DNA from: Olsenella timonensis
GTDB taxonomy: Bacteria > Actinomycetota > Coriobacteriia > Coriobacteriales > Atopobiaceae
NCBI RefSeq assembly: GCF_900119915.1
Contig: NZ_LT635455.1
Span: forward strand, 1,922,001 to 1,986,000
Length of the DNA: 64,000 nucleotides
Direction: 5' to 3'
Shown: positions 1 to 64,000 of the stretch, piece by piece
Layout: every line of letters starts with the position of its first letter
How positions within the stretch are numbered: the first letter of the stretch is position 1
Made by a program: the position numbers and the translations under genes
The notes under the pieces: model-generated
The model's database searches: none
The model's input: the letters and a program-made list of their open reading frames with translations, nothing else
Told to the model about the DNA's origin: nothing

Positions 1-1079
1 TTGGCGAGGCTCGCGGCGTCCGAGGCGGCGCGCGCCCGGTCGAGCTCGTCCATCTGGAAGCGAAGGAGCCGCAGGTAGCGCACAAAGACGACGAGAAGCG
101 CAACGAGGATCGCGAGGCACCCCACGAAGGCGGCGGCAACGAGGCTCCACGCGAGCGAGTCGATCGGGTCGTGCAGCACGCTGTAGGGCAGCACCGAGAC
201 GATGAACCAGCCCGTCCCCTCGAGCGGCGCCAGGTAGCTCGCATAGCGCTCGCCTCCGACCACCGCCACGTAGAAGGCGGTGCCGCCCTCGTCCATGACC
301 CGGGACAGCTCGTCGGCGGTTATGTCGTAGTCGACGCCGGCCCTCCCCTCGTTGTCCCTGAGCAGGCCGAGGTAGGAGTCGGCGTCGAGGCTCTCGTTGC
401 TATTCAGGACGAAGGAGCCGTCGGACCGGATGATGTGCGTGTAGACCTGGGTCGCGGACACGTCGAGCGAGAGCGCGGACACCACCTCGTCGAACGGGAC
501 GCCGGCCACGAGCACGGCGCCGTTGAGCCCCGGCACGCGGCGGTTCTCGATCACCTCGCCAAAGACCAGCATGGACTCGCCCTCGTCGGAGGTCCCCACG
601 GTGACCGTCCGGGTCCCGTCGATGACGCCGCGGACGAACGCGTCCCGGTCGTCGATCCTGAGGTCGGGGCCGAGCAGGACGCTCGTGCGCCCGTCGAGGT
701 CGGTCACGGCGGCGTAGGCAAAGCCGTGCCCCGACGCCTCCTGCGCAAAGAGCTCGTGGGCGGCGGCGCGGTCGGTCTCGCCCGAGGCGCGCACGGCGAG
801 GCGCGTGCTCTCCAGCTCCGAGCGGTACAGGCGCGTCTCAGAGGCAAAGTTCAGCTGGATCTGCGCGCTCATCTGCTCCATGAAGCCGCCGCTCACGCCG
901 TCGATCGTGGCGTCGCTCATCCCCACCGCCGTGAACGTCACGACGGCGAACACCGCCGCGCACAGGGCGAGAAGCGCCACCACGCCGCGCCTGATCGCAT
1001 AGACGGGCCGCGCGGCCTCGGGGGCGGGCGTCGCCTCGGGGGGGACGTCCGCCGCAGCGCGGTCCTTCTCGTCGCTCAC
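1..1079 (-). CDS. Sensor kinase, N-terminal part (runs off the left edge)
   Basis: This is the N-terminal ~360 residues of a membrane sensor, read leftward. A GTG start overlaps the stop of the upstream kinase gene (GTGA at 1076-1079), which implies translational coupling. Residues ~1-28 are cytoplasmic and Pro/Ala-rich. A first membrane helix lies at ~29-50 (VVALLALCAAVFAVVTF). A ~255-residue extracytoplasmic region follows with the feel of a double Cache sensor (AYAAVTDLDGRTSVLL, later HIIRSDGSFVLN, WFIVSVLPYSVL). A second helix is at ~310-335 and then a charged coiled linker (RLLRFQMDELDRARAASD). The kinase core is outside the window, so the catalytic type is unknown. Histidine kinase, possibly hybrid like its neighbour, is the likeliest reading; a diguanylate cyclase with the same input module is the alternative. 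Confidence 0.8.
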   Translation of the reverse strand, partial: MSDEKDRAAADVPPEATPAPEAARPVYAIRRGVVALLALCAAVFAVVTFTAVGMSDATIDGVSGGFMEQMSAQIQLNFASETRLYRSELESTRLAVRASGETDRAAAHELFAQEASGHGFAYAAVTDLDGRTSVLLGPDLRIDDRDAFVRGVIDGTRTVTVGTSDEGESMLVFGEVIENRRVPGLNGAVLVAGVPFDEVVSALSLDVSATQVYTHIIRSDGSFVLNSNESLDADSYLGLLRDNEGRAGVDYDITADELSRVMDEGGTAFYVAVVGGERYASYLAPLEGTGWFIVSVLPYSVLHDPIDSLAWSLVAAAFVGCLAILVALLVVFVRYLRLLRFQMDELDRARAASDAASLA

Positions 1080-3643
1080 GCTCGATCGCCTCCCCTCCGA
1101 CGCGCGACCAGCCCCGAGAGCGTGCGGCACAGCACCGTGAAGTCGATGGGCTTGGAGACGTGCGCGTCCATGCCCGCGGCGGTGGTCGCCGCCACGTCCT
1201 CGGCAAAGGCGTTGGCCGTCACCGCGACGATGGGCACCGTGCGGGCGTCCGGGCGCGCCAGCGCGCGGATGGCGCGGGCCGCCTCGCAGCCGTCCATGAC
1301 CGGCATCTTCATGTCGAGCAGCACCGCGTCGACCGACCCCGGCTCGCTCGCCGCGAACGCGTCCACCGCCTCGCGGCCGTTCCATGCCTGGATCACCTCC
1401 ACGCCCGCCGACGAGAGCAGCTCCGTGGAGATCTCCATGTTTATCTCGTTGTCCTCGGCGAGCAGCACCCGCGTGCCCGCGAGCGCGGCGACCTGCCCGT
1501 CCTCGGGCATGCCGGCCGCCACCGCCGGCGTGGCCGCACACGCGGGCTCCTCTGCCGGCGCCGCGGGCGAGAAGGGCAGCGTCACCGTGAAGGTGGTGCC
1601 CTCGTCGAGCGTGCTGCTGACCTCGATGCTCCCGCCCATCTGCGTGACCAGGCTCTTGGTGATGGGCATGCCCAGGCCCGTGCCCACCGTCTGGGCCGTC
1701 CCGAAGCGCTGCTCGCGGGCGTAGAGCTCAAACACGTGCGGCAGGTACTCCTCGGACATCCCGATGCCCGTGTCCGCCACCACGATCTTGTAGCTGTCCA
1801 TGTCCCCGCGGTCCTCCTGCGTCACCGTCACGCTCACGGAGTCCCCGGGCCGCGTGTACTTAAGGGCGTTGGAGAGCAGGTTGTTCATCACCTGCGACAG
1901 GCGCATCGGGTCGCCCAGCACCCAGGGGTCGGGCACGTCAAGGCGCGCCGAGAGGGACTTGCCCTGCTCGCGCGCCTGCATCTCGAAGGGCGCGATCGTG
2001 TCGCGCAGGGTCTGGGCGAGGTCCATGCGCTCGCTCGCGAACGAGACCTTGCCGCTCTCCATGCGGGAGATCTCCAGGATGTCGTTGATGAGGTTGAGGA
2101 GCTGGTGGCTCGACTGGTCGATCCGCCGCAGGTAGTCCGCGGTCTTCTCGGCGTCAGAGGTGTCGCGGCGCGCCAGCTCGGTGAGGCCGATGATGGCGTT
2201 GAGCGGCGTCCTCATGTCGTGGCTCATGTTGTTGAAGAAGGCCTGCTTGGACTCCAGGCTCCCCTGGGCGGTGTCGAGCGCCTGCTCGAGGTAGTGACGC
2301 TCGCGGAGCTGCCGCTGCTTCGTCGCGTCCACCTCGCGGAAGCACAGCACCACCTCCTCGGGGGCGAGCGACTCGTCGTAGAGCACGCGCACGTTGACCC
2401 AGCGGTAGCGCTCCCCAAACTTGCGCAGGAAGTCGCCGCCGTAGTCGCGCACGCGGTTGGCCACGAGCTCGCGGATGTTCTCCGCCGAGAAGCTCTCCTC
2501 GAACTCGCGGAACGTGTTCTCCTCGATCACCTCGCCCGCGGTGCGCAGCAGGTCGGGATAGGGGCCGCGCGGGGGGATCCGCTCGCGCACGTAGTCGGAG
2601 CCCTTGATCATCTCGTAGGTGCCCTCGTCGTAGTTGACGAGGTAGATGGCATAGTAGGAGTTGCCGAGCACGCGCACCGTCTCGTTGGTGCGCTCCAGCG
2701 CGCGGGCCCGGCGGCGGTCGCGCACCGCCATGGCCACGAGCGCCACGAGAAACGCCGCCCCCATCGCGACAAAGACGGCGTAGACCGTGCCCAGCCCGCC
2801 CAGGATCAGCGAGTAGGGCGTCGTCACGATGGAGTACCAGCCGTTCGAGAGCCGCGTGTAGTCAACGGCGCGCAGCTCTCCGGTCGAGTCGGTCAGGTTG
2901 GCGTCGTGCCCCTCGAACTCGCCCGCGTCGATGCGGGAGACGAGGTCGGCGAGATAGGGGGCCACGTCTTTCTCGGGCAGGTCGGTCTCGGCGTGGAGCG
3001 GCACGCCCGCCGAGTCGCACAGGAAGTACGAGACGCCCTCGGGCAGGTCGGAGGTGGCAAAGCGAAACTGGAAGCTCTCCGGGTAGACGTCAAAGGCCAG
3101 GACCGCGTCCACGCCCGGGCACGCCTCCGCGACCGTGACCACGGGCTCACCGGTGATCGCGTCCTCGTAGACGTCGGTGAAGACGGGCTCGCCGCGATGC
3201 TCCACCGCCGCCTGGTACCAGGTGCGCGAGGTGGGGTCCCCGGCGTCGCCCAGGGCCTCGGAGCCCACCGCCAGCACGCGCCCGTCCACGACCCCGTACA
3301 GGTTGATGCTCTCGTTCCCGAGCACGGTGCGCAGGCGCTCGCAGTACAGGCTCGCCCACTCCTCGATGGAGTCCCACGGCTGGTCCTCGTAGACGCGCGC
3401 CTCAATCGAGGCGGTACCAAACTCGAGCAGCGCCTCGTAGGTCACGAGGTTGCTGTCCGTCTCCGAGGCGTAGTAGCGCGAGAGCGCCGTGTTGGACTCG
3501 TAGGCGTTCTGGAGCAGCGTGTCCCGCAGGATGAGGCCCCCCGTAACGGCAAGCGCAACAAACAGCACAAAGGCGGCGATGCTCAGTCGCATCCGCGAGA
3601 GTGCTGCCAGCACGCTTCCCGTTTTTCTCGCTCGCCGCCTCAC
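1076..3643 (-). CDS. Hybrid sensor histidine kinase with receiver domain
   Basis: A membrane-bound two-component sensor of about 855 residues that would autophosphorylate on His and pass phosphate to its own receiver. Order: membrane helix ~19-38 (LSIAAFVLFVALAVTGG), extracytoplasmic Cache-like region to ~275, second helix ~280-305, a PAS-like segment, HisKA with phospho-His ~475 (NNMSHDMRTPLNAIIG), HATPase (NNLLSNALKYT, DTGIGM, GTGLGM), then a REC domain (LLAEDNEINME, phospho-Asp ~777 in LLDMKMPVMDG, Lys in SKPIDF). No output domain follows, so it must signal to a partner outside the window. I chose the GTG at 3643 because a G-rich ribosome site lies 5 nt upstream; an ATG 75 nt further upstream lacks one. 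It overlaps the following sensor gene by 4 nt. Confidence 0.92.
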   Translation of the reverse strand: MRRRARKTGSVLAALSRMRLSIAAFVLFVALAVTGGLILRDTLLQNAYESNTALSRYYASETDSNLVTYEALLEFGTASIEARVYEDQPWDSIEEWASLYCERLRTVLGNESINLYGVVDGRVLAVGSEALGDAGDPTSRTWYQAAVEHRGEPVFTDVYEDAITGEPVVTVAEACPGVDAVLAFDVYPESFQFRFATSDLPEGVSYFLCDSAGVPLHAETDLPEKDVAPYLADLVSRIDAGEFEGHDANLTDSTGELRAVDYTRLSNGWYSIVTTPYSLILGGLGTVYAVFVAMGAAFLVALVAMAVRDRRRARALERTNETVRVLGNSYYAIYLVNYDEGTYEMIKGSDYVRERIPPRGPYPDLLRTAGEVIEENTFREFEESFSAENIRELVANRVRDYGGDFLRKFGERYRWVNVRVLYDESLAPEEVVLCFREVDATKQRQLRERHYLEQALDTAQGSLESKQAFFNNMSHDMRTPLNAIIGLTELARRDTSDAEKTADYLRRIDQSSHQLLNLINDILEISRMESGKVSFASERMDLAQTLRDTIAPFEMQAREQGKSLSARLDVPDPWVLGDPMRLSQVMNNLLSNALKYTRPGDSVSVTVTQEDRGDMDSYKIVVADTGIGMSEEYLPHVFELYAREQRFGTAQTVGTGLGMPITKSLVTQMGGSIEVSSTLDEGTTFTVTLPFSPAAPAEEPACAATPAVAAGMPEDGQVAALAGTRVLLAEDNEINMEISTELLSSAGVEVIQAWNGREAVDAFAASEPGSVDAVLLDMKMPVMDGCEAARAIRALARPDARTVPIVAVTANAFAEDVAATTAAGMDAHVSKPIDFTVLCRTLSGLVARRRGGDRA

Positions 3644-3674
3644 TGTGGCCCCCCGTACATTTGGAGTTGGGACC

Positions 3675-3680
3675 ATGATA
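3675..3680 (-). promoter_or_regulatory. Putative -10 of the sensor-kinase operon
   Basis: On the minus strand this reads TATCAT, about 31 nt before the GTG start of the hybrid kinase. No good -35 is visible 17 nt upstream, so support is modest. Confidence 0.35.
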
Positions 3681-3722
3681 GCAGGGGCGCGCCGGGTCAC
3701 CGCCGCGCGCCGGGTCACGGCT

Positions 3723-3800
3723 CGCTCGTGAATTCACGAGCGCCCCGTTTTGCCCCCAAAGCCGACAAGAACCCCCGCTCGTGAATTCACGTGCGGCATC
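3723..3800. repeat. Double-palindrome element, GTGAATTCAC family (copy 1)
   Basis: Two copies of the palindrome CGCTCGTGAATTCACGAGCG (3723-3742) and its variant (3776-3795) are separated by ~33 nt. The spacer contains GTTTTG, CCCCCAAAGCC and GACAAGAACCC. The same spacer words occur in the copy at 5033-5108, on the other side of the intervening gene, in the same orientation. There is no U-run after either arm, so this is not a standard terminator. It lies 33 nt beyond the stop of the AbiEi/DUF559-like gene. Confidence 0.85.
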
Positions 3801-3833
3801 TTGCCGCCGCCGGCACCCGCTGCCGCGCCGCGC

Positions 3834-4922
3834 TCACAGCCCGTAGGCCTCCACGGGCACGACGTTCCACCCGTCGTCGACGCCGTCCGTGACGCCAGCC
3901 TCGTCCGCGGCGTTTCTCGCCCGCTCGCGCGCCCGGCCGTCCCAGCGCACGCCGTCGATGAGCTCAAGCTCCTCATAGAGCTGCTGCCGCAGCGCCCTCC
4001 CGCGCTCGGCCTCCCCCGGCTCGAGCATCTCCGGCGGAAGACCAAGCTCCCCGCGAATCCGCGCCACGAGGCCATCCATGTAGGTCAGGTCCTTGTACTG
4101 CCGCCTGGCCACGATGAACTCAACAAAGCCCATGGCCACGAGCTCGTTGTGGCGCTCGATGTCGCGCGCGTGCTGCGGCTCCTCCTCGTGGTCCCGCCCG
4201 TCGTACTCCACGGCGACGCCCCTTCCGCGCCGGCCGCGGGCGCGCAGCAGAATGTCGGGCTTGCGCACGCCCACGCTCATGGCGTCGCGGATGCGACGCA
4301 CCTCGACGGGGTCGTTCATCGAGAGGACCTTGAGGCCCCACCCGCCCATCCTCGGCGGGAGGCCCAGCCGCAGCGAGAGCTTGGTCTCGCGCGGAGATGC
4401 CGAACTCACGCACGCCTTGCCCAGGGCCCGCCTCACCATCCCCGCCCCGCGCACGGGTCCGAGTCTGGCGAGAAACGCGCGGATCCTGTCTGGCGTCGTC
4501 AGCGGCTCACGCCGCCGCCACATCCCCTTCTCGTGCTGCGGGGCAATCGCGTATGTTCCGAGCAGCTCAGACAGCAGGCAGATCAGCTCGAGCTCGGTGA
4601 GCGCTGGGGCCATGAGGACGGGCAGCAGCTCGGGCGATGCCGCGCGCACGCCCGGCATGAGCTCAACCACCGAGCCGGCGGGCAGCTCTGCCGACATGAC
4701 GTGTGTGCGCACGAGGTCGTTGTTGATCCGCGCCGACGCTGCGGAAACGAGCAGCTCGACGGGCCCGGCAAGGCTGGCGAGCAGCCGGCTGCGCGCCAGC
4801 AGTGCCTCCATCTCCGAGCGCGTTGAAGCACGGCACGGAACGACGGCCTCGGCGTCTCGCCACTGCACGTCCGGCCGACGGAACACCTCGAGCGCGCTGG
4901 TATGTGTCAAGAGCAAATCCAT
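3834..4922 (-). CDS. AbiEi/DUF559-like protein with PD-(D/E)XK nuclease fold (paralogue A)
   Basis: A 362-residue protein of no known specific role. The middle (HVMSAELPAGSVVEL, AASPELLPVLMA) resembles the regulatory module of actinobacterial AbiEi-type proteins. The C-terminal half carries PD-(D/E)XK-like residues: Glu in SPRETKLSLRLGLP, Asp in KPDILL, and VEYDGRDH followed by RHNELVAMG, as in DUF559/Vsr-like endonucleases. It is a full-length paralogue of the 20907-21875 product (same SPxE, PP..GG.G, EYD..xH and MG landmarks). No ribosome site precedes the ATG. A TAATGT hexamer ends 6 nt before it, so the mRNA may be leaderless. Direct copies of a palindromic repeat flank the gene on both sides. 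Nuclease activity and DNA target are inference. Confidence 0.8.
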   Translation of the reverse strand: MDLLLTHTSALEVFRRPDVQWRDAEAVVPCRASTRSEMEALLARSRLLASLAGPVELLVSAASARINNDLVRTHVMSAELPAGSVVELMPGVRAASPELLPVLMAPALTELELICLLSELLGTYAIAPQHEKGMWRRREPLTTPDRIRAFLARLGPVRGAGMVRRALGKACVSSASPRETKLSLRLGLPPRMGGWGLKVLSMNDPVEVRRIRDAMSVGVRKPDILLRARGRRGRGVAVEYDGRDHEEEPQHARDIERHNELVAMGFVEFIVARRQYKDLTYMDGLVARIRGELGLPPEMLEPGEAERGRALRQQLYEELELIDGVRWDGRARERARNAADEAGVTDGVDDGWNVVPVEAYGL

Positions 4923-4925
4923 GTA

Positions 4926-4962
4926 GTAACATTACACTATTTAGTGCCTCACTTAATGTTAC
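4926..4962. promoter_or_regulatory. Nested inverted repeat over the start of the AbiEi-like gene; probable operator/promoter
   Basis: Outer arms GTAACATTA (4926-4934) and TAATGTTAC (4954-4962) are exact inverses. An inner pair CACTA/TAGTG lies at 4935-4946. The sequence is strongly AT-rich, unlike its surroundings. The left arm on the minus strand contains TAATGT, spaced as a -10 for a transcript starting at the ATG. Binding here would block that transcript, so autoregulation is plausible. Confidence 0.6.
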
Positions 4963-5032
4963 AATCTAATAGTTTTTTGATTCACACTTATCGAGCGGTT
5001 TATCGTCCGCGCGCCGACCCACGCCGCCCCCC

Positions 5033-5108
5033 TCGCTCGTGAATTCATATGCGACAGTTTTTGGCCTCAAAGCCGACAAGAACCCACGCTCGTGAATTCA
5101 TATGCGGC
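5033..5108. repeat. Double-palindrome element, GTGAATTCAC family (copy 2)
   Basis: Arms CTCGTGAATTCATATGCG at 5036-5053 and again from 5089 share GTGAATTCA with copy 1. The spacer (GTTTTTGGCCTCAAAGCC, then GACAAGAACCC) matches the spacer of 3723-3800 closely. The two copies are in direct orientation about 1.3 kb apart and bracket a single gene. Confidence 0.85.
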
Positions 5109-5158
5109 ACTCCTCCGACGCCGCATGCGCCGTCGGCACCCACTCCGCCGCGTCCCAA

Positions 5159-5195
5159 TGCGACAGTGTCGTTTTCCTGTCGCGACACTGTCGCA
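5159..5195. repeat. CGACANTGTCG paired palindrome (copy 1)
   Basis: Arms CGACAGTGTCG (5161-5171) and CGACACTGTCG (5183-5193) are each palindromes and also pair with each other across TTTTCCTGTCG. Arm starts are exactly 22 nt apart in all four copies in the window. Confidence 0.85.
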
Positions 5196-5240
5196 AGCCG
5201 GAGACGCCGGGACGGCACGAGGCCTGCCTTGACCTCACTC

Positions 5241-5281
5241 CTCACTTCTTGACCTCACATTGTGAGGTCAAGAAGTGAGGT
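5241..5281. repeat. Perfect 41-nt palindrome of the TTAACCTCAC family
   Basis: Arms CCTCACTTCTTGACCTCACA (5241-5260) and its exact inverse (5262-5281) surround one T. The core CCTCACTTCTT recurs at 5339-5394 and 7168-7213. There is no U-run on either side. Confidence 0.85.
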
Positions 5282-5338
5282 TAACAGAGGTAGTCAATCA
5301 AGCCGTTTACCTGCGAAAACGAACCGAGCCACGCTATG

Positions 5339-5394
5339 TTAACCTCACTTTCTAACGTCAGTTTCGCAAAGTGAGGTTAAGAAGTGAGGTTAAC
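5339..5394. repeat. TTAACCTCACTTT hairpin with an extra third arm
   Basis: TTAACCTCACTTT (5339-5351) pairs exactly with AAAGTGAGGTTAA (5368-5380) over a 16-nt loop. A further copy, GAAGTGAGGTTAAC, follows at 5381-5394. The third arm would allow two alternative pairings. Confidence 0.8.
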
Positions 5395-5426
5395 GGGTCC
5401 GGCACCTGTCCCTCCCACCCTCAAAA

Positions 5427-5461
5427 CGACAGTGTCGTTTTCCTGTCGCGACATTGTCGCA
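5427..5461. repeat. CGACANTGTCG paired palindrome (copy 2), at the 3' end of the AlbA_2 gene
   Basis: Arms lie at 5427-5437 and 5449-5459 with the invariant GTTTTCCTGTCG spacer. The element ends 3 nt from the stop codon of the AlbA_2 gene (5464). A sister copy sits just before that gene's start. Confidence 0.85.
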
Positions 5462-5463
5462 AG

Positions 5464-6831
5464 CTACAGGGGCTTATAGCGGTGCGGCCAACCATCGCAC
5501 GCAACGACAAGACGTCTGTCGAGCATCTGTCTGATGTATCGCTGAGCGGTTCTCCTTGTCACATTCAGATATTCTGCAAGCTCCGCGGCGGTTATGCCGC
5601 CATCTCGGTCGGCCAATATCGTAATCGCCTCGTATGCCCCCTCGACTCCCCTTGCTGCGGAAATCGGAGTGGTAGGAACAGAAGCTCGGAAAATATCTCC
5701 GTCCTCAAGGACAGCGGGTTTCCCGCCGTATGCTTGAGAGTACTTCTGAAGGTTCCTCATCCCGCTACCCAACTCCTCGGCATAGCCGATCTGAGAAAAC
5801 ACTCCAGCTATGTTGGGATTCTTCGACACGGGATTGAAGTCAGAAAGCGTCAGTCTACCTTCGTAAATCGAGCGACTCGCGTTCTCGGTACGCAGCTCTC
5901 CACGTTCGATAACCAGCTTTGCAGGGAAGGGGCTGATATACTCGCGATGTATCAAAAGATTTGACACGAGCTCTCTCACGATGATGTCGCGTGCGCTGAC
6001 CCGTTGTCCCGCTTCGACCACAAACCTATCCGGAAGAGCCGACTCTGCAAAATCAACGAGCTTTGGGTAGGCTTCGATGAGATTGCAGCTCAGCGTAATC
6101 CTGTCGTCATAGCGATCGACATTCTCCTTGCGCACGATGGCGTCGGTCCTATAGGCCGGGCACACATCAGAGATTACCTCATCTGTGCCAAAGAGAAGAA
6201 CGGCCGCGAGCGTGTAGCCCTCATCTCCCGTTCTACGGTCCTTCGCAAACAGCTTTGCGCTCCGCAAAAGCTCCTCGTTGCTCATAGAGCCCCATGGGTG
6301 ACCGGGAACCCTCCTTGTTGCAAGGGCCCGCGCCCTTTCGAGCGTTTCCTCCTTAAAGTCCTCAAGGCTTACATAGCGAAATATCCTTCGCTCCGAATAT
6401 TCATTCTGCTTCCTCAAGTAGAGCTGAGAGATCTGTTCGACTCCGACGACCTTGACGTCAGCGTCCGCAATCCTGTCATAGGCAACGCCTTTGAAGGTGT
6501 ATACGGCGGGCCCCATGGGCACCCACACCCTAACAACATTGAGTCCGTTAACCTCAATTGCCTCGGTCTCAACCACGGGAGAGACATTGAATAGCTCAGG
6601 GTTGCTAACGGCGTTGACAACAGCGCGCTGAACAGCACGCAACGCATTCTGCGGAACACCAAGGATATCACCCTTGTCGGTTATCCCAAGAAAGACATTG
6701 CCTCCCTGCCGGTTTGCAAAAGCGCAAATCGTCTCATACACGTCCTGGCCGGGGGCTCCCCCGCAGCGCTTGAATTCGGTCATCAAGCCTTCGCCAAGAC
6801 TGATGCGAGCAGCCAAATCCCTAGCATCCAT
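5464..6831 (-). CDS. AlbA_2 (Schlafen-type) / HATPase_c_4 transcriptional regulator
   Basis: A 455-residue protein of the family annotated as putative DNA-binding or ATP-binding regulators. The N-terminal AlbA_2 domain spans ~10-130 (LMTEFKRCGG, ETICAFANRQGGNVFLGITD). The HATPase_c_4-type region is at ~270-375 (RELVSNLLIHREYISP, GSGMRNLQKY). A C-terminal winged-helix/HTH follows (ITAAELAEYLNVTRRTAQRY). The ATG at 6831 was chosen for the GGGGGCGG ribosome site 4 nt upstream; a longer frame from 6897 would translate through a repeat. CGACANTGTCG elements bracket it at its start and stop, and larger composite repeats do so further out. Base composition is lower in GC than the housekeeping genes, which suggests transfer. 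The target is unknown; autoregulation through the upstream palindromes is inference. Confidence 0.85.
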   Translation of the reverse strand: MDARDLAARISLGEGLMTEFKRCGGAPGQDVYETICAFANRQGGNVFLGITDKGDILGVPQNALRAVQRAVVNAVSNPELFNVSPVVETEAIEVNGLNVVRVWVPMGPAVYTFKGVAYDRIADADVKVVGVEQISQLYLRKQNEYSERRIFRYVSLEDFKEETLERARALATRRVPGHPWGSMSNEELLRSAKLFAKDRRTGDEGYTLAAVLLFGTDEVISDVCPAYRTDAIVRKENVDRYDDRITLSCNLIEAYPKLVDFAESALPDRFVVEAGQRVSARDIIVRELVSNLLIHREYISPFPAKLVIERGELRTENASRSIYEGRLTLSDFNPVSKNPNIAGVFSQIGYAEELGSGMRNLQKYSQAYGGKPAVLEDGDIFRASVPTTPISAARGVEGAYEAITILADRDGGITAAELAEYLNVTRRTAQRYIRQMLDRRLVVACDGWPHRYKPL

Positions 6832-6843
6832 GTCCGCCCCCAA

Positions 6844-6880
6844 TGCGACAGTGTCGTTTTCCTGTCGCGACATTGTCGCG
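6844..6880. repeat. CGACANTGTCG paired palindrome (copy 3), in the AlbA_2 leader
   Basis: Arms CGACAGTGTCG (6846-6856) and CGACATTGTCG (6868-6878) sit 15 nt upstream of the AlbA_2 start codon. They could therefore act as an operator, or as an mRNA hairpin near the ribosome site. Confidence 0.85.
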
Positions 6881-7097
6881 TATGCCCAGTATGTCACCTT
6901 TCAAGCGCTTGGAAAAGCGAGCGTCCGACGTGCTCTGAGGATGATCAAGGCATGGCGGTAAAGTTACCACCGTTAAGAGCAGACCACCTTTTGTAACCTT
7001 CTAGCTGGTCTTTGATGGTCATCAGAGGCATTCTACAAAAGGATGCGGGTCACACGTGCCTGACGAAACGACACGACCCTGTACTCGCGTACGACAG

Positions 7098-7134
7098 TGC
7101 GACAGTGTCGTTTTCCTGTCGCGACATTGTCACA
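7098..7134. repeat. CGACANTGTCG paired palindrome (copy 4)
   Basis: Arms lie at 7100-7110 and 7122-7132. The downstream flank (ACCGGAGACG, then CCGAGGCC and a TTAACCTCAC element) matches the flank of copy 1 at 5195-5240. Together they form ~115-nt composite repeats in direct orientation on either side of the AlbA_2 gene. Confidence 0.8.
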
Positions 7135-7167
7135 AACCGGAGACGTCCGGATGGGCCGAGGCCCGCC

Positions 7168-7213
7168 TTAACCTCACTTCTCGCTTCTTAGCCTCACAAT
7201 GTGAGGTTAACGG
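7168..7213. repeat. TTAACCTCAC hairpin (third copy) followed by a lone GTGAATTCAC palindrome
   Basis: TTAACCTCAC (7168-7177) and GTGAGGTTAA (7201-7210) are inverse arms with an inner GCCTCAC. A single GCGTGAATTCACGTGC palindrome follows at 7239-7254. The interval 6832-7349 otherwise shows no convincing gene. Confidence 0.75.
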
Positions 7214-7349
7214 GAGCCGATCTAACGCTCCGCTATATGCGTGAATTCACGTGCAGAAGAAAGTGAAGGAACTGCTTCGACTCATTTGAGCTCGAGCAAA
7301 GCCCCCCCTACATCACTTCACACGATACCTTTATATACAGGAGGAACTC

Positions 7350-7625
7350 TCAAGCAAATGCCTGCTCATCCTCTGCTGCTTCCTCACGGCGAAGATGACG
7401 GGCAGGGGCAGCCGGCTTCAACACCTTTACGCCAGCAATGTGTTGTGTTGCCGCAGGCCTGGAGAAAAGGGGCATCTCACTCGAGGTAACGCGAATCCGC
7501 GTAATGGTGGGGTAGAAATGTCGAGGGAAGCTTCCGTCGGTTTTCAAGGAGCGAATCTTCTTAAGGCTCACCACGGCGTCAACATCAAGGGCCGACGCGT
7601 CTTCGCTACTCTGCTTCATACTCAA
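7350..7625 (-). CDS. Small hypothetical protein overlapping the membrane-protein gene
   Basis: A 91-residue frame starts ATGAGTATGAAG inside the last 20 nt of the upstream membrane-protein gene, an arrangement typical of coupled genes. The product is unrecognised. It has an acidic start (SSEDASALDVDAVVSLKK), a Pro/Arg-rich middle (FPRHFYPTITRIRVTSSE) and a charged tail. No signal peptide or membrane helix is seen. The C-terminus is poor in structured motifs, so it may be a remnant. The overlap and a reasonable residue composition argue for it; the lack of a recognised homologue argues against. Confidence 0.45.
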   Translation of the reverse strand: MSMKQSSEDASALDVDAVVSLKKIRSLKTDGSFPRHFYPTITRIRVTSSEMPLFSRPAATQHIAGVKVLKPAAPARHLRREEAAEDEQAFA

Positions 7626-8562
7626 TCCCCATATCAGCAGAATCGTCTGGATCGACAGGGATGTCGCTTGCAGACGACTTTAGAACTTCAGTAAGTATAG
7701 TTGATGTCGCACATGAAACAACTTTCATGTAGTCAACATGACGCTCGTCAAACGTACCCACGATCGGAGACATGACATATATAATTCCGTACATCAAATC
7801 TGCCGCACCATCAGCACTTGGAAGATAGTAGTTTAGCCTCGCAACAAGCATGCTGCCCGTAAGTCCATCGACGTTTCTCAGGTTATAGTCCTTGGAGATC
7901 ACTCCGTCCTTCACCGCTTGAGCGATGTCAGGTATAACCCAGACGTCGTTTACCAGAACATCTGGCTCTGTAAGACTCACGAGTATCCTACTCGAAGCAG
8001 TAACGGGCACGCTGTACACCTCGCGTGAGACAGTTGTCCGCGACGAGCGTCCCCTCGTAATGAAGTACGGGGAATCAGAGTCTCCCATGTTGAGCCGAAT
8101 GCTGCAGCAGACGTCGCTACTGCCAGTGAGGGCGTCAAATACGTCTGCGATTCGCGAGCACGCCTCGTTGCAGACCGAGTCAACCAGAAAGTCATCCCGC
8201 CGTATTATGTCCATCTTCTCCTCGTCTTGGAGAAGGTATCTATAGAAGAGCATGAGCTCAAAAAGAGGCGCCACTCGCAGGCTGCTGTCTTTGAGATAGA
8301 ACCTTCGAAGTGTCCATAGAATTACGAAGACCGCCCCGCCGAGCGACGCAATCCACACCGAAACCCACGGCACGAATTCAGGGGGAACCTCCAAGAGCGG
8401 AATTTTCTGAACCCACCATGGCGCGGAGCTGGAGAGAATCGCCGCGGCTATCGCATCTCCAGCCATAGCCCTAAACCGCAGAAGCCAGGGAAGTCGGTTT
8501 GGGGCTACTGAATGAGCATAGTGCTTCGCTCTGGCACCTTTTGAAAGTAGCTCTCTAATCAT
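7606..8562 (-). CDS. Two-helix membrane protein with cytoplasmic GAF-like domain, unknown function
   Basis: About 318 residues. After a basic N-terminus come hydrophobic segments (DAIAAAILSSSAPWW and FVPWVSVWIASLGGAVFVIL) and then a large soluble domain. That domain has alternating strands and helices (RILVSLTEPDVLVNDVWVIP, GSMLVARLNYYLPS, LMYGIIYVMSPIVGTF) that look GAF-like but lack a diagnostic motif. The ATG at 8562 follows GGGGGA closely; a TTG 18 nt upstream is the alternative. Base composition is AT-richer than the core genome, as in the rest of this island. A strong hairpin lies behind it at 8581-8610. A sensor role is possible but not shown. Confidence 0.7.
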   Translation of the reverse strand: MIRELLSKGARAKHYAHSVAPNRLPWLLRFRAMAGDAIAAAILSSSAPWWVQKIPLLEVPPEFVPWVSVWIASLGGAVFVILWTLRRFYLKDSSLRVAPLFELMLFYRYLLQDEEKMDIIRRDDFLVDSVCNEACSRIADVFDALTGSSDVCCSIRLNMGDSDSPYFITRGRSSRTTVSREVYSVPVTASSRILVSLTEPDVLVNDVWVIPDIAQAVKDGVISKDYNLRNVDGLTGSMLVARLNYYLPSADGAADLMYGIIYVMSPIVGTFDERHVDYMKVVSCATSTILTEVLKSSASDIPVDPDDSADMGIEYEAE

Positions 8563-8580
8563 GGTCCCCCGCTTAAGCAA

Positions 8581-8610
8581 TGAGGCGGCTCGGTTTACCG
8601 AGCCGCCTCA
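8581..8610 (-). terminator. 14-bp hairpin terminator after the adhesin operon
   Basis: TGAGGCGGCTCGGT (8581-8594) pairs exactly with ACCGAGCCGCCTCA (8597-8610). On the minus strand it lies 20 nt past the stop of the small membrane protein and is followed by TTGCTT, a weak U-tract. Confidence 0.7.
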
Positions 8611-8630
8611 GATTACATACTGTCTACGCG

Positions 8631-9152
8631 CTACCCGATGATCTGGGCAAGCGCGGCACGAGAGGTGAACGGGATGGTGCGCCCGGTCTCAACGACCACG
8701 ACCTCGCCCTCCCAGGTCTCGTCCTTGCGCTCGCCGTCGTCGTTGCGGGCGGGCTCGTACTTGGACGTGCGGACGACGTGCGTCCAGTTGGCGGGGTTCT
8801 CCTTGTCGTCGGGGTCGGGCGCGGCCTCGCGGTCAAAGCCGTACGTGAGGCCCGCCAGGACGGCGGCAAGGGAGTCGGCCACGGAGGCGCCGGCGCTCAG
8901 CATGCGGACGCCGGTCTCGCTGTTGTAGAGACGCCCCCCGCCGAGGTAGACGGTGCGCACGCTCTCCTGGCGCGTCTTCTCCGCCTTGGCGACAAGGACG
9001 ACGCCCACAACCACGATCGCCCACCAGACGACGCTGAGCACCAGGTCGAGTGGCGAGTCAACGTGGTTGAAGCCGAGGTTGTACCAGAGCCACAGCAGGA
9101 AGGCGGAGACGACCACGATCACTGCGGTGATGAGAACGTTGGACTTCTTCAT
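8631..9152 (-). CDS. Small two-helix membrane protein, partner of the adhesin
   Basis: A protein of 173 residues starting at the ATG 9152, preceded by AAGGAGGGG. Two membrane helices lie at ~6-25 (VLITAVIVVVSAFLLWLWY) and ~37-57 (LVLSVVWWAIVVVGVVLVA). A ~115-residue soluble region follows (VRTVYLGGGRLYNSETG, then DETWEGEVVVVETGRTIPF). It starts 16 nt after the adhesin stop and shares its terminator, so the two are one operon. No known family is recognised. The position suggests a membrane accessory for display of the adhesin, which lacks a sortase signal; this is inference. Confidence 0.75.
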   Translation of the reverse strand: MKKSNVLITAVIVVVSAFLLWLWYNLGFNHVDSPLDLVLSVVWWAIVVVGVVLVAKAEKTRQESVRTVYLGGGRLYNSETGVRMLSAGASVADSLAAVLAGLTYGFDREAAPDPDDKENPANWTHVVRTSKYEPARNDDGERKDETWEGEVVVVETGRTIPFTSRAALAQIIG

Positions 9153-9168
9153 CGTTACCCCTCCTTCC

Positions 9169-12100
9169 TTAGGCGTTGTCGCGGTCGTTGCCGAGGACCT
9201 TGTCCTCATAGCCGAGCAGGCTGGACGTGAACTTGCGGCGACGCACGCCCACGCCGACGAAGTACACGGCGCTGAGGATCATGCCGAGCAGGATGAGCCA
9301 GTGGACCCAGCAGTCCTCGTCCTTGGCGCCAGCCGCGAGCGGCGTATCGTCGTCACCGATGGTGTCGGTGGGCGCGGCAAGGGCGTTCTCGTCGTCGGCG
9401 ATGGTCTCCTCGGGCGCGGCCTCATCGGTCGTCGTGTCGTCAGCCGGGGTCACGGTCGCGGGCGTACCAGGGGTCGGAGTGCCGTCCCCACCGCCGCCAG
9501 GCGTCGGGGTCGGGGTGTCGCCGCCACCAGGCGTCACAGGAGTCGCGACGATGGTGAAGGTGCCCTCGTTCACAACCAGGATGTAGTTCTGGGCAAGGAA
9601 GTTGCCGGCGGGGTTGTCCGCGAGCTGGAGGCTACCCTTGGAGATGGTGTAAGTGCCCACCGCCTCGCCGGGCTCACGCGTGAGCGCGCCGGTCCAGCCG
9701 GCAGTCTCGCCACGGAGATAGCCGCTGTAATCGGAGGTGAGCGTCGGGTCGGCCTGGCCCTGGGTCTTGCGGATGTCACGCGGCGTGACCGTGATGGTCA
9801 GAGGCGTGATCTGGTAGTAACGCTCGACGGAGCCGGTGTAGTTGCCCTTGCCGGTGATGGTGACCTTGATGGTACCGGTGACGTTGGTGCGGTCGGAGGT
9901 GGAGTAAGTCACCTCGTAGTCCGTGCCAGCGACAAGAACCTTCTCGCCGTCGGTCACCGTGGGAGCCCAGGTCTGGTTGGTGCCGTTGTACGGGACGTCC
10001 TGCGGACTATTAACCGTAACCTCCGGACCGCTGATATCAATATGCGTCAGAGTCCAGGTGCCGGTGATCTCCTTGTCGCCGGTGACCTCGAAGTCGCCCG
10101 TGCTCCAGCCGGAGAAGGTCCAGGTGCCGTACTCGTTCTGGAAGGTGGCGCCCGCGGCGTAGGTCTTGTCGACCTCGAAGGTCTCGCCGGCCGTCACCTC
10201 GTAGGCGGCGCCGTCGTTGGGCAGCGTGGCCTTGTGCTCGACGCCCTCGCCGTCGGTCCAGGGGTTGGAGCCCTTGAGGCCGGACCAGCTGTACTTGACC
10301 GCGTAGGTGGCCTCGTCGCCCTCCTCGATCGTCCAGGTGCCGGTGATCTCCTTGTCGCCGGTGACCTCGAAGTCGCCCGTGCTCCAGCCGGAGAAGGTCC
10401 AGGTGCCGTACTCGTTCTGGAAGGTGGCGCCCGCGGCGTAGGTCTTGTCGACCTCGAAGGTCTCGCCGGCCGTCACCTCGTAGGCGGCGCCGTCGTTGGG
10501 CAGCGTGGCCTTGTGCTCGACGCCCTCGCCGTCGGTCCAGGGGTTGGAGCCCTTGAGGCCGGACCAGCTGTACTTGACCGCGTAGGTGGCCTCGTCGCCC
10601 TCCTCGATCGTCCAGGTGCCGGTGATCTCCTTGTCGCCGGTGACCTCGAAGTCGCCCGTGCTCCAGCCGGAGAAGGTCCAGGTGCCGTACTCGTTCTGGA
10701 AGGTGGCGCCCGCGGCGTAGGTCTTGTCGACCTCGAAGGTCTCGCCGGCCGTCACCTCGTAGGCGGCGCCGTCGTTGGGCAGCGTGGCCTTGTGCTCGAC
10801 GCCCTCGCCGTCGGTCCAGGGGTTGGAGCCCTTGAGGCCGGACCAGCTGTAGGAGACCTTGTAGGTCCGTGCTACCTGGACAACAATTGTGATGTCGCCA
10901 TTTACCGTTTGAGCCGGGTAGGCATATTCGGTTTTTCCTGCATTGTCGCCGGTCTGATCCTGGCCGTTGACGGTTATCTTCTCAATCTTATAGCCATCCG
11001 GGATGTCAAACGATATCGCTTCTGACTGCTCCCCCTGCTTCACGCTCTGCGTTGAGGGCGACACTATGGCACCTTCAACGGGTGCGCCTTCATTGTCCAC
11101 GATTGAGGCGGTAATATTATATTTGTTTACATACTTCGTATAAAACGTCAGGTCATCACCGATAAGGTTTATATCGCCCGACTCCAGGCGCTTCCCAGAC
11201 TCATCAACCCAGCACTCAAAATCCTCGAGCGAAGACGTATCGGGAATCTGATTCTCATATACCGTTCCCATGTCCTCGACGACATAGGACGCCATCACAT
11301 CACCAGTAGCAGTATCAATGAAGCGCACGTTGTGATAAACGCCCGCACGATAAATAACACCGTCGACGTGATAACCGTCGTCTTGGTTCTTAGCAACGTA
11401 CCAACGAACGGCCTGCGCCTCATCCAGAGAGATATTGAGAATGCTCGCTATCTGCGTGGGGCTGGGGGCCGAGACGATGAGCTCTGAGATGTTGTTGCTT
11501 TTATCCTCAGTGCCGTTGGGATAGACGTTGTTTTGAGATCCAGAGTCAAACAGCTCGCTGTTGATGCTGCCGGTACCGACCGAGTAATAGCTCCCCGCGT
11601 TACCGAAGGCAGCATTGTCCGCCTTAAGCACGAAAAACTGGGCGTAGGTAGCGTTATTGTCAAACCAAGGGCGTACCTCAATGATTATTTGGTTATGTCC
11701 ATACGCGCGATACTCTGACGTCGTGATCGTCTCATTGAACGCATAGTACTCACCGTCATGCTGCCATCCGCGCAGGTTCGGGGAGTCAGATTCAATCGTG
11801 TCCTGGTTGTTGCCCAAGACAAACGTGTAGGTAGCCTGACCGTTCCTCCAGCTTCGGAATGCTGTGGTTTGCTTATCTACGCAGCTGTTTCCGGATTGAT
11901 TCTTGTAATACCGAACCGTTACGGTGGTCTGGTTGCCGATCTCAATCTTGTTGCCCCATACGGCGTAGAGGGTCAGGTTGGATTCCATCGTTACTTCGGC
12001 GCCGGGATCATACGCGGAATCCGGCTCCGTCGCGTTGGGGTCCGTGCTCCACCCAAGAAACTCGTAGTTTGCGAGCGTCATATCCCCGGCAATTGTTGCT

Positions 12101-13539
12101 CTACTTCCCGGCTCATAGGTATAAACCGCATTTGTCTCGACAGCGTCCTCGAGCTTTATGTTTCCGGCGTTGCCATTTTCGTAGACGATCTTCTTGGCAT
12201 CGCTGGGGTAGTTCGAGTTGTAGACCAGCCTATACGTCGCCGGCGATACGACATATATTGTAGCGGTGTCACTCGCGCTACCGTTTCTCGCCGTAATCGT
12301 GGCCACGCCGGTCTGATGGGTCGTCACAAGGCCGTTCTGATCAACCGTCGCCACGCGCTCGTCAGAAGACGACCAGGTGACGCTCGAGCCCGCAGGTGTA
12401 GCGGTCGCAGTCAGCTGGCCTTCATCGCCAAGGGTGATCTGGAGGGATTCTTCGGTGATGTCAACGGTAGGAGCAGGCGTTACCTGAACCGTGAAATACT
12501 CTTCCTCCCAGTTCCAAGCTGCAGTTGCCTTGTATTCGTGCTTCAGAGTTACAGTACCCTCAGAGACGCCCGTAACTCTAACGGTTTGGCCATCAATATT
12601 GGCCAGCCTTACCTGACCGTCTCCGGAATCTACACTCCATTTATGCTGTGGAATCCACCCATCGGTGGAGCCATTTATCGAAATGGTCCCCCCAACTTCA
12701 ACCGTAAAGTCCACTGCTCGAGCGGCCATCGTCGAGGTGCCGTTGTTCGCGGCAGGGGTCTCGCTCTCGGAGGCGTCCTCGGTGGTCGCTGCTTCGTCCT
12801 CGGTCGGCTCGGTAGCCTCCTCGGGCTCGACGGGGGTCGCGTCCTCGGCGGGCTCCTCCGTCGGGGCGGCCTCGGTCGTGACGACGATCTTCTCGCCGTC
12901 GGTCAGGTCGGCGGCGGCGATGGTGTACTCGCCGCTTTCGTTGGCGGCGAGCTCCGCGCCGGCGTAGGCGACGGAGGAAACCTTCTGACCGTCGTCAGGG
13001 GCAACCGTAAACGTGAAGTCGAGGGTGTTGGAAACGTCAACGGACTTGGGATCCGTCTCGGACGTGACGCTCTTCTCGGTGCCGTCCTGTGCTCTGTACT
13101 TCAGCGTCGCGGCGGAGACCTCAACGTTGAGGGTGACGGTGGTGTCGGTCTCCTCTGCGGGCGCCTGCTCGGACTGGGCCTGATCGGACTGACCGTCCGG
13201 AGTCGTCGCCTCGGTGTCCTGTGCCGTGGTCTCGACGGGGTTCTCCTCCGTCTCGGCCACCGTCTGCTCGGCATCGTCCTGTGAGGACGCCTGCTCGTCG
13301 GTGGTGTCGGTCTCCTCCGGGGTCGTCACCTCCCCCTGGGTGCCCGTGTCCTCGGCGGCCGGGTCCATGACGACCTCGTCGCGGCCCTCGGACCCGCCGG
13401 AGGCCAGGACGTCGGCGAACGCCTGGATGTTGGACGACTGCATCACGAGGACGACGCTGAGGAAGACCGCCAGTATGGTCTTCCACCTCTTCTTCGCCTC
13501 TTGACGCCTGAGGTGCTTGCCCTCATGCCTCTCGTTCAT
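9169..13539 (-). CDS. Giant membrane-anchored surface adhesin with BIG2, SHIRT-like repeats and MBG domain
   Basis: About 1456 residues. A long positive N-terminus and hydrophobic signal (TILAVFLSVVLVMQSSN, cleavage near IQAFA) are followed by an acidic Thr/Glu stalk to ~275. Next come a BIG2 Ig-like domain ~360-433 (TWSSSDERVATVDQNG), an InlB/Listeria-Bacteroides-type repeat ~437-530 (YEFLGWSTDPN), a central unassigned region, three SHIRT-like domains ~890-1163 (GTWTFSGWSTGDFEV), an MBG-type domain ~1170-1325 and a Pro/Thr/Gly linker. It ends in one membrane helix and a basic tail (VGVGVRRRKF) with no LPXTG. The ATG at 13539 has GAGGGAG upstream. The middle of the gene (about 10.86-12.7 kb) is visibly AT-richer than both ends, suggesting mosaic assembly. 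Role: surface adhesion, inferred. Confidence 0.9.
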   Translation of the reverse strand: MNERHEGKHLRRQEAKKRWKTILAVFLSVVLVMQSSNIQAFADVLASGGSEGRDEVVMDPAAEDTGTQGEVTTPEETDTTDEQASSQDDAEQTVAETEENPVETTAQDTEATTPDGQSDQAQSEQAPAEETDTTVTLNVEVSAATLKYRAQDGTEKSVTSETDPKSVDVSNTLDFTFTVAPDDGQKVSSVAYAGAELAANESGEYTIAAADLTDGEKIVVTTEAAPTEEPAEDATPVEPEEATEPTEDEAATTEDASESETPAANNGTSTMAARAVDFTVEVGGTISINGSTDGWIPQHKWSVDSGDGQVRLANIDGQTVRVTGVSEGTVTLKHEYKATAAWNWEEEYFTVQVTPAPTVDITEESLQITLGDEGQLTATATPAGSSVTWSSSDERVATVDQNGLVTTHQTGVATITARNGSASDTATIYVVSPATYRLVYNSNYPSDAKKIVYENGNAGNIKLEDAVETNAVYTYEPGSRATIAGDMTLANYEFLGWSTDPNATEPDSAYDPGAEVTMESNLTLYAVWGNKIEIGNQTTVTVRYYKNQSGNSCVDKQTTAFRSWRNGQATYTFVLGNNQDTIESDSPNLRGWQHDGEYYAFNETITTSEYRAYGHNQIIIEVRPWFDNNATYAQFFVLKADNAAFGNAGSYYSVGTGSINSELFDSGSQNNVYPNGTEDKSNNISELIVSAPSPTQIASILNISLDEAQAVRWYVAKNQDDGYHVDGVIYRAGVYHNVRFIDTATGDVMASYVVEDMGTVYENQIPDTSSLEDFECWVDESGKRLESGDINLIGDDLTFYTKYVNKYNITASIVDNEGAPVEGAIVSPSTQSVKQGEQSEAISFDIPDGYKIEKITVNGQDQTGDNAGKTEYAYPAQTVNGDITIVVQVARTYKVSYSWSGLKGSNPWTDGEGVEHKATLPNDGAAYEVTAGETFEVDKTYAAGATFQNEYGTWTFSGWSTGDFEVTGDKEITGTWTIEEGDEATYAVKYSWSGLKGSNPWTDGEGVEHKATLPNDGAAYEVTAGETFEVDKTYAAGATFQNEYGTWTFSGWSTGDFEVTGDKEITGTWTIEEGDEATYAVKYSWSGLKGSNPWTDGEGVEHKATLPNDGAAYEVTAGETFEVDKTYAAGATFQNEYGTWTFSGWSTGDFEVTGDKEITGTWTLTHIDISGPEVTVNSPQDVPYNGTNQTWAPTVTDGEKVLVAGTDYEVTYSTSDRTNVTGTIKVTITGKGNYTGSVERYYQITPLTITVTPRDIRKTQGQADPTLTSDYSGYLRGETAGWTGALTREPGEAVGTYTISKGSLQLADNPAGNFLAQNYILVVNEGTFTIVATPVTPGGGDTPTPTPGGGGDGTPTPGTPATVTPADDTTTDEAAPEETIADDENALAAPTDTIGDDDTPLAAGAKDEDCWVHWLILLGMILSAVYFVGVGVRRRKFTSSLLGYEDKVLGNDRDNA
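10052..10851 (-). repeat. Three identical 279-bp tandem repeats inside the adhesin
   Basis: Units begin at 10052, 10331 and 10610, exactly 279 bp (93 codons) apart. The third is truncated at 10851, where identity stops abruptly. I saw no base differences among units. Such identity indicates recent expansion or gene conversion and predicts copy-number variation between strains. Confidence 0.92.
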
Positions 13540-14273
13540 ACGAACCACTCCCTCAACGTCTTGGGCACCACCTGACGCTGTCCGCTTACATTCAGCTGAC
13601 TTGCAGACACTTGACAGATGTCTCCCTCTGACTATTCCAACGCAATGTAACACAGATTAGGGGGAGGGGTGACATCTTTTCTTACGTGGCTGGTATTAAA
13701 TTGTGCAGCCTAGGGTATGTATCTATTTTAATATTTAATGTGCTTATCGGTTGACACTTTTCTTCAATAGATGATTTACCTGCGCTTTATTTGACTTTCA
13801 AATCCCTGAAGGTGGGGTTGAGAGTTCACGTATTTTTTGTGTACCTCTTTGTTGACTATTTCGGCATACGGCGACTTCTGCTCGGCGAGGAAATAGTGGG
13901 GAGGGGGGTCTATCGTTACCGGGCCCGTGATCGAGGGCTCTCCGACAGAGAACGGGGCTTCGGGCACGCGACGTCGCTCGCCCGCAAGAAGCGCCACCCG
14001 CCGAATGGTCCTATAAGATTGCCTCGCTTCTAGAGCGAGCAGCAGTGACTTCGCCGGACCTCGCGCCTCTGCGGACGTCCTCCTGCAGGCGCATGAAGGC
14101 CGACATGGTGTCGCAGAGGCGATGCTGGGCGACATTAAGGTTGCCTCGGCAGATTACCTGGGAGCTGCGCTCGGGCGCATACCCCTGAACGCCGGCGTCC
14201 TCTTTGTGGGCAACCAGCCTACGGCGAGGATGTCCCGTGGCCGCGCGCATCGAGGGTGGCTGCGCGGCGAAGT

Positions 14274-14347
14274 GCCGCTCGTGAATTCACGAGCGGCAGG
14301 ATTATGGCGAAAACGCCGCTTGAGGCGGCGCTCGTGAATTCACGGGC
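14274..14347. repeat. Double-palindrome element, GTGAATTCAC family (copy 3)
   Basis: The left arm is a perfect 24-nt palindrome (14274-14297, GCCGCTCGTGAA and its inverse). The right arm GCGCTCGTGAATTCACGGGC spans 14328-14347. The spacer has its own small hairpin, GGCGAAAACGCC. Confidence 0.85.
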
Positions 14348-14463
14348 AACAGCGGGCGGGCGGCAACGGGCGGACAGCAGCGGGCGGGCGGCAGCGGCTG
14401 CGAACAGGGAGCAGCGGGCCGCGCCGGGGTTCTTCTCGCCCGAGCGGGCTCGTCTGTGTCTAA

Positions 14464-14527
14464 GCTATGTCTGAATTCCGAGTCTTATATCGGAATTCAG
14501 ACATAAGACTCGGAATTCAGGCATAGC
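14464..14527. repeat. 64-nt element with two mutually exclusive hairpins
   Basis: Outer arms of 24 nt (14464-14487 and 14504-14527; GCTATG, CTGAATTCCG, AGTCTTA) pair with one mismatch. The loop contains CGGAATTCAGACAT, which pairs perfectly over 14 bp with ATGTCTGAATTCCG in the left arm. Three copies of the same word therefore allow two alternative folds. It lies ~80 nt upstream of the transglutaminase start, before its -10, so it is DNA-level or upstream rather than leader RNA of that gene. Confidence 0.85.
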
Positions 14528-14572
14528 GGCGCCAGCGCTGGGGACACGAGCGGAAAACTGCGGCCCCTCCCC

Positions 14573-14578
14573 TATAAT
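14573..14578 (+). promoter_or_regulatory. -10 hexamer of the transglutaminase/pilus operon
   Basis: A consensus TATAAT lies ~28 nt before the GTG start at 14607. No matching -35 is seen 17 nt upstream, so an activator may be needed. Confidence 0.5.
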
Positions 14579-14606
14579 GGCCACGTTGCCAAATCTGGAG
14601 GCTGCC

Positions 14607-15542
14607 GTGGGTTTCTCCCGGAAAAGAGGCGTTGCCGCGGCGGCGCTCGCCTGCGCGCTCGCGCTCGCGGCGTGCGCCGACGGCTCTCCCGCGGCCTCCG
14701 CGGACGGCTTTGACCCCGGCACCACGAGCGGCCCGGCGTGGTCCATGCCCGCCTCCGCGCTTCTCGCGCCCTTCTCGGCAGACGCCGCGTCCGCGGGGAG
14801 TCCGGTCATAGATGCCTCCCACGCCTCCGAGGGCTACGTCGCGGCCTCCGCCACCTCCGACGCCCGCCTCAAGCTCCAGGTTGCGTCCGGCGACATGAGC
14901 TACAACTACGACCTCCCCTCGGACGGCACGCCCATCGTGGTGCCGCTCAACATGGGCGACGGCGCCTACCGCATCCGCGTGATGCAGAACACGAGCGGCA
15001 ACAACTACGTCGAGCTCCATGCCGTCGACCTCGACGTGACGCTCGAGAGCGAGTTCGCGCCGTTCCTGCGCCCAAACGTCTTCTGCGACTACGACGACGC
15101 GAGCGCCTCCACCGCCAAGGCGCGCGAGCTCGCGGCCGACGCGGCGAACGAGGGCGACGTCATGCGCGACGTGTGCACCTGGGTGGCGAGCAGCATCACC
15201 TACGACTACGACAAGGCCGCCGAGCTCTCGGGAACGAGCGGCTACGTGCCCGACCCGGACGAGACCCTCGCCTCGGGGACGGGAATCTGCTTTGACTACG
15301 CCTCCCTCTCCGCGGCGATGCTGCGGAGCCTGGGGATCCCGTGCAAGATCATCACCGGCTACGTCTCCCCGGACGGGGTCTACCACGCATGGAACCTCGT
15401 CTACGCCGACGGGAGCTGGACGAGCGTGGAGTTCTCCGTGCGGGCGGGCGAGTGGTCCCGCGTGGACCTCACGTTTGCCGCCGCGGGCGCCGGGGAGCTG
15501 GTCGGGGACGGCACCTCCTACACCGACAGGTACGTCTACTAG
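14607..15542 (+). CDS. Transglutaminase-like lipoprotein
   Basis: A 311-residue secreted lipoprotein. The GTG start at 14607 has GGAGG 5 nt upstream. The signal ends in a lipobox (LALAAC), placing the mature protein on the outer face of the membrane. The transglutaminase core is in the C-terminal half: catalytic Cys in GTGICFDYASLSAAMLRSLG, His in VYHAWNLVY and Asp in ADGSW. The N-terminal ~100 residues form a beta-rich region (SYNYDLPSDGTPIVVPLN). It could act as a peptidase or crosslinker on surface protein or peptidoglycan. It stops 10 nt before the gspF-like gene and so heads the pilus operon, suggesting a role in processing or crosslinking the secreted filament (inference). Confidence 0.88.
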   Translation: MGFSRKRGVAAAALACALALAACADGSPAASADGFDPGTTSGPAWSMPASALLAPFSADAASAGSPVIDASHASEGYVAASATSDARLKLQVASGDMSYNYDLPSDGTPIVVPLNMGDGAYRIRVMQNTSGNNYVELHAVDLDVTLESEFAPFLRPNVFCDYDDASASTAKARELAADAANEGDVMRDVCTWVASSITYDYDKAAELSGTSGYVPDPDETLASGTGICFDYASLSAAMLRSLGIPCKIITGYVSPDGVYHAWNLVYADGSWTSVEFSVRAGEWSRVDLTFAAAGAGELVGDGTSYTDRYVY

Positions 15543-15552
15543 AGGAGCGGGT

Positions 15553-16638
15553 ATGAGCGAGACGCTAAAGGGCGGGCGAGAAGGACGCGGCACGGGCACC
15601 CTGCCGTCGAGCGAGGTCGCGGCGTTCTGCCAGGGGCTGGCGACGATGCTCGCGGCGGGGATCCAGCTCGACGAGGGGCTGGGGCTACTCGGGGAGAGCG
15701 CGCAGGGCACGCCGCTCGCGGCGGTCTGCCGGGAGCTGTACGGCAGGGTGTCGGCCGGCGAGCCGCTCTCTGCCGCGATGGCGGCGGACGGGCGGTTCCC
15801 GGGGCGCGCGCTCGCGGCGCTTGCCGCCGGCGAGCGGGCGGGTCGCACCGAGCGGACGCTCCGCAGCCTCGCCGGCTACTACGCCGAGGAGGCGCGGGTC
15901 ATGTCCAAGCTGCGCACGGCGATCGGGTACCCGGCGGCGCTCCTGTGCGTGATGAGCGTGGTGCTCGCCTTCACGGTCGCCGTGATCCTGCCGGTCTTCA
16001 TCGGCGTCTACGAGGACATGGCGGGGACGCTCACCGCGGGCTCGGGGCTCGCGGTGTCCGCCTCGCTCGTCGTGGGCTGGGTCGCGCTGGCCGTGGTCGC
16101 GCTCGTGACGACGGCCGCGCTCGTCGGCGTCATCGCGAGCCGCGGCGTCCGCGGGCAGGCGGCGATCGTGCGGCTGATGGGCAGGCTCCCGTTCACGCGC
16201 GCCGCGATGCGCCAGCTCGCGCTCTCCCGCTTCCTCGCCACGCTCTCGACCTGCCTCTCCGCCGGCTCAGACGTCGACGCCGCCATGAGCGAGGCGATTC
16301 GCGCGACGGACAGCGCGGAGCTGCGCGAGCGGCTCGAGCCGGCGCTCGCCTCCATGACCGACGTCGAGCGCGGCCTGGGCCTCGCGCAGGCCGTCGCCGA
16401 GAGCGGGGTCCTCGAGCCCGCGCAGGCGCGGATGCTCTCCATAGGCTCGCGGGTCGGGTCGGCCGAGGCCGTGCTCGAGCGGCTCTCCGAGGCGTGCTTC
16501 GACGAGGCGGTCGAGCGGGTCGACCACGTCATAGACGCCGTCGAGCCCGTGCTCGCGGCGTTTCTCACCGTCGCCGTGGGGGCGACGCTCGTCTCGGTGA
16601 TGCTCCCGCTCATCGGAATGATGGGGGCGGTGGGCTAG
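15553..16638 (+). CDS. Type II secretion/type IV pilus inner-membrane protein, GspF/PilC family
   Basis: A 361-residue polytopic protein, the platform of pilus or type II machines. Two GspF domains are seen: the first (EVAAFCQGLATMLAAGIQLD, LAALAAGERAGR), then a helix (AALLCVMSVVLAFTVAVILP), a central helix (LVVGWVALAVVALVTTAALV), the second repeat (LSRFLATLSTCLSAGSDVDA, MLSIGSRVGSAEAVL) and a C-terminal helix (VLAAFLTVAVGATLVSVMLP). The family is usually ~400 residues, so this is a slightly compact member. The ATG at 15553 follows GAGGAG. The stop abuts the next ATG (16639), so translation is tightly coupled. Confidence 0.93.
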   Translation: MSETLKGGREGRGTGTLPSSEVAAFCQGLATMLAAGIQLDEGLGLLGESAQGTPLAAVCRELYGRVSAGEPLSAAMAADGRFPGRALAALAAGERAGRTERTLRSLAGYYAEEARVMSKLRTAIGYPAALLCVMSVVLAFTVAVILPVFIGVYEDMAGTLTAGSGLAVSASLVVGWVALAVVALVTTAALVGVIASRGVRGQAAIVRLMGRLPFTRAAMRQLALSRFLATLSTCLSAGSDVDAAMSEAIRATDSAELRERLEPALASMTDVERGLGLAQAVAESGVLEPAQARMLSIGSRVGSAEAVLERLSEACFDEAVERVDHVIDAVEPVLAAFLTVAVGATLVSVMLPLIGMMGAVG

Positions 16639-16968
16639 ATGACCGGCAGAGGGGAGACGCGCGCGAGGCGCGCCTGGCCGAGGGTCCTTGCCGCCCTGGC
16701 CGTCGCGGGGACGCTCGCGCTGGTCGCGGCGCCCGCCGTCGCGGGCGCGCTGAGGGAGCAGAGCGCCGCCAGCGTGCGCGACGCCGTCCTTCGCGCGGCG
16801 GCCCAGTGCTGCGCCGTCGAGGGCTCCTACCCGCACACCCTGAGCCACCTCGAGGAGCACTACGGGCTCACGGTGAACCATGACGACTACGCGATAACCT
16901 ACGAGGCGTACGCGTCCAACGTCGCGCCGAGCGTGGTGGTGGTGCCGCGATATGAGCACGCGCCTTGA
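16639..16968 (+). CDS. Small pilin-like protein 1
   Basis: A 109-residue protein with a basic N-terminus, one hydrophobic helix (VLAALAVAGTLALVAAPAVAG) and a short exported domain. The tail YPHTLSHLEEHYGLTVNHDD with YAITYEAYASN resembles the C-terminal part of GspG/ComGC-type pseudopilins. It lacks an obvious G/FxxxxE prepilin peptidase site. A Cys pair (QCC) could form a disulfide or be modified. The ATG follows the gspF stop directly. A major-subunit or pseudopilin role is inferred from the operon and size. Confidence 0.7.
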   Translation: MTGRGETRARRAWPRVLAALAVAGTLALVAAPAVAGALREQSAASVRDAVLRAAAQCCAVEGSYPHTLSHLEEHYGLTVNHDDYAITYEAYASNVAPSVVVVPRYEHAP

Positions 16969-17485
16969 CCAGCTGCTCGACGCCGTCGGAGACGCCCGCG
17001 ACGCGGACGGGCGCGCCGTGCGCGGCGCCGGGGCGCGCCACGTCTTCGCCGTGGCGCTCCTCGCCCTGTTCCTACTGGCGCTCCTTGGTGCGGTCGGCTT
17101 TGGGACCTCCGTCTACCAGCGCCTCAACGAGCGTTCCGAGGCCGCCGAGCAGGCGCGCTCCCCGCTCGGCGTGATCGTGAACGCCGTGCGGGCGACCGAC
17201 GCCGTGGGCTCCGTGGCGCGGGCCGCGGGCCCCGAGGGCGACGCGCTCGTGCTCGTGGAGCGCCTCGCCTCCGGCACCTACGAGACGCGCTTCTTCCTCT
17301 CGGACGGCTGGCTCGTCGAGCAGTACGCCGTCGCCGGGTCCCCCTATGACGCCGACGCCGCAACGCGGCTCGCCGAGTCCTCGTCCTTCTCGTTCGAGGA
17401 GGACGACGGGCTGCTGACGGTCAGCTGCGATGCCGGGAGCGCGCGGGTGGCGCTCAGGTCGCGGGCAGAGGGGGTGGCGTCATGA
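16952..17485 (+). CDS. Small pilin-like protein 2 (possibly DUF4860)
   Basis: 177 residues: a ~28-residue cytoplasmic N-terminus, one helix (VFAVALLALFLLALLGAVGFG) and an exported beta-rich domain (DALVLVERLASGTYETRFFL, SDGWLVEQYAV, GLLTVSCDAGSARVAL). That layout is like DUF4860 proteins found in Gram-positive type II/pilus loci; this assignment is from memory of the family's shape and is weak. It overlaps the previous gene by 17 nt and the next by 4 nt (ATGA). Confidence 0.7.
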   Translation: MSTRLDQLLDAVGDARDADGRAVRGAGARHVFAVALLALFLLALLGAVGFGTSVYQRLNERSEAAEQARSPLGVIVNAVRATDAVGSVARAAGPEGDALVLVERLASGTYETRFFLSDGWLVEQYAVAGSPYDADAATRLAESSSFSFEEDDGLLTVSCDAGSARVALRSRAEGVAS

Positions 17486-17865
17486 GCGCGGGCCCGAGGA
17501 GTCGCGGGGCGGCGGCGCCCTGGCGGGGCACCGCCTTCCTCGTGGAGGCATGCCTGCTGCTCGCCGTCGTGGCGGGGGCGGTCGTCGTGTTCGCGGCGCT
17601 CTTCGCCCGGGCCGGTACGGAGGGGGCGCGGGCGGAGCGGGTGGCACGGGCCGTCGTCGCGGCGCGCGACGCCGCGGAGCTCTTCGCCGCGGACGGCTCG
17701 GACGCCGCCGGAGAGCGACGCGTCGGCGACCTGCTCGTCAGCGTGGAGACGTCCGACGACGACGAGGTCGCCGGGCTGCTGAGGGCGGTCGTCGTCGTGC
17801 GAGACGCGGGCGGGGCGGAGCTCTACCGCCTCGAGACGGCAAGGGCAGGGGGTGAGCAGCCATGA
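17482..17865 (+). CDS. Small pilin-like protein 3
   Basis: 127 residues: a short basic N-terminus, one long helix (LVEACLLLAVVAGAVVVFAA) preceded by TAF, and a small exported domain (RRVGDLLVSVETSDDDEV, LYRLETARAGG). The Glu after the hydrophobic start (FLVEACL) is at the position of the pilin Glu+5, so this is the best candidate here for a true minor pilin. It overlaps both neighbours by 4 nt (ATGA) and is strongly coupled. Confidence 0.7.
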   Translation: MSAGPRSRGAAAPWRGTAFLVEACLLLAVVAGAVVVFAALFARAGTEGARAERVARAVVAARDAAELFAADGSDAAGERRVGDLLVSVETSDDDEVAGLLRAVVVVRDAGGAELYRLETARAGGEQP

Positions 17866-18359
17866 GCGCGGGCGCTCGCAGAGGGGCGACGGCCCCGCGG
17901 GGCGCCGCGGAGACCGTGCGCATGGGCCCGCTCAGCCTGTTCGCGCTGGTCGTCGCGCTGTGCCTCGCGGTGATGGCGGTGCTGTCCGTGGCGACGGCGA
18001 ACGCGAGCATGGCGCTCGCGGAGCGACAGGCGTCCTTCACGGCCGACGACTACGCCAACGAGGCGGCGGCGCAGGAGCTCCTCGCCCGCGTCCGCTCGGC
18101 GGCCCGCGAGGGCGGCGCGGGGGCAGTGGTCGCGCGGCTGGACGACCTTGTCGCCGCCTGCTCCGACGGGGACGGGCCGAGCCTGACCGCCAGCATAGAG
18201 GGCGGGCAGGTCAGCGTGCACGTCGAGTCCGAGAGCGGCCGCTGCCTGGACGCCCTTCTCGACGTGGGGGAAGACGGAAGCGTGGGCGTGGCGTCGTGGA
18301 GGGCGACCACGCTCTGGGACGAGGACACGGGCGACGTCCTGTGGACGGGCCTCGAGTGA
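17862..18359 (+). CDS. Small pilin-like protein 4
   Basis: 165 residues: N-terminal ~22 residues, one helix (LSLFALVVALCLAVMAVLSVA), then an exported helix with NASMALAERQASFTADDYAN and a C-terminal beta region (LTASIEGGQVSVHVESES, WRATTLWDEDTG). The pattern after the helix (AERQASFTADDYANE AAAQE) is like the type IV pilin-like assembly proteins of Gram-positive loci. It begins in the ATGA overlap with gene 3 and stops 11 nt before the ATPase. Confidence 0.7.
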   Translation: MSAGARRGATAPRGAAETVRMGPLSLFALVVALCLAVMAVLSVATANASMALAERQASFTADDYANEAAAQELLARVRSAAREGGAGAVVARLDDLVAACSDGDGPSLTASIEGGQVSVHVESESGRCLDALLDVGEDGSVGVASWRATTLWDEDTGDVLWTGLE

Positions 18360-18370
18360 CGGGAGACAAC

Positions 18371-19444
18371 ATGGACCTGGTGAGCTTTCTCGGTGAGATG
18401 GTCGACGAGCGCGCGTCGGACGTGTTCTTCGTCGCTGGCCTCCCGGTGACGTATCGGACGGGCGGGCGGCAGGTCCGCCTGGGCGGCGACCCCCTCATGC
18501 CCGCGGACACCGAGGCCGCCGTCCGCGCGATCCTCGCGGCGGCGGGCAGACGCGCGGACTGGGTCGACGAGCAGGGCAACCACGACCTCGACTTCTCGTT
18601 TGCCCTGCCGGGCGTGGGTCGCTTCCGCGCGAACGTGTTCCGCCAGCGCGGGTCGCTCGCCGCCGTCGTGCGCGTCATCCCCTTCGGCCTGCCCGACCCG
18701 GCGGAGTTCGGCATCCCCGAGGAGGTGCTGCGCACGGCCGACCTGCAGAAGGGGCTGGTGCTCGTGACCGGCCCCGCGGGCGCGGGCAAGTCCACCACGC
18801 TCGCCTGCATCGTGGACCGCATGAACCACGGGCGCTCGGGCCACGTGATCACGATGGAGGACCCCATAGAGTTCGTGCACCGGCACGGGACCTGCATCGT
18901 CACGCAGCGCGAGGTGCCCACCGACGTGGCCACCTACGCCGAGGCGCTCCGGTCCGCCATGCGCGAGGCGCCCGACGTGATCCTGCTTGGCGAGATGCGC
19001 GACACCGAGACGATCTCGACCGCCGTGACCGCGGCGGAGATGGCGCAGCTGATCTTCTCGACGCTGCACACCACGGGCGCCGCCGGCACTGTCGACCGCA
19101 TCGTCGACGCGTTCCCCGCCAGCCAGCAGCGCCAGATCCGCCTGCAGCTCTCCATGGTGCTGCAGGCGATCGTCAGCCAGCAGCTCGTGCCGACCGTCGA
19201 CGGCGGCGTCACGCCGGCGTGGGAGATCATGGTGGGCACCCCCGCGATCCGCAACCTCATCCGTGAGGAGAAGACGCACCAGATCGACTCCGCGGTCGCG
19301 GCGGGCGGCGACCTGGGGATGAGGACGATGGACCAGAGCCTGTTCGCGCTCGTCGAGTCGGGACGCGTCGCGCGCGAGGTCGCGCTGCAGTACGCGATCC
19401 ACCAGGAGGCGCTGGCACGGAGGCTGGACGCGGCGGGGCTGTAG
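18371..19444 (+). CDS. pilT: PilT-type secretion/retraction ATPase
   Basis: A 357-residue hexameric motor ATPase. The N-terminal domain ~1-95 contains the PilT signature VDERASDVFFVAGLPVTYR. The Walker A box is GPAGAGKSTT, the Asp box is VITMEDPIEFVH, Walker B is APDVILLGEMRDTETI, and the His box is ISTLHTTG-like (FSTLHTTGAAGTVDRIVD). The C-terminus carries the retraction-type AIRNLIREEKTHQI. It is the only motor in the operon; no GspE/PilB-type extension ATPase, prepilin peptidase or secretin is nearby. The ATG at 18371 has GGGAG upstream. It either retracts a filament assembled from elsewhere or serves as the sole motor. Confidence 0.93.
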   Translation: MDLVSFLGEMVDERASDVFFVAGLPVTYRTGGRQVRLGGDPLMPADTEAAVRAILAAAGRRADWVDEQGNHDLDFSFALPGVGRFRANVFRQRGSLAAVVRVIPFGLPDPAEFGIPEEVLRTADLQKGLVLVTGPAGAGKSTTLACIVDRMNHGRSGHVITMEDPIEFVHRHGTCIVTQREVPTDVATYAEALRSAMREAPDVILLGEMRDTETISTAVTAAEMAQLIFSTLHTTGAAGTVDRIVDAFPASQQRQIRLQLSMVLQAIVSQQLVPTVDGGVTPAWEIMVGTPAIRNLIREEKTHQIDSAVAAGGDLGMRTMDQSLFALVESGRVAREVALQYAIHQEALARRLDAAGL

Positions 19445-19483
19445 CCCTCGGCGGGCCGGGGCGCCGACTGCGGCGGCCCCGGC

Positions 19484-19672
19484 CTATTGGTCCTCGCTAT
19501 CCCCGCGGTCCTTCTCGCCCCGCCCGGGCAGGCGCCCCGCGCGACGCAGGGCGTCACGCAGGATCCACTCCACCTGGCCGTTGGCGCTGCGCATCTCGTC
19601 CGCGGCCCAGCGCTCCACCGCGGCCCAGACCTCGGGGTCTATGCGCAGGGGGTATTGTTTGCGCGCGGCCAC
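19484..19672 (-). CDS. Arc-like ribbon-helix-helix DNA-binding protein
   Basis: A 62-residue protein with the classical RHH strand and helices: [20 protein letters not shown], then [18 protein letters not shown]. It is like the Arc/FitA antitoxin family. It uses a GTG start 11 nt downstream of the SPFH gene stop and is therefore its operon partner. No toxin gene is adjacent, so it may regulate the operon or a distant target. The acidic tail ([11 protein letters not shown]) is disordered. Confidence 0.8.
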
Positions 19673-19683
19673 GCTCTTCTCGC

Positions 19684-20703
19684 CTACTGGTAGAGGGAGC
19701 CGGTGTTGAGGACGGGCTGCGCCTCGGACTCGCCGCAGAGCACGACCATCAGGTTGGACGCCATCACGGCCTTGCGGTCCTCGTCAAACTCGACCACGCC
19801 CCCGTCGGAGAGCTCCTTGAGGGCCATGTCCACCATGGAGACCGCGCCCTCCACGATCTTCTTGCGCGCGGCGATGATGGCCTCGGCCTGCTGGCGGCGC
19901 AGCATCGCCTGGGCGATCTCGGGTGCGTAGGCGAGATGGGTGAGGCGGGCGTCGTCGACGGAGACGCCAGCGGGGGCGAGGCGACGGTCGAGCTCCTCCT
20001 TGAGGGTGGCAGAGACCTCCTCGATGTTGGAGCGCAGCGTGATCGACTGGTTGGAGGAGTCGTCGTCCTCCATGTGGTCATAGGCGTAGACGCTGGCCAC
20101 GTGGCGCAGGGCCGTCTCGGTCTGCATGGCAACGTAGCTGGGGTAGTGGTCCACGTCGAAGAGGGCCTTGGCGGTGTCGGCCACGTGCCAGACCACGACG
20201 GTCGCGATCTCGATGGGGTTGCCCATCTTGTCGTTGACCTTGAGACGGTCGCCGTTGAGGGTACGGGCGCGCAGGGAGACCTTGGTGGAGAGAGTCTTGG
20301 CGGCTGCGGCAGCCTTCACGGACGGGGTGCCCTCCTCCAGACTGACGTCGATGGAGGCACCGGTGCCGTCCGAGCCCAGGCTGTGGCTGTAGAAGGGGTT
20401 CACCCAGTAGAAGCCGGACTCGCGGACGGTGCCCACGTAGTTACCAAAGAGCACGAGCACGCGGGCCTGGCCGGGCTGCAGCGAGAAGAAGCCGCAGGTG
20501 ACAATAATGGCCACGATGAGCAGCACGATGCCGCCCACGAGCAGCGCGGGGCCCGTGGCGGGGGCGGGCACGCCGGCGTCCTCCGCGGTGGCGAGGATGA
20601 TGATTCCCTGGACGATGCCCCAGATGGAGGCCGCGTACGCGGCCAGGGTGACGAAGAGCATGGGCCAACCCGATCCGGCGCGGGCCTGCTTCTCTACGGT
20701 CAT
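19684..20703 (-). CDS. SPFH/Band 7 membrane scaffold protein
   Basis: About 339 residues. Two N-terminal membrane helices ([20 protein letters not shown] and [20 protein letters not shown]) precede the SPFH core: [20 protein letters not shown], then [26 protein letters not shown] and a DYHP-like segment. A helical C-terminus has the typical [17 protein letters not shown]. Flotillin-like proteins organise membrane microdomains and proteases. The ATG at 20703 follows AAAGGAA; upstream in-frame ATGs lack a ribosome site. Pairing with an RHH regulator is a recurrent arrangement in actinobacteria and links it to stress or membrane quality control (inference). Confidence 0.9.
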
Positions 20704-20906
20704 TGCAGTTCCTTTCCTGGTGTCGTGCGGGCCCGGGGTGGCCGCCTCGACTGAGGTCATTGTGATATCAGATTGGTTTCTGTGCAAATGGAGAATCCGT
20801 CGAGACGGCGGCGAACGGCGCCATGCGCCGGGCGAGCGCGCATGTGGCAGCTAGCGGTAAGTTACGCCTCGTAAGATGTGGGGCTCTTCGATTGGGGAGG
20901 TGCCTC

Positions 20907-21875
20907 ATGGGACTGAGCGTCGGGTTCGACTCTTCACTTCGCTACTGGCTCACCAAGACCGCGGACGAAGCGCTCCCAGAACCTGCCGGCAGTGCCGCCA
21001 TCGCACGAGCGACCGCCGGACTTCGGGAGGCGCGGGCGGAGTCGCTGCCGTTCGAGCCGGACGAACGACGGCCGCTGCACCTGCTTGTTCCCGACCGTCG
21101 GCTGGGACACAGAATGGACGGCGCCGTAGCCCACGTGATAAGCCGCCCGCTGCCAGAGGGCTCCCTCTGCCATCTCTCGGGAGACAACACGATAGCCTCG
21201 CCCGAGCTCACCTATGCGCAGATGGCCACGTCCGAGCCCTTCCTCGAAACCGTGCGCATCGGGTGCTATCTCTGCTCCGCCTTCTCCATCGGCGACGACG
21301 GTCGTGACTACGTCGGTGAGCGGGGGCAGCTCACCACGGTAGAGGCTCTTCGTGACTATGTTGACCGCCTCCCGCCGGGAACCCGAGGCGTGCGACGGGC
21401 TCGCGAGGCGCTCGCGTATGTCATCGACGGCCTGGCGTCGCCGATGGAGGTCTTCCTCGGAATGGGGTACGGGATGCCGCCGAACCTGGGAGGGATGGGG
21501 CCCTTTGTCATGCACGCCAACCAGAGGATCGAGATCGACGAGCAGATACAGGAGCTCCTCGGCTCCCGCTTTCTCAAGGGCGATCTCTACCTGCCCGAGT
21601 TCGGCACCGACCTCGAATACGACAGCCGCAGGTTCCATACAGGCCAATATCGTCTTGACCACACGCAGGCACGAAGAAACGCAATCGAGGCCATGGGGAT
21701 CAAGACCATATCGGCGACCTATGGCCAGATAGACACCTTCGCGAAGTTCAAGAACTTCACCTGGATGCTTCGGAAGAGGCTTGGACTCGACCAGCCAGAA
21801 TACTCGCCCGAGGAGCGACAGGCACAGATGGCGCTCTACGACACCCTTCTTTCTCCCACAAGCCGCCTGTTTTGA
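20907..21875 (+). CDS. AbiEi/DUF559-like protein with PD-(D/E)XK nuclease fold (paralogue B)
   Basis: 322 residues, full-length paralogue of the 3834-4922 product. Shared landmarks: HVISRPLPEGSLCHL with a following IASPELTYAQMA; LTTVEALRDYVDRL; and the nuclease half SPMEVFLGMGYGMPPNLGG, KGDLYLP, LEYDSRRFH and RRNAIEAMG. The putative catalytic set is Glu (SPME), Asp (KGD) and Glu-x-Asp (LEYD). The ATG at 20907 has GGGGAGG upstream, unlike paralogue A. No partner toxin (AbiEii) is next to it. A four-armed palindromic repeat begins 10 nt after its stop codon. The activity and any link to the repeats are inference. Confidence 0.8.
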   Translation: MGLSVGFDSSLRYWLTKTADEALPEPAGSAAIARATAGLREARAESLPFEPDERRPLHLLVPDRRLGHRMDGAVAHVISRPLPEGSLCHLSGDNTIASPELTYAQMATSEPFLETVRIGCYLCSAFSIGDDGRDYVGERGQLTTVEALRDYVDRLPPGTRGVRRAREALAYVIDGLASPMEVFLGMGYGMPPNLGGMGPFVMHANQRIEIDEQIQELLGSRFLKGDLYLPEFGTDLEYDSRRFHTGQYRLDHTQARRNAIEAMGIKTISATYGQIDTFAKFKNFTWMLRKRLGLDQPEYSPEERQAQMALYDTLLSPTSRLF

Positions 21876-21884
21876 GCCATCGAT

Positions 21885-22011
21885 TCATCGAGTCTGTAGT
21901 TTTTGGCGCTGTCGCGTAGTACAGACTCGATGAGCAACTCATCTACAAGCGGCTTCTGTCTCGAAAATCGAGTCTGTACTTCGGGGTACGCCGAAAAAGT
22001 ACAGACTCGAT
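21885..22011. repeat. Twin hairpins sharing one stem sequence (four ATCGAGTCTGTA arms)
   Basis: Hairpin 1: TCATCGAGTCTGTA (21885-21898) and its exact inverse (21920-21933) over a 21-nt loop starting GTTTTTGGCG. Hairpin 2: ATCGAGTCTGTAC (21967-21979) and its exact inverse (21999-22011) over a 19-nt loop ending CGCCGAAAAA. Read on the minus strand, hairpin 2 has the order arm, TTTTTCGGCG, arm, matching hairpin 1 on the plus strand. The pair is therefore an inverted duplication. The element begins 10 nt after the stop of the nuclease-like gene. Confidence 0.9.
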
Positions 22012-22150
22012 GAACCGGAGGCACAAATCGGGCCCGGAGACCGCGGCGCGCGACGCTTTCAACAGGCGGAGGGTCCCACGAATGACCCGGAGCCTGTTGG
22101 AAGGGGCGCGCGCCGCCTCGGTCGGGTATGCTTGCTGCGAAGGAGGCCCC

Positions 22151-23317
22151 ATGGGATACAAGACCTACACCTGCCCGATCGCACGGGAGTGCGGGGGCTG
22201 CGAATGGCTCGCGGTGCCCTACCCCATCCAACTGCGTCGCAAGCAGGGGCAGGTGGTCGAGCTCCTCGGCGACATGGCCGAAAGGGACGACGCGACGATG
22301 GAGCCCATGCGGGGAATGCGCGAGCCCGTCCGCTACCGGCACAAGGCGGCGACACCGTTCGCGCACGCCCGCGGCGGGCGTGTGAGGTGCGGGTTCTACG
22401 CCGCGGGGACCCACCGCATCGTCCCCTGTGAGGAGTGCCTGGTAGAGGACCCGCGCGCCCGGCGAATCCTGAACGCGGTCGCGCGCACGGCGGAGCGGCT
22501 CCACATCCCGCCCTATGACGAGGATCGAGGCACCGGGGTGCTGCGCCACGCGGTCGTCCGCTGCGGCTGGAAGACCGACGACGTGCTCCTCGTGCTCGTC
22601 GCCCGCGTTGCGGAGCTGCGCGACGAGCGGCGCGTGGTCGACGAGCTCCGCTCGGCATGCCCCGAGCTCACGAGCATCGTCCTCAACGTCAACGACCGCC
22701 GGACCAACGCGATCCTGGGAAGGCGCTCCCGCACGCTCCATGGTCCCGGCGTCATGCACGACGAGCTCCTGGGCTGTCGATTTGAGATCGGGCCCACCAG
22801 CTTCTACCAGACCAACCCCGCACAGACCGAGACCCTCTACGAGCTCGCGATCGAGGGCGTCGACGGCGCCGCGAGCGTTCTCGACGCCTACTGCGGGACG
22901 GGCACGATCGGCATCTGCGCCGCGGCCCGGAGCGAAGGACTGCGCGTGACCGGCGTCGAGCAGGTCGGCGGGGCGGTTGCCAGCGCCGAGCGAAACGCGC
23001 GCGCCAATCACGTGGCCGGCCGCTGCCGCTTTGTCGCCGCGGACGCGACGGCATGGATGGCGCGAGAGGGTCGCGACCAGCATCTCGACGCCGTGATCAT
23101 GGACCCGCCCCGAGCGGGCAGCACACCCGAGTTCCTGGCCGGCGCGGCGGCGCTCGCGCCCGAGCGCATCGTCTACGTGAGCTGCAACGTCGTCACGCAG
23201 GCCCGCGACCTCGCGCTGCTGCGAGACCACGGCTACCGCCTGGCGCGCGTCGTCCCCGTGGACATGTTCCCGCACACCAGGCACGTGGAGTGCGTCGCCA
23301 CGCTCGAGCGCCGCTAG
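22151..23317 (+). CDS. rlmD: 23S rRNA (uracil-5-)-methyltransferase, RlmD/RumA type
   Basis: A 388-residue SAM-dependent enzyme that methylates U1939-type uracils in 23S rRNA (specific site inferred). The N-terminal iron-sulfur Cys set is visible: CPIARECGGCEW with a fourth Cys in IVPCEECLVEDP. The C-terminal methyltransferase has LDAYCGTGTIGICAAA, VIMDPPRAG and the nucleophile Cys in IVYVSCNVVTQARDL. There is no N-terminal TRAM extension, so it is the short form common in Gram-positives. The ATG at 22151 has GAAGGAGG upstream. It stands alone, between a repeat element and the RpiR regulator. Confidence 0.92.
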   Translation: MGYKTYTCPIARECGGCEWLAVPYPIQLRRKQGQVVELLGDMAERDDATMEPMRGMREPVRYRHKAATPFAHARGGRVRCGFYAAGTHRIVPCEECLVEDPRARRILNAVARTAERLHIPPYDEDRGTGVLRHAVVRCGWKTDDVLLVLVARVAELRDERRVVDELRSACPELTSIVLNVNDRRTNAILGRRSRTLHGPGVMHDELLGCRFEIGPTSFYQTNPAQTETLYELAIEGVDGAASVLDAYCGTGTIGICAAARSEGLRVTGVEQVGGAVASAERNARANHVAGRCRFVAADATAWMAREGRDQHLDAVIMDPPRAGSTPEFLAGAAALAPERIVYVSCNVVTQARDLALLRDHGYRLARVVPVDMFPHTRHVECVATLERR

Positions 23318-23398
23318 CCGCCGCTACGCCGGGCAGCCGCAGCGCCAGAGTGGCAGTCCTTGCGCGCGAGACGGGACACCCGAACGCAAACGTTGAAC

Positions 23399-23404
23399 TA
23401 TGAT
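23399..23404 (+). promoter_or_regulatory. -10-like hexamer before the RpiR regulator
   Basis: TATGAT lies ~34 nt before the GTG start at 23438. The -35 is not recognisable. Confidence 0.35.
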
Positions 23405-23437
23405 GAGTCGTAGTGCACCGTTAGACGAGGAGCTATC

Positions 23438-24229
23438 GTGAGCCCGCTAGAGCGCATCGAACACGGCATCGGAACGTACACCAAGGCGGAAAGGGCGGTG
23501 GCAGACTTCTTTCTCGAGCACCCGGCCGATGTCGTCGGTAGCACCATCACCTCCATCTCGGACGCCTCCGGTCTCTCAAAAACCGCCATCATGCGCATGT
23601 GCCAACGAATCGGATACAGCGGCTATGCCGAGTTCCGCTTCTCGATGGAGAAATACCTCAACGCAGTCGGCCCCGTCACTCCCGACGCCCGCAAGGGAGA
23701 GACCGTCGAATCCATGCAGCACCTGGCAGACACATATAGCTCCTACCTGCGGCGCGTTTCCGATGTCATCGACATAGACCAACTCGCCACCATGGCGCGC
23801 GGCATCTGCCAGGCGCGACGCATCAGCATCTGGGGCGTCAACCGAACCCATGAGGGCGTTATGCAGCTCTCGAACCGCCTCATGCGGCTCGGCATCTTCA
23901 ACCAGGCCTCGTCAGACATCATCACGATGGTCGACATCGCCATGATTCTTGGGAAGGGCGACCTCTGCATCGTCTTCACCATGAACGGAAGGGGAACCGA
24001 CTACGCCCCGCTCATGGACTCCATCGTTGAGCGCGGCGGCGAGGTCTACCTCATCACCATGAACCCAGAGATCGGCCTCATCAAGCACGCCACCCAGGCG
24101 GTCACCCTGCCATGGATCAGCCGCGACTATGAGTTCGGGACCCTTGAGGACCAGATCATCGTATTCATGTACCTCGAGATTCTTCTTGATGAGATCTCGA
24201 AGGTGATCGACTCCGCTGACAAGGATTAA
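23438..24229 (+). CDS. MurR/RpiR family transcriptional regulator
   Basis: 263 residues. An N-terminal HTH (~1-77) has the family signature YTKAERAVADFFLEHPADVV with SISDASGLSKTAIMRMCQRI. A C-terminal SIS domain (~110-245) would bind a phosphosugar effector (GVNRTHEGVMQLSNRLMRLG, MNGRGTDYAPLMDSIVERGG). The GTG start follows GAGGAG. It is followed by purN 84 nt downstream. Convergent to this pair lies a mannose-family PTS operon with a BtpA-like protein, whose sugar phosphate product would be a natural ligand. Control of that operon is a reasonable but untested inference. Confidence 0.9.
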   Translation: MSPLERIEHGIGTYTKAERAVADFFLEHPADVVGSTITSISDASGLSKTAIMRMCQRIGYSGYAEFRFSMEKYLNAVGPVTPDARKGETVESMQHLADTYSSYLRRVSDVIDIDQLATMARGICQARRISIWGVNRTHEGVMQLSNRLMRLGIFNQASSDIITMVDIAMILGKGDLCIVFTMNGRGTDYAPLMDSIVERGGEVYLITMNPEIGLIKHATQAVTLPWISRDYEFGTLEDQIIVFMYLEILLDEISKVIDSADKD

Positions 24230-24313
24230 CTCGGCTGAAATTTGTACCGCATCGCCTAGAACTTCCCGGAGCGCTACCATGGAGGCACCCACCTCGTAGA
24301 TGAAAGGGGCATC

Positions 24314-25066
24314 GTGGCACTTGCCAGCGAGTCGAGCACCACACTTTCCGCAGCGGGCCAGGCACCCAGTGCCCCACTGAAGATAGGCGTCCTCATCTCG
24401 GGAAGCGGGACCAACCTACAGGCAATCATCGACGGCATCAGGGACGGGCGCGTCAACGCCTCCATCGAGCTGGTCATCAGCAGCCGACCCAGCGCATATG
24501 GTCTCGTCCGCGCGCAGAGGGCCGGAATCCAGACCCTCTCGCTCTCGAAGGAGGTTTACGCAGACCCGATCGCGGCCGACCGCCTCATCGCCTCGGAGCT
24601 GCTCTCCCGTGGAGTCGAGTACGTCTTCATGGCCGGGTACATGCGGATGGTTCACGAGCCCATTCTCGAGGCGTTCCACAATCGCGTCGTCAACCTGCAT
24701 CCGGCGCTTCTGCCGAGCTTTCCGGGGGCCCACGCGATCCAGGACGCCTACGATGCGGGCGTCAAGGTCACCGGCGTGACCGTTCACTTCGCCAACGAGG
24801 TCTACGATGACGGCTCGATCATCGCCCAGCGCCCCGTGTTCGTGCAGGAGGGCTGGACCCTCGACGACCTCGAGAGCGCAATTCACGACGTCGAGCATGC
24901 ACTTTATCCCGAGGTCGTCGAGATGATTTCTGATGGGCGCGTCCGCGTCTGCGACAACGGCAAGACTCAGGTTGACGGCCTCCCCACCCAGCCGGCAAAT
25001 GTCGAGATGGACGGAACTCGCTTCGTGAGGCACGGCGTGCGCACGGCCGGCAACTTCGCGTGGTAG
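24314..25066 (+). CDS. purN: Phosphoribosylglycinamide formyltransferase
   Basis: A 250-residue enzyme transferring a formyl group from 10-formyl-THF to GAR in purine synthesis. Signature segments: KIGVLISGSGTNLQAIIDGI, then NLHPALLPSFPGAHAIQDA (catalytic Asn/His region), VTGVTVHFANEVYDDGSII and the D of the DGSI loop. An N-terminal extension of ~20 residues (Ser/Ala-rich) precedes the first strand, and a C-terminal ~35-residue extension exceeds the usual ~200-residue family length. The GTG start follows GAAAGGGG. It is separated from the other purine genes of the window, which lie at 29-43 kb on the opposite strand. Confidence 0.92.
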   Translation: MALASESSTTLSAAGQAPSAPLKIGVLISGSGTNLQAIIDGIRDGRVNASIELVISSRPSAYGLVRAQRAGIQTLSLSKEVYADPIAADRLIASELLSRGVEYVFMAGYMRMVHEPILEAFHNRVVNLHPALLPSFPGAHAIQDAYDAGVKVTGVTVHFANEVYDDGSIIAQRPVFVQEGWTLDDLESAIHDVEHALYPEVVEMISDGRVRVCDNGKTQVDGLPTQPANVEMDGTRFVRHGVRTAGNFAW

Positions 25067-25078
25067 CGGGCCCTCCTC

Positions 25079-25870
25079 CTATCCGCGCGCAGCAGAAACG
25101 AGCCGCTCGACGCGCCTGACGTCGACGGGGTTCTCGACCTCCCCGTCCCGCTTGAGGCTGCTCCCGACAATCACGGCGTCGACCCACCTCATGAACCCGC
25201 CGATGTTCTCCTCGTTTGCACCGCTCCCCAGAACCACGGGGGTGTCGCCGGCGAGGCCCCTGAACGTCTCGGCGTCCGCGATGCTCGGCGTCGACCCCGT
25301 TCTGACTCCCGTGAGAACGAGCGCGTCGGCACCGGACTCGACGGCTGCCCCAATGGAGGCCTCAACCGGCTGCGAAACGAGCGGGAACGAGTGCTTTACG
25401 TCAATGTCGGCAAATATCATGGCGGGGGCGGGATATCGGGCGCGCAGACGAGCGAGGTCGGGCGCGGTCGCCGTCGCGACCCCAAAGGAGCCCACCCGGT
25501 TCTCAACGAACGCCTCGACCCGAACGAACTGATACGCGCAGGCGTATGCCATGTCCCACTCAGCCTCGGTCCAGTTGAACTGGATGTTGATGCCAAGGGG
25601 CAAGCTGGTTCGGTCTCTCAGTCGTGTTGCGATGGCGCACATCGAGAGCAGCGTGGCAAGATCCGGCTTTGTCGAGTAGGGCACGTCGCCGAAGTTTTCC
25701 ACGATCGCCGCGTCAGCGCCGCCGCGCTCGAGGGCCTCGAGGTCGCGCGCCGCCCGGTCGAAGACCCCCTCGATGCTGCCCGAGAATCCCGGAGCACCGG
25801 GAAGCGGGGCCAGGTGCACCATCCCGATGATCGGCCGCATCGAGAAGAACTCACGTGCCTCGTCTCTCAT
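25079..25870 (-). CDS. BtpA/SgcQ family protein
   Basis: A 263-residue TIM-barrel-like protein of the BtpA family (named from photosystem I biogenesis protein BtpA; the SgcQ homologue sits in an E. coli PTS operon). Recognisable segments: RPIIGMVHLAPLPGAPGFSG, GADAAIVENFGDVPYS, SLPLGINIQFNWTEAE, FADIDVKHSFPL, DALVLTGVRTGS, and PVVLGSGANEENIG. The ATG at 25870 has AGGAGGAA 7 nt upstream. It is the last gene of the PTS operon and ends 12 nt from the convergent purN stop. In PTS context it probably acts on a phosphorylated sugar; no reaction is established. Confidence 0.88.
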   Translation of the reverse strand: MRDEAREFFSMRPIIGMVHLAPLPGAPGFSGSIEGVFDRAARDLEALERGGADAAIVENFGDVPYSTKPDLATLLSMCAIATRLRDRTSLPLGINIQFNWTEAEWDMAYACAYQFVRVEAFVENRVGSFGVATATAPDLARLRARYPAPAMIFADIDVKHSFPLVSQPVEASIGAAVESGADALVLTGVRTGSTPSIADAETFRGLAGDTPVVLGSGANEENIGGFMRWVDAVIVGSSLKRDGEVENPVDVRRVERLVSAARG

Positions 25871-25892
25871 CAGTGTTCCTCCTAACATAGGC

Positions 25893-25927
25893 TGGCCGGC
25901 CGCTCCCAGACAGGCGAGGGCCGGCCG
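25893..25927. other. GC-rich hairpin between amidohydrolase and BtpA genes
   Basis: TGGCCGGC (25893-25900) and GCCGGCC (25920-25926) form an intercistronic stem. It may attenuate or stabilise the 3' cistron of the operon. Confidence 0.5.
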
Positions 25928-25932
25928 TTGTG

Positions 25933-26673
25933 CTAGAGCAGTCCCCAGAGCCTGAGCGCGTTGGTCCGGAAGATCTTCTCCCGGTCCTCGTCGGAAAGGT
26001 CGTAGGGCTCGAACTTCACCAGCTCGCTCCCCGGGTACTTGTACGGCCAGTCGGTCGCCCAGATGATTCGGTCGGGGCCAAGGTCCTCGAGGGCCTTCTC
26101 CATCACCTGAATCTCAACTTGCCCCGCCGTGTCCACGTACACGTTTGGGAGCCTTTTCGCGCACTCCACGCAGCCGTATCCGTAGTCGAGATAGCCGATG
26201 TGAGCAAACACGAACGTGACCTTGGGATGACGTTCCGCAACCATCGCCCACTGCTGGGGCAGGGAGAGCGGTGGCGTTCCCGTGTGAGTAAGAACGGGGA
26301 CCCCGTAGGGCTCTATTGCGTCGATTATCCCGTCGAGCGCAGAGTTGTTGTCGGGAAAGTACCCGTGCTTCCACGAGTGGAACTTCACCCCGCGCATTCC
26401 GTCGACCGAGAGGCATCGGTTCACTTCGTCGATCGCCTTGGGGTCGCGCGGGTTGATATAGGCGAAGCCCGTGATTCGATCGGGGTGAAGGCGCACCGCC
26501 TCCATGACGCGGTCGTTCAGGGGTCCCGTCTCGACGCCGTTCAGGATTGAGAGCCCGCTGCGCTCGATCCCGAACTTGTCCATCGAGGCGAGGAGGTCGT
26601 CGACCGTGTACGAGTCTCCCTTGCTGCTCTTGCCCATGTGCACATGAAAATCGATGATGCGTGTGTCAGACAT
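25933..26673 (-). CDS. Amidohydrolase-2 family metal-dependent hydrolase
   Basis: 246 residues, TIM-barrel hydrolase of the amidohydrolase_2 (decarboxylase/lactonase-like) group. The metal site pattern is visible: IDFHVHMG near the N-terminus, GVKFHSW, PVLTHTG, VFAHIGY and the late Asp in IIWATDWPYKY. The ATG at 26673 has GGGAGGG upstream. It lies 33 nt after the IID gene. Within a PTS operon it could open a lactone or hydrolyse a modified sugar imported by the permease. A substrate cannot be read from sequence. Confidence 0.88.
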   Translation of the reverse strand: MSDTRIIDFHVHMGKSSKGDSYTVDDLLASMDKFGIERSGLSILNGVETGPLNDRVMEAVRLHPDRITGFAYINPRDPKAIDEVNRCLSVDGMRGVKFHSWKHGYFPDNNSALDGIIDAIEPYGVPVLTHTGTPPLSLPQQWAMVAERHPKVTFVFAHIGYLDYGYGCVECAKRLPNVYVDTAGQVEIQVMEKALEDLGPDRIIWATDWPYKYPGSELVKFEPYDLSDEDREKIFRTNALRLWGLL

Positions 26674-26706
26674 GCCATCCCTCCCGACTTGCAATCGTTC
26701 GCATGA

Positions 26707-27528
26707 CTAGAACAGGCCGACGGCCGTGCCCGCGACACCGGCGACCATCAGCAGAAGCATGAGCGCGACGGGCGAGATCTTGGTCCTGCGGAGCAGCGTG
26801 TACACCCCGAGAACCAGCAGGAGCGGCAGCAGGCACGGGAACATCCCGTCGAGGGCGGACTGAATCGTCACGAAGTCCTCGCCGCTCCCGTAGCCCAAGC
26901 CGCTGCTCAGGGCGAGAGAGACGATACTCGGCGTGAACCCGCCGATGACCACGAACGCCGCCACGGACGCGAGCTCTCCGATCTTGTCTATCAGCCCCGA
27001 CTTCTGCATGTCGGTCACGAGAGACACGCCGCGCCGGTACCCCTCGAACACGCCGAGGTAGCGGACGCCGACCGTGATGACGGCCATGACGGCCAGGAAC
27101 AGCAGCGGCCCCATGATGCTCCCCGCCTGGGCAAGCGAGCATGCGATGCCGGCGACGATGGGTCGCGCGGTGCCGTTGATGAGCGAGTCACCGAGGGCGG
27201 CGAGCGGGCCCATGAGCGCGATCTTCACTTCGTTGACCGAGCTCGGATCGAGGTCGCCCTCGGTCGCGATGCGCTCCTCCATGGCGGCGGCAACTCCCAC
27301 CGGAATCGCGGACACCATCGGCTGGGTCAGAAAGAGCTGCATGTGTCGGTCAATGGCCTGAGCCCGCTCCTCAGGAGTCTCGTAGTACTTGTTGATGATG
27401 GGGCGCATGGCCGTCGTGAATCCCATGCACTGCTGTCGCTCGAAGTTCAGGGCGCTGCGAATGAAGATCTGCCCACGGAAGATTTTCCACAGATCCTGCC
27501 TGGTGAGCTTCTGGTCGGTGTTCTTCAT
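26707..27528 (-). CDS. PTS mannose/sorbose-family IID component
   Basis: 273 residues. The N-terminal half has the family landmarks LTRQDLWKIFRGQIFIRSAL, NFERQQCMGFTTAMRPIINK and MVSAIPVGVAAAMEERIATE, with GPLAALGDSLINGTARPI. Membrane helices follow (PLLFLAVMAVITVGVRYLG, VAAFVVIGGF, LLPLLLVLGVYTLL, VALMLLLMVAGVAGTAVGLF). It forms the translocation complex with IIC, whose gene ends 3 nt before it. Specificity (mannose, fructose, sorbose, amino sugar or other) is not determinable by eye. Confidence 0.93.
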   Translation of the reverse strand: MKNTDQKLTRQDLWKIFRGQIFIRSALNFERQQCMGFTTAMRPIINKYYETPEERAQAIDRHMQLFLTQPMVSAIPVGVAAAMEERIATEGDLDPSSVNEVKIALMGPLAALGDSLINGTARPIVAGIACSLAQAGSIMGPLLFLAVMAVITVGVRYLGVFEGYRRGVSLVTDMQKSGLIDKIGELASVAAFVVIGGFTPSIVSLALSSGLGYGSGEDFVTIQSALDGMFPCLLPLLLVLGVYTLLRRTKISPVALMLLLMVAGVAGTAVGLF

Positions 27529-27531
27529 GGC

Positions 27532-28302
27532 CTAGTCCTCCTCGTCCTCGTATTCGAGCTCGGGTCGCTCGTCCCTCGCGCTCGTGAAGTAGTTGTGCAG
27601 GAACACCGCTGCCACGGCCACGAGGCCGACGCCGATCATGTTGATGCCGAGGAAGGCGGCGAACACGAACCCGATGACGAAGTAGGGCCAGAGACTCTTG
27701 TTGGTGATGGACTGAAGCAGAATGGCGAGTCCGACGGCGCCGATCATGCCGCCACCGACATTGAGGCCGTCGATGAGCCAGGTCGGCATCGCGTCGATGA
27801 TGGTCTGGACGTAGCTCGCCCCGAAGTAGACGGCCAGGAACGTGGGCACACCGTAGAACAGGAAGTTGAAGAGCAGGGCGATCTTGTTGACCTTGCAGAT
27901 GGCGTCAACGTCGCCGCGAGCCGTATAGCGGTCCGCTATGTGAAGGAGCGCGACGTTGACGACGGTCATCTGGAGCGTGGTCACGATCTGCCCGATGAGG
28001 GCCACGGGCAGGGCGGTTGCCACAGCGAGCTCGGTATTGCCCCCAGCGGCACATGCCAGCGCCGTCGCGATGCCCGCCGCGAGCGTCGGGTCGGGCGGAA
28101 CCGCCGTTCCCACGAACACCGTGGCGAGGAACATGAGCTCGACCATGGCGCCGACAATGAGTCCGGTCTGCAGGTCTCCGCAGATGAGCCCCACCACGGG
28201 ACCGGTGATGATGGGTCGAGTCGTCTGAAGCTGGATCGTCTGCTCGTCGATGAGGCCCCAGGTTACCCAGAGCGCCACGAGGAGCGCAGTTGTCACTGAC
28301 AT
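27532..28302 (-). CDS. PTS mannose/sorbose-family IIC component
   Basis: A 256-residue membrane permease subunit. Typical segments: LIDEQTIQLQTTRPIITGPV, GLICGDLQTGLIVGAMVELM, GTAVPPDPTLAAGIATALA and the repeated helices to the acidic C-terminus (ERPELEYEDEED). The ATG at 28302 follows GAGAGGAGA. It lies between IIB (54 nt upstream, with a hairpin) and IID (3 nt downstream). Together these form the membrane part of the mannose-class PTS. Confidence 0.94.
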   Translation of the reverse strand: MSVTTALLVALWVTWGLIDEQTIQLQTTRPIITGPVVGLICGDLQTGLIVGAMVELMFLATVFVGTAVPPDPTLAAGIATALACAAGGNTELAVATALPVALIGQIVTTLQMTVVNVALLHIADRYTARGDVDAICKVNKIALLFNFLFYGVPTFLAVYFGASYVQTIIDAMPTWLIDGLNVGGGMIGAVGLAILLQSITNKSLWPYFVIGFVFAAFLGINMIGVGLVAVAAVFLHNYFTSARDERPELEYEDEED

Positions 28303-28331
28303 GGTTCTCCTCTCACTTTGATGAGCGTCCT

Positions 28332-28350
28332 CGACGGGCGTCGCCCGTCG
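28332..28350. other. Perfect palindrome between IIB and IIC
   Basis: CGACGGGCG (28332-28340) and CGCCCGTCG (28342-28350) around one T, 6 nt downstream of the IIB stop. It likely tunes the relative expression of cytoplasmic and membrane subunits. Confidence 0.6.
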
Positions 28351-28356
28351 GCGCCG

Positions 28357-28842
28357 TCACTTCCTGCCAATCAGGTGGAACAGCTCCTCCTTCCGCTCCG
28401 TCGGGACCACCTGCACCTCGAGCGCGATGCCGCGCTCGCGCAACTGCTCGAAGCGGCGTATGTCCTCCTCGTCGAGGAACACGGACTTGAAGTACTGGGT
28501 TTTGCCAGGCGCGGCGCTCACGTTTCCGACGTTGATCTCGTCGGGAACCACACCCGCGTCCACAAGCGCGATCGCTCCCTCCACGTCACGCAGAATGAGC
28601 AGGACCTTCGTCACGTCCGTCTCCGGATCGAGGAGGTACTTCGCGGCCTTCGCCACCGGAAGCACCTTGAGCCTCACGCCCTTGGGCGTTGCCATGCGAA
28701 GCAGGCTCTTTCTCAGTTCGTCTTTGGCCGCCGCGTCATCGGCGACGACGATGGTGCCCGCGCCGACTGAGGTAATCCACGCATGAACGATTTGGCCGTG
28801 GATGAGTCGGTCGTCAATCCTCACGTGCGCGATCTTCTCCAT
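28357..28842 (-). CDS. PTS mannose/sorbose-family IIB component
   Basis: A 161-residue phosphocarrier. The phosphorylated His15 lies in VRIDDRLIHGQIVHAW. Further family segments: IVVADDAAAKDELRKSLLRM, KVLLILRDVEGAIALVDAGV and NVGNVSAAPGKTQY. The ATG at 28842 has GAGGGGAGA upstream. It is the first gene of the operon. No IIA domain is fused or encoded nearby, so phosphate must come from a IIA elsewhere in the genome. The intergenic region upstream (to 28976) is AT-rich and presumably holds the promoter. Confidence 0.93.
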   Translation of the reverse strand: MEKIAHVRIDDRLIHGQIVHAWITSVGAGTIVVADDAAAKDELRKSLLRMATPKGVRLKVLPVAKAAKYLLDPETDVTKVLLILRDVEGAIALVDAGVVPDEINVGNVSAAPGKTQYFKSVFLDEEDIRRFEQLRERGIALEVQVVPTERKEELFHLIGRK

Positions 28843-28976
28843 AGCACTCTCCCCTCGTAGTGACTCCGTCACGCAAAGAATCCGCAAGACAGACTCTAGC
28901 CAAGGGTTTGTGCTGGGAAATCAGCGGGTAAGGTTAATGGTATTTATTTCGTCGTGAGTGGTATTTTTTTCAGAAT

Positions 28977-29030
28977 AGTGGACAGCCGTTTGCCCCGGAG
29001 TCTCGTCGAGCCGGGGAGGCTCTGTCCACT
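28977..29030. repeat. Interrupted inverted-repeat element
   Basis: Outer arms AGTGGACAG (28977-28985) and CTGTCCACT (29022-29030) and inner arms CCCCGG/CCGGGG flank a 12-nt apex. On the minus strand, downstream of purM, no U-run follows (it is A-rich), so it does not look like an intrinsic terminator. It resembles the other arm-loop-arm elements in layout. Confidence 0.7.
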
Positions 29031-29070
29031 CCGCGCGACTTAGCGGGAGGAGGGCACGAGAACCCCTATC

Positions 29071-30150
29071 CTAGCGCACATCGTCGTAGACCACCCTTCC
29101 GGTGCCGGCGACGCACTCGCCCATCACGAAGCTCTCCAGCCCCTGCTCGGCGAGAAGCCCGCGCACGCGCTCCACGTCCTCGGGGGCGCAGATGACGCTC
29201 ATGCCCACGCCCATGTTGAACGTGCGGTACGCCTCCTCGAGCGTGAGCCCCGCCGCGCGGATCATGTAGCTGATGACGGGCGGCACGTCCCACGCGGGGC
29301 CGTCCTCGCCGCCGCGGTAGACCAGCGCGTCGAGCCCCTCGGGCATCGCGCGGTCGAGGTTCTCGGTGATGCCGCCGCCGGTGATGTGCGCCATCGCGTG
29401 CACGGGCGCGCCGGCGCGCAGCGCGGCGAGCAGCTGCCCGGCGTAGATCCTCGTCGGGCGCATCACGGCGTCCGCGAGCGACTCCCCGCCCAGCTCGTCG
29501 AGCGGCGTCTCCAGCTCCTCGACGCCGCGTCCCTCGATGGCCACCTTGCGCACGAGCGAGTAGCCGTTGGAGTGGATGCCGGAGCTCGGCAGGCCCAGGA
29601 TGACGTCGCCCTCGCGGACGAGCTCCGGCCCCAGCAGCTTGGGTCGGTCCACGACGCCCACCACGAAGCCGGCGAGGTCGTAGTCGTCGGCGGCCATGAC
29701 GCCGGGGTGCTCGGCCATCTCGCCGCCCACGAGCGCGCAGCCGGACTTGCGGCACCCCTCGGCGATGCCGCCCACGATCTTGGCCACGTGCTCGGCGCGC
29801 AGCTTGCCGATGGCGACGTAGTCCAGGAAGAACAGCGGCTCGGCGCCCATCGGGACGATGTCGTCCACACACATGGCGACGAGGTCCTCGCCCACGGTCT
29901 CGTGACGGTCCAGCAGCTGCGCGATGGCCAGCTTGGTCCCCACGCCGTCGGTGCCGGACACCAGGATCGGGTCCTCCATGCCCTTGAGCGCAGCCGCCGA
30001 GAAGCACGACCCAAAGCCGCCCAGCCCGCCGATGACCTCCGGTCGGCTGGTGGTCGCCACCGCCGCCTTGATCGCGTCGACGGCGCGCGCGCCCTCGGCT
30101 GTGTCCACGCCGGCGTCTGCGTAGCTCACGTGCTTGGTGTTCTCGGCCAT
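29071..30150 (-). CDS. purM: Phosphoribosylformylglycinamidine cyclo-ligase
   Basis: 359 residues, AIR synthetase closing the imidazole ring in an ATP-dependent step. Signatures: SYADAGVDTAEGARAVDAIK at the start, VSGTDGVGTKLAIAQ, VDDIVPMGAEPLFFLDYVA, CALVGGEMAEHPG, GLPSSGIHSNGYSLVR and ITGGGITENLDRAMP. Length is normal for the family. The start at 30150 has AAAGGACC upstream. It is the last gene of purE-srtB-purF-purM, 90 nt after purF. Confidence 0.96.
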   Translation of the reverse strand: MAENTKHVSYADAGVDTAEGARAVDAIKAAVATTSRPEVIGGLGGFGSCFSAAALKGMEDPILVSGTDGVGTKLAIAQLLDRHETVGEDLVAMCVDDIVPMGAEPLFFLDYVAIGKLRAEHVAKIVGGIAEGCRKSGCALVGGEMAEHPGVMAADDYDLAGFVVGVVDRPKLLGPELVREGDVILGLPSSGIHSNGYSLVRKVAIEGRGVEELETPLDELGGESLADAVMRPTRIYAGQLLAALRAGAPVHAMAHITGGGITENLDRAMPEGLDALVYRGGEDGPAWDVPPVISYMIRAAGLTLEEAYRTFNMGVGMSVICAPEDVERVRGLLAEQGLESFVMGECVAGTGRVVYDDVR

Positions 30151-30240
30151 CTTGGTCCTTTCTGTAGACGGGCGGGCGTGTCGGCGGGGCCGCGGAGCGG
30201 CGGCGTGCGCCGCCCGTGCGCCCCGGGGAGCCCGCCCCCA

Positions 30241-31665
30241 CTATACGGGAATCTGGTCCGGCTCAAAGCCGGGCAGGAACCGCTCCTCCCAGTACGCGCG
30301 CGGTATCTCCACCGGGTAGGAGCCCGTGAAGCACGCCGTGCAGTAGCCGTCGGGCGGCACGCAGTCGAGCAGCCCCTCGATGGAGAGGAAGCCCACGGAG
30401 TCGGCCTCGATGTGGGCGCGAATCTCCTCGAGCGACATCCGCGCGGCGATGAGCTGGTCCTGGCTGCCGGTGTCTATGCCGTAGAAGCACGGCCACACGA
30501 CCTTGGGCGAGGCCGAGCGCACATGGACCTCCGTCGCCCCGGCGGCCTTGAGCATGCGCACGATCTGACGGCTGGTGGTGCCGCGGACGATGGAGTCGTC
30601 CACCATCACGAGGCGCTTGCCGCGCACCACGTCCGGCAGGGCGTTGAGCTTGAGGCGAACGCCCATCTGGCGCAGCTCCTGCGTGGGCTGGATGAAGGTC
30701 CGGGCGACGTAGCGGTTCTTGATGAGGCCCGTCCCGAAGGGAATCCCCAGCTCCTGGGCAAAGCCCTCGGCAGCGGGCGTGCCGGAGTCCGGCACGGAGA
30801 TCACGAGGTCAGCCTCCACGGGCGTCTCGCGCGCGAGGCGCCGGCCCATGTTGTGGCGCATGAGGTAGAAGCTGGAGCCGCGCGCCACCGAGTCGGGTCG
30901 CGAGAAGTACACGTGCTCGAAGATGCAGTTGGCGCGCTCCTCCGCCGGGCAGCCGCGCTCCGAGCGGATCCCGTCGTCGGAGATGCGCACGATCTCCCCG
31001 GGCTCTATCTCGCGCACGAAGGTGGCGCCGGAGATGTCCAGCGCGCAGGTCTCGCTCGCCACGACCCAGCCGTCGTCCCCGAGCCGACCCAGCACCAGCG
31101 GGCGGATGCCGTGCGGGTCGCGAAAGGCGTAGAGCGCGTTCTCGCGCACGAGCACGATGGCGTAGCCGCCCTCCAGCATGCGCATCGTGTGCGCGATGCC
31201 CGAGCGGAGCCGCCCGCCGCGCTGCGTGAAGTAGCCGATGAGCTTGGCCGCCACCTCGGAGTCGGTGTTCGAGCGGAAGGGGATGCCCATCTCGATGAGC
31301 TCGCGGCGCAGCACGTCGAAGTTCACCAGCGTGCCGTTGTGCGCCAGCGCGATGATCACGTCGTTGATCGTGGAGAGGTGCGGCTGCGCGGACTCCCAGC
31401 CCTTTGCCCCCGCCGTGCCGTAGCGGCAGTGCCCGCAGGCAACCTTGCCCGGCATGGCGGAGAGGTCGGCGTCGGAGAAGACCTGCGCCACCAGGCCCAG
31501 GTCCTTGCGCACCAGCACCGTGTGGCCGTTGCCCACGGCGATGCCCGCGGACTCCTGGCCGCGGTGCTGCAGGGCCCGCAGCGCAAAGTAGGTGATCCTG
31601 GCAACGTCGCGACCGGGCGCCCACACGCCGAAGACGCCGCACTCCTCGTGGAGGTTCTCGCTCAT
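30241..31665 (-). CDS. purF: Amidophosphoribosyltransferase
   Basis: 474 residues, committing step of purine synthesis (PRPP + Gln to phosphoribosylamine). The catalytic Cys is residue 9 (EECGVFGVW), exposed after removal of a short propeptide as in the Bacillus-type enzyme. Glutaminase residues: ALQHRGQESAGIAV, GHCRYGTAG and AHNGTLVN. The PRPP loop is LVMVDDSIVRGTTSRQIV. Cys residues in CPAEERANC and PPDGYCTACFTG fit the 4Fe-4S class. Start at 31665; 46 nt separate it from the sortase stop upstream. Confidence 0.96.
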   Translation of the reverse strand: MSENLHEECGVFGVWAPGRDVARITYFALRALQHRGQESAGIAVGNGHTVLVRKDLGLVAQVFSDADLSAMPGKVACGHCRYGTAGAKGWESAQPHLSTINDVIIALAHNGTLVNFDVLRRELIEMGIPFRSNTDSEVAAKLIGYFTQRGGRLRSGIAHTMRMLEGGYAIVLVRENALYAFRDPHGIRPLVLGRLGDDGWVVASETCALDISGATFVREIEPGEIVRISDDGIRSERGCPAEERANCIFEHVYFSRPDSVARGSSFYLMRHNMGRRLARETPVEADLVISVPDSGTPAAEGFAQELGIPFGTGLIKNRYVARTFIQPTQELRQMGVRLKLNALPDVVRGKRLVMVDDSIVRGTTSRQIVRMLKAAGATEVHVRSASPKVVWPCFYGIDTGSQDQLIAARMSLEEIRAHIEADSVGFLSIEGLLDCVPPDGYCTACFTGSYPVEIPRAYWEERFLPGFEPDQIPV

Positions 31666-31711
31666 CCGGTTCCTCTCTGCGCGCTGGCGCCGACGGCGCG
31701 GCCGCCGGGCG

Positions 31712-32746
31712 TCACTCGGCCCCCTCCGAGGCCGCCTCGATCTTGGGGGCGCACACGAGCAGCGTGCGGCCGTCGTCCCCGTAGTCGTAGTTGCAGGTGC
31801 ACAGCGTCAGGACGTGGCTCGTCTGCGCGATGGTCGCCTCCGCCTCGGGGCTCTCCGCCACCGCGCGGCCGAGAAGGTCGCTCAGGTAGGCGCGCAGCTC
31901 GTCGTCGGACTCAAACACGAACCGGCGCGCGTTCTCGTCGCTCGCGTCGGTCTGGTAGATCAGTAGCGGGGTGAGCTCGTAGGTCGCCTCCTCCGTCACG
32001 TACCAGACCGTGGAGACGCCGTCGAACATCCCCTGGTCGACCATGTCCGAGACGGCCTTGAACATGGAGCCGTTGCGCAGGTGGTGGCCGTAGATGAGGC
32101 TCTGCCCGTCGACCATGCCCGGCGCGGTGTTCTCGTAGTCCATGAAGATGGCGCCGCCGAGCGACGACTGCCCGTCTCCGCCGAGGGAGAGGTACTTCTC
32201 GTTGTCAGATGCCTGGTAGACGGGGAAGTTCACCACGGTGCCGGGAATCTGCACCCAGCCCACGACCTCGTCGTTGACGGCCTTCAGGCCATCCCAGTCA
32301 ACCTGCGGGGGCGTGGTGCCGTTGTCGGAGACGTCGGCGTAGGTGGCCAGCTCCTCGTTGATGACGTCCTGCTGGTGGTAGCGCCACTGGTTGAAGATCC
32401 AAATCCCCGCGGCCGTGGCGATGAGCGCGAAGCCCACCACGAACAGGACGACCGAGACGATTCGCCCCGCGCGCTTCCTGGGGTCGCGGCTCCGACGACC
32501 GGAGAGGTCGTACGGGTCGGTCTCGGCGAAGTGGGAGCGCCTGCGCCGGCGGTCGACCGGCTCGCCGGACACCACGGGAATGTAGTGGGCGGCCGAGCTG
32601 TGGGGGGTGTCCGCCGCGTGGGGGTTGCCCTCCGGCGCGTGGTAGGACTCGTCGCCGCCCCTGCGGGTGGTGAGGCGCGTGCGCGGGTTGCCGCCCACGC
32701 GTCGCCGCTCCGGGCCGTCCTCCGGTTGCCTGAAGTGCGATGCCAT
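31712..32746 (-). CDS. srtB: Class B sortase
   Basis: 344 residues, membrane-anchored transpeptidase. A ~115-residue basic, disordered cytoplasmic N-terminus (RRRRSHFAETDPYDLSGRRS) precedes one helix (IVSVVLFVVGFALIATAAGI). The catalytic domain has His in SLIYGHHLRNGSMFK, Cys in LTLCTCNYDYGDDGRTLLVC and Arg after it. The region NDEVVGWVQIPGTVVNFPVY is typical of class B. The ATG at 32746 has GGGAGGGG upstream; longer frames run over purE. It lies 32 nt after purE and 46 nt before purF, inside the purine operon. No substrate with a class B signal was seen in the window. Confidence 0.93.
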   Translation of the reverse strand: MASHFRQPEDGPERRRVGGNPRTRLTTRRGGDESYHAPEGNPHAADTPHSSAAHYIPVVSGEPVDRRRRRSHFAETDPYDLSGRRSRDPRKRAGRIVSVVLFVVGFALIATAAGIWIFNQWRYHQQDVINEELATYADVSDNGTTPPQVDWDGLKAVNDEVVGWVQIPGTVVNFPVYQASDNEKYLSLGGDGQSSLGGAIFMDYENTAPGMVDGQSLIYGHHLRNGSMFKAVSDMVDQGMFDGVSTVWYVTEEATYELTPLLIYQTDASDENARRFVFESDDELRAYLSDLLGRAVAESPEAEATIAQTSHVLTLCTCNYDYGDDGRTLLVCAPKIEAASEGAE

Positions 32747-32778
32747 CGCCCCTCCCTCGGGCCAGGCGAGCCGCGGGG

Positions 32779-33240
32779 CTACGCCTCGGCCATCTGGCGC
32801 TTGAACTCCACGATCTTGTCGCGGTACTCCGGCATGGTGGCCCCGAGGATCTGCGTGGCGTAGATGGCGGCGTTCTTCGCGCCGTTGATCGCGACGCAGG
32901 CCACCGGGACGCCCGAGGGCATCTGCACCATGGAGAGCAGCGAGTCCATCCCGCCGAGGTCGGAGGTCTTCATGGGCACGCCGATGATGGGGAGCGGCGT
33001 GAACGCCGCCACGACGCCGCCGAGGTGGGCGGCCTTGCCGGCGGCGGCGATGATCACGCGCAGGCCGCGCTCGGCCGCGGTGCCCGCCCACTCGTGGACC
33101 TTGTCGGGGTTGCGGTGCGCGCTGGCGATGACCAGCTCGTACGGAACGCCCAGCTCCTCGAGCTGCTTGGTGCACGCCTCCATGGTGGGCAGGTCGGACT
33201 TGGAACCCATGATGATTCCCACGAGCGGCTGGTCGGCCAT
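32779..33240 (-). CDS. purE: N5-carboxyaminoimidazole ribonucleotide mutase
   Basis: 153 residues, class I PurE. Landmarks: VGIIMGSKSDLPTMEACTKQ, YELVIASAHRNPDKVHEW, VIIAAAGKAAHLGGVVAAFT, PIIGVPMKTSDLGGMDSLLS and VPVACVAINGAKNAAIYATQ. It normally works with PurK, which is not in the window. The ATG at 33240 follows AGGGAGGAG. It is the promoter-proximal gene of the operon, with a -10 at 33275-33280. Confidence 0.95.
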   Translation of the reverse strand: MADQPLVGIIMGSKSDLPTMEACTKQLEELGVPYELVIASAHRNPDKVHEWAGTAAERGLRVIIAAAGKAAHLGGVVAAFTPLPIIGVPMKTSDLGGMDSLLSMVQMPSGVPVACVAINGAKNAAIYATQILGATMPEYRDKIVEFKRQMAEA

Positions 33241-33274
33241 GTTGCTCCTCCCTTGTTAATTCATGCGCTTTCCT

Positions 33275-33280
33275 AGTATA
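33275..33280 (-). promoter_or_regulatory. -10 of the purE-srtB-purF-purM operon
   Basis: TATACT on the minus strand, ~35 nt before the purE ATG, implies a leader of about 27 nt. A recognisable -35 is missing, and no PurR-type box or purine riboswitch is visible in this short leader. Confidence 0.5.
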
Positions 33281-33351
33281 CGCGACGCAAAAGAGGTCTA
33301 TGCTTGCGACTTGTACGCTGGTCCATCAGTCCGCGGACAAAGGAGAATCCC

Positions 33352-34233
33352 ATGAACAACGCCAGCAGTCTGTGCCTCTACCAGCGCGAGGGCGGCTACC
33401 TGCCGCGCGTCGCGGCCGTCCACGACCTGTGCGGCTACGGCAAGTGCTCGCTCGGCATCGCCATCCCGGTGCTGTCGGCCGCCGGCATCGACGTGTGCCC
33501 CGTGCCCACGTCGCTCTTCTCGGCCCACACGCGCTTCCCCCGGTTCTACATGCACGACACCACCCCCATGCTGGGCGACTACCTCGACGCCTGGCGCGAC
33601 GAGGGCATCGAGCTCGACGGCGTGTACTCAGGGTTCCTGGGCTCGGCCGAGCAGGTCGACGCCATCCTGCGCCTCTACCGCGAGTACCCGAACGCCCTGC
33701 GCCTGGTGGACCCGGTGATGGGCGACGGCGGATCCAAGTACCCCACCTACACCGACGAGATGTGCGAGGCCACGCGCGGCCTGGTGGACGGCGCCGACGT
33801 GCTCACGCCCAACCTGACCGAGGCCTCGATCCTCACCGGCATCCCCTACGAGAGCCAGGACGTGGATGAGGCCTATGTGCGGCGCATCACCGACGCGCTG
33901 CTGGGGCAGGGTGCCAAGTCGGTGGTCGTCAAGGGCGTGGTCCACGCGGGCGAGAAGGTCATCCGCAACTACGTGGCCGTGGCCGACGGTGACGGCACGC
34001 CGGAGGAGGTCAGCGGCGAGCTGCTCCCGTACATGCTGCACGGCACGGGCGACCTCTTCGCGTCGGGCCTCGTCGCGGCCATCTACGCAGGTCGCGACCT
34101 GCTCTCCGCGGTGGGCTTTGCGAGCGAGCTGGTGCGGCACGCCATGCAGATCACGCCGGAGCAGCCCGACTATCAGGTGCGCGGCGTGAGCTTTGAGAGC
34201 GTGCTCGGGGACGTGACGGCGCTTCTCGGATAG
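33352..34233 (+). CDS. Pyridoxal/pyridoxamine kinase
   Basis: 293 residues, ribokinase-fold kinase making PLP precursors. Segments: RVAAVHDLCGYGKCSLGIAI, PVPTSLFSAHTRFPRFYM, VYSGFLGSAEQVDAI, LVDPVMGDGGSKYPTYT, VLTPNLTEASILTG and the catalytic anion-hole region LHGTGDLFASGLVAAI. The ATG at 33352 has AAAGGAGAA upstream. It is divergent from purE and single-gene. PdxY/PdxK cannot be separated by eye. Confidence 0.92.
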   Translation: MNNASSLCLYQREGGYLPRVAAVHDLCGYGKCSLGIAIPVLSAAGIDVCPVPTSLFSAHTRFPRFYMHDTTPMLGDYLDAWRDEGIELDGVYSGFLGSAEQVDAILRLYREYPNALRLVDPVMGDGGSKYPTYTDEMCEATRGLVDGADVLTPNLTEASILTGIPYESQDVDEAYVRRITDALLGQGAKSVVVKGVVHAGEKVIRNYVAVADGDGTPEEVSGELLPYMLHGTGDLFASGLVAAIYAGRDLLSAVGFASELVRHAMQITPEQPDYQVRGVSFESVLGDVTALLG

Positions 34234-34278
34234 GGCCGGTCCGGGCACCGGGGACCGACCCGGCGCCGGCGAGCGGCG

Positions 34279-35820
34279 CTAGAGGCAGAAGCCCGCGATG
34301 ACGTCGAACTCGTAGACGGGATTGCGCGCGTAGTTGGGGTCGCCCTCGGGCGTCACCGTCATCTGGTAGCTCCCGTCGGACGAGGCGCCGCGCATCCACC
34401 AGTAGTCGTCGGCGAGGACGAGCGCGGACGTGGCAAGCCCGTTGACGCCCTGGTCGAAGAAGAGGCGGTACTGAGCCCCCTCTGCGGCGCGGCCGCTGGG
34501 GGGCGTGCCGCAGAGCTCCGAGTAGGACAGCAGCCACAGCGAGTCGGAGGTCTCGCACTGGCTGCCCGCGGGGTCGTTGCTGAGCTTGGTCACGGGGACG
34601 ATGAGGTCGGCGAGCCCCTCGGGCAGCTCGGCGGCGACGCTCTGGTTGAGCCAGGAGCGCAGCGGGGAGTCCTCCCAGGACACGGACCCTCCCTCGGGGT
34701 TGTACGCCTGCTTGCCCAGGGACGCGCGCGTCACGAACGTGAGGCCAGCGACGCCCGAGCCGTCGGAGCGCTCGTCGCTGCGGACGCCCGCAACGGCGAC
34801 GGGCACCGTGGTGCCGTTCGACAGCTCGAGGTCCTTGGTCTGTGTCTCGTCGACCCTGCCGTCGGCGTCGCAGAGGTTGTAGTCGGCAGCGATCCTGACG
34901 CCCTCGTCGTCGGAGGACGCGTCGGCGACAAGCGCGGCGATCTGGGCGAGCTCCTCCCAGGAGTAGTCCCCGAGGGCGTCACGGGTCTCGGGGGCGCCCT
35001 CCGGGAGCGTCTCGTCCTCTTCCTCCTCCTGCTTCTCCTCGTCGTCCGCCTCGAGCGGCGGGATGCTGCCGTCCGAGGGGGGCTGCACCACGGGCGCCGG
35101 GGCGTCATCGGGGGCAAAGGGCCCGAGCCAGCTCGTGCCCAGGAGGACGAGGGCCGACACGGCAACGAGCGCGACCGCGGCGATGCCGGCGACGAGGGCG
35201 AAGGTGGGCACGCGGCTCCCCTCAAAGCCCTCCGCGACCGTCCGGCCCCCCTTGCGGAGCTGTCGGCCGGCGGACGCAAGGCCCTTCCCGGCCTTGCCGA
35301 GCAGGTCGGAGGCCGTCTTGGCGACGTCCGCGGCGGGCGCCGGGCGCGGCTCTGTGGGCTCCGAGAGCTCGGCGGCGGGCGCCGGGGCGTCCTTCTCGCC
35401 CTCGTCCGCGGCCTCCACCCGGGGCTCGACGGCACCCTCGGCCGCGTCGGGCCGACCCGTCTGCTCAACCTGCTCAACCTGCTCGAACCGCTCGGTCTGC
35501 TCGCTCAGGTCGGCCCCCTCGGCCTGGTCGGCCGTCTCCTGGGCGGGCGCCGGCTCCTGGATCACGGCCGGCTCCTGCGGCCGGATACTGGGCAGCTTGG
35601 AACGCAGGTCGCCACGAGCGGCGGCTCGACGGGCGCGGGGCTCGAGGGTGTAGGCGCGCGGGGGCGGGGCGAGCGGGACCAGCGGCACGGCTCCCGCGGA
35701 GAGCGGGTCGAGCGGCTCCTCGAGGCGCCTCGGCGCGGGGACCTCCTCGACTGGCGCCCCGCAGACGTAGCAGAAGCGAGCGCTCTCGGGCAGCTCCTCG
35801 CCGCACTTCTTGCACCTCAT
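34279..35820 (-). CDS. Zinc-ribbon, single-helix membrane protein with DUF6273 domain
   Basis: 513 residues. The N-terminal zinc ribbon is CKKCGEELPESARFCYVCGA. A long acidic, Pro/Glu-rich cytoplasmic linker follows (residues ~60-190; EQTERFEQVEQVEQ). One helix (FALVAGIAAVALVAVSALVL) leads to an exported C-terminal domain of DUF6273 type: LRSWLNQSVAAELPEGLADL, DSLWLLSYSEL and YWWMRGASSDGSYQMTVTPE. The ATG at 35820 has AAGGAGGG. Function unknown; such proteins may sense or bind something outside and report via the zinc ribbon. It probably shares an operon with the gene upstream. Confidence 0.82.
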   Translation of the reverse strand: MRCKKCGEELPESARFCYVCGAPVEEVPAPRRLEEPLDPLSAGAVPLVPLAPPPRAYTLEPRARRAAARGDLRSKLPSIRPQEPAVIQEPAPAQETADQAEGADLSEQTERFEQVEQVEQTGRPDAAEGAVEPRVEAADEGEKDAPAPAAELSEPTEPRPAPAADVAKTASDLLGKAGKGLASAGRQLRKGGRTVAEGFEGSRVPTFALVAGIAAVALVAVSALVLLGTSWLGPFAPDDAPAPVVQPPSDGSIPPLEADDEEKQEEEEDETLPEGAPETRDALGDYSWEELAQIAALVADASSDDEGVRIAADYNLCDADGRVDETQTKDLELSNGTTVPVAVAGVRSDERSDGSGVAGLTFVTRASLGKQAYNPEGGSVSWEDSPLRSWLNQSVAAELPEGLADLIVPVTKLSNDPAGSQCETSDSLWLLSYSELCGTPPSGRAAEGAQYRLFFDQGVNGLATSALVLADDYWWMRGASSDGSYQMTVTPEGDPNYARNPVYEFDVIAGFCL

Positions 35821-35925
35821 GGACGGCCCTCCTTAGTCGATTCGTCAACATGGTAGCGTGACGGGAGCGACATGGGGAGGGTCATGCGCGGAGCCGTTCC
35901 CCGAGCGGCGCCGGCGCGCGGAAGA

Positions 35926-36750
35926 CTACTGCTCGATGGTGGTCTGGACCGGGGTGAAGGAGGTCGTCACCTGGTCGCGAAGCTCCCCCTGGACCGACTC
36001 GTCGATGCCGGTGATCGTACACGAGAAGTTGACTCCGTCGGCCGACTGCGTCTTCTTCCAGACGAAGGTCATGAACGAGGTCACGTCGCCCGTGGGCTTG
36101 AGGAAGCCGAACAGGGTCGACTGCTGCATGTTGCCGTCGGCGTCCACGTGCACGCTCACGTGGTAGACCACCGTGTCGATGTTGGGGTTGAGCAGGGCGT
36201 TGACGGAGAGGGCCGTGGCCTGGACCTGCGAGGACGAGAAGCACTCGAGCGCGCTCGAGGAGCTCGTGTCGACGACGCTTACCTCGATGCGGCCGGTGTT
36301 CTCGTCGGCCTCCTGGACCGTGAAGTCGGCCGGGAACTGCGTGAAGCCGTCCCCCCACTCGACGCCGCCCGCCAGCGCGCCCGCGACGGTGCGCACGCTC
36401 GCGACGTCGGCGAGGTTGGCGGTGTTGAGGCGGCGGATGACGCCAAAGACCACCTGGGCCGCCACGACGAGGACGAGGAACGTCAGGACGAAGGTGACCG
36501 CGGTGCGCGTGATGACGCGGCTGACGTCCGATCCCGAGGGGTCGTCGCCGGAGAGCGGGTCAACGTCGACCGAGACGCCCTTCTCGCGGCGGTGGGCGCG
36601 CTGGCGGCGGGCGCGCTCCTCGTCCGAGTGCCCGCTGTGGTCGACGGTCGAGAAGAGCTGCTCGGCCTCGTCTGCCGAGAGCGCGCCGCGCTGCGGGCGG
36701 GGCTCCACGTGTCTGCCGAACAAGCTCACCCCCGATCCACGTGCGCACAT
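35926..36750 (-). CDS. Single-helix membrane protein with exported domain, unknown function
   Basis: About 274 residues. The cytoplasmic N-terminus is charged (ERARRQRAHRREKGVSVDVD). One helix (FVLTFLVLVVAAQVVFGVIR) is followed by an exported ~175-residue domain (GRIEVSVVDTSSSSALECFS, NIDTVVYHVSVHVDADGNMQ, FMTFVWKKTQ). No family is recognised. Start choice is uncertain. The ATG at 36750 lies ~10 nt after a TATACT -10 and would be leaderless. A GTG at 36729 (VSLFGRHVEP) would give a leader of ~21 nt with only a weak GGATCGGGG. Both keep the same domains. Confidence 0.72.
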   Translation of the reverse strand: MCARGSGVSLFGRHVEPRPQRGALSADEAEQLFSTVDHSGHSDEERARRQRAHRREKGVSVDVDPLSGDDPSGSDVSRVITRTAVTFVLTFLVLVVAAQVVFGVIRRLNTANLADVASVRTVAGALAGGVEWGDGFTQFPADFTVQEADENTGRIEVSVVDTSSSSALECFSSSQVQATALSVNALLNPNIDTVVYHVSVHVDADGNMQQSTLFGFLKPTGDVTSFMTFVWKKTQSADGVNFSCTITGIDESVQGELRDQVTTSFTPVQTTIEQ

Positions 36751-36760
36751 ATCGACCGCC

Positions 36761-36766
36761 AGTATA
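36761..36766 (-). promoter_or_regulatory. -10 hexamer TATACT before the 35926-36750 gene
   Basis: On the minus strand, 10 nt upstream of the ATG at 36750, giving either a leaderless mRNA or a very short leader to the GTG at 36729. Confidence 0.45.
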
Positions 36767-36780
36767 GCGCGGCATGGCCG

Positions 36781-36830
36781 CGGGCCGCAGATGGACGCTT
36801 TCCGGGCCAAAAACGTCCACATGCGGCCCG
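36781..36830. repeat. Inverted-repeat element with CCAAAAA loop, plus adjoining direct repeat
   Basis: Arms CGGGCCGCAGATGGACG (36781-36797) and CGTCCACATGCGGCCCG (36814-36830) pair with two central mismatches over a 16-nt loop that includes GGGCCAAAAA. Next to it, GACTCCGGGGGTTGTCCC is present at 36868-36887 and nearly repeated at 36839-36857, the right copy lying between CTAAGA and TCTTAG arms. Confidence 0.8.
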
Positions 36831-36921
36831 TCGTCCAGGAGTCCGGGGGTTGTCCCGGGCGCGTCTAAGACTCCGGGGGTTGTCCCAGATTCTTAGGTCA
36901 ACCGCCGAGCCGACCCCCGCG

Positions 36922-38664
36922 CTACGCGAACTGCATCTCGTAGTAGCGCGCGTACGTCCCCCCGCGGGCGAGAAGCTCCTCGTGGGTGCCGCGCTCCACC
37001 ACGCGGCCGCCCTCGATGGTCGCGATCTCGTCCGCGCCGCGAATCGTGGAGAGCCGGTGCGCGATCACGAGCGTGGTGCGGCCGCGCGAGAGCTCCTCGA
37101 GCGACTCCTGGACGGCCTGCTCGCTCTCGTTGTCCAGCGCGGAGGTCGCCTCGTCGAAGATCAGGATCGGCGGGTTCTTGAGGAAGACGCGCGCGATCGC
37201 GATGCGCTGCTTCTGACCACCGGAGAGGTGGCTGCCCCGCTCACCGACTTGCGTCTCGTAGCCCTCCGGCAGCCCGTCGATGAACTCCGCGATGTTGGCG
37301 CGGCGCGCGGCGAGGCGGATCTCCGCCGCGGTGGCGTCGGGGCAGCCGTAGGCGATGTTCTCGGCGATGGTCCCGTCGAAGAGGTAGACGTCCTGCTGCA
37401 CCAGGCCGATGGACTCACGCAGGCTCCGCTGCGTCACGTCGCGCACATCCTGGCCGTCGATCGTGACCGAGCCGGCGTCCACGTCGTAGAAGCGCGGCAG
37501 CAGTGCGCACGTCGTGGACTTGCCTCCCCCGGAGGGCCCCACCAGCGCGATGGTCTCCCCGGGACGGATGTCCAGGGTGAGGCCGCGGATGACCTCGCCC
37601 TTCTCGCCCGGAGCGTCCTTTGCGTCGGGGTAGGCGAAGTGGACGTCGCGGTAGCTGATGGCGCCGTCGCTCACGCGCAGCGCCCGCGCGCCCGGGCGGT
37701 CCTGGATCTGCGGCTGCTCGTCGAGGACCTCGCAGAAGCGGCGGAAGCCCGCGATGGCCTTCTGGAACGTCTCGGTGAAGTCGAGGATCTGGGTGATCGG
37801 AGCGGTGAAGAGCGAGATGTAGAGCGCGTAGGTCGCCAGGTCCGCCGGCTCCATCTGGCCGCGGGCGATCAGCCAGCCGCCGAGGACCACCACCACGGTG
37901 TTGAGCGCGCCCATCATGACGGCGATGGCGGCCTGGTAGCGGCCCATGGCGCGGTACATCCGCGTCTTGGAGTCGAGGTAGGCGTCGTTGCTCGCGCGGA
38001 ACTTCTCGCTCTCCGCGTCCTCGGCGGCAAAGCCCTTGACCACGCGCATGCCGCCGAGCGCGTCCTCCAGGCGGGAGTTGACCCCGGAGATGCGCACGCG
38101 GTTCTCGGTGTAGACGGCGCGCATCCGCACGTTGGCCCAGACGTTGTAGGCAACGAGCAGGCAGGCGATAAGGGCGAGCGCGGCCGTGAGCGGCGCGTTG
38201 ATCGTGGAGAGTATCACGAAGCTGCCCGCTATCTCCACGACGCCTATCAGCAGGAACTCCGGGCCGTGGTGGGCGGCCTCAGAGATGTCAAAGAGGTCGG
38301 AGACCAGGCGGCTCATGAGGTCGCCGGAGCGGTTGCGGTCAAAGAACGAGAAGCTCTGGCGCACGTAGGCGTCGAAGAGGTCCTCGCGCATGCGGCTCTC
38401 CATGCGCGCACCCATGACGTGGCCCCAGTAGATGACGAAGTAACGGCACACGAAGCGCAGCGCGTACATGGCGACGAGGCCGACGGCGACGTAGGCCAGC
38501 ACGCCGAGGATGGCGTCCGGGCCCTCCGTGAACAGGCCGCCGGCAAGACCGCGCAGTATCTGTGGGAACGCGAGGTCCACCGCCGCGACCGTGACGGCGG
38601 CGGCGATGTCCGTCACGAAGAGGTGCAGCTGGCCTCGGTAGTAAGTGAGAAAGCGCTTGAGCAT
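36922..38664 (-). CDS. ABC transporter, fused membrane and ATPase domains (multidrug/lipid exporter type)
   Basis: 580 residues, half-size exporter that would dimerise. Six-helix membrane domain ~10-320 (VAYVAVGLVAMYALRFVCRY, IVILSTINAPLTAALALIAC). ATPase ~340-575: Walker A ALVGPSGGGKSTTCALL, Q-loop SIGLVQQDVYLFDG, signature HLSGGQKQRIAIARVF, Walker B PPILIFDEATSALDNESEQA, switch His in TLVIAHRLSTIRGADEIA. The ATG at 38664 has GGAG upstream. Substrate is unknown. It stands alone between the NUDIX gene and the unknown membrane gene. Confidence 0.93.
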   Translation of the reverse strand: MLKRFLTYYRGQLHLFVTDIAAAVTVAAVDLAFPQILRGLAGGLFTEGPDAILGVLAYVAVGLVAMYALRFVCRYFVIYWGHVMGARMESRMREDLFDAYVRQSFSFFDRNRSGDLMSRLVSDLFDISEAAHHGPEFLLIGVVEIAGSFVILSTINAPLTAALALIACLLVAYNVWANVRMRAVYTENRVRISGVNSRLEDALGGMRVVKGFAAEDAESEKFRASNDAYLDSKTRMYRAMGRYQAAIAVMMGALNTVVVVLGGWLIARGQMEPADLATYALYISLFTAPITQILDFTETFQKAIAGFRRFCEVLDEQPQIQDRPGARALRVSDGAISYRDVHFAYPDAKDAPGEKGEVIRGLTLDIRPGETIALVGPSGGGKSTTCALLPRFYDVDAGSVTIDGQDVRDVTQRSLRESIGLVQQDVYLFDGTIAENIAYGCPDATAAEIRLAARRANIAEFIDGLPEGYETQVGERGSHLSGGQKQRIAIARVFLKNPPILIFDEATSALDNESEQAVQESLEELSRGRTTLVIAHRLSTIRGADEIATIEGGRVVERGTHEELLARGGTYARYYEMQFA

Positions 38665-38764
38665 GGAGCGGCTCCGTCGTCTGGGGTTTGGGGTCCGGCG
38701 CACTAGGGTAACACGCGCGATGGCGCGGGTCACGGACCCAATCCCGGTCCGGCCCCGGGCGACG

Positions 38765-39484
38765 CTACTCCTCCGGCTCCGGGGTGAGGCGGTGCATGAC
38801 GGCGTCGCAGATGAGCGCGCCCACGACGGTCTTGGCGTCCTCGATGCGACCGTCGAGCACGGCGTCCACGAGCTCCTCGAGCGGGACGAGGTCGACGTTG
38901 ATGAACTCGTCGGCGTCGGGGTCGGAGCGCGAGAACTCGAGGCCGGTTGCCATGTAGACGTGGATGAGCTCGTCGGTGAAGCCGTCCGAGGTGGCGATCG
39001 TGGTCAGAAACGCGATCTTCTCGGCCGACATGCCGGTCTCCTCCAGCAGCTCGCGGCCGGCACACTCGAGCGGGTCCTCGCCGGGGGCGAGCTTTCCGGC
39101 GGGAATCTCCACGGTCACGCGTCCGAGCGCGGTGCGGTACTGGCGCACGAGGCAGATGCGGCCGTCCTCGGTGAGCGCGACGACGGCGACGGCCCCGGGG
39201 TGGCGCACCACGTCGCGGATGGCGGCACGTCCGTCGGGGAGCTGCACGCGGAGGCGGTCGACGTTGAAGATGCGCCCGGTCCAGGCCACGTCCTCGGTGA
39301 GCGGCCTCTCGGCGAGCGCCGCGTCGCGGGGGTCGTCGTCCCCGAGCACGAGGCTGCGGCGGACGGGCTCGCCGGAGAGGTGGTCGAGGTTGGTGCGGTC
39401 GCCGTCGTAGGTGAAGGCGGCGACGGACTCGCGCATGTCGTCGAGCGCGTCGTCGAGCCGCGGGCTCTTGTCGGTGTCGGGCAT
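38765..39484 (-). CDS. NUDIX hydrolase, ADP-ribose pyrophosphatase type
   Basis: 239 residues. The complete NUDIX box is GKLAPGEDPLECAGRELLEE followed by TGM. The segment DVVRHPGAVAVVALTEDGRI with LVRQYRTALGRVTVEIPAGK is characteristic of NudF-like ADP-sugar pyrophosphatases. An extra ~45-residue N-terminus (MPDTDKSPRLDDALDDMRES) is less usual. The start at 39484 has AAGGAGGA upstream. A GTGAATTCAC double palindrome lies behind its promoter region. Confidence 0.9.
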   Translation of the reverse strand: MPDTDKSPRLDDALDDMRESVAAFTYDGDRTNLDHLSGEPVRRSLVLGDDDPRDAALAERPLTEDVAWTGRIFNVDRLRVQLPDGRAAIRDVVRHPGAVAVVALTEDGRICLVRQYRTALGRVTVEIPAGKLAPGEDPLECAGRELLEETGMSAEKIAFLTTIATSDGFTDELIHVYMATGLEFSRSDPDADEFINVDLVPLEELVDAVLDGRIEDAKTVVGALICDAVMHRLTPEPEE

Positions 39485-39551
39485 CGGTCCTCCTTGGGGC
39501 GGTCGTTCTTGTCGCCCTCATGATAGGCCAACGGGGTGAGCGGGGGTAAAG

Positions 39552-39632
39552 GGCCGCTCGTGAATTCACGAGCGCACGCGCGCCCCGACTTTTGACGCGT
39601 AGGGGGCCGCACGTGAATTCACGAGCGACCCC
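39552..39632. repeat. Double-palindrome element, GTGAATTCAC family (copy 4)
   Basis: CCGCTCGTGAATTCACGAGC (39554-39573) and GCACGTGAATTCACGAGC (39609-39626) are separated by ~35 nt including CCCCGACTTTTGACG. Outer GGGGCC/GGGGG and CCCCC tracts add pairing. It occupies most of the intergenic gap between purD and the NUDIX gene. Confidence 0.85.
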
Positions 39633-39655
39633 CTGTCGAGAAGCGCGTGGCCCCC

Positions 39656-40945
39656 CTACCGCTTTACCGCGCGCATGCCGATGTCGCTGCGGTAGGTCTT
39701 GCCCTCGAAGTCGATGAGGTCACAGGCCGCGTACGCCCGCTCGCGCGCCTCCTCGAAGGTGGGCGCGACCGCCGTGACGTCCAGCACGCGGCCGCCGGCG
39801 GTGACGAGCGAGCCGTCCTCGGCGAGGGCGGTGCCCGCGTGGTAGACGGTCACGCCCTCGAGGGCCTCCGCGCGCTCGATGCCGGTGATGACCTTGCCCT
39901 TCTCGTAGGCGCCGGGGTAGCCGGCCGAGGTGAGCACCACCGAGACCGCCCAGTCGTCGTCCCAGGTGACCATGTCCTCGGAGAGGGTCCCGTCGTCACA
40001 GGCGAGGAAGAGGTCCACGAGGTCGCCGCGCATGCGCGGCAGGACGACCTGGGTCTCGGGGTCGCCGAAGCGCGCGTTGAACTCCAGGACCTTGGGGCCC
40101 TCGGAGGTGAGCATGAAGCCGCCGTAGAGGCATCCCGAGTACGTGACGCCCTCCTCGGAAAGCTCGGCGACGACCTTGCGCTCGATCTCGACCATCGCGG
40201 CGAGCTGGTCGGCGGAGACCAGGTGCTCGGGCACCGGCGAGTAGACGCCCATGCCGCCGGTATTGGGGCCGAGGTCGCCGTCGAGCGCGCGCTTGTGGTC
40301 CTGGGCGGTGGCGAGCGGCACCACGGTCGTGCCGTCGGTGAGCGCCAACAGCGAGCACTCGGGGCCGTCGAGGGTCTCCTCCACCACGACGGTGGCGCCC
40401 GCCTCGCCGAACGCGCCGGAGAAGCACTCGCGCACGCCGGCCAGGGCCTCCTCGGTGGTCTTGGCCACGATCACGCCCTTGCCCGCGGCCAGGCCGTCGG
40501 CCTTGACCACGATCGGGGCGCCGACGCGACGCACGTAGTCGGCGCAGGACTCCTCGTCGGTGAAGGTGCGGTAGGCGGCCGTGGGGACGCCCGCACGGCT
40601 CATGACCTGCTTGGCGAACTTCTTCGAGCCCTCCATCTGGGCCGCGTCCGCGTTGGGGCCAAAGCACGCGATGCCCGCAGAACGCACGGCGTCGGCGACG
40701 CCGGCGACGAGCGGCGCCTCCGGGCCGATGACCACGAGCCCGATCCCGTGGGCGCGCGCCCACTCCGCCACCTCGACCGGCGACTCGGCGTCGAGCCCCG
40801 CGACCTTCTCGGCCATCACGTCCATGCCGCCGTTGCCCGGCGCCACGTAGAGCCGGCCCGCGCGCGGGGACTCCGCCAGCTTGGCGAGAAGCGCGTGCTC
40901 GCGGCCGCCGGAGCCCAGGAGCAGGATGTCGACCTTCTTCTTCAT
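39656..40945 (-). CDS. purD: Phosphoribosylamine-glycine ligase
   Basis: 429 residues, ATP-grasp GAR synthetase. Landmarks: [56 protein letters not shown], the ATP-grasp [40 protein letters not shown] and [19 protein letters not shown]. The ATG at 40945 follows GAAGGAGG; an upstream ATG (40975) is not needed. It is the third gene of purA-degV-purD, 51 nt after degV. Confidence 0.96.
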
Positions 40946-40996
40946 GAGAACCTCCTTCTCGGCCGCCCCCTCCACCCGGCGGGGCGGCGACAGACT

Positions 40997-41803
40997 TCAG
41001 CGCCAGTAGGCGGCATGCGGCGCGATGGCCGCGGCGACCGCGCCCGCACCGACGACCTCCCTGCTGAGCGGCGTCGCGCGGACCGTGCCCAGGCAGCTCG
41101 ACCCCACGCCCTCCTCCTCGAGCGCGCGCTCGAGGGCCCGCAGCGAGCGGACGTCCCCCGCCTCGGCGAGGGCGTGGACGAGCGGCCCCTCGTTTCCCGC
41201 CACGGTCGCGACGGCGCGGGCGAGGCGCCCCGTGAGCGCGGCGGGGGCGTTGCCGCGGGCGAGCTGGGTGAGCTCGCCGCGTGCGAGCAGGTAGAGGCCG
41301 CGCTCCCCGGTCACGCGCATGCGTAGGCTCGCCGCGGCGCGGCCGATCAGGCCCGCGCGGGGCGTCCTGCGGCGGCGCGCGGAGAGGGGCGCGGACGCGG
41401 CGGGGACGACGAGCAGACGGACGTGCGCGGCGAGCTCCGCGAGGGCGGCGGCGGCCTCGGGGGCGGGGACGTCGAGGTGACGGTAGCGCGCGGCGCGGTC
41501 CACCAGCATCCCCGTCGCCGCCGAGGCGGAGCCGGAGTCGACGACGCTCACCTCGCAGACGTCGGCGCACGCCTCCGCCGCGATCTTCGCGCCGTCCACG
41601 ACGGGCGAGAAGAGCGCGGCGGAATGGATCGAGATCACCTGCGGGAAGCCCCTTCCGGCGAGGTCGCGGTAGACGCGCCCGAGGGTGCCCGCCGCGTCTC
41701 GCGCGTCATCCAGGCGCAGCGGGACGACCCCCGCCCTCTCGAGGAACGAGAGGGGGAGGTCGCTCGTCTCGTCACAGACGATCGCATAGTCCTTCTCGGC
41801 CAC
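40997..41803 (-). CDS. Divergent DegV-family lipid-binding protein
   Basis: 268 residues. The N-terminal DegV segment is YAIVCDETSDLPLSFLERAG with VVPLRLDDARD, where the usual DST/DSTAD motif is DETSD. ISIHSAALFSPVVDGAKIAA and VSVVDSGSASAATGMLVDRA match the first domain. The second domain is Ala/Arg-rich and degenerate (APLSARRRRTPRAG), so fatty-acid binding and its FakB-like role are less certain. GTG start at 41803 with GGGAGG. It lies 13 nt after purA and 51 nt before purD. Confidence 0.75.
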   Translation of the reverse strand: MAEKDYAIVCDETSDLPLSFLERAGVVPLRLDDARDAAGTLGRVYRDLAGRGFPQVISIHSAALFSPVVDGAKIAAEACADVCEVSVVDSGSASAATGMLVDRAARYRHLDVPAPEAAAALAELAAHVRLLVVPAASAPLSARRRRTPRAGLIGRAAASLRMRVTGERGLYLLARGELTQLARGNAPAALTGRLARAVATVAGNEGPLVHALAEAGDVRSLRALERALEEEGVGSSCLGTVRATPLSREVVGAGAVAAAIAPHAAYWR

Positions 41804-41816
41804 GCGGGCCTCCCGA

Positions 41817-43097
41817 CTAGTGCCAGTAGCGGTCGATGGTCTGCTCGCGGTCCGGGCCGACGGTGATGATGGACACGCGCACGCCAGCGAGCTGCTCGAG
41901 GAAGTCGATGTAGTCCTTGGCCTCGCGCGGGAGCTGGTAGAAGTTGCGGATCCCGGAGATGTCGCACTTCCAGCCGGGCAGCGTCTCGTAGACCGGCCTG
42001 GCGTGGTAGAAGACGCTCTGGTGCTCGGGCACGGTGCGGTACTCCACGCCGTCGCACTCGTAGGCGACGCAGACCTTGATCTCGTCGAGGCAGCCGAGGA
42101 CGTCGAGCTTGGTGATGGCAAGGTCGGTCAGGCCGTTCACGCGCGCGGCGTAGTTGACCACGACGGCGTCGTACCAGCCGCAGCGGCGCTTGCGCCCGGT
42201 CGTCACGCCAAACTCGTGGCCGACCTCGCCGAGCTTGTCACCCACCTCGTCGAAGAGCTCCGTGGGGAACGGGCCGGAGCCCACGCGCGTGAGGTAGGCC
42301 TTGGCGACGCCGAGCACGCGGTCGATGTTGGTGGGGCCCACGCCCGAGCCGGTGACGGCGCCGCCGGCGGTGCAGTTGGAGCTGGTAACAAAGGGGTAGG
42401 TGCCGTGGTCGATGTCGAGCATCGTGGCCTGGGCGCCCTCGAAGAGGATGTTCTTGCCGGCCTCGAGCTGCTCGTTCAGGAAGAGGCTGCTCTCCACGAT
42501 GTAGGGGCGGATGCGCTCGGCGTACGGCAGGTACGTCTCGCAGATCTGCTCGACGGTGTAGGTGGGCAGCTCGTAGACCTTCTCGAGGATGGGGTTGGTG
42601 TAGGCGAGCGCGCTCTCGAGCTTCTGGCGGAAGATCTTCTCGTCCAGCATGTCCTGGATGCGCAGGCCGGTGCGGTTCATCTTGTCCATGTAGCAGGGAC
42701 CGACGCCGCGCTTGGTGGTGCCGATGAGGTTCTTGCCGAGCTTCTTCTCGTGCGCGCCGTCGAGGTCCTTGTGGTAGGGCATGACGATGTGCGCGTTGCC
42801 GGAGATCTTGAGGCGGTCGGCAGAGATGCCCTGCTCGGCGAGCATGTCGATCTCCTGGAGCAGGATCTCCGGGTCGACGATGCAGCCGTTGCCGATCACG
42901 GGGTAGGTGCCCTCGTACATGACGCCCGAGGGGACCTGGTGCAGCGCCAGCTTCTTGCCGTTGGCGATGACGGTGTGGCCGGCGTTGGCGCCACCGGCGT
43001 AGCGGCAGACCACGTCAAAGTCGCCGGAGATGAGGTCGGTGACCTTGCCCTTTCCCTCGTCGCCCCACTGAGTTCCCACGAGCACCGATGCCGACAT
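41817..43097 (-). CDS. purA: Adenylosuccinate synthetase
   Basis: 426 residues, GTP-dependent first step from IMP to AMP. Landmarks: VLVGTQWGDEGKGKVTDLIS at the start, RYAGGANAGHTVIANGKKLA, LIGTTKRGVGPCYMDKMNRT, NILFEGAQATMLDIDHGTYP, TRVGSGPFPTELFDEVGD, TTGRKRRCGWYDAVVVNYAA and SIITVGPDREQTI. Usual length. The ATG at 43097 has AAGGGG upstream. First gene of purA-degV-purD. Confidence 0.97.
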   Translation of the reverse strand: MSASVLVGTQWGDEGKGKVTDLISGDFDVVCRYAGGANAGHTVIANGKKLALHQVPSGVMYEGTYPVIGNGCIVDPEILLQEIDMLAEQGISADRLKISGNAHIVMPYHKDLDGAHEKKLGKNLIGTTKRGVGPCYMDKMNRTGLRIQDMLDEKIFRQKLESALAYTNPILEKVYELPTYTVEQICETYLPYAERIRPYIVESSLFLNEQLEAGKNILFEGAQATMLDIDHGTYPFVTSSNCTAGGAVTGSGVGPTNIDRVLGVAKAYLTRVGSGPFPTELFDEVGDKLGEVGHEFGVTTGRKRRCGWYDAVVVNYAARVNGLTDLAITKLDVLGCLDEIKVCVAYECDGVEYRTVPEHQSVFYHARPVYETLPGWKCDISGIRNFYQLPREAKDYIDFLEQLAGVRVSIITVGPDREQTIDRYWH

Positions 43098-43191
43098 GTG
43101 CGCCCCTTCGTCGCGATTCACATACGAAGCCATATTATACGGCACCCTCGCCCCAACCGCCGATGGGAGCGGCCCCTGGACGCACCCGCAT

Positions 43192-43319
43192 CATTATCTG
43201 GGTACTTTTTCGCAGACGGCCGAAGTACGGCCTGACGACTACCATTTTCCTACCTGCGGCTTTTCCGACGCGGTCGAGTCGAATACTTGAGGGTAGGCCA
43301 AAAAAGTACCCAGATAATG
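43192..43319. repeat. Long inverted-repeat pair CATTATCTGGGTAC with GTACTT/AAGTAC sub-hairpins
   Basis: CATTATCTGGGTAC (43192-43205) is the exact inverse of 43306-43319, 100 nt away. Each arm runs on into T5-6 then CGC/GGC, and each encloses a small GTACTT...AAGTA(C/T) hairpin (43202-43228 and 43284-43309). It fills the purA-dnaB gap (43098-43344), which has no gene. Confidence 0.85.
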
Positions 43320-43344
43320 CACGACCCGCCAGATTCCCCGGAGC

Positions 43345-44727
43345 CTAGTCGTGGAAGCTGTCGACCTCCACGAACTTGGTCGACCCGGGCAGGAACGTGA
43401 GCGGGATGTCGGCCAGCGCGCCGGAGCGGTTCTTGGCGATGATGAAGGTCGTCTCGTTCATCGGGGGGCGGTCGTCGCGCGCGGCCTCGTCCTCGTTCAT
43501 CGAGCGGTCGAGCAGCGCGACGATGTCGGCGTCCTGCTCGATGGAGCCGGACTCTCGGAGGTCGGAGAGCTGCGGCCGCTTGCCGGTGCGGTTCTCGACG
43601 GTACGGTTGAGCTGCGAGAGCGCGACGACCGGGACGCCGAGGTCCTTGGCCATGATCTTGATGCCGCGGCTCATCTCCGAGACCTCGGTCGCGCGGCTGT
43701 CGGCGCGACGCTGCCCGGCGGGCGGCGAGATGAGCTGCAGGTAGTCGACCACGACGAGCCCGAGCGGCTTGCCGTGCAGGATGCGGCGCGCCTTGGCGCG
43801 GATCTCGGTCACGGTGGTGCCGGGCGTGTCGTCGATCACGATGTCGAGCTGGGCGAGCTCGTTGGTCGCCTGGAGGATCTGCGGCCACTGCTCGTTCCTG
43901 ATGTTGGCGGAGCGGATGTCGTGCAGGCCCACGCGCGCGTTGGCGGCGAGCAGACGCTGGGCGATCTCCACGTGGGACATCTCGAGGGAGAAGAACGCGA
44001 CCGAGGCGCCCGCAAAGGCGGCGTTGGTCGCCAGGTTGAGCGCGAACGACGTCTTGCCCACGCCGGGCCGGGCGCCGATGACGATCATCTGGCCGGGGCG
44101 CAGGCCGGCGAGGGTCTCGTCGATGCGCGGGAAGCCGGTGGAGACGCCGAGGACGCGGTCCTTGTTCGCCGCGTTGGCGCCGAGCTCCTCATACAGCTCG
44201 CCCATGATCTGCTCGAGCGAGAGCTCGGTGGAGCGGACGTCTCGGTTGGTGACGTCAAGCAGCAGACGCTCCGCCTTGTCGACGACCTCCTTGGTGTCCT
44301 CGGGCGCGTCGAAGGCGAGCGCGGAGATCTGGGCGGCGGCGTTGATCATCTTGCGCAGCGTGGTGTCGCGATGGAGCATCTCCACGTGACGGCGCCACCC
44401 CACGAACGCGAGCGAGTTGGTGCCGAGGCCCAGAAGGAAGCTCCGGCCCCCCACGCGATCAAGCTCGCCGGTGCTCTTGAGGTAGTCGGCGAGCGAGATG
44501 GTGTCGATGGGGAGGTTCTTGTCGAACATCTCGCGCATCGCCACGAAGACTGTGCGGTTGGACGGCTGGTAGAAGTCATCCGGCTCGAGCGCGATCAGGC
44601 ATTCCTGAAGAACGTCGACCGAAACCATCATCGCCGACAGGACCGAGGTCTCCGCCTCTGCGTCCTGCGGCATGGCCATGCCGCCCTCCACCGTCATGCG
44701 CGTGGGGTTGACGTCATAGTCGCTCAT
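43345..44727 (-). CDS. dnaB: Replicative DNA helicase DnaB
   Basis: 460 residues. N-terminal DnaB domain (MPQDAEAETSVLSAMMVSVD), then the RecA-like motor: Walker A IVIGARPGVGKTSFALNLAT, VAFFSLEMSHVEIAQRLLAA, Walker B LGLVVVDYLQLISPP, and VPVVALSQLNRTVENRTGKR with DLRESGSIEQDADIVALLDR. No intein. The C-terminus (LPGSTKFVEVDSFHD) is typical. The ATG at 44727 follows GGAGGAGG. Upstream is a 480-nt gene-free interval with a candidate promoter. Confidence 0.97.
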   Translation of the reverse strand: MSDYDVNPTRMTVEGGMAMPQDAEAETSVLSAMMVSVDVLQECLIALEPDDFYQPSNRTVFVAMREMFDKNLPIDTISLADYLKSTGELDRVGGRSFLLGLGTNSLAFVGWRRHVEMLHRDTTLRKMINAAAQISALAFDAPEDTKEVVDKAERLLLDVTNRDVRSTELSLEQIMGELYEELGANAANKDRVLGVSTGFPRIDETLAGLRPGQMIVIGARPGVGKTSFALNLATNAAFAGASVAFFSLEMSHVEIAQRLLAANARVGLHDIRSANIRNEQWPQILQATNELAQLDIVIDDTPGTTVTEIRAKARRILHGKPLGLVVVDYLQLISPPAGQRRADSRATEVSEMSRGIKIMAKDLGVPVVALSQLNRTVENRTGKRPQLSDLRESGSIEQDADIVALLDRSMNEDEAARDDRPPMNETTFIIAKNRSGALADIPLTFLPGSTKFVEVDSFHD

Positions 44728-45030
44728 GGTCCGGGCCTCCTCCCGATCTTGTCGCGTCCGACCATTCTAGCGCGTGGCGGGCGCCCGGGGCGACGCGCAG
44801 AGCCGGCGAGAAGAACGCGCAGCTCCCCCTCTTTTGTGCCGCTGTCAAGGCGTTATTTCGGGCGCTCGGCCTTCTACACGGCGAGGACCAAACCCCGTAC
44901 CGTCTGAACGGCGAATTTGCACTCTTTCTACGTTTTCAACAAATTTTTTTCGCGCGGTTTGGTCACGTTGTCAACGAGTTTTCGACAATTCTTGCGGCCG
45001 CCAGAGGCTTGAAGGGCATGCGGCGAGGCC

Positions 45031-45058
45031 GATATAAGACCATGTACCATTCTGTAAA
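45031..45058 (-). promoter_or_regulatory. Candidate promoter upstream of dnaB
   Basis: Minus strand: TTTACA (45053-45058), 16 nt, TATATC (45031-45036). It would give a leader of nearly 300 nt before dnaB. The region 44890-45000 in that leader is AT-rich with TTGTC...GACAA repeats, and no gene is seen there. Confidence 0.4.
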
Positions 45059-45098
45059 ACCGCAGGTAGACAGTGGTCTTCTTGAAAAGAACCAGAAG

Positions 45099-45133
45099 AA
45101 CGCCCCAGGTGACGGCGTGTCGCCCGGGGCGTT
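45099..45133 (-). terminator. Terminator of the rpsF-rplI operon
   Basis: AACGCCCC (45099-45106) and GGGGCGTT (45126-45133), with inner GG/CC, form a stem. On the minus strand it is followed by the U-rich CTTCTGGTTCTTTTC. It lies ~75 nt past the rplI stop. Confidence 0.75.
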
Positions 45134-45208
45134 CCCTTACTTTGAGCTGACCTGCAGTTATTGTAGAATCCCGCAGCTCAGAAAAGTGTTCGTCGAAAAG
45201 TGCCGGAA

Positions 45209-45733
45209 CTACTCGGCGCTCTCCTCCGCGACCTCCTCGACGGCCTCGTCGGCCTCGGCCTCGGCAGCCTCGGCGGCGGGCTCCTCCTCGGTCACGCCCA
45301 CCAGGACGTTGACCGTGGCCGTGATCTCACGGTAGAGGTTGACCTCGACGGCGTGCTTACCGGAGGTCTTGATGTTGTTGCCGCGGCCGACGCGCTTGCG
45401 GTCGACCTCCAGGCCGAGCTGGGCCTGGATGGCATCGGCGATCTGCGCGGGGGTGACGGAGCCGAAGAGCTGGCCCTCCTCGCCGATCTTGGCGTCGACG
45501 GTCACCGACTTGCCATCGAGGGCGGCCTTGGTGGCCTCGGCGGCGGCGATGCGCTCCGCCTCGCGCTTCTCGATGTTGTGACGACGCTCCTCGAGCTGCT
45601 TGATGTTGCCCGGGGTGGCGGGCTGGGCGATCTTGTTGGGGAACAGGTAGTTCTCCGCGAAGCCCTGGGCGACGTCCACGACGTCACCCTCGCCGCCCTT
45701 GCCCCGAAGCTCACTCAAGAGAATGACCTTCAT
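45209..45733 (-). CDS. rplI: 50S ribosomal protein L9
   Basis: 174 residues. N-terminal L9 domain: MKVILLSELRGKGGEGDVVD, then VAQGFAENYLFPNKIAQPAT; a long connecting helix (EERRHNIEKREAERIAAAEA); a C-terminal domain with LFGSVTPAQIADAI and HAVEVNLYREITATVNVLV. An acidic Glu/Ala tail (~25 residues) extends the usual ~150. The ATG at 45733 follows AGGAGTGTC-type sequence. Last gene of the rpsF cluster. Confidence 0.96.
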   Translation of the reverse strand: MKVILLSELRGKGGEGDVVDVAQGFAENYLFPNKIAQPATPGNIKQLEERRHNIEKREAERIAAAEATKAALDGKSVTVDAKIGEEGQLFGSVTPAQIADAIQAQLGLEVDRKRVGRGNNIKTSGKHAVEVNLYREITATVNVLVGVTEEEPAAEAAEAEADEAVEEVAEESAE

Positions 45734-45767
45734 GAGACACTCCTTCGTTCGGCCGGTCTCCCGGCCG

Positions 45768-46826
45768 CTAGTCCTGCATCGCCTGGCCCGAGGCGCCCGG
45801 ACGCCCGCCACGCTCGAGGTGGCGGAAGTTGGCCCAGACGTCGACGAGGCCCGCGATGGTCAATACGACGAACTGTACCTCCAGATAGAGCGCAACCACT
45901 CCCACGAGCACCCGGCCGAGGGGGCCGATGCCCTTGTCGCGCGCGACCCACGCGAGGACGGCCAGCCCCTGTGCCGCGAGGGCGAACCTCACGGACAGGG
46001 CGACGTTCGCCGAGACGGCGAGCGCGACCCGGGAGAGGGTCCCGTCGACGGAGAGCGCGAGCGCGATGCCGGCGATCGACGCCACGAAGACCGCGACCAC
46101 CCACAGGGGCAGGTCGAAGTCGGCGAGGCGGGGGAGCCGCGCGGCCTCCGCGCCGTAGGCCCTCGACGCAACGAGCGCGCCGAGGAGCGCCGAGACGCAC
46201 AAGGCCCCGGCGGCCACGACATAGGCAACCGGCCAGACGAGCGCCAGCGCCGCGAACACGGCGTCGACCTGCTCGCCGACGCCCGTCAGGGCGTCGATCT
46301 GGCGCTGGTAGGTGTCGAGCATCGCGCCGATGCCCGCGGACAGCGTGCTTCCGCTGGACAGGGCGGCGAGCTCGTCGGCCCCGATCAGCGCGAGGGCGAC
46401 GAGGGCCACCGCGGCGCACAGGGCACCCGGGGTCAGCCGGCCCGCCGTCGCGAGCTCGGAGACGGCAAGGGCCGCCAGGCAGGCGACGACGGACGACACG
46501 ACCGCCGAGACGCCTCCCGCGAGCGCCAGGGCCACCGCCGGAACGAGCGCGGCGGCCAGACACGAGACCCGGGCGCGCGTGCCCCCCGCCGGGGCCACGG
46601 CGAAGTAGCCGTACCCGACGAAGGCGGGCCCGACGAAGGAAAGCGTCGAGCTCGCGACCGCGCCGCCGAGCGCGCAGAAGAAGACCCCGGCGAGAAGCGA
46701 CGGGCGCGCGTTCTGCTCGCCCTGCCCCCCTGCCTGGGCGCGAGGGACTATGCCCCGCTCCTGGCGCGCTGCCCCCGCGACGCCCTGCGGCACCGGGGGT
46801 CGGTCGTTGTTGGTCCAGCCGGCCAT
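45768..46826 (-). CDS. DUF2232-like polytopic membrane protein
   Basis: 352 residues. After ~45 basic/polar residues it is almost entirely hydrophobic helices (VSCLAAALVPAVALALAGGV, VALVALALIGADELAALSSG, VWPVAYVVAAGALCVSALLG, LPLWVVAVFVASIAGIALAL, VLVGVVALYLEVQFVVLTIA). Position between rpsR and rplI is where the YybS/DUF2232 protein is found in Gram-positives; the assignment rests on this and on the fold, not on a sharp motif. The ATG is at 46826, 24 nt after rpsR. Function unknown. Confidence 0.7.
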   Translation of the reverse strand: MAGWTNNDRPPVPQGVAGAARQERGIVPRAQAGGQGEQNARPSLLAGVFFCALGGAVASSTLSFVGPAFVGYGYFAVAPAGGTRARVSCLAAALVPAVALALAGGVSAVVSSVVACLAALAVSELATAGRLTPGALCAAVALVALALIGADELAALSSGSTLSAGIGAMLDTYQRQIDALTGVGEQVDAVFAALALVWPVAYVVAAGALCVSALLGALVASRAYGAEAARLPRLADFDLPLWVVAVFVASIAGIALALSVDGTLSRVALAVSANVALSVRFALAAQGLAVLAWVARDKGIGPLGRVLVGVVALYLEVQFVVLTIAGLVDVWANFRHLERGGRPGASGQAMQD

Positions 46827-46850
46827 TGGCTGCAGTCTATCCTCCGCGGG

Positions 46851-47123
46851 TTAGCCGCGGTTACGGCCGCCGCGGCTGGAGACCACGGGGACGGTGTAGG
46901 GGAGAAGCGCCATCTCACGGGCGCGCTTGATGGCAAGCGCGATGTCGTGCTGGTGCTGCGTGCAGGCGCCAGTGACGCGGCGCGGCTTGATCTTGCCGCG
47001 GTCGGTCATGTACTTGCGGAGGAGCTGCACATCCTTGTAGTCGATGTACTCGGTGCCCTCCTTGCAGAACTGGCAGTACTTGCGACGCGGCTGGCGCTGA
47101 AAATCCTGCTTCTGCTGAGCCAT
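46851..47123 (-). CDS. rpsR: 30S ribosomal protein S18
   Basis: 90 residues. Core: [40 protein letters not shown] and [24 protein letters not shown]. The Cys set (CQFC, CTQH) fits the C+ zinc-type S18 of many actinobacteria and Firmicutes. It sits 42 nt after ssb. Confidence 0.96.
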
Positions 47124-47165
47124 GTCTTCTTGCCTTTCTGTTGGCGGCCCGGGGCCGCCGGATGG

Positions 47166-47645
47166 TTAGAACGGGATGTCCTCGTCGTAGACCTCGGCCG
47201 ACGGCGGGGTCTGGACAGGCGGGGCGTAGGTCGGCTGGGACGCGGCGGGCGCGGGGGCGGCGTAGCGGGGCGCCTGCTCCTGCTGGAACGCCGGCGCACC
47301 CCCGCCCTGCTGGTTCCTCGAGGAGAGGAACTCCACCTCGTCGACGACGACCTCGAGCTTGCTGCGACGCTGCCCGTCCTTCGTCTCCCAGGAGCTGTAG
47401 CGAAGCTTGCCCTCGACGGCAACCTTCGAGCCCTTGGAGAGGAAGCGGGAGAGCGGTTCTGCGCGGGCGCCGAAGACAACGCAGTCGACGAAGTTGGGGT
47501 AGTCCTCCCACTCGCCGCTCTGCGGGTTGCGGCGACGGTCGTTCACGGCGACGCCGAACGAGAGGATCGACGTGCCGCTGCCCGTGGCGCGCAGCTCCGG
47601 GTCGCGGGTCAGGTTGCCCGAGATGTTCACCCTGTTGATGCTCAT
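47166..47645 (-). CDS. ssb: Single-stranded DNA-binding protein
   Basis: 159 residues. OB fold: SINRVNISGNLTRDPELRAT, SILSFGVAVNDRRRNPQSGE, WEDYPNFVDCVVFGARAEPL and KGSKVAVEGKLRYSSWETKD. A Gln/Ala/Pro-rich linker leads to the acidic tip DEDIPF that recruits partner proteins. It is coupled with rpsF upstream and rpsR downstream. Confidence 0.96.
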   Translation of the reverse strand: MSINRVNISGNLTRDPELRATGSGTSILSFGVAVNDRRRNPQSGEWEDYPNFVDCVVFGARAEPLSRFLSKGSKVAVEGKLRYSSWETKDGQRRSKLEVVVDEVEFLSSRNQQGGGAPAFQQEQAPRYAAPAPAASQPTYAPPVQTPPSAEVYDEDIPF

Positions 47646-47685
47646 GGTCTCGCTCCCTCCTGCGGGCGTGTGCCCGCGCTTCCAC

Positions 47686-47976
47686 CTACTCCTTGTCGGT
47701 GCGGCGCACGATCATGTGACGCTTGACGGCGTCGTTGATGCGCAGAACTCGGTCGAGCTCGGCGATCACCGTGGGATCTGCGTGGAAGTTGATGAGGGTG
47801 TAGTCGCCCTCCGTGAGATCGTCGACCTCAAAGGCGAGCTTGCGCTTGCCCCAGTCCTCGACGCTGTCGACCTTGCCGGTCTCGCCGAGCGCAACCTCGA
47901 TGCGCTTCATGACGGCGGCACGAGTCTCCTCGTTGCACGTGGGGTCGACAAAATACAGCAGTTCATAGGCCTTCAT
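47686..47976 (-). CDS. rpsF: 30S ribosomal protein S6
   Basis: 96 residues. MKAYELLYFVDPTCNEETRA, VDSVEDWGKRKLAFEVDDLT, EGDYTLINFHADPTVIAELD and LRINDAVKRHMIVRR are the S6 ferredoxin-like fold. The ATG at 47976 follows AGAGGAGGTG. First gene of the cluster; a promoter lies at 48049-48077. S6-S18 leader RNA autoregulation is known in many bacteria; the short leader here (~70 nt) was not resolved. Confidence 0.96.
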   Translation of the reverse strand: MKAYELLYFVDPTCNEETRAAVMKRIEVALGETGKVDSVEDWGKRKLAFEVDDLTEGDYTLINFHADPTVIAELDRVLRINDAVKRHMIVRRTDKE

Positions 47977-48048
47977 GTGTTTCACCTCCTCTGGGCTAAT
48001 GGCCCCGGGTCGTGAAGGACGCCCGGAGCAGGAAAGGTTCGGCGAAGC

Positions 48049-48077
48049 ATCATAGCACATAAGGGCTACCTGCTAAA
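48049..48077 (-). promoter_or_regulatory. Promoter of the rpsF-ssb-rpsR-DUF2232-rplI operon
   Basis: Minus strand: TTTAGC (48072-48077), 17 nt, TATGAT (48049-48054). A start point near 48042 gives a ~65-nt leader to rpsF. Confidence 0.5.
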
Positions 48078-48188
48078 ACCTTCCACATCCCGTTGTCTGT
48101 GATGGTACGGGTGGGCGCTGACACGAATTGGCACACTGCCTTCCAGGTGGCTGTCACGCAGGCGAGAAGAACGAGGTCAGACGGCACA

Positions 48189-48218
48189 TGGCGCCACATC
48201 CCGCGGGATGCGGCGCCA
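48189..48218. other. Stable hairpin in the DUF4013-rpsF gap
   Basis: TGGCGCCACATCCC and GGGATGCGGCGCCA (48189-48218) pair with one A-C mismatch over a 2-nt loop. It lies ~30 nt after the DUF4013 gene stop and could stop its transcript, although no U-run follows. Confidence 0.6.
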
Positions 48219-48248
48219 TACGGAACCACGATTTCTCCATGAGTAGAG

Positions 48249-49295
48249 CTACTGGGGGTCGTCCTTCTCGGGGGAGTCGTCCGGGTCTGTGGTCACGGGG
48301 CCGAGGAGGATGGGCCCTGCGGAGAAGGGCTCTGGCTCGGCGGCGTCAACGGGAGACGGATCGGGCGCGGCGGGCTCGGTCGGGCGCGGCTCGGACGGCG
48401 CGCTCTCCGTGGGCGCCGTCTGCCACGGCTCGGCGGCGGCGGGCGCCTTCGGCTGCGCCTGCTGCGCGGCCCCGGGCAGCGGGTCCTCGTCGCGGCCCCA
48501 GGCGGCGACGTTGAACTGCCGCATCCACAGCCCCGTGGCCGTGTAGCCGAGCATCATCATGACAATCCCGCAGATGCCGGAGACCACTGAGAGCACCACC
48601 ATCCACGGTCCCATGGTGGAGAGCACGGTGACGATAATCTGGAAGAAGACGGCCATGCGCGTGGACGCCGACATGATGGCGTCGAACTCCGCAACGTAGT
48701 CGGCAAAGTAGATGAGCTGCGGAACCACGTTCACGAGCGCCAGGAGCACGAGCACCGCGCTCACCAGCCAGAGGACCGCGGCGGCGGCAATCTGCATGCC
48801 GAGGATCCTCATGAGCCCGCCGATGTCACTTCTCACCATCTGCCAGACGGTCGGGACGCGCAGACCGGCAACGATCTTCTGGTAGATGGTCGCGCGCAGG
48901 GCAGCCACCATGATCACGATGCCGAGGAACAGCGAGCAGACCATCCACACGAAGGCAAGGAGCGGACCTATGAGCGGAACAATCCCCAGCACGGCCGTGA
49001 CGAGCGACGAGCCGAGGTTCCACACGAGCGTCACCACGAAGACGCGCCAGCCGCTCGCGATGCAGGCGCCGACGCGCACGCTCTTCTGCTTGGGCGCGGC
49101 GTTCACGCCCCAGGCGGTGAGGCGCGCCCACTCCACCACGTAGCCCATGACGCCGAGCATGCCCACCACCGGGACGAGCAGCGCGGCGAACATGACAAGA
49201 ACCGGCTTGATCCAGCCGCGGTCGCGCGTGAGCAGCGCCCACGACCGCGCAAAGTACCGATTTGGCCTGAAGCCCTCGAGCTCGGCGTCGTTCAT
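48249..49295 (-). CDS. DUF4013-type polytopic membrane protein
   Basis: 348 residues. Family pattern: FRPNRYFARSWALLTRDRGW, IKPVLVMFAALLVPVVGMLG, YVVEWARLTAWGV, then SVRVGACIASGWRVFVVTLV and helices VPLIGPLLAFVWMVCSLFLG, AAAAVLWLVSAVLVLLALVN and VVLSVVSGICGIVMMMLGYT. The C-terminal ~70 residues are cytoplasmic and Pro/Ala/Glu-rich (SAPSEPRPTEPAAPDPSPVD). The ATG at 49295 has AGGGGGAC upstream. Function unknown. Confidence 0.78.
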   Translation of the reverse strand: MNDAELEGFRPNRYFARSWALLTRDRGWIKPVLVMFAALLVPVVGMLGVMGYVVEWARLTAWGVNAAPKQKSVRVGACIASGWRVFVVTLVWNLGSSLVTAVLGIVPLIGPLLAFVWMVCSLFLGIVIMVAALRATIYQKIVAGLRVPTVWQMVRSDIGGLMRILGMQIAAAAVLWLVSAVLVLLALVNVVPQLIYFADYVAEFDAIMSASTRMAVFFQIIVTVLSTMGPWMVVLSVVSGICGIVMMMLGYTATGLWMRQFNVAAWGRDEDPLPGAAQQAQPKAPAAAEPWQTAPTESAPSEPRPTEPAAPDPSPVDAAEPEPFSAGPILLGPVTTDPDDSPEKDDPQ

Positions 49296-49374
49296 AGCGG
49301 GTCCCCCTTCGTCGCGACTGCCTACCTGTAGGGTACCCCAGCAGACCCGCGGCTGCCCGCGGCTCTTATCGGCA

Positions 49375-49402
49375 AGAAAAAACCGGCCCCTTGGGACCGG
49401 TC
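49375..49402 (-). terminator. Terminator after the tRNA-Ser pair
   Basis: Minus strand: ACCGGTCCC, short loop, GGGGCCGGT and then TTTTTT (49375-49382). A classical intrinsic terminator, 11 nt past the tRNA-Ser(CGA) CCA end. Confidence 0.85.
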
Positions 49403-49413
49403 TGGGCGCGCGA

Positions 49414-49503
49414 TGGCGGAGGAGGAGGGATTCGAACCCTCGTACCCCCGAAGGGGTAAACGGTTTTCGAGACCGCCGCATTCAACCACTCTGCCACCCC
49501 TCC
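49414..49503 (-). tRNA. tRNA-Ser (anticodon CGA)
   Basis: A 90-nt class II tRNA including an encoded CCA. Acceptor GGAGGGG pairs with CTCCTCC (one G-T). The anticodon loop CTCGAAA gives CGA, reading UCG. Long variable arm (TACCCCTTCGGGGGTA) and T-loop GTTCGAATC are intact. It is followed by an intrinsic terminator. Confidence 0.95.
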
Positions 49504-49542
49504 GAAGGGTGACGTGGCCCCTTGCGGGGCCACGGAAAGCTC

Positions 49543-49633
49543 TGGCGGAGAGTCAGGGATTTGAACCCTGGAGACGCTTTAGGCGCCTACACGATTTCCA
49601 ATCGTGCTCCTTCGGCCACTCGGACAACTCTCC
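49543..49633 (-). tRNA. tRNA-Ser (anticodon GGA)
   Basis: 91 nt with encoded CCA. Acceptor GGAGAGT pairs with ACTCTCC. The anticodon loop TTGGAAA gives GGA, reading UCC/UCU. Variable arm and T-loop GTTCAAATC are present. A hairpin GTGGCCCC/GGGGCCAC (49514-49533) separates it from the second tRNA-Ser. A TATACT -10 lies at 49653-49658 on the minus strand. Confidence 0.95.
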
Positions 49634-49948
49634 ATGAAATGGTGCAGCGGACAGTATAGCGTATGTCGCATCGGCGCGCGAGGGAAAATTTGGGCACGAC
49701 GCGGCGCGTGGGCGCCCGCGGCTTCCGCACCCCTCCGGATATGCACGCCCTCTTTGGCACGCCGTGTCGGCGGGGTCACTAAGTCGCATATAGAGAGCCC
49801 CTACTCTGGGAGACGCGCGGGGCGCGCAGCCGGAGGCGGTGCCACCCGTTGGCAAGTTTTCCGCAGCCCCGGCGGTTTCTCGGCGCGAGACAGCTCCGCC
49901 TGCGCGACAATGGGCGGGCATTGTCCCGCGGAGCGCCAAGGAGTCCCC

Positions 49949-50695
49949 GTGCCCGAGCTTTTTACGTCGTACAGCGCCGGCCTGGCCGCCGTGTCGCTCC
50001 CCACGTGGGTGGACCTCGCCTCCGTGATCGTCGGCTCCATGGGAGGGGTGCTGGTCGCAAGGTCGCGCCACCTCGACGCTGTGGGGTTTGTGGGGCTCGC
50101 CCTGCTGTGCGGCCTCGGCGGAGGCCTCATCCGAGACGTCATGATGCAGGCGGGCAGCGTCTACATGCTCGACTCGCCCTTCGCCATCCCCGCGAGCGTG
50201 GCGACGGGACTGCTGGGCTTCTTCTTCCCGCGCTCGCTCGAGGGCGAGGGGGCCGCGGAGCTGCTCGAGTGGCTCGACATCGCCGCGGTGGCCCTCTTTG
50301 CTCTCGTCGGCACCGACAAGGCCCTGGTCAACAGGCTCCTTCCCGCGTCATGCCTGCTCATGGGCATCATGACGGGCGTCGGCGGCGGCATGCTGCGCGA
50401 CGTCTTCCTCGGCGAGGTGCCGCGCATCTTCCAGCGCTCGAACCTCTATGCCGTGTGCGCGCTCGCCGGGTCGGCCGCGTACTGGTGCGCCGTGACGCTG
50501 GGGTCGGTGAGCAAGTTCTGGGCGGCGGCGCTGTGCATCGCGGTGACGATCGGCCTGCGGCGCTGGTCGCTGCACTTCAACGTCCAGACGCCAGCCGACG
50601 TCGACCTGGGGCCGCGCGTGACGGCACCGATGCGTCGCGCCGTGCGGCGGGTCCGCGCGACGCGCTGGCGGGCGACCCGGAGGCGGAAGGGCTAG
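49949..50695 (+). CDS. TRIC-type cation channel family membrane protein (UPF0126/YicG)
   Basis: 248 residues with two repeated three-helix halves carrying the glycine signature: LALLCGLGGGLIRDVMMQ and MGIMTGVGGGMLRDVFLGEV, typical of prokaryotic TRIC channels. Other helices: WVDLASVIVGSMGGVLVARS, IAAVALFALVGTDKALVNRL. The C-terminal ~45 residues are Arg-rich (PMRRAVRRVRATRWRATRRR) and unusual. GTG start at 49949 with AAGGAG. Ends near a strong shared terminator. Confidence 0.9.
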   Translation: MPELFTSYSAGLAAVSLPTWVDLASVIVGSMGGVLVARSRHLDAVGFVGLALLCGLGGGLIRDVMMQAGSVYMLDSPFAIPASVATGLLGFFFPRSLEGEGAAELLEWLDIAAVALFALVGTDKALVNRLLPASCLLMGIMTGVGGGMLRDVFLGEVPRIFQRSNLYAVCALAGSAAYWCAVTLGSVSKFWAAALCIAVTIGLRRWSLHFNVQTPADVDLGPRVTAPMRRAVRRVRATRWRATRRRKG

Positions 50696-50719
50696 ATACG
50701 CGGCGCATCCTCAAAGGGG

Positions 50720-50752
50720 GGCGGCCGGGAGACGCTTGGTCTCCCGGCCGCC
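50720..50752. terminator. Convergent terminator between TRIC and the wall protein
   Basis: GGCGGCCGGGAGAC (50720-50733) pairs exactly with GTCTCCCGGCCGCC (50739-50752) over a 5-nt loop. It serves both converging genes and is followed by TTCGTC on the plus strand. Confidence 0.8.
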
Positions 50753-50779
50753 TTCGTCACTCGGCACTCGAGAAGGGAA

Positions 50780-53700
50780 CTAGCGACGTGACCGTCTCCA
50801 CAGCGCCACGGCACCAGCCACCAGCGCCGCGCCGACGATCGGCACCCCGGCTCCGACGACGGTCGTCGCGTCTCCGGTCTCGGCGAGCCGGCCGCCCTGC
50901 TGGTCAGCCTTGCCGGCGTCGGTCTCGGAGTCGGCGCCGCCCTGCTGCTCACCGCCGTTGTCGCCGGTGTCGCCGCCGGTGCTGTCCCCAGTGTCGCCAC
51001 CGCTGCCGCCACCGTCAGGATCGCTCGCCCGCTCCCAGGTCATGAGGAACGGGCTGAACCCGGACTCCGGCACCGTGAAGCTCACGTACCCGTTCGCCTC
51101 GTCCACCTCAACGGCCACCGTCTCGACGGTGCTCGCCGCGATGAGGTCGGACACCTCGGCGTCATCCGCGTCGTAGTCGCGGTGCAGGCCGGCGAAGTGG
51201 TACACGGAGATGCTCGACGGGTCCGCGCCCTCGGGAATCCGCCAGAACACCCGCGTGCCCTCAGACGAGCTCACCCACGCGTTGGACTGGCTCCCGTCCA
51301 CGAGGTCGAGGTACTGGAAGTCATAGGCCCCCGCCTCGCCGACCTGAACCCCCAGCGTTTCCTCCGCATGGGCGATGAGCTCGCCCTCGCGCTGGCCGGG
51401 GAGCAGGTCGTCCGAGAGGAGCTCGACGCCGCTCGTGTCGGCGAGCTCGACGTCGTGGTTGCCGTTGAAGAACACCCGCGTACCCTCGGGGAGCGCTGCC
51501 ACCACCCCGCCGGACGCCGCCTCGAGCGCCCCCGCGACCGCCGACGGGTCGGACCCGTCCACGAGCGGCACGTTGAGCGCGCCATCCTCGGCCTCGCCGC
51601 TCTCAGAGACGCTGCGGATCACGAGCTCGGAGGGCTCGAGCGCGTAGGCGTACTCGGTGCCGTCGACCGTGACGACGGCCTGGTCGCCCCGGCTGCCGCT
51701 CAGCACGATGCGCGCCTCGTAGGTTCCGGGCACCGTGTCGTCGGCGATCTCGGCGCCCGCCTCATCGAAGTAGGCGATGCGCGCCGTCTGCCCCGCGAGC
51801 AGCCCGTTGAGCTCGCCGATCGTGTAGGCGTTGCCCTGTCCGTCGACCACATACTGGTCGGTAAAGTGCCCGCCCGTTGAGCTCTCGCCGCCCACGTATT
51901 TCTCGACCTCGGCGGGGCGCAGGGTCAGGCACGTGACGTCAAACGAGAAGTGCGCAGCCGTGTCCTCGGCGACCCCCCAGGCGCCCGTCGCCTCGTCATA
52001 GGCGAGGGCGAACGTCCGCGCGCCCTCCTGGTCGGCAGGGTCGGCGAAGTAGTGCTCGCCGTACTTGTCGGCGTAGGCATCGAGATACGCGCCGCCGTCG
52101 ATCGTCACCTGCACGGTCCAGGAGTCGTCGGCTCCCTGGACGGGCGCACCGACCGTGAGGCTCCCGGCGATGAGGGGCACCGCGCCCGCCGCGGCCGAGA
52201 AGGACGCGTCGGCGTGCTCGCCGCCCTCGTCCGCGCCGTTCAGCTCGTTCACGTCATGGAGCGTCACGCCGATGCCCTCCATCTGGGCGACCTGCTCGGC
52301 CGTCGGCGGCGTGGGCGTCTCGGGCTCGGGCTCGGGGGCGGGCGGGTTCCACTGCGCCGTCACGGTCATGCTCTCCTCGATGGCGGTGAGGTCCGTCACG
52401 ACCGAGCCGTTGGGGGCGCTCCAGCCGACGAGCTCGTGGCCGTCCCAGGAGACCGCGGGCAGTCCGCCCCAGCTCTGGAGAGCGTGACCGGGCGCCATGA
52501 GCACGGATGTCCGCTCGCCCTCGGCGAACGACGCGCCCTCGGCCTCAACGCCCGAGATGCCGTCGCCGTCGTCGAAGGTCACCTCGATGACCCTGACCTC
52601 CCTCACCGGGCTCGCCTCGTGGTTGGCGTCGCCTTCGGCGAAGACGTAGTACGTGCCGGCCCGCGTCACCTCGAACTCGTTGTCCTCGGCCTCGAGGGCG
52701 TCGGTCAGGTCGTCGCTCTTGCTCCACAGGTACGTGTCGGCGTTGCCGTTCTGCAGGATCACCCTGACGGAGCCCTCCGCCTCTCCCTCGGCGTAGTGCA
52801 CGTCGGGGACGGCGTACTGCGCCTTCGCGATCACGAGGCCGTCGGCGAACACCCTCGAGAACGCCGCATAGGTGTCATCTGCCGCGCGCGTCACGCGCAC
52901 GTCGTAGGTGCCGGCGTCCACCTGGGCCTCGGCGGACCACGGGTCGGCGTCGGCGGCGTCCGTCGCGCGGTACTCGACCGTGAAGCCCTTGACGCCGGCG
53001 GGATCGGTCGTGAACGAGAAGCCGTGCCCGGCGCCGTCATAGGTGTGGCCGGTGTTGCCCGCATCGGGTGTGACGGAAATCTCGGTGAGAGCCACCTCCT
53101 CGCAGGCGACCTCGAAGACCACGGGGCTCGAGCCGGCGTCAAGGAGCTGCCAGGCACCCTCGGCCTCGTTGTAGGCGAGCGTCACCGTCACGTCCCTGTC
53201 GCCCGCAAGCGCATGGGCACGTCCGGCCGACTCGGGGCGCTCGTCGTAGGCTGCCACGTAGCGGTCGGCATGCACCGTCACGTCGACGCGCCAGACGCTG
53301 GTCCCCCGCGCGGCGGCGAGGCTGCGCTCCACCACCGAGAGGACGCCGGTGCCCTCCGTCTGCAGGTAGGGCGCGCCCACGCTGAAGGAGTCGCTCGTGC
53401 CCTCAGTGTTGGCGAGAAGGGCGAAGGTCGCGTCGCCGTGGTCGGCGGCGCCCTCGTCGGACACCTTCACCGAGAGGAGCTCCTGGACGTCCGCGTCGGT
53501 CGGGGCGGCCACGATCTGCTCGATGGTGACCTCCATGCTCGCGGAGATGCCGGTGGGCTCACCGTTCCTCGTCAGCGTCGCGGTGAGCGTCACCTTCGAG
53601 GCGTCGCTGCCCGTGCGGGTGAGCGTCGCGCGCAGCGGGTCGCTCGCGTCGGGCTCGACCGTCGCCGCGGCGCCTTCCGAGAGCGTCCACTCGACGCCAT

Positions 53701-56700
53701 AGCCCTCGGGGAGGTCTGTGACCGAGAGGGCCCCCATGTCGAGCGACAGCTCGTAGGGCTGCCCACCCTCGGCGTTCGCGCTGTACGTCTTGCTGCCGCT
53801 CAGGGACGGCTCGACCGCGCTGAGCGTCACGCGCGCAACCGCGCCCGTTGTCGCATGGGTGGCGGTGACGGTCACCTGGCCGGCCTGTTTGAACGTCACC
53901 ATGCCTCCCTTGTCGACCGTGGCGACGTCCTCGTCACTCGACGACCAGGTCACCGCCCGCGTTGCGTCGGCAGGTTCGATGCCCGCCGTCAGCTGCACGG
54001 CGGGCGGCTCCTGCTCGTTCCAGGCGACGATCGTGCCGGGGTCGGCGGTGACGGACACCGTGGCGCGCGGGTTGGCGAGCATCGTGTAGCCGCTGTAGGC
54101 GTAGACGTCACCCGTGTTGCCGTCGACGAAGCCCATGAGGGCGCTGCCGGCGGCGACGTGGTAGCGCGCGTAGGCGTAGGCGCTCTGATCGGCCGCGAGG
54201 GCGGCGGTGGCAGTCAGGGTCGAGCCGCTGACCTGCGTCTCGAGCGCGCCGCGCTGGTTCGCCGCCATGCCCGGCATCGTGGTGATCTGCTGGCCGACGG
54301 CGTAGATGGTGCCGGCGTCGGCATCGCCGAGCCCCGTCGCCGTGGCCGTGAGCGGCCAGCCGTCCGCGGTCGCGCTGCCGGCGGAGATGCCGAGGCCGAG
54401 GTCCGCGTCCAGCTTGGCGAGGGCGTCGGAGGAGATATGCAGCTCGCCGCCATCGGCCACATGGAAGGCCCTGCCGGACGTGCCGGGCGTGATGACATCG
54501 ATGCTCTTGACATAGAGGTTCGCGCCGCCGCCCATGTAGATCGGGTAGTCGACGCTCGCGCCGTTGAAGGCGCCTCCGGTAACGGTGAGGTCGCCGTAGG
54601 ACGTCACCTTCGTGAAGGCGCCGCCGTCGATCTCAAGATCGCACGACAGGTTCACCGAGCTGTTGCCGCTGTATATGGTGTTGTAGACGCCTCCGGTTAT
54701 GTGGACGGAGTCGCTCGGGCTCGAGCTCTCGGCATGCTGCGCGACCGAGTCGCGCAGGCCGGAGATGGTACCGGAGTCGCTCAAGTTGAGATAGACAGCG
54801 CGCTCACCGGTAGCAGAGCCCTTGTCGGGATTGCCGACGATGATGGCATGGCCGCGCCAGCTCTCGTCCTTGAAGCCGTCCGTGGAACCGTCGTCGCGGT
54901 TCACGAGCACCGATGTGTTGCCGTTGGCGACGAGCGTGCCGTCCTCGACGCGGATCATGTTCATGGGTGTGGTGCTGCCGATAAAGGGCTTCTTCTGCCA
55001 TGCCTGGAGCTTCACGTCATCGAGCACGAGCGTCGCGCCGTCAGTGACGATGAAGCCGCAGCGCCGCAGGTCGGCGAAGCCCTGGCTGCCATCGGCCGCC
55101 CTGATCACCACGTTGTGGTCGACGGTGTAGTACTGGTCGTTCAGGGTGTTTCCGCTGTACTCACCGATCGCCGTCGAGTAATCTCCCGGCAGGATGATCG
55201 TGCCGACGTCCGGATCGGCGATGGCCTCCTTGAAGGCCGCGCGGCGCTGGCCCTCGTCGTCGTCCTTGCCGTCGTAGTAGATGCCGGTCGAGAGGTCGAC
55301 GGTCTCCTTGCCCGCTATGTCCTGGTACACCTCGATCAGCTGCTCGAGCTGCTCGAGCTTGGAGAGGTTGCTCACCTGCTCCTTGTCGGCATCCTCGAGC
55401 TCGTCATAGGCCGCGCGCGACGCCTCGACGTCCTTCTCGGCCGCAAGGATCGGTTCGGATCCGGCATCCGGGTCCGGCAGGGCGTCGATCATCTGCATGA
55501 CCTCTTCGGCGGGCGTGAGGTTGTCGTCCTTCGTGATGGCGAAGGAGTCGATGCAGGTGCTCGCATCCGTCTCGGCGTCGTAGGCATAGCTCCGCCAGAA
55601 GAGCGTGTCGCCGTCAATCTCGAGCGTCGACCACACAGGCTGGTACCCCTGCCACGAGAAGGCCGTCGGCAGGTCGTTCTCCACGATGTCGTAGTACTTG
55701 GTTCCCGAGGTCGAGGGAATCACGAACGTCGTCCCCGCAGGGTTCACCTGCGCCTCGTAGCTGTTGCCGGCGCCGTCGGACACGGTCTTCGTGGTCACGG
55801 CCGCCTCGGCGCCGCCCGAGAGCGAGGGCGTGCGCATGTAGGTGTGGTCGTGCCCGGAGAGCACGAGGTCGACGTCGTTCTGGGCGCAGAACGAGTCGAG
55901 CCAGCCGCGCAGGGCCACCACGTCGGAGTCGCCCTGGTGCGAGCCCTTGGAGTAGGGAGCCTTGTGCGTGACGACGATCTTCCACGTGGTCTCCGCCGCC
56001 GCAGCGGTCTCGGACGCCCACTGCCGCTGTGCGTCTCCCACCGCGCTGTCCCCGTCGTTGGTGTTGAGCACGATGTAGGTCGCGTCACCGTACACGAAGG
56101 AGTAGTAGATGCCCGTGGAGGTGTCCTGCTCGGGGATGTCAACGTTGTAGTGGGCGGCAACGGCGTTGGCGAGCGCCTCGTCGTCCTGGCGCGCCTCGTG
56201 GTTGCCGGCCACGGGCATGGTCGCTACGCCCATGGAGGCGTCGGTGTCCATGAGCCAGCTCCAGTAGTTCTCGTTCGTCCCGTCGTCCACCATGTCGCCG
56301 AGGTGCAGGGCGAACGCCTCGTCTGAGGTCGACGCCTCCGCCTCGGCGAGCACCTGCTCGTAGTCCTCGTAGTCGGCCTCGGAGGAGCCCTGCGAGTCGG
56401 CGACCACGATGGCGGTGTAGCCGTCCCCGGCGTCGGCGTCTCCGTCGACGAGCACCGGGTCGCTCCAGTAGCCGTCCTGCTCGGAGCCCACGCGGTAGTA
56501 GAAGTCGCCCGCGGGCACCGCGGCCGTGGCCGTGTGGTGGTTCTCCTGCACGACCTCGTAGTTCGTGATGAGCACGAGGTTGAGCGTCACCTTGGCCTTG
56601 TTGGCGACCCTGACGTCAGAGGACGTCTCCTGAGTCACGCCCGTGCCGGCGTCCATCGCCTCGGCGGCCGCCTCGGCGTCGGAGATTCCCTCGGCGGAGA

Positions 56701-59110
56701 CGATCTGCACGTCGGACCCCTCGACGTACGTCGCGGTGTACCAGCTGAACTGACGCGACGCCGCGGTGTCATCGCCGTCGAGCGACATGCTCACCTGGTC
56801 CGGCAGGGCGCCGTTCTCGACCGTGGGGTGCGGCTCCGGGCTCATGCTCGCCTCGAGCGTGACCGCGTCACCGTCGACCACGTCGTCGAGGCCGTCCCCG
56901 TCACTCGCGAAGCCCGACACCATCGCGTCGACAAGGCCGCCGATCTGCTGGTAGACGCTCGAGGTGAGGTACTGGTCGATAAGGCCCCGGAGCACGCCGC
57001 CCTCGCCCGTGAGGTCGAGGCCGAAGGTGTCGAGAAGCTCGGAGATACTCGGGTTCGAGCCGCCCGCCACCGCGTTGATGGCCGTGCTCCACAGGACGTT
57101 CCGCCCGAACAGCGTGTCGAGGTTGACGTGGGTGCTCCCCAGCACCTCGTCGACGAGGGGGAAGAGGGTGTTCGCGAGCACGTCCTCGACCTTGTTCTGC
57201 AGAAGCTCGCTCGTGGCGAGGTTCGTGAGCGCCCGCTGCATCTCGTCCGGCATGGCCGCGGTGTCCTCGCCGGAGTTGTGGCGCTGGAACATGTCCTGCA
57301 GCAGCTCGCGCAGGGTGTAGCAGTCTCCCGTGGTGTCGTCCGGGTTCTCAGGGTTGAGCAGGTTGACGTCCCCCACGCCCTCGAGCAGCGCGGAGAGCTC
57401 CCGCTCCAGGCGGCCGTTGGCGACGTAGTTCTCCTCGATCTGGTCGAGGACGCTCTGGACCTCGGTCCGGATGTCGGCGTCGCGCACGGTGTAGCTGCCC
57501 AGGAGGCCCGCGGCGCCGCTCTCCGGGTTCAGGTGTATGCCCGAGGCGTCCGGGTCCGCGGGGTCGGAACTGTAGCTCACCTCGATCGTGCCGATCGAGC
57601 CGCCGAGGTCGATGGTCGTCCCGCCCCCGAGCAGGCTCGGAAGCAGGTCGCCGAGGAGCAGGTCGTAGAGGTCGATGCCCGCGATGTTCTGGAGCGCGGC
57701 GGGGATGTCCACGAGCTGGTCGACGTAGCGCGCGGCGTAGCGCATGACGAGCCGCGTGATGAACGACTCGCCGGTCTCCGCGTCCTTGTCGCCGTACATA
57801 GCGTCCTTCTCGTACTCCCGGACGTCGACGGGCTCGGTCTGCGCGAGCTCGGTGCCGCCCGCCTCGGCGAGGCGCTGGTTCATCTTGGCCTGCTTGACGC
57901 TCACGCTCGAGAGCTCGAGCGTCGTCTCGCCCGCCTCGGTCGTGGTGATGGTCGCGTAGCGGTAGGGCGAGGGGTAGGCGCAGAGGCCGCCCGTCTCCAT
58001 GTCGTAGATCACGTTGCCGGCCGCCGTGGTGTAGCTCGCCACGTCGTTCTCGTGCATGTGGCCGGAGAAGACGTAGTGGATGCCCGCGTCGGCAAGCTCA
58101 GTGGCGATGACGTTGGCGTTGTCCTTGGCGGTGCCGCCCTCGCCGCTCTGGACGTCGACGCGGTCGGTGACGAACTCGGTCTCGGCCGTGGTCTGGTGGT
58201 CGAGCACGGGGTGGTGCACGCCCGCGACGATCGTGTACCCCTCGCTGGTAAGCTCGGCCGCCTCGGACTTGACCCAGTCGCGGAGCGCGTCCGACATCAT
58301 GCCGCCGCCGCTGCCCGCGGCCACGGAGTTGCCGTTGAAGTCGGTGGTGTAGACCTCCGTGTCGATCATGACGAGGGCGACGCCACCCTCGAGCCTCGCC
58401 ACGTAGGAGAGACCTCCCTGGCAGTCGGCGATCTGGCCGTCCTCGACCGGCCTGTAGTACTCGATGCTCTCGATCGGGTTGTCATCCACGGCGGCCTTCG
58501 TGGCCTCCTCGTCGTAGCCCATGCTCGCGTAGATGTCGCGGAACTCGGCCTCCGTGGTGTAGAGCTCGCCCGTGCCGTTGTCGCGCACCTGCGTGTCGTC
58601 CTGGAAGGTCATGGCGCTGTCGTTGTAGAGGTCGTGGTTGCCCGGGATCACGAGCACCGTCACGCCGGCCTCCTGCAGGCGCGTCATCTGCTCGGCAAAG
58701 CCCTCGTGGCTCGTCTGCTCGCCCTCGCTCGACAGGTCGCCCGTCACGAGCAGGACGCTCGGCAGCGGGTGCTCGCCGGACTCGTCGTCGGCGATCATCT
58801 GGTCGACGGCGGCCTCGGTGAGCGCCTCGTTCTCGCCCATCAGGCGCAGGTCGCCCGAGATCTGGCTCTGGTAGTCCTCGGCGCGCGTGCCCTGGTACTC
58901 GGCGGGGAAGTAGTGCGGGTCGCTCATCACGCCGATGGTGAGGCCGTCCACCGGGCGGGCGGCGACCTCGTCGGCGGCGTGCGCCGACAGGGGCAGCGTC
59001 GCGAGCGCCGTGGCGACGACGAGGGCGCACGCGGCGGCGGCGCGCGCAGGTCGGGCGCCGACGGCTCTCCTCAGGGACCCAAACAGACCGCGCAGACTTG
59101 CTTCTCCCAT
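50780..59110 (-). CDS. Giant cell-wall protein with two metallophosphatase domains and an LAETG sorting signal
   Basis: 2776 residues. Signal peptide ~15-46 (ACALVVATALATLPLSAHAA). First metallophosphatase ~55-400 (GVMSDPHY, LLVTGDLSSEGE, IPGNHDLYN, GVHHPVLD, VFSGHMHEND). A purple-acid-phosphatase-like N-domain and second metallophosphatase ~755-1190 (IVVADSQG, LHLGDMVDDG, MPVAGNHEAR, VVTHKAPY, VLSGHDHTYM). Right-handed beta-helix-like region ~1290-1540, BIG2 domain ~1680-1765 (TWSSSDEDVATVDKGG), several beta modules, Gly/Asp/Thr linker, then LAETG at ~2741, helix and RRSRR. Both sites keep full metal ligands. LAETG suggests a class E or A sortase rather than the class B enzyme of this window. 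Substrates (nucleotides, teichoic or cyclic phosphodiesters) are unknown. Confidence 0.92.
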   Translation of the reverse strand: MGEASLRGLFGSLRRAVGARPARAAAACALVVATALATLPLSAHAADEVAARPVDGLTIGVMSDPHYFPAEYQGTRAEDYQSQISGDLRLMGENEALTEAAVDQMIADDESGEHPLPSVLLVTGDLSSEGEQTSHEGFAEQMTRLQEAGVTVLVIPGNHDLYNDSAMTFQDDTQVRDNGTGELYTTEAEFRDIYASMGYDEEATKAAVDDNPIESIEYYRPVEDGQIADCQGGLSYVARLEGGVALVMIDTEVYTTDFNGNSVAAGSGGGMMSDALRDWVKSEAAELTSEGYTIVAGVHHPVLDHQTTAETEFVTDRVDVQSGEGGTAKDNANVIATELADAGIHYVFSGHMHENDVASYTTAAGNVIYDMETGGLCAYPSPYRYATITTTEAGETTLELSSVSVKQAKMNQRLAEAGGTELAQTEPVDVREYEKDAMYGDKDAETGESFITRLVMRYAARYVDQLVDIPAALQNIAGIDLYDLLLGDLLPSLLGGGTTIDLGGSIGTIEVSYSSDPADPDASGIHLNPESGAAGLLGSYTVRDADIRTEVQSVLDQIEENYVANGRLERELSALLEGVGDVNLLNPENPDDTTGDCYTLRELLQDMFQRHNSGEDTAAMPDEMQRALTNLATSELLQNKVEDVLANTLFPLVDEVLGSTHVNLDTLFGRNVLWSTAINAVAGGSNPSISELLDTFGLDLTGEGGVLRGLIDQYLTSSVYQQIGGLVDAMVSGFASDGDGLDDVVDGDAVTLEASMSPEPHPTVENGALPDQVSMSLDGDDTAASRQFSWYTATYVEGSDVQIVSAEGISDAEAAAEAMDAGTGVTQETSSDVRVANKAKVTLNLVLITNYEVVQENHHTATAAVPAGDFYYRVGSEQDGYWSDPVLVDGDADAGDGYTAIVVADSQGSSEADYEDYEQVLAEAEASTSDEAFALHLGDMVDDGTNENYWSWLMDTDASMGVATMPVAGNHEARQDDEALANAVAAHYNVDIPEQDTSTGIYYSFVYGDATYIVLNTNDGDSAVGDAQRQWASETAAAAETTWKIVVTHKAPYSKGSHQGDSDVVALRGWLDSFCAQNDVDLVLSGHDHTYMRTPSLSGGAEAAVTTKTVSDGAGNSYEAQVNPAGTTFVIPSTSGTKYYDIVENDLPTAFSWQGYQPVWSTLEIDGDTLFWRSYAYDAETDASTCIDSFAITKDDNLTPAEEVMQMIDALPDPDAGSEPILAAEKDVEASRAAYDELEDADKEQVSNLSKLEQLEQLIEVYQDIAGKETVDLSTGIYYDGKDDDEGQRRAAFKEAIADPDVGTIILPGDYSTAIGEYSGNTLNDQYYTVDHNVVIRAADGSQGFADLRRCGFIVTDGATLVLDDVKLQAWQKKPFIGSTTPMNMIRVEDGTLVANGNTSVLVNRDDGSTDGFKDESWRGHAIIVGNPDKGSATGERAVYLNLSDSGTISGLRDSVAQHAESSSPSDSVHITGGVYNTIYSGNSSVNLSCDLEIDGGAFTKVTSYGDLTVTGGAFNGASVDYPIYMGGGANLYVKSIDVITPGTSGRAFHVADGGELHISSDALAKLDADLGLGISAGSATADGWPLTATATGLGDADAGTIYAVGQQITTMPGMAANQRGALETQVSGSTLTATAALAADQSAYAYARYHVAAGSALMGFVDGNTGDVYAYSGYTMLANPRATVSVTADPGTIVAWNEQEPPAVQLTAGIEPADATRAVTWSSSDEDVATVDKGGMVTFKQAGQVTVTATHATTGAVARVTLSAVEPSLSGSKTYSANAEGGQPYELSLDMGALSVTDLPEGYGVEWTLSEGAAATVEPDASDPLRATLTRTGSDASKVTLTATLTRNGEPTGISASMEVTIEQIVAAPTDADVQELLSVKVSDEGAADHGDATFALLANTEGTSDSFSVGAPYLQTEGTGVLSVVERSLAAARGTSVWRVDVTVHADRYVAAYDERPESAGRAHALAGDRDVTVTLAYNEAEGAWQLLDAGSSPVVFEVACEEVALTEISVTPDAGNTGHTYDGAGHGFSFTTDPAGVKGFTVEYRATDAADADPWSAEAQVDAGTYDVRVTRAADDTYAAFSRVFADGLVIAKAQYAVPDVHYAEGEAEGSVRVILQNGNADTYLWSKSDDLTDALEAEDNEFEVTRAGTYYVFAEGDANHEASPVREVRVIEVTFDDGDGISGVEAEGASFAEGERTSVLMAPGHALQSWGGLPAVSWDGHELVGWSAPNGSVVTDLTAIEESMTVTAQWNPPAPEPEPETPTPPTAEQVAQMEGIGVTLHDVNELNGADEGGEHADASFSAAAGAVPLIAGSLTVGAPVQGADDSWTVQVTIDGGAYLDAYADKYGEHYFADPADQEGARTFALAYDEATGAWGVAEDTAAHFSFDVTCLTLRPAEVEKYVGGESSTGGHFTDQYVVDGQGNAYTIGELNGLLAGQTARIAYFDEAGAEIADDTVPGTYEARIVLSGSRGDQAVVTVDGTEYAYALEPSELVIRSVSESGEAEDGALNVPLVDGSDPSAVAGALEAASGGVVAALPEGTRVFFNGNHDVELADTSGVELLSDDLLPGQREGELIAHAEETLGVQVGEAGAYDFQYLDLVDGSQSNAWVSSSEGTRVFWRIPEGADPSSISVYHFAGLHRDYDADDAEVSDLIAASTVETVAVEVDEANGYVSFTVPESGFSPFLMTWERASDPDGGGSGGDTGDSTGGDTGDNGGEQQGGADSETDAGKADQQGGRLAETGDATTVVGAGVPIVGAALVAGAVALWRRSRR

Positions 59111-59240
59111 ATCGCTCCCGTCTTCCCGCTCGCGCGCCGCGCGAGGCAGCGTTAACCACGAGCAGGATAGGGAGGGGGCGTCAGGGTCGCTTCAGCAAAG
59201 GATAAGCCCTCTTAATGGTTTGGTAAGTCGCCTGGTCGGA

Positions 59241-59268
59241 GGGGCGAGAAGGACGTCCTTCTCGCCCC
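59241..59268. other. Perfect 28-bp palindrome after typA
   Basis: GGGGCGAGAAGGAC followed directly by its inverse. On the minus strand it lies 8 nt past the typA stop and probably ends its transcript. The half-site contains GCGAGAAGGAC, a word that recurs in several intergenic regions. Confidence 0.7.
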
Positions 59269-59276
59269 GCGGCGCG

Positions 59277-61115
59277 CTACTTCTTGACCTTGCCGGTGCG
59301 CACCGCCCACTTGCGCCGCTCGGTCTCGTTGAGGATGCGCTTGCGCATGCGGACGCTCTTGGGCGTGACCTCCACCAGCTCGTCGTCCATGATGTACTCG
59401 AGCGCCTCCTCCAGCGTGAAGGTGCGCGGCGGCGTGAGCTGCACGGCGATGTCGGCGGTGGAGCTGCGCTGGTTGCCGAGGCTCTTGGTGCGGGCGATGT
59501 TGACGACCATGTCGCCGGGCTTGGAGCGCTCGCCCACGAGCATGCCCTCGTAGCACTCGTCTCCGGGGCCCACGAACAGCGCGCCGCGCTCCTGGAGGGT
59601 GCCGAGCGCGTAGGCCACGGCCTTCTCGGTGCTCATGGAGATCATCGCGCCGTTCTGGCGCACGCCAATCTCGCCGGCGTAGGGGCCGTACTCGAGGAAC
59701 GTGTGGTAGAAGACAGCCTCGCCGTGCGTGACGTTCAAGATGCGGTTCTTGAGGCCCATGATGCCGCGCGTGGGGATCTTGAACTCGAGGTGCGTCTGCG
59801 TGGTGCCGGCGTCCATGCTGGTCATGGTGCCGCCCGCGTTGCCAAAGACCTCGATGACCTTGCCCGAGTACTCGCCGGGGCACTCCACCACGGCCTGCTC
59901 GACGGGCTCGGTCATGGCGCCGTTGGCGTCCTTCTTGAAGAGCACGCGCGGGCGGCCGACCTGGAACTCAAAGCCCTCGCGGCGCATGGTCTCCATGAGG
60001 ACCGAGAGGTGCAGGATGCCGCGGCCCGCCACCTCGACGCCGGTCTTGTCGGGCAGCTCCTCGATGCGCATGGTCACGTTGTTCTCGCGCTCCTGCATGA
60101 GGCGCTCCTTGAGCTGGCGACCGCCCACGATGTCGCCCTCGCGACCCACGAGCGGGCTGGTCGACGGCTCGAAGACGACGGAGAGCGTGGGCGGGTCGAT
60201 CTCGATCGGCTCCAGTTCGACGGGGTTGTCGGGGTCGGTGTAGACGTCGCCGATGTCGGTGGAGTCGATGCCCACCACCGCCGCGATGTCGCCTGCCTGG
60301 GCCTCGGTGCACTCCCTGCGACCGAGGTAGTCGAAGGTGAAGAGCTGCTTGACCTGGCTCATCGCACGGCTGCCGTCGTTCTTCACCACGAGGATCTTGT
60401 CGCCGTCGTGGATGGTGCCGGAGTAGATGCGGCCGATGCCGATGCGGCCCACGTACTCGGAGTGGTCGATCGTCACGCACTGCATGGCGAGCGGGCCGTC
60501 AACGTCAACGTCGGGCGCGGGCAGGTCGGAGACGATCATGTCGAGCATGGGGAACATGTCGGCGTTGCCGTCCTCGGGGTCCAGACGGGCGAAGCCGTTC
60601 ACGGCGGAGGCGTAGATGACGTGCTCCATGGCAAACTCGAGCTGCTCGTCGGTGGCGCCGAGGTCGGCCATGAGGTCGAGGGAGTCGTTGACCACGGCCT
60701 CGGGGCGCGCGCCCTCGCGGTCGATCTTGTTGACCACGATCATGATGGCCAGGCTCGCGTCGATGGCGTGGCGCAGGACGAAGCGCGTCTGGGGCATGGG
60801 GCCCTCGGCGGCGTCCACCAGCAGCAGCGCGCCGTCGGCCATGCGCAGCACGCGCTCGACCTCGCCGCCAAAGTCGGCGTGGCCCGGGGTGTCGATGACG
60901 TTGATCTTCACGCCCTGGTACTCGATCGAGATGTTCTTGGCCAGGATGGTGATGCCGCGCTCGCGCTCCTGGTCGTTGGAGTCGAGCACGCGCTCCTGTA
61001 CCTGCTGGTTCTCACGGAAGGCGTCCGTCGCCTTGAGCATCTGGTCGACAAGCGTGGTCTTGCCGTGGTCGACGTGCGCGATGATCGCGATGTTCCTGAT
61101 CTTGTCCTGCCGCAT
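59277..61115 (-). CDS. typA: Ribosome-associated GTPase TypA/BipA
   Basis: 612 residues, translational GTPase. G1 IAHVDHGKTTLVDQML, switch region ERVLDSNDQERERGITILAK, G3 DTPGHADFGGEVERVL, G4 VVNKIDREGARPEAVV, then the EF-G-like domains (GRGILHLSVLMETMRREGFE, GGTMTSMDAGTTQTHLEFKI, PTRGIMGLKNRILNVTHGEA) and the TypA C-terminal domain (GMLVGERSKPGDMVVNIART). Normal length. The start at 61115 follows GAGAGGGAC. Monocistronic with the palindrome at 59241 behind it. Confidence 0.97.
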   Translation of the reverse strand: MRQDKIRNIAIIAHVDHGKTTLVDQMLKATDAFRENQQVQERVLDSNDQERERGITILAKNISIEYQGVKINVIDTPGHADFGGEVERVLRMADGALLLVDAAEGPMPQTRFVLRHAIDASLAIMIVVNKIDREGARPEAVVNDSLDLMADLGATDEQLEFAMEHVIYASAVNGFARLDPEDGNADMFPMLDMIVSDLPAPDVDVDGPLAMQCVTIDHSEYVGRIGIGRIYSGTIHDGDKILVVKNDGSRAMSQVKQLFTFDYLGRRECTEAQAGDIAAVVGIDSTDIGDVYTDPDNPVELEPIEIDPPTLSVVFEPSTSPLVGREGDIVGGRQLKERLMQERENNVTMRIEELPDKTGVEVAGRGILHLSVLMETMRREGFEFQVGRPRVLFKKDANGAMTEPVEQAVVECPGEYSGKVIEVFGNAGGTMTSMDAGTTQTHLEFKIPTRGIMGLKNRILNVTHGEAVFYHTFLEYGPYAGEIGVRQNGAMISMSTEKAVAYALGTLQERGALFVGPGDECYEGMLVGERSKPGDMVVNIARTKSLGNQRSSTADIAVQLTPPRTFTLEEALEYIMDDELVEVTPKSVRMRKRILNETERRKWAVRTGKVKK

Positions 61116-61184
61116 GGGTCCCTCTCGCCTCCGCCGCGACGGCTCTTCTCGGCCGGCGGCTCGTATTTCTCGACATACGGTACT

Positions 61185-61607
61185 TTACAGCAGCGAGGAC
61201 ACCTCTCCGGCCGGCGCGGGGTCGGTCCACGTGAAACCATCACCGGTTCCCACGCCGCTGACGAGCGAGTAGGCGGAGTATGAGCGCCACCCGCGCTCGC
61301 CGAACTCCAACAGCAGCGCGTCGGCAAAGCCGCCGCCGTCCGCCTCCACGGCGCCCTGGTAGACGATCGCGTAGCGTCGCGCTCCCGCGACCTGGCCCAC
61401 CTGCGCGCGGGCCGCCTCCAGGCACGCCTCGGCGCCGTCGTCCGAGAACTCGTAGCTGGAGACCTCGCCCGAGGCGTCCTGAACGGCAAGGAGGACCGCA
61501 AAGGGCTCGCCGGCGGCGAGCAGGTCCAGCGCGTCGCCCATGAGGGTGCTCGCCAGGTCGTCCGTCTGGGGGGAGACCCCCTCGAGCAGATCGTTCCTCT
61601 CGGCCAT
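61185..61607 (-). CDS. Small acidic conserved hypothetical protein
   Basis: 140 residues, no signal or helix. The composition is acidic and Ala-rich. Segments: LASTLMGDALDLLAAGEPFA, VLLAVQDASGEVSSYEFSDD, RRYAIVYQGAVEADGG, ADALLLEFGERGWRSYSAYS. The pattern (an 'ARRYAIVYQG' strand and 'ALLLEFGERG') resembles small Coriobacteriia proteins of unknown role. The ATG at 61607 has GAGGAGGG; a much longer frame to 62150 only reads through the tRNAs. Four 17-bp tandem repeats lie ~80 nt upstream. Confidence 0.7.
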   Translation of the reverse strand: MAERNDLLEGVSPQTDDLASTLMGDALDLLAAGEPFAVLLAVQDASGEVSSYEFSDDGAEACLEAARAQVGQVAGARRYAIVYQGAVEADGGGFADALLLEFGERGWRSYSAYSLVSGVGTGDGFTWTDPAPAGEVSSLL

Positions 61608-61687
61608 GCGCCCTCCTCGCCCCGCGTTTGCTGCTGCGATGATACCGCAGGGCGCAGGCGACGGGCCGGCGGGCGCGCGGCTCCTCC

Positions 61688-61753
61688 CGCCGCCAACAAC
61701 ATCCCGCCGCAACAACATCCCGCTGCCAACAACATCCCGCTGCCAACAACATG
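61688..61753. repeat. Four 16-17 bp tandem repeats upstream of the small acidic gene
   Basis: CAACAACATCCCGC(T/C)GC units begin with CAACAACATC at 61694, 61710, 61727 and 61744. Spacing is 16-17 nt, close to one and a half helical turns. The last unit diverges to ATGCAG and leads into the inverted-repeat element. Confidence 0.85.
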
Positions 61754-61814
61754 CAGAATCCGGTTTCACTTTGCATAATACGGGACTTGGGTTTGTGGAG
61801 ACCCGGATTTTGCG
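61752..61814. repeat. Inverted/direct repeat element TGCAGAATCCGG
   Basis: TGCAGAATCCGG (61752-61763), TGCATAATACGG (61772-61783) and inverted CCGGATTTTGC (61803-61813): three related arms, two direct and one inverted. After it, GCGAGAAGG occurs three times between 61829 and 61880. Confidence 0.7.
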
Positions 61815-61930
61815 TGTTATCGGGGCACGCGAGAAGGACGGCGGAACGCGAGAAGGACGAGCGGCGGGCGAGAAGGGCCCGTCGTCCGCGCGCGCAAAAA
61901 ACCGGGGCCCGAGGGCCCCGGCTGCGGTTC

Positions 61931-62006
61931 TGGTGGAGACGATGGGGATCGAACCCACGACCTCAGGCTTGCAAAGCCCGCGCTCTCCCAGCTGAGCTAC
62001 GTCCCC
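61931..62006 (-). tRNA. tRNA-Ala (anticodon TGC)
   Basis: 76 nt with encoded CCA. Acceptor GGGGACG, D-arm GCTCAGCTGGGAGAGC, anticodon loop TTTGCAA giving TGC, T-loop GTTCGATCC. The G3-like identity pair region is normal for Ala. Confidence 0.95.
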
Positions 62007-62066
62007 GAAAAGAATAATCGCCCCAGCGGCGACTCGGCTAACGCTGGGGCGACTATTGTCAGGAAG

Positions 62067-62143
62067 TGGTGGGCCTGACAAGGTTCGAACTTGTGACCTC
62101 CCGGTTATCAGCCGGACGCTCTGACCAACTGAGCTACAGGCCC
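62067..62143 (-). tRNA. tRNA-Ile (anticodon GAT)
   Basis: 77 nt with encoded CCA. Acceptor GGGCCTG pairs with CAGGCCC, D-arm GCTCAGTTGGTCAGAGC, anticodon loop CTGATAA giving GAT, T-loop GTTCGAACC. It is transcribed ahead of tRNA-Ala; a GCCCCAGC/GCTGGGGC hairpin lies in the 60-nt spacer. There are no rRNA genes, although this pair is often inside rRNA operons. Confidence 0.95.
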
Positions 62144-62282
62144 AACGCAAGGAGATATATTACACAGCACCCGGGCGTCGGTCAACGCCTTTTTTGCAAT
62201 TTTCCGACAAGTCGTTGCCGGAGGTTGCCAAACACGGCGTGATGGGTAGGATATCCGAGCAAGGCGCGTCGAGAGGAGCTTC

Positions 62283-62819
62283 GTGTCGCTGAGAGTCGTC
62301 GACATAGAGAGTGTCATCGTGGGCGAGGGCCCGATCGCCTCGCTCGTCGTGCTGCGCACGCGCGACGAGGCGGGGGAGCCGGCCTCCCGGCAGCTGCCCA
62401 TCCGCATCGGCTCGTTCGAGGCGACCGCCATCACGATGGGGGTCCACGGCCGTCCCGGCGGCCGCCCCATGACGCACGACCTGCTCGGGTCCGTGATCGC
62501 GGGACTGGGGGCGAGGTGCGCTGAGGTGCGCATCACGGCGGTCCAGGGAACCACGTTCTTTGCCCAGGTCGTGCTCGAGCGGCAGGACGGCGAGCGCGTC
62601 TTCCTGGACGCCCGGCCCTCCGACGCGCTCGCGGTCGCGGTGCGCGAGGGGGTCACGATCTACGCCGACGACTCGGTGCTCGACGCAGCCGCGCTGCCAG
62701 ACTTCCGCGGCGTCGAGCGCGACGAGGAGGCCCACGAGCTCGAGGAGTTCCACGCCTTCGTGGAGGGCCTCTCCCCGGAGGACTTCAACGTGACCCACGG
62801 CGAGAAGGACGGCGAGTAG
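62283..62819 (+). CDS. Bifunctional nuclease family protein (DUF151)
   Basis: 178 residues. DUF151 core: VVLRTRDEAGEPASRQLPIR with IGSFEATAITMGVHGRPGGR, PMTHDLLGSVIAGLGARC, VRITAVQGTTFFAQVVLERQ and VFLDARPSDALAVAVREGV. Family members have been described as RNase/DNase in plants and as common small proteins in actinobacteria. The C-terminal ~45 residues are acidic. GTG start with GAGAGGAG. Divergent from the tRNAs and convergent with gyrA. Confidence 0.92.
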   Translation: MSLRVVDIESVIVGEGPIASLVVLRTRDEAGEPASRQLPIRIGSFEATAITMGVHGRPGGRPMTHDLLGSVIAGLGARCAEVRITAVQGTTFFAQVVLERQDGERVFLDARPSDALAVAVREGVTIYADDSVLDAAALPDFRGVERDEEAHELEEFHAFVEGLSPEDFNVTHGEKDGE

Positions 62820-62870
62820 AGCCGCGTCGCCACGCGGCGCGGGGCCGAGAAGGTACAGCAGCGAGAAAGA

Positions 62871-62900
62871 GGGCGCCCGGCATTTTGCAGCCGGGCGCCC
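62871..62900. terminator. Bidirectional terminator between DUF151 gene and gyrA
   Basis: GGGCGCCCGGC (62871-62881) pairs exactly with GCCGGGCGCCC (62890-62900) over ATTTTGCA, between converging genes. Confidence 0.8.
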
Positions 62901-62908
62901 TTGCGTTG

Positions 62909-64000
62909 CTACTCGTCGTCGAGCAGCGTGTCGTCCAGCTCCTCGTCGCCGCCGATGTCGATGCTGTCGACGTCCTCCGGCGCACTCGCGCCGGCGGCCT
63001 CGATGTCGAGCACGCCCTGGTTCTCGTCGCGCTTGGGGGCCTTCTTCTTGCGGGCCACCATGCGGGCGACCGCGCTCACGTGGTCTCCGGCCACCATGTT
63101 CATGACCTTGACGCCCTGCGTGGAGCGACCCAGGCGGCTCACGTCGCCCGACTTCACGCGGATGACCACGCCCTCCTCGGACACGATCATGAGCTCGTGC
63201 TGCGGGCCCACGACGCGACACGCCACGAGGTTGCCCTTCTTGGCCGTCATCGCGATCGTGTAGACGCCCTGGCCGCCGCGCTTGTGCTCGGGGTACTCGG
63301 AGACGGGCGTGCGCTTTCCGTAGCCGTTCTCGGTGATGACGAACAGGTCGCCGTTGCCGTTGGTGATCTCCATGCCGAGCATGCGCGCGTCGCCCTTGAG
63401 CGTGATGCCTCGCACACCGGAGGTGTTGCGGCCCATCGAGCGGACCTCGGACTCGTCGAAGAGTATCGCCTTGCCGTCGGTGGAGACGAGGATGACCTTG
63501 TCGTGCGGGCGCACGCGCCGCACGTTCACCAGCTCGTCGCCCTCGCGGAGGTTGATGGCGATGATGCCGTCGCGACGGCTCTTGTCGTACTCGCTCATCG
63601 CCGTCTTCTTGACCATGCCGTCCTTGGTCGCGAACATCAGGTACTCGTCCGCGGGGAACTCGCGGCAGGTAATCACGGCCTTGGTGTGCTCGCCCTCGGC
63701 GAGGCTGAGCACGTTCACGATGGCCGACCCGCGCGCGTGGCGGCTGCCGATGGGCAGCTCGTGGACCTTGAGGCGGTAGACCTTGCCGAGGTTGGTGAAG
63801 AAGAGCACGTAGTCATGGGTGCTCGCGACGAAGAGGTCCTCGACGAAGTCGTTGTCCTTGAGGGAGAGGCCCTGGACTCCCTTGCCGCCGCGCTTCTGGG
63901 AGCGGTAGGTGGCCACCGGGATGCGCTTGATGTAGCCGGTGTGGGTGATGGTGACGACCATGTCCTCGTCGGCGATGAGGTCCTCGACGTCCAGGCTCCT
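62909..64000 (-). CDS. gyrA: DNA gyrase subunit A, C-terminal part (runs off the right edge)
   Basis: The last ~364 residues, read leftward; it begins inside the gene, so the N-terminus is missing. DLIADEDMVVTITHTGYIKR opens the C-terminal beta-pinwheel, with the GyrA box QKRGGKG just after and further blades (VLFFTNLGKVYRLKVHELPI, ILFDESEVRSMGRNTSGVRG, KRTPVSEYPEHKRGGQGVYT, VIRVKSGDVSRLGRSTQGVK). The tail is acidic (GGDEELDDTLLDDE), a modulator of supercoiling in many GyrA proteins. Near the origin in most bacteria. Confidence 0.96.
   Translation of the reverse strand, partial: RSLDVEDLIADEDMVVTITHTGYIKRIPVATYRSQKRGGKGVQGLSLKDNDFVEDLFVASTHDYVLFFTNLGKVYRLKVHELPIGSRHARGSAIVNVLSLAEGEHTKAVITCREFPADEYLMFATKDGMVKKTAMSEYDKSRRDGIIAINLREGDELVNVRRVRPHDKVILVSTDGKAILFDESEVRSMGRNTSGVRGITLKGDARMLGMEITNGNGDLFVITENGYGKRTPVSEYPEHKRGGQGVYTIAMTAKKGNLVACRVVGPQHELMIVSEEGVVIRVKSGDVSRLGRSTQGVKVMNMVAGDHVSAVARMVARKKKAPKRDENQGVLDIEAAGASAPEDVDSIDIGGDEELDDTLLDDE

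Follow-up and report, generated by a model that had tools for sequence, protein, structure and literature searches.

The window analysed here, a stretch of 64,000 nucleotides, contains a gene, gene A, that lies between two direct copies of a repeat, element E. The original prediction had described a single gene enclosed by two copies of an element in the same orientation, with arms and spacer words common to both. A repeat search of the window confirmed this layout, placing copies of 92 nucleotides each at 3721-3812 and 5032-5123 (80% identical, 1311 bp apart), with gene A as the only gene between them. Both copies contain the spacer words AAAGCCGACAAGAACCC, which the rest of the window lacks even with up to three mismatches allowed. 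The features of the window are:

3834..4922, minus strand: gene A, 362 amino acids
3723..3795, plus strand: E copy 1, 3' of gene A; palindromes at 3723-3742 and 3776-3795, 33-bp spacer with core GCCGACAAGAACCC
5034..5106, plus strand: E copy 2, 5' of gene A; palindromes at 5034-5053 and 5087-5106, whose right arms have decayed to CATATGCG
5155-5290, 5338-5464, 6843-6878 and 7090-7213: segments of a composite repeat around an AlbA_2/HTH gene
7241..7250, strand not given: half element, a lone palindrome core GTGAATTCAC, adjoining repeat Y
14276..14348, plus strand: dispersed E copy that separates a surface-protein gene from its neighbour
20823..21875, plus strand: paralogue B, a distant member of the gene A family (class-wide search match G000:C1:1943060-1943836, E 2e-30)
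39555..39627, plus strand: dispersed E copy, with a NUDIX-like gene on one side and purD on the other

Each E copy consists of two near-perfect 20-bp palindromes, CGCTCGTGAATTCACGAGCG, with few variant positions and with starts 53 bp apart. The window contains 16 matches to the pattern GTGAATTCA, where 0.05 would be expected, and 0 of 100 shuffles reach that number; across the whole genome (G000, 2.18 Mb) the pattern is found 22 times forward and 20 times reverse, compared to 0 and 0 for the reversed control pattern. In all, 23 palindromes are spread over 12 E loci, seven of these loci outside the window; 11 loci hold two or three palindromes, with three in tandem at 754,441, and one holds the lone palindrome at 7241. 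At the locus at 639,673 one palindrome of the pair is changed by a base (GTGAATGCAC). Intervals between unchanged palindromes within E loci (n=11) are 53 bp in nine cases and 52 bp in two. The loci at 2,124,749 and 2,132,536, about 7.8 kb apart, are copies of each other in a perfect inverted duplication that spans 4,158 bp or more, with one E in each half, so the independent number of loci is lower by one. Folded as single-stranded DNA, E copy 1 forms a REPIN-like hairpin (z -7.2), and the hairpin of E copy 2 is weaker (z -2.0). No GTAG or CGTC tag was found within 8 nt of the palindromes at any of the 11 E loci checked in this genome, and an Rfam scan of the window and eight loci returned tRNAs only. 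The repeat-spacer look of E suggested a CRISPR-like array, but most spacers are mutually related and not foreign, and E occurs as doublets, with one triplet.

We then searched 31 genomes of the genus, which we infer to be Thermophilibacter. G004 has 10 places with pairs of palindromes that match a strict E pattern and G000 has 9; G014, G016 and G030 have 2 each, G003 has 1 and the other 25 of 31 genomes have none. G004 and G000 are also the genomes that carry gene A or an orthologue more than 70% identical (74% in G004), and the best gene A relatives in G014, G016, G030 and G003 are 51-60% identical; E copy number accordingly accompanies the presence of gene A. The dispersed copy at 14276..14348 has a counterpart at the same place in G004 and is reduced to a single palindrome in G014. 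On its left, window positions 9169-13653 encode a large repeat-rich surface protein and an adjoining small membrane protein, a two-gene block that appears twice at a G004 locus (L028), with E adjoining each time. Viral contigs contained no relative of the gene A protein, no E array and no array of the related word CTCGTCTCAG, which argues against a phage origin for gene A and E.

The gene A protein was modelled with AlphaFold2 from 21 sequences (mean pLDDT 85, pTM 0.85) and divides into an AbiEi-like part, residues 1-171, and a Vsr/I-Bth0305I-like nuclease part, residues 176-295. In this model the C-terminal domain comes closest, among solved folds, to the catalytic domain of I-Bth0305I (Z 10.0 and rmsd 3.0 over 96 residues), and the N-terminal part aligns with the AbiEi antitoxin 6y8q of Streptococcus agalactiae (Z 7.5, rmsd 3.5, 118 residues), a Z within the score range described as common. 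Foldseek alone gave no match to the model at E 0.001 or better, and a viral structure library gave weak DUF559-type and other nuclease matches only (best E 0.002). Pfam matches of gene A are weak, to MTES_1575 (E 0.007), a Vsr-fold nuclease in the account given in PMC3710099, and to DUF559. When 20 relatives were scanned with it, weak matches to MTES_1575, DUF559, DUF2726 and DUF3509 were the only ones, and the Y1 (HUH) transposase domain PF01797 was absent from these scans. PADLOC models assigned gene A to 0 families at E up to 1 and gave, on the 21 members, a single match to JetA at E 0.014; NCBIfam offered no useful match for the family. E179, D223 and H245 do not vary in either of two alignments of 21 members each, and D254 is invariant or nearly so. 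These are presumed nuclease residues, a candidate counterpart of the conserved E, D, H and D in the catalytic domain of EDxHD homing endonucleases.

The gene A family has 7 to 18 matches in each of the 31 genomes, and a class-wide search at E 1e-15 found matches in 64 of 149 genomes and 27 of 78 genera; record titles in a name-bearing scan include Thermophilibacter, Olsenella, Atopobium and Atopobiaceae. We assessed bracketing by comparing 900 bp on each side of a gene for direct or inverted repeats, calling a gene bracketed if the score reached 40 and exceeded that of the best of 20 shuffles by 6 or more, a threshold set after 12 loci had been viewed. A repeat across the gene was found at 57 of 72 family loci, which are a score-chosen subset of the matches from the 31 genomes and include orthologues, so that they do not count as independent cases. 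Most gene A relatives share its layout, with repeats other than E; the flanking repeats are direct for gene A, its G004 counterpart and others, and inverted or mirrored elsewhere. Bracketing was seen for only 1 of 31 ordinary window genes, namely the neighbouring AlbA_2 gene (57/72 versus 1/31, Fisher p=1e-13), and for 7 of 28 AlbA_2 relatives (57/72 versus 7/28, p=1e-6), although these p-values are optimistic since the loci are related by descent. These controls rule out chance bracketing. RAYT genes are known to be bracketed by REPs, as described in PMC2817692, and those of the genus therefore served as a positive control: 9 of 12 were bracketed, by other repeats of their own in inverted orientation (for example CAAAAGGGGACAG...CCCCTTTTG). 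Against a strict pairing of nuclease and repeat, 15 of the 72 family loci showed no bracketing, family loci in other genera were bracketed in only 7 of 23 cases, and the AlbA_2 relatives make clear that bracketing is not unique to the nuclease family. Paralogue B, a candidate for a second bracketed gene in the window, failed the same flank test, with no repeats found across the gene.

The flanking repeats differ between small clades of the family, each of which has its own word. GTGAATTCAC is found in G000 and G004, and other clades have ACTTGGCAG, CCTATGGCA, GTGGCAG, CTGTGGCAC, CCGTTGGAG/CCTAAGCGC, CTCGTCTCAG, GACAAGG, GACCCAAA and further words, all hand-picked from the top shared 9-mers, as were the search words ACTTGGCAG, CCTATGGCA and CTCGTCTCAG. 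A second core, GGCGAGAAGAACC, accompanies the words in the flanks, with GGCGAGAA in 53 of 72 loci and GAAGAACC enriched 10-fold over a background that itself contains some array-bearing loci. A dominant period was found at 51 of the 72 family loci, at 40-42 bp in 23, 30-32 bp in 8, 62 bp in 4 and 53 bp in 3; at about 10.5 bp per helical turn, these periods correspond to 4, 3, 6 and 5 turns, respectively. For 28 control genes the same script gave 11 dominant periods; five of these were 53 bp, which we attribute to E in the flanks of those genes. Period is clustered on the protein tree, requiring 10 changes compared to a shuffled mean of 17.7, with a value as low in 0 of 200 shuffles; in this test the 53-bp label at two loci (L044 and L060) is due to other tandem repeats and not to E.

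The words are also restricted in their distribution among the 31 genomes. Hairpins of ACTTGGCAG lie at 11 places in four genomes (G003, G014, G025 and G030; none in the other 27) and flank a family gene on both sides in G003 and G030. Hairpins of CCTATGGCA lie at 15 places in four genomes (none in 27) and flank the gene on both sides in G020, G024 and G027. Pairs of CTCGTCTCAG number 76 in G024, 34 in G027, 32 in G020, 3 in G028 and 2 in G016, with none in 26 of 31. The correspondence is not one gene per repeat, however: G014 has ACTTGGCAG hairpins and no cognate gene among the matches listed, and the same is true of CTCGTCTCAG arrays in G020 and G027, genomes that are 76% and 87% complete. 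The original prediction had not seen that E is a dispersed REP-like family and that gene and repeat look like a cognate pair.

To this distribution can be added loci at which repeat and gene come apart. At the gene A locus of G014 the order is kinase, one E and repeat Y, with the gene absent; the sequence is 95% identical to the G000 locus over 1100 bp around the kinase and E, and the solo E joins the left flank of the left G000 copy to the right flank of the right copy. This is the kind of empty site that the original prediction had anticipated in a sister strain. The more distant G004 has the order kinase, E, gene, E, and its E copies are alike over 101 bp, a stretch longer than E itself. 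Because G004 has its 74% orthologue beside the same kinase, with E on both sides, the gene-less state of G014 is probably more simply explained by loss through recombination between the E copies than by recent insertion. The movable cassette or target-duplicating insertion originally proposed is partly supported: the gene-less single-E allele agrees with it, but the G004 orthologue favours loss in G014 over a recent gain. Transposition with defined ends or with a duplicated target was not observed at these loci, which counts against the REP/RAYT-like reading set out below.

A second, independent solo-array case, with another repeat, is found upstream of tRNA-Leu(gag). Here G024 has a paralogue between mirrored arrays, the first with five forward and four reverse words and the second with three forward and five reverse. 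G020, whose left flank is 93% identical, lacks the gene and carries a single array of two forward and three reverse words. G000, G003, G004, G014, G016, G025 and G028 have the same flanks with neither array nor gene, and G027 gave no match to the flank of this locus. The gap between the NUDIX-like gene and purD is similarly variable: one E in G000, G004, G014 and G016; 54 bp and no E in G028; E, an AAA-ATPase gene and E in G030; a related ATPase and no E in G025; and E beside two small genes in G003. Arrays can therefore occur without a gene, genes without an array, and E can bracket other genes. This gap is a hotspot at which the single genes differ from species to species, among them the AAA-ATPase, a putative HTH coiled-coil protein and a putative nucleotidyltransferase/HEPN-like pair.

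Other genes are bracketed elsewhere as well. E copies in G004 enclose further genes, which counts against exclusive pairing; those at L028 resemble an antitoxin/(p)ppGpp-synthetase pair. Arrays in G024 and G027 also bracket a small gene and another gene, the second of which we assume from its sequence to be SEL1-like. In the window, the composite repeat (GACAGTGTCG...CGACATTGTCG with CCTCACTTCTTAACCTCAC palindromes) brackets the AlbA_2/HTH gene at 5464-6897, and at the same locus in G014 (L032) another AlbA_2-like-looking gene lies between copies of its CCTCACTTC part.

With moderate confidence, we interpret this as a REP/RAYT-like system with another kind of nuclease as its enzyme, gene A being the cognate enzyme of the REP/REPIN-like E. 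The strongest rival, to which we give a minor though real share of credence, holds that the arrays are operators, at which an AbiEi-like repressor or silencer loops or coats DNA around its own and accessory genes, with the nuclease directed at foreign DNA only and dispersal left to ordinary recombination. AbiEi autoregulates, and the resemblance of residues 1-171 to that antitoxin, the helical phasing, the mirrored arrays on both sides and the arrays around other accessory genes are all consistent with such a role. Autoregulation, however, requires neither a downstream array nor 76 array pairs in one genome, and the invariance of the presumed nuclease residues also argues against it. We consider it rather improbable that the repeats are passive intergenic sequences, moved by an unknown agent, at which accessory genes collect by homologous recombination with the nuclease as the commonest passenger. 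Such a process could account for the E-bracketed ATPase gene of G030, for the different repeat around the AlbA_2 gene of the window and for the bracketed AlbA_2 relatives, but not readily for a word and period that follow the nuclease tree, for the excess of bracketing in the family over those relatives, or for an E copy number that accompanies the gene.

It is very unlikely that the locus records a one-off insertion of a cassette that duplicated its target, the target being E. The empty-site allele of G014 and the duplicated stretch in G004, which exceeds E, agree with such an event, but the same layout recurs with different repeats across most of the family, and the orthologue at the same site in G004 points to an old arrangement. 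We have rejected, as largely refuted and scarcely credible, the proposal that a RAYT (Y1 HUH) transposase moves E, which would then be an ordinary REP. Y1_Tnp genes are indeed present in 28 of 31 genomes, with two in G000, yet neither E nor the other nuclease words tested occur at any of 12 RAYT loci, most of which have repeats of their own, and G002, G005 and G014 have no Y1_Tnp match although E is present in G014 and bracketed nuclease genes in both G005 and G014.

The preferred reading, a REP/RAYT-like system served by a different nuclease, builds on the observed pairing of gene and repeat with its locus-specific words, tree-following periods, dispersal and solo arrays; binding, cutting and copying or mobilisation by the gene A protein are predicted functions. 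The protein probably binds its own palindromes as a multimer, perhaps a dimer or tetramer, on one face of the helix, with palindromes 5 turns apart for gene A and 3 or 4 turns apart for other paralogues. Nicking or cutting at arrays could then lead repair to copy them into new intergenic places. The arrays would also act as boundaries between which a single gene, nuclease or other accessory gene, is gained or lost via recombination between identical arrays, leaving either array-gene-array or a solo array. A more far-reaching form of this idea, which we put forward tentatively and think somewhat less likely true than false, is an HUH-independent REP system in which homing-endonuclease-like proteins each read their own phased array, spread it intergenically and home into solo arrays. 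Loci and strains would in this way exchange array-gene-array units, containing nuclease or other accessory genes, with no conventional transposase or integrase involved.

If the preferred reading is right, an unrelated nuclease fold appears to have joined a REP-type partnership many times within one genus. The pairs of paralogue and word would form a natural code-breaking set, relating protein sequence to DNA word and spacing, and whole-turn spacing that changes with protein clade makes a clear structural prediction. Loci with three states (no array, solo array and array-gene-array) make the spread of repeats and of single-gene cassettes directly testable. No description of such a nuclease-repeat pairing was found in the literature searched, which comprised open-licence papers.

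Several known systems share parts of this organisation. Residues 1-171 align with AbiEi of the AbiE type IV toxin-antitoxin systems, but gene A differs in having a fused nuclease domain and, as the lone gene inside the E pair, in lacking an AbiEii-like partner there. The C-terminal fold resembles that of the EDxHD homing endonucleases (Z 10.0), one of which, I-Bth0305I, is described in a review (PMC3943268) as forming a dimer on its target of nearly 60 bp, a length near the two-palindrome span of E. Unlike a homing endonuclease gene, however, gene A does not interrupt its presumed site, since a whole element lies on each side of it in G000 and G004, and presumed gene A sites are also found at many solo loci. 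The closest parallel in organisation is with REP elements, whose well-known partner enzymes are the RAYT transposases (PMC2817692). The likeness to RAYT, REP, BIME and REPIN systems, as described in PMC2817692 and PMC3116915, extends to a gene enclosed by palindromic repeats of its own, a scatter of those repeats over DNA outside genes, an apparent co-diversification of gene and repeat, several independent gene-repeat pairs per genome, and an element that is a palindrome doublet able to fold across its spacer. In contrast to those systems, the enzyme here is an AbiEi-plus-Vsr-like nuclease instead of a Y1 HUH transposase, the arrays are helically phased, E has no adjacent GTAG or CGTC tag, and the RAYT genes of the genus have other repeats. 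Because both the Y1 domain and the tag are absent, gene A and E do not belong to the RAYT/REP family, though they are organised like it and seem to behave like it.

Follow-up and report, generated by a model that had tools for sequence, protein, structure and literature searches.

The window analyzed here, a stretch of 64,000 nucleotides from Olsenella timonensis, contains an AlbA_2 regulator gene nested in two layers of repeats, which raises the question of whether these repeats serve the gene as regulatory sites or mark the ends of a mobile unit. We consider it probable that this AlbA_2 (COG2865-like) gene was acquired and regulates itself through private operators placed at either end, and that it is located on the operator scar of a different, earlier AlbA_2 module. 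An acquired module carrying its own operators was one of the two origins put forward in the original prediction, and it is well supported by the low G+C content, a repeat unique to the locus in this genome, repeats at both ends of the orthologues, and a locus that varies among relatives.

The gene is translated from an ATG at 6831 to a TAG stop codon at 5464-5466 on the minus strand; this start was preferred to a longer GTG frame because it is supported by the alignment of homologues. With 54.5% G+C, as opposed to 67.1% for the window, the gene is indeed AT-richer, as had been noted. Pfam profile searches identified an SLFN_AlbA_2 domain (PF04326; 55.2 bits, cut-off 25.3) and a C-terminal winged HTH (HTH_11; 30.9 bits, cut-off 25) in the 455-aa protein, and the HTH helices and wing strands are found at residues 396-454 of an AlphaFold model built with 38 homologues (mean pLDDT 87, pTM 0.60). 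The HATPase_c_4/RecG-C-like (GHKL) region scored 23.4 bits, under the cut-off of 26, and contains three invariant residues (E287, N291, and G357) as well as H295, present in 36 of 38 homologues. A search of solved structures by sequence gave no match, and a fold search with the model returned 3LMM as the closest solved fold (E 2.5e-22), ahead of a RecG-related N-domain and Schlafen proteins. 3LMM, the uncharacterized DIP2311 from Corynebacterium diphtheriae, is a COG2865-type protein with what appears to be the same order of AlbA_2, GHKL/RecG-C-like, and winged-HTH domains. Candidate Schlafen-type carboxylates are conserved (E19 in 38/38, E14 in 36/38, and D/E at position 52 in 36/38 homologues), and E14, E19, and D52 fall at the positions of the Schlafen catalytic triad, a correspondence by motif position only. 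The AlbA_2 lobe is shared with the human Schlafen RNases (SLFN13, PMC5862951); the protein described here differs in combining one such lobe with a GHKL-like domain and a winged HTH. PADLOC models for defense systems gave weak, partial matches only. A phage or plasmid source was likewise considered and set aside, with distant homologues only (≤42% identity) and none in the viral contigs scanned.

The original prediction placed repeat elements at the stop (5427) and the start (6844) of the gene and composite direct repeats of ~115 nt beyond them. Both were recovered, the former as the inner units of Table 1 and the latter as two 116-nt repeats that are 85% identical. The underlying sequence, CGACANTGTCG, occurs in seven exact copies in the window, all confined to 5161-7110, where 0.17 would be expected and none of 100 shuffles reached seven; one further copy (7122-7132) deviates by a single mismatch. 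No exact copy of this 11-mer was found outside the AlbA_2 locus in the complete genome of 2,176,737 bp. Between 5161 and 7132 the copies assemble into four 33-bp units in identical orientation (CGACANTGTCG-TTTTCCTGTCG-CGACANTGTCG), hereafter type A, with the pattern CGACA-n1/3-TGTCG-n6/7-TGTCGCGACA-n1-TGTCG. In the composite repeats, the outer units are fused to arrays of TTAACCTCAC (type B), the left array being part of a longer repeat of ~165 bp of which the right side holds only a fragment. A genome-wide count placed the type-B repeat at the AlbA_2 locus and nowhere else. A partial match to the composite repeat elsewhere in the genome, at position 911254, falls within coding sequence and is apparently due to chance. 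The interval between the two upstream operators (6879-7099) is ~220 nt long, compared with 70-90 nt in relatives, and contains CCTTTTGTA/TACAAAAGG inverted repeats.

Table 1. Positions of the AlbA_2 gene and of the repeats and predicted sites around it (window coordinates).
Feature	Position	Strand	Remarks
REP-like CGTGAATTCA pair	5036..5105	.	Left boundary of the module; the type-B module of G097 has a similar pair at its boundary
Left composite direct repeat	5156..5271	+	Type-A operator, GGAGACG/GAGGCC, and part of the type-B repeat
Outer left type-A operator (predicted)	5161..5193	+	CGACANTGTCG unit
Full solo type-B (TTAACCTCAC) promoter/operator repeat (predicted)	5229..5397	+	Matches the repeats bracketing the G097 type-B gene
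Inner left type-A operator (predicted)	5427..5459	+	4 nt past the AlbA_2 stop codon
SLFN_AlbA_2/RecG-C-like/winged-HTH regulator gene	5464..6831	-	455 aa, ATG start
Inner right type-A operator (predicted)	6846..6878	+	14 nt upstream of the ATG, between the putative -10 and the ATG
Putative extended -10 TGACATACT	6888..6896	-	Resembles TGGTATACT at the corresponding position of orthologues; missed by the consensus scan
Right composite direct repeat	7095..7210	+	Partner of 5156-5271
Outer right type-A operator (predicted)	7100..7132	+	CGACANTGTCG unit, one mismatch
Partial type-B repeat	7168..7213	+	Fragment of the ~165-bp repeat
Single REP-like CGTGAATTCA element	7240..7254	.	Right boundary of the module

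Orthologues from other genera with 55-58% identity carry CGACANTGTCG-type sites at both promoter and stop. Across these genomes the half-sites CGACA/TGTCG are invariant, with TGTCA variants as the only exceptions (two in the G046 and G124 stop copies, one in the outer right unit of the window), and the spacer of 6-7 nt varies from genome to genome, as would be expected of a site that binds a protein. When the promoter and stop copies of the same gene were compared, 2 of 125 half-site positions differed against 21 of 50 spacer positions (P=2e-11), although the effective sample is smaller because G046 and G124 are nearly identical. The predicted operator next to the start lies between the inferred promoter and the start codon; the site is conserved with the orthologues and absent elsewhere in the genome. 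A consensus scan found no sigma-70 promoter at the AlbA_2 locus; such scans are consensus-based and uninformative here, and the promoter position is the one inferred in Table 1. In five orthologues examined (G046, G062, G072, G074, and G124), the stop codon itself forms the spacer of a CGACA-TGA/TAG-TGTCG palindrome, and the proteins therefore end in Ala-Thr (GCG-ACA-TGA-TGTCG); the five are related to one another, with G046 and G124 almost identical, and do not represent independent events.

A scan for terminators reported terminator-like hairpins on the plus strand at 5160, 6845, and 7099, and the 3' palindromes might thus be transcription terminators instead of protein-binding sites. The hairpins point against the gene, however, and have stems of 5 bp, the same unit also occurs between promoter and ATG, a place at which termination would shut the gene off, and it is the half-site pattern and not the T-rich spacer that is conserved across genomes. 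We regard terminators as very improbable, and the CGACANTGTCG unit is best described as a private, operator-like site of the clade of the resident gene.

Searching 140 genomes of the family for the type-A operator gave 30 places in 19 genomes from seven genera, and the reversed-pattern control gave none. For 21 of these, a gene of the resident clade, or a fragment of one, is present within ~1.5 kb. The remaining nine are found in relatives without a neighboring clade gene; within the genome of the window itself, where the composite repeat had been proposed for a search, no such abundance of gene-less sites was encountered. Some of the nine carry remnants of a deleted module. The clearest is L171, which has kept the very 3' end of the gene together with a promoter-like stretch upstream; at L174 the operator adjoins a promoter-like TATACT, and at L185 it lies at the end of the contig. 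Two solo operators (L064:5348 in G105 and L067:2889 in G103) stand beside sequence resembling the 3' half of a tRNA that may be an integration site, and ARAGORN found no complete tRNA at either. In G105, a tyrosine recombinase ORF is close to this operator, and a GGAAG/CTTCC TACTGTGGAAG-like array at ~5500-5620 of L064 resembles the operator of the AlbA_2 gene in L115.

The origin of the type-B layer became apparent from G097, a close relative of the same genus. Its corresponding locus, beside a histidine kinase that is 98% identical, carries a different AlbA_2 gene (type B), flanked on both sides by the ~165-bp repeat with its TTAACCTCAC sites; the paralogue exceeds the HATPase_c_4 cut-off with 47.4 bits. 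A search for type B at E 1e-40 detected no such gene in the genome of the window. By this comparison, the TTAACCTCAC arrays correspond to the putative promoter-region repeat of another AlbA_2 paralogue, one that G097 has kept at the same locus. The two layers of repeats described originally are both real, with the refinement that they appear to be operators of two different AlbA_2 regulators.

Relatives carry a different module or none at the AlbA_2 locus. Both G085 and G104 are without an AlbA_2 gene at the corresponding position, and a related TTAACTTCAC palindrome is present in the gap of G104 and absent from G085; the region differs by other segments too. The simplest reading is that successive modules occupied one locus, with the older one apparently leaving its operator region behind, although the evidence for the composite repeat comes from a single genome and cannot settle the order of events inside it. 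The comparison suggests that the AlbA_2 locus turns over, with modules being gained, replaced, and lost and operator scars remaining.

The main rival to a regulatory role is a recombination cassette, in which recombination placed a second copy of the promoter region at the 3' end (repeat-gene-repeat), so that homologous recombination can remove or exchange the gene, and the 3' copy has no regulatory role. The near-identical ~165-bp repeats on both sides of the G097 type-B gene favor it at that locus, where duplication or recombination alone could explain the copying of the whole promoter region. Solo copies where genes are missing also fit, namely the type-B repeat of the window, the TTAACTTCAC palindrome of G104, and the copy in G105, together with a solo copy in G047 that has the 3'-terminal bases of the gene attached. 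The type-A orthologues, on the other hand, repeat only the operator core at the stop, where the half-sites are conserved and the spacers have drifted apart, and 3' copies mostly begin 0-43 nt after the stop in genes with many different operator sequences. Conservation of the half-sites in particular argues against a cassette alone, which we judge to be unlikely. Operators with a regulatory function may at the same time, as repeats, promote loss and exchange of modules by recombination.

The repeat-mobilized unit of the original prediction, understood as transposition, found no support. Direct repeats tied to the gene bracket it, its G+C content is low, and its presence among relatives is patchy, all of which would suit a mobile element with the repeats as its ends and a mobility dependent on the AlbA_2 protein. 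RAYT/REPtron units are likewise genes bracketed by palindromic elements tied to the gene, but the AlbA_2 module has neither a transposase nor dispersed copies. Domain and fold searches of the 455-aa protein gave no transposase or recombinase domain and the repeat is at one locus per genome, and an insertion sequence was rejected on these grounds. In addition, the terminal repeats are direct and not inverted, no target-site duplication was demonstrated, and the promoter region, too, contains the 33-bp unit. A mobile element is accordingly quite improbable.

Dispersed intergenic repeats of the REP or MITE kind could in principle flank the gene by chance, and CGTGAATTCA pairs do adjoin the module. 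This reading was rejected because the type-A and type-B repeats are confined to the AlbA_2 locus in the genome, and type A moreover tracks the gene family across seven genera; we give it almost no credence. The REP-like elements occur as pairs of CTCGTGAATTCA spaced ~53 nt apart, with eight exact pairs in the genome, four of them in the window. In the window, REP-like elements are located at 3724-3794, 5036-5105, 7240-7254, 14277-14347, and 39556-39626, and these elements bound AlbA_2 modules here and in G097 and divide cargo genes in G087.

Repeats shared between promoter and stop are not peculiar to the resident clade. When 200 nt upstream and 120 nt downstream were compared for 78 AlbA_2 genes and 157 control genes from the same loci, 14 of the former and three of the latter shared a repeat (P=2e-5), P values being guides since spurious ORFs occur among the controls and genes related to each other cannot count as independent; mismatched pairs of flanks shared a repeat in 0.5%. 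On inspection, 12 of the 14 were found to have repeats that are palindromic and resemble operators, the first base being 0-21 nt past the stop. The remaining two, L119 (tandem paralogues) and L100 (104 nt away), were not operator-like and were left out. With wider flanks and the type-B relatives included, there are ~10 different candidate operator sequences with a 3' copy of their own kind, among them those of homologues with CGGACA, TGGGACATGTCCCA, TCTGAATTC, TCTCATCTCATTTTC, and TGTCGCATATGCGAC operators. Each 3' copy matches the promoter site of the gene to which it belongs and not a common consensus, and both sites thus appear to follow the changing specificity of the protein. Many family members, for example the TCTGGACA and TTCCTGAA groups, have promoter operators only, and the 3' copy is therefore not essential but a recurrent, not universal, feature. 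In distant homologues from other phyla we found no clear operator bracketing.

For the gene in the window, we propose that the AlbA_2 protein would bind the type-A sites through its C-terminal winged HTH and repress its own promoter. The 3' operator could then act as a second brake, with bound protein halting RNA polymerase no later than the stop codon and giving a truncated mRNA that lacks it, and/or looping to the operator at the promoter. By analogy with the lac system, the 3' operator is probably a transcription roadblock or a loop anchor, two alternatives that sequence data cannot separate. LacI bound at O3 blocks elongation on its own gene and leaves nonstop mRNA, from which an SsrA-tagged, truncated protein results (PMC3711431). 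In both systems the repressor gene has an operator at its 3' end, a predicted one for AlbA_2, for which the roadblock and nonstop mRNA are a proposal; O3 also serves the lac operon, whereas the AlbA_2 site appears dedicated to its own gene and, in orthologues, the predicted operator overlaps the stop codon. The controller protein C.Kpn2I is also an autoregulator, with an elongation roadblock inside its own gene (PMC6237814), as may be the case here, but its site is within the coding region and not upstream of the promoters, and it belongs to another protein family, while the AlbA_2 sites are at promoter and stop. Recombination or deletion between the operator repeats would remove the gene and leave solo operators, and the window may keep traces of two such modules. 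That this is a recurrent design of AlbA_2 regulators, at least in this bacterial family, with a co-evolving private operator copied at or over the stop giving nonstop mRNA, and repeats that let modules swap and leave solo operators as fossils, is a tentative and rather doubtful extension.

AlbA_2/winged-HTH proteins are numerous and uncharacterized, and the literature searched contained neither a described binding site for any of them nor an operator architecture for the COG2865/SLFN_AlbA_2 family. The present gene is bracketed by its own predicted operators. Sequence alone here supplies candidate operators for ~10 AlbA_2 groups, and the 3' copies make possible a cheap and specific test of whether a repressor bound at the stop codon limits its own synthesis via nonstop mRNA. 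Operator scars would in addition let past gene turnover at a locus be traced purely in its non-coding sequence, and would caution annotators against taking such repeats for the ends of mobile elements.

Near the module, a 362-aa ORF without a Pfam match (3834-4922), located between two REP-like pairs, is present at the same place in G087 with 72% identity and missing from G097. The 324-aa ORF at 7606-8580 (51.8% G+C, no family match) is probably also acquired, and the large surface-protein ORF at 9169-13653, with Big_2, SHIRT, MBG_2, and Listeria-Bacteroides repeat domains, is variable among relatives. At least 11 matches to the AlbA_2 protein family were identified in the single 3.2-Mb genome of G041, which makes it suited to the study of operator divergence between paralogues.
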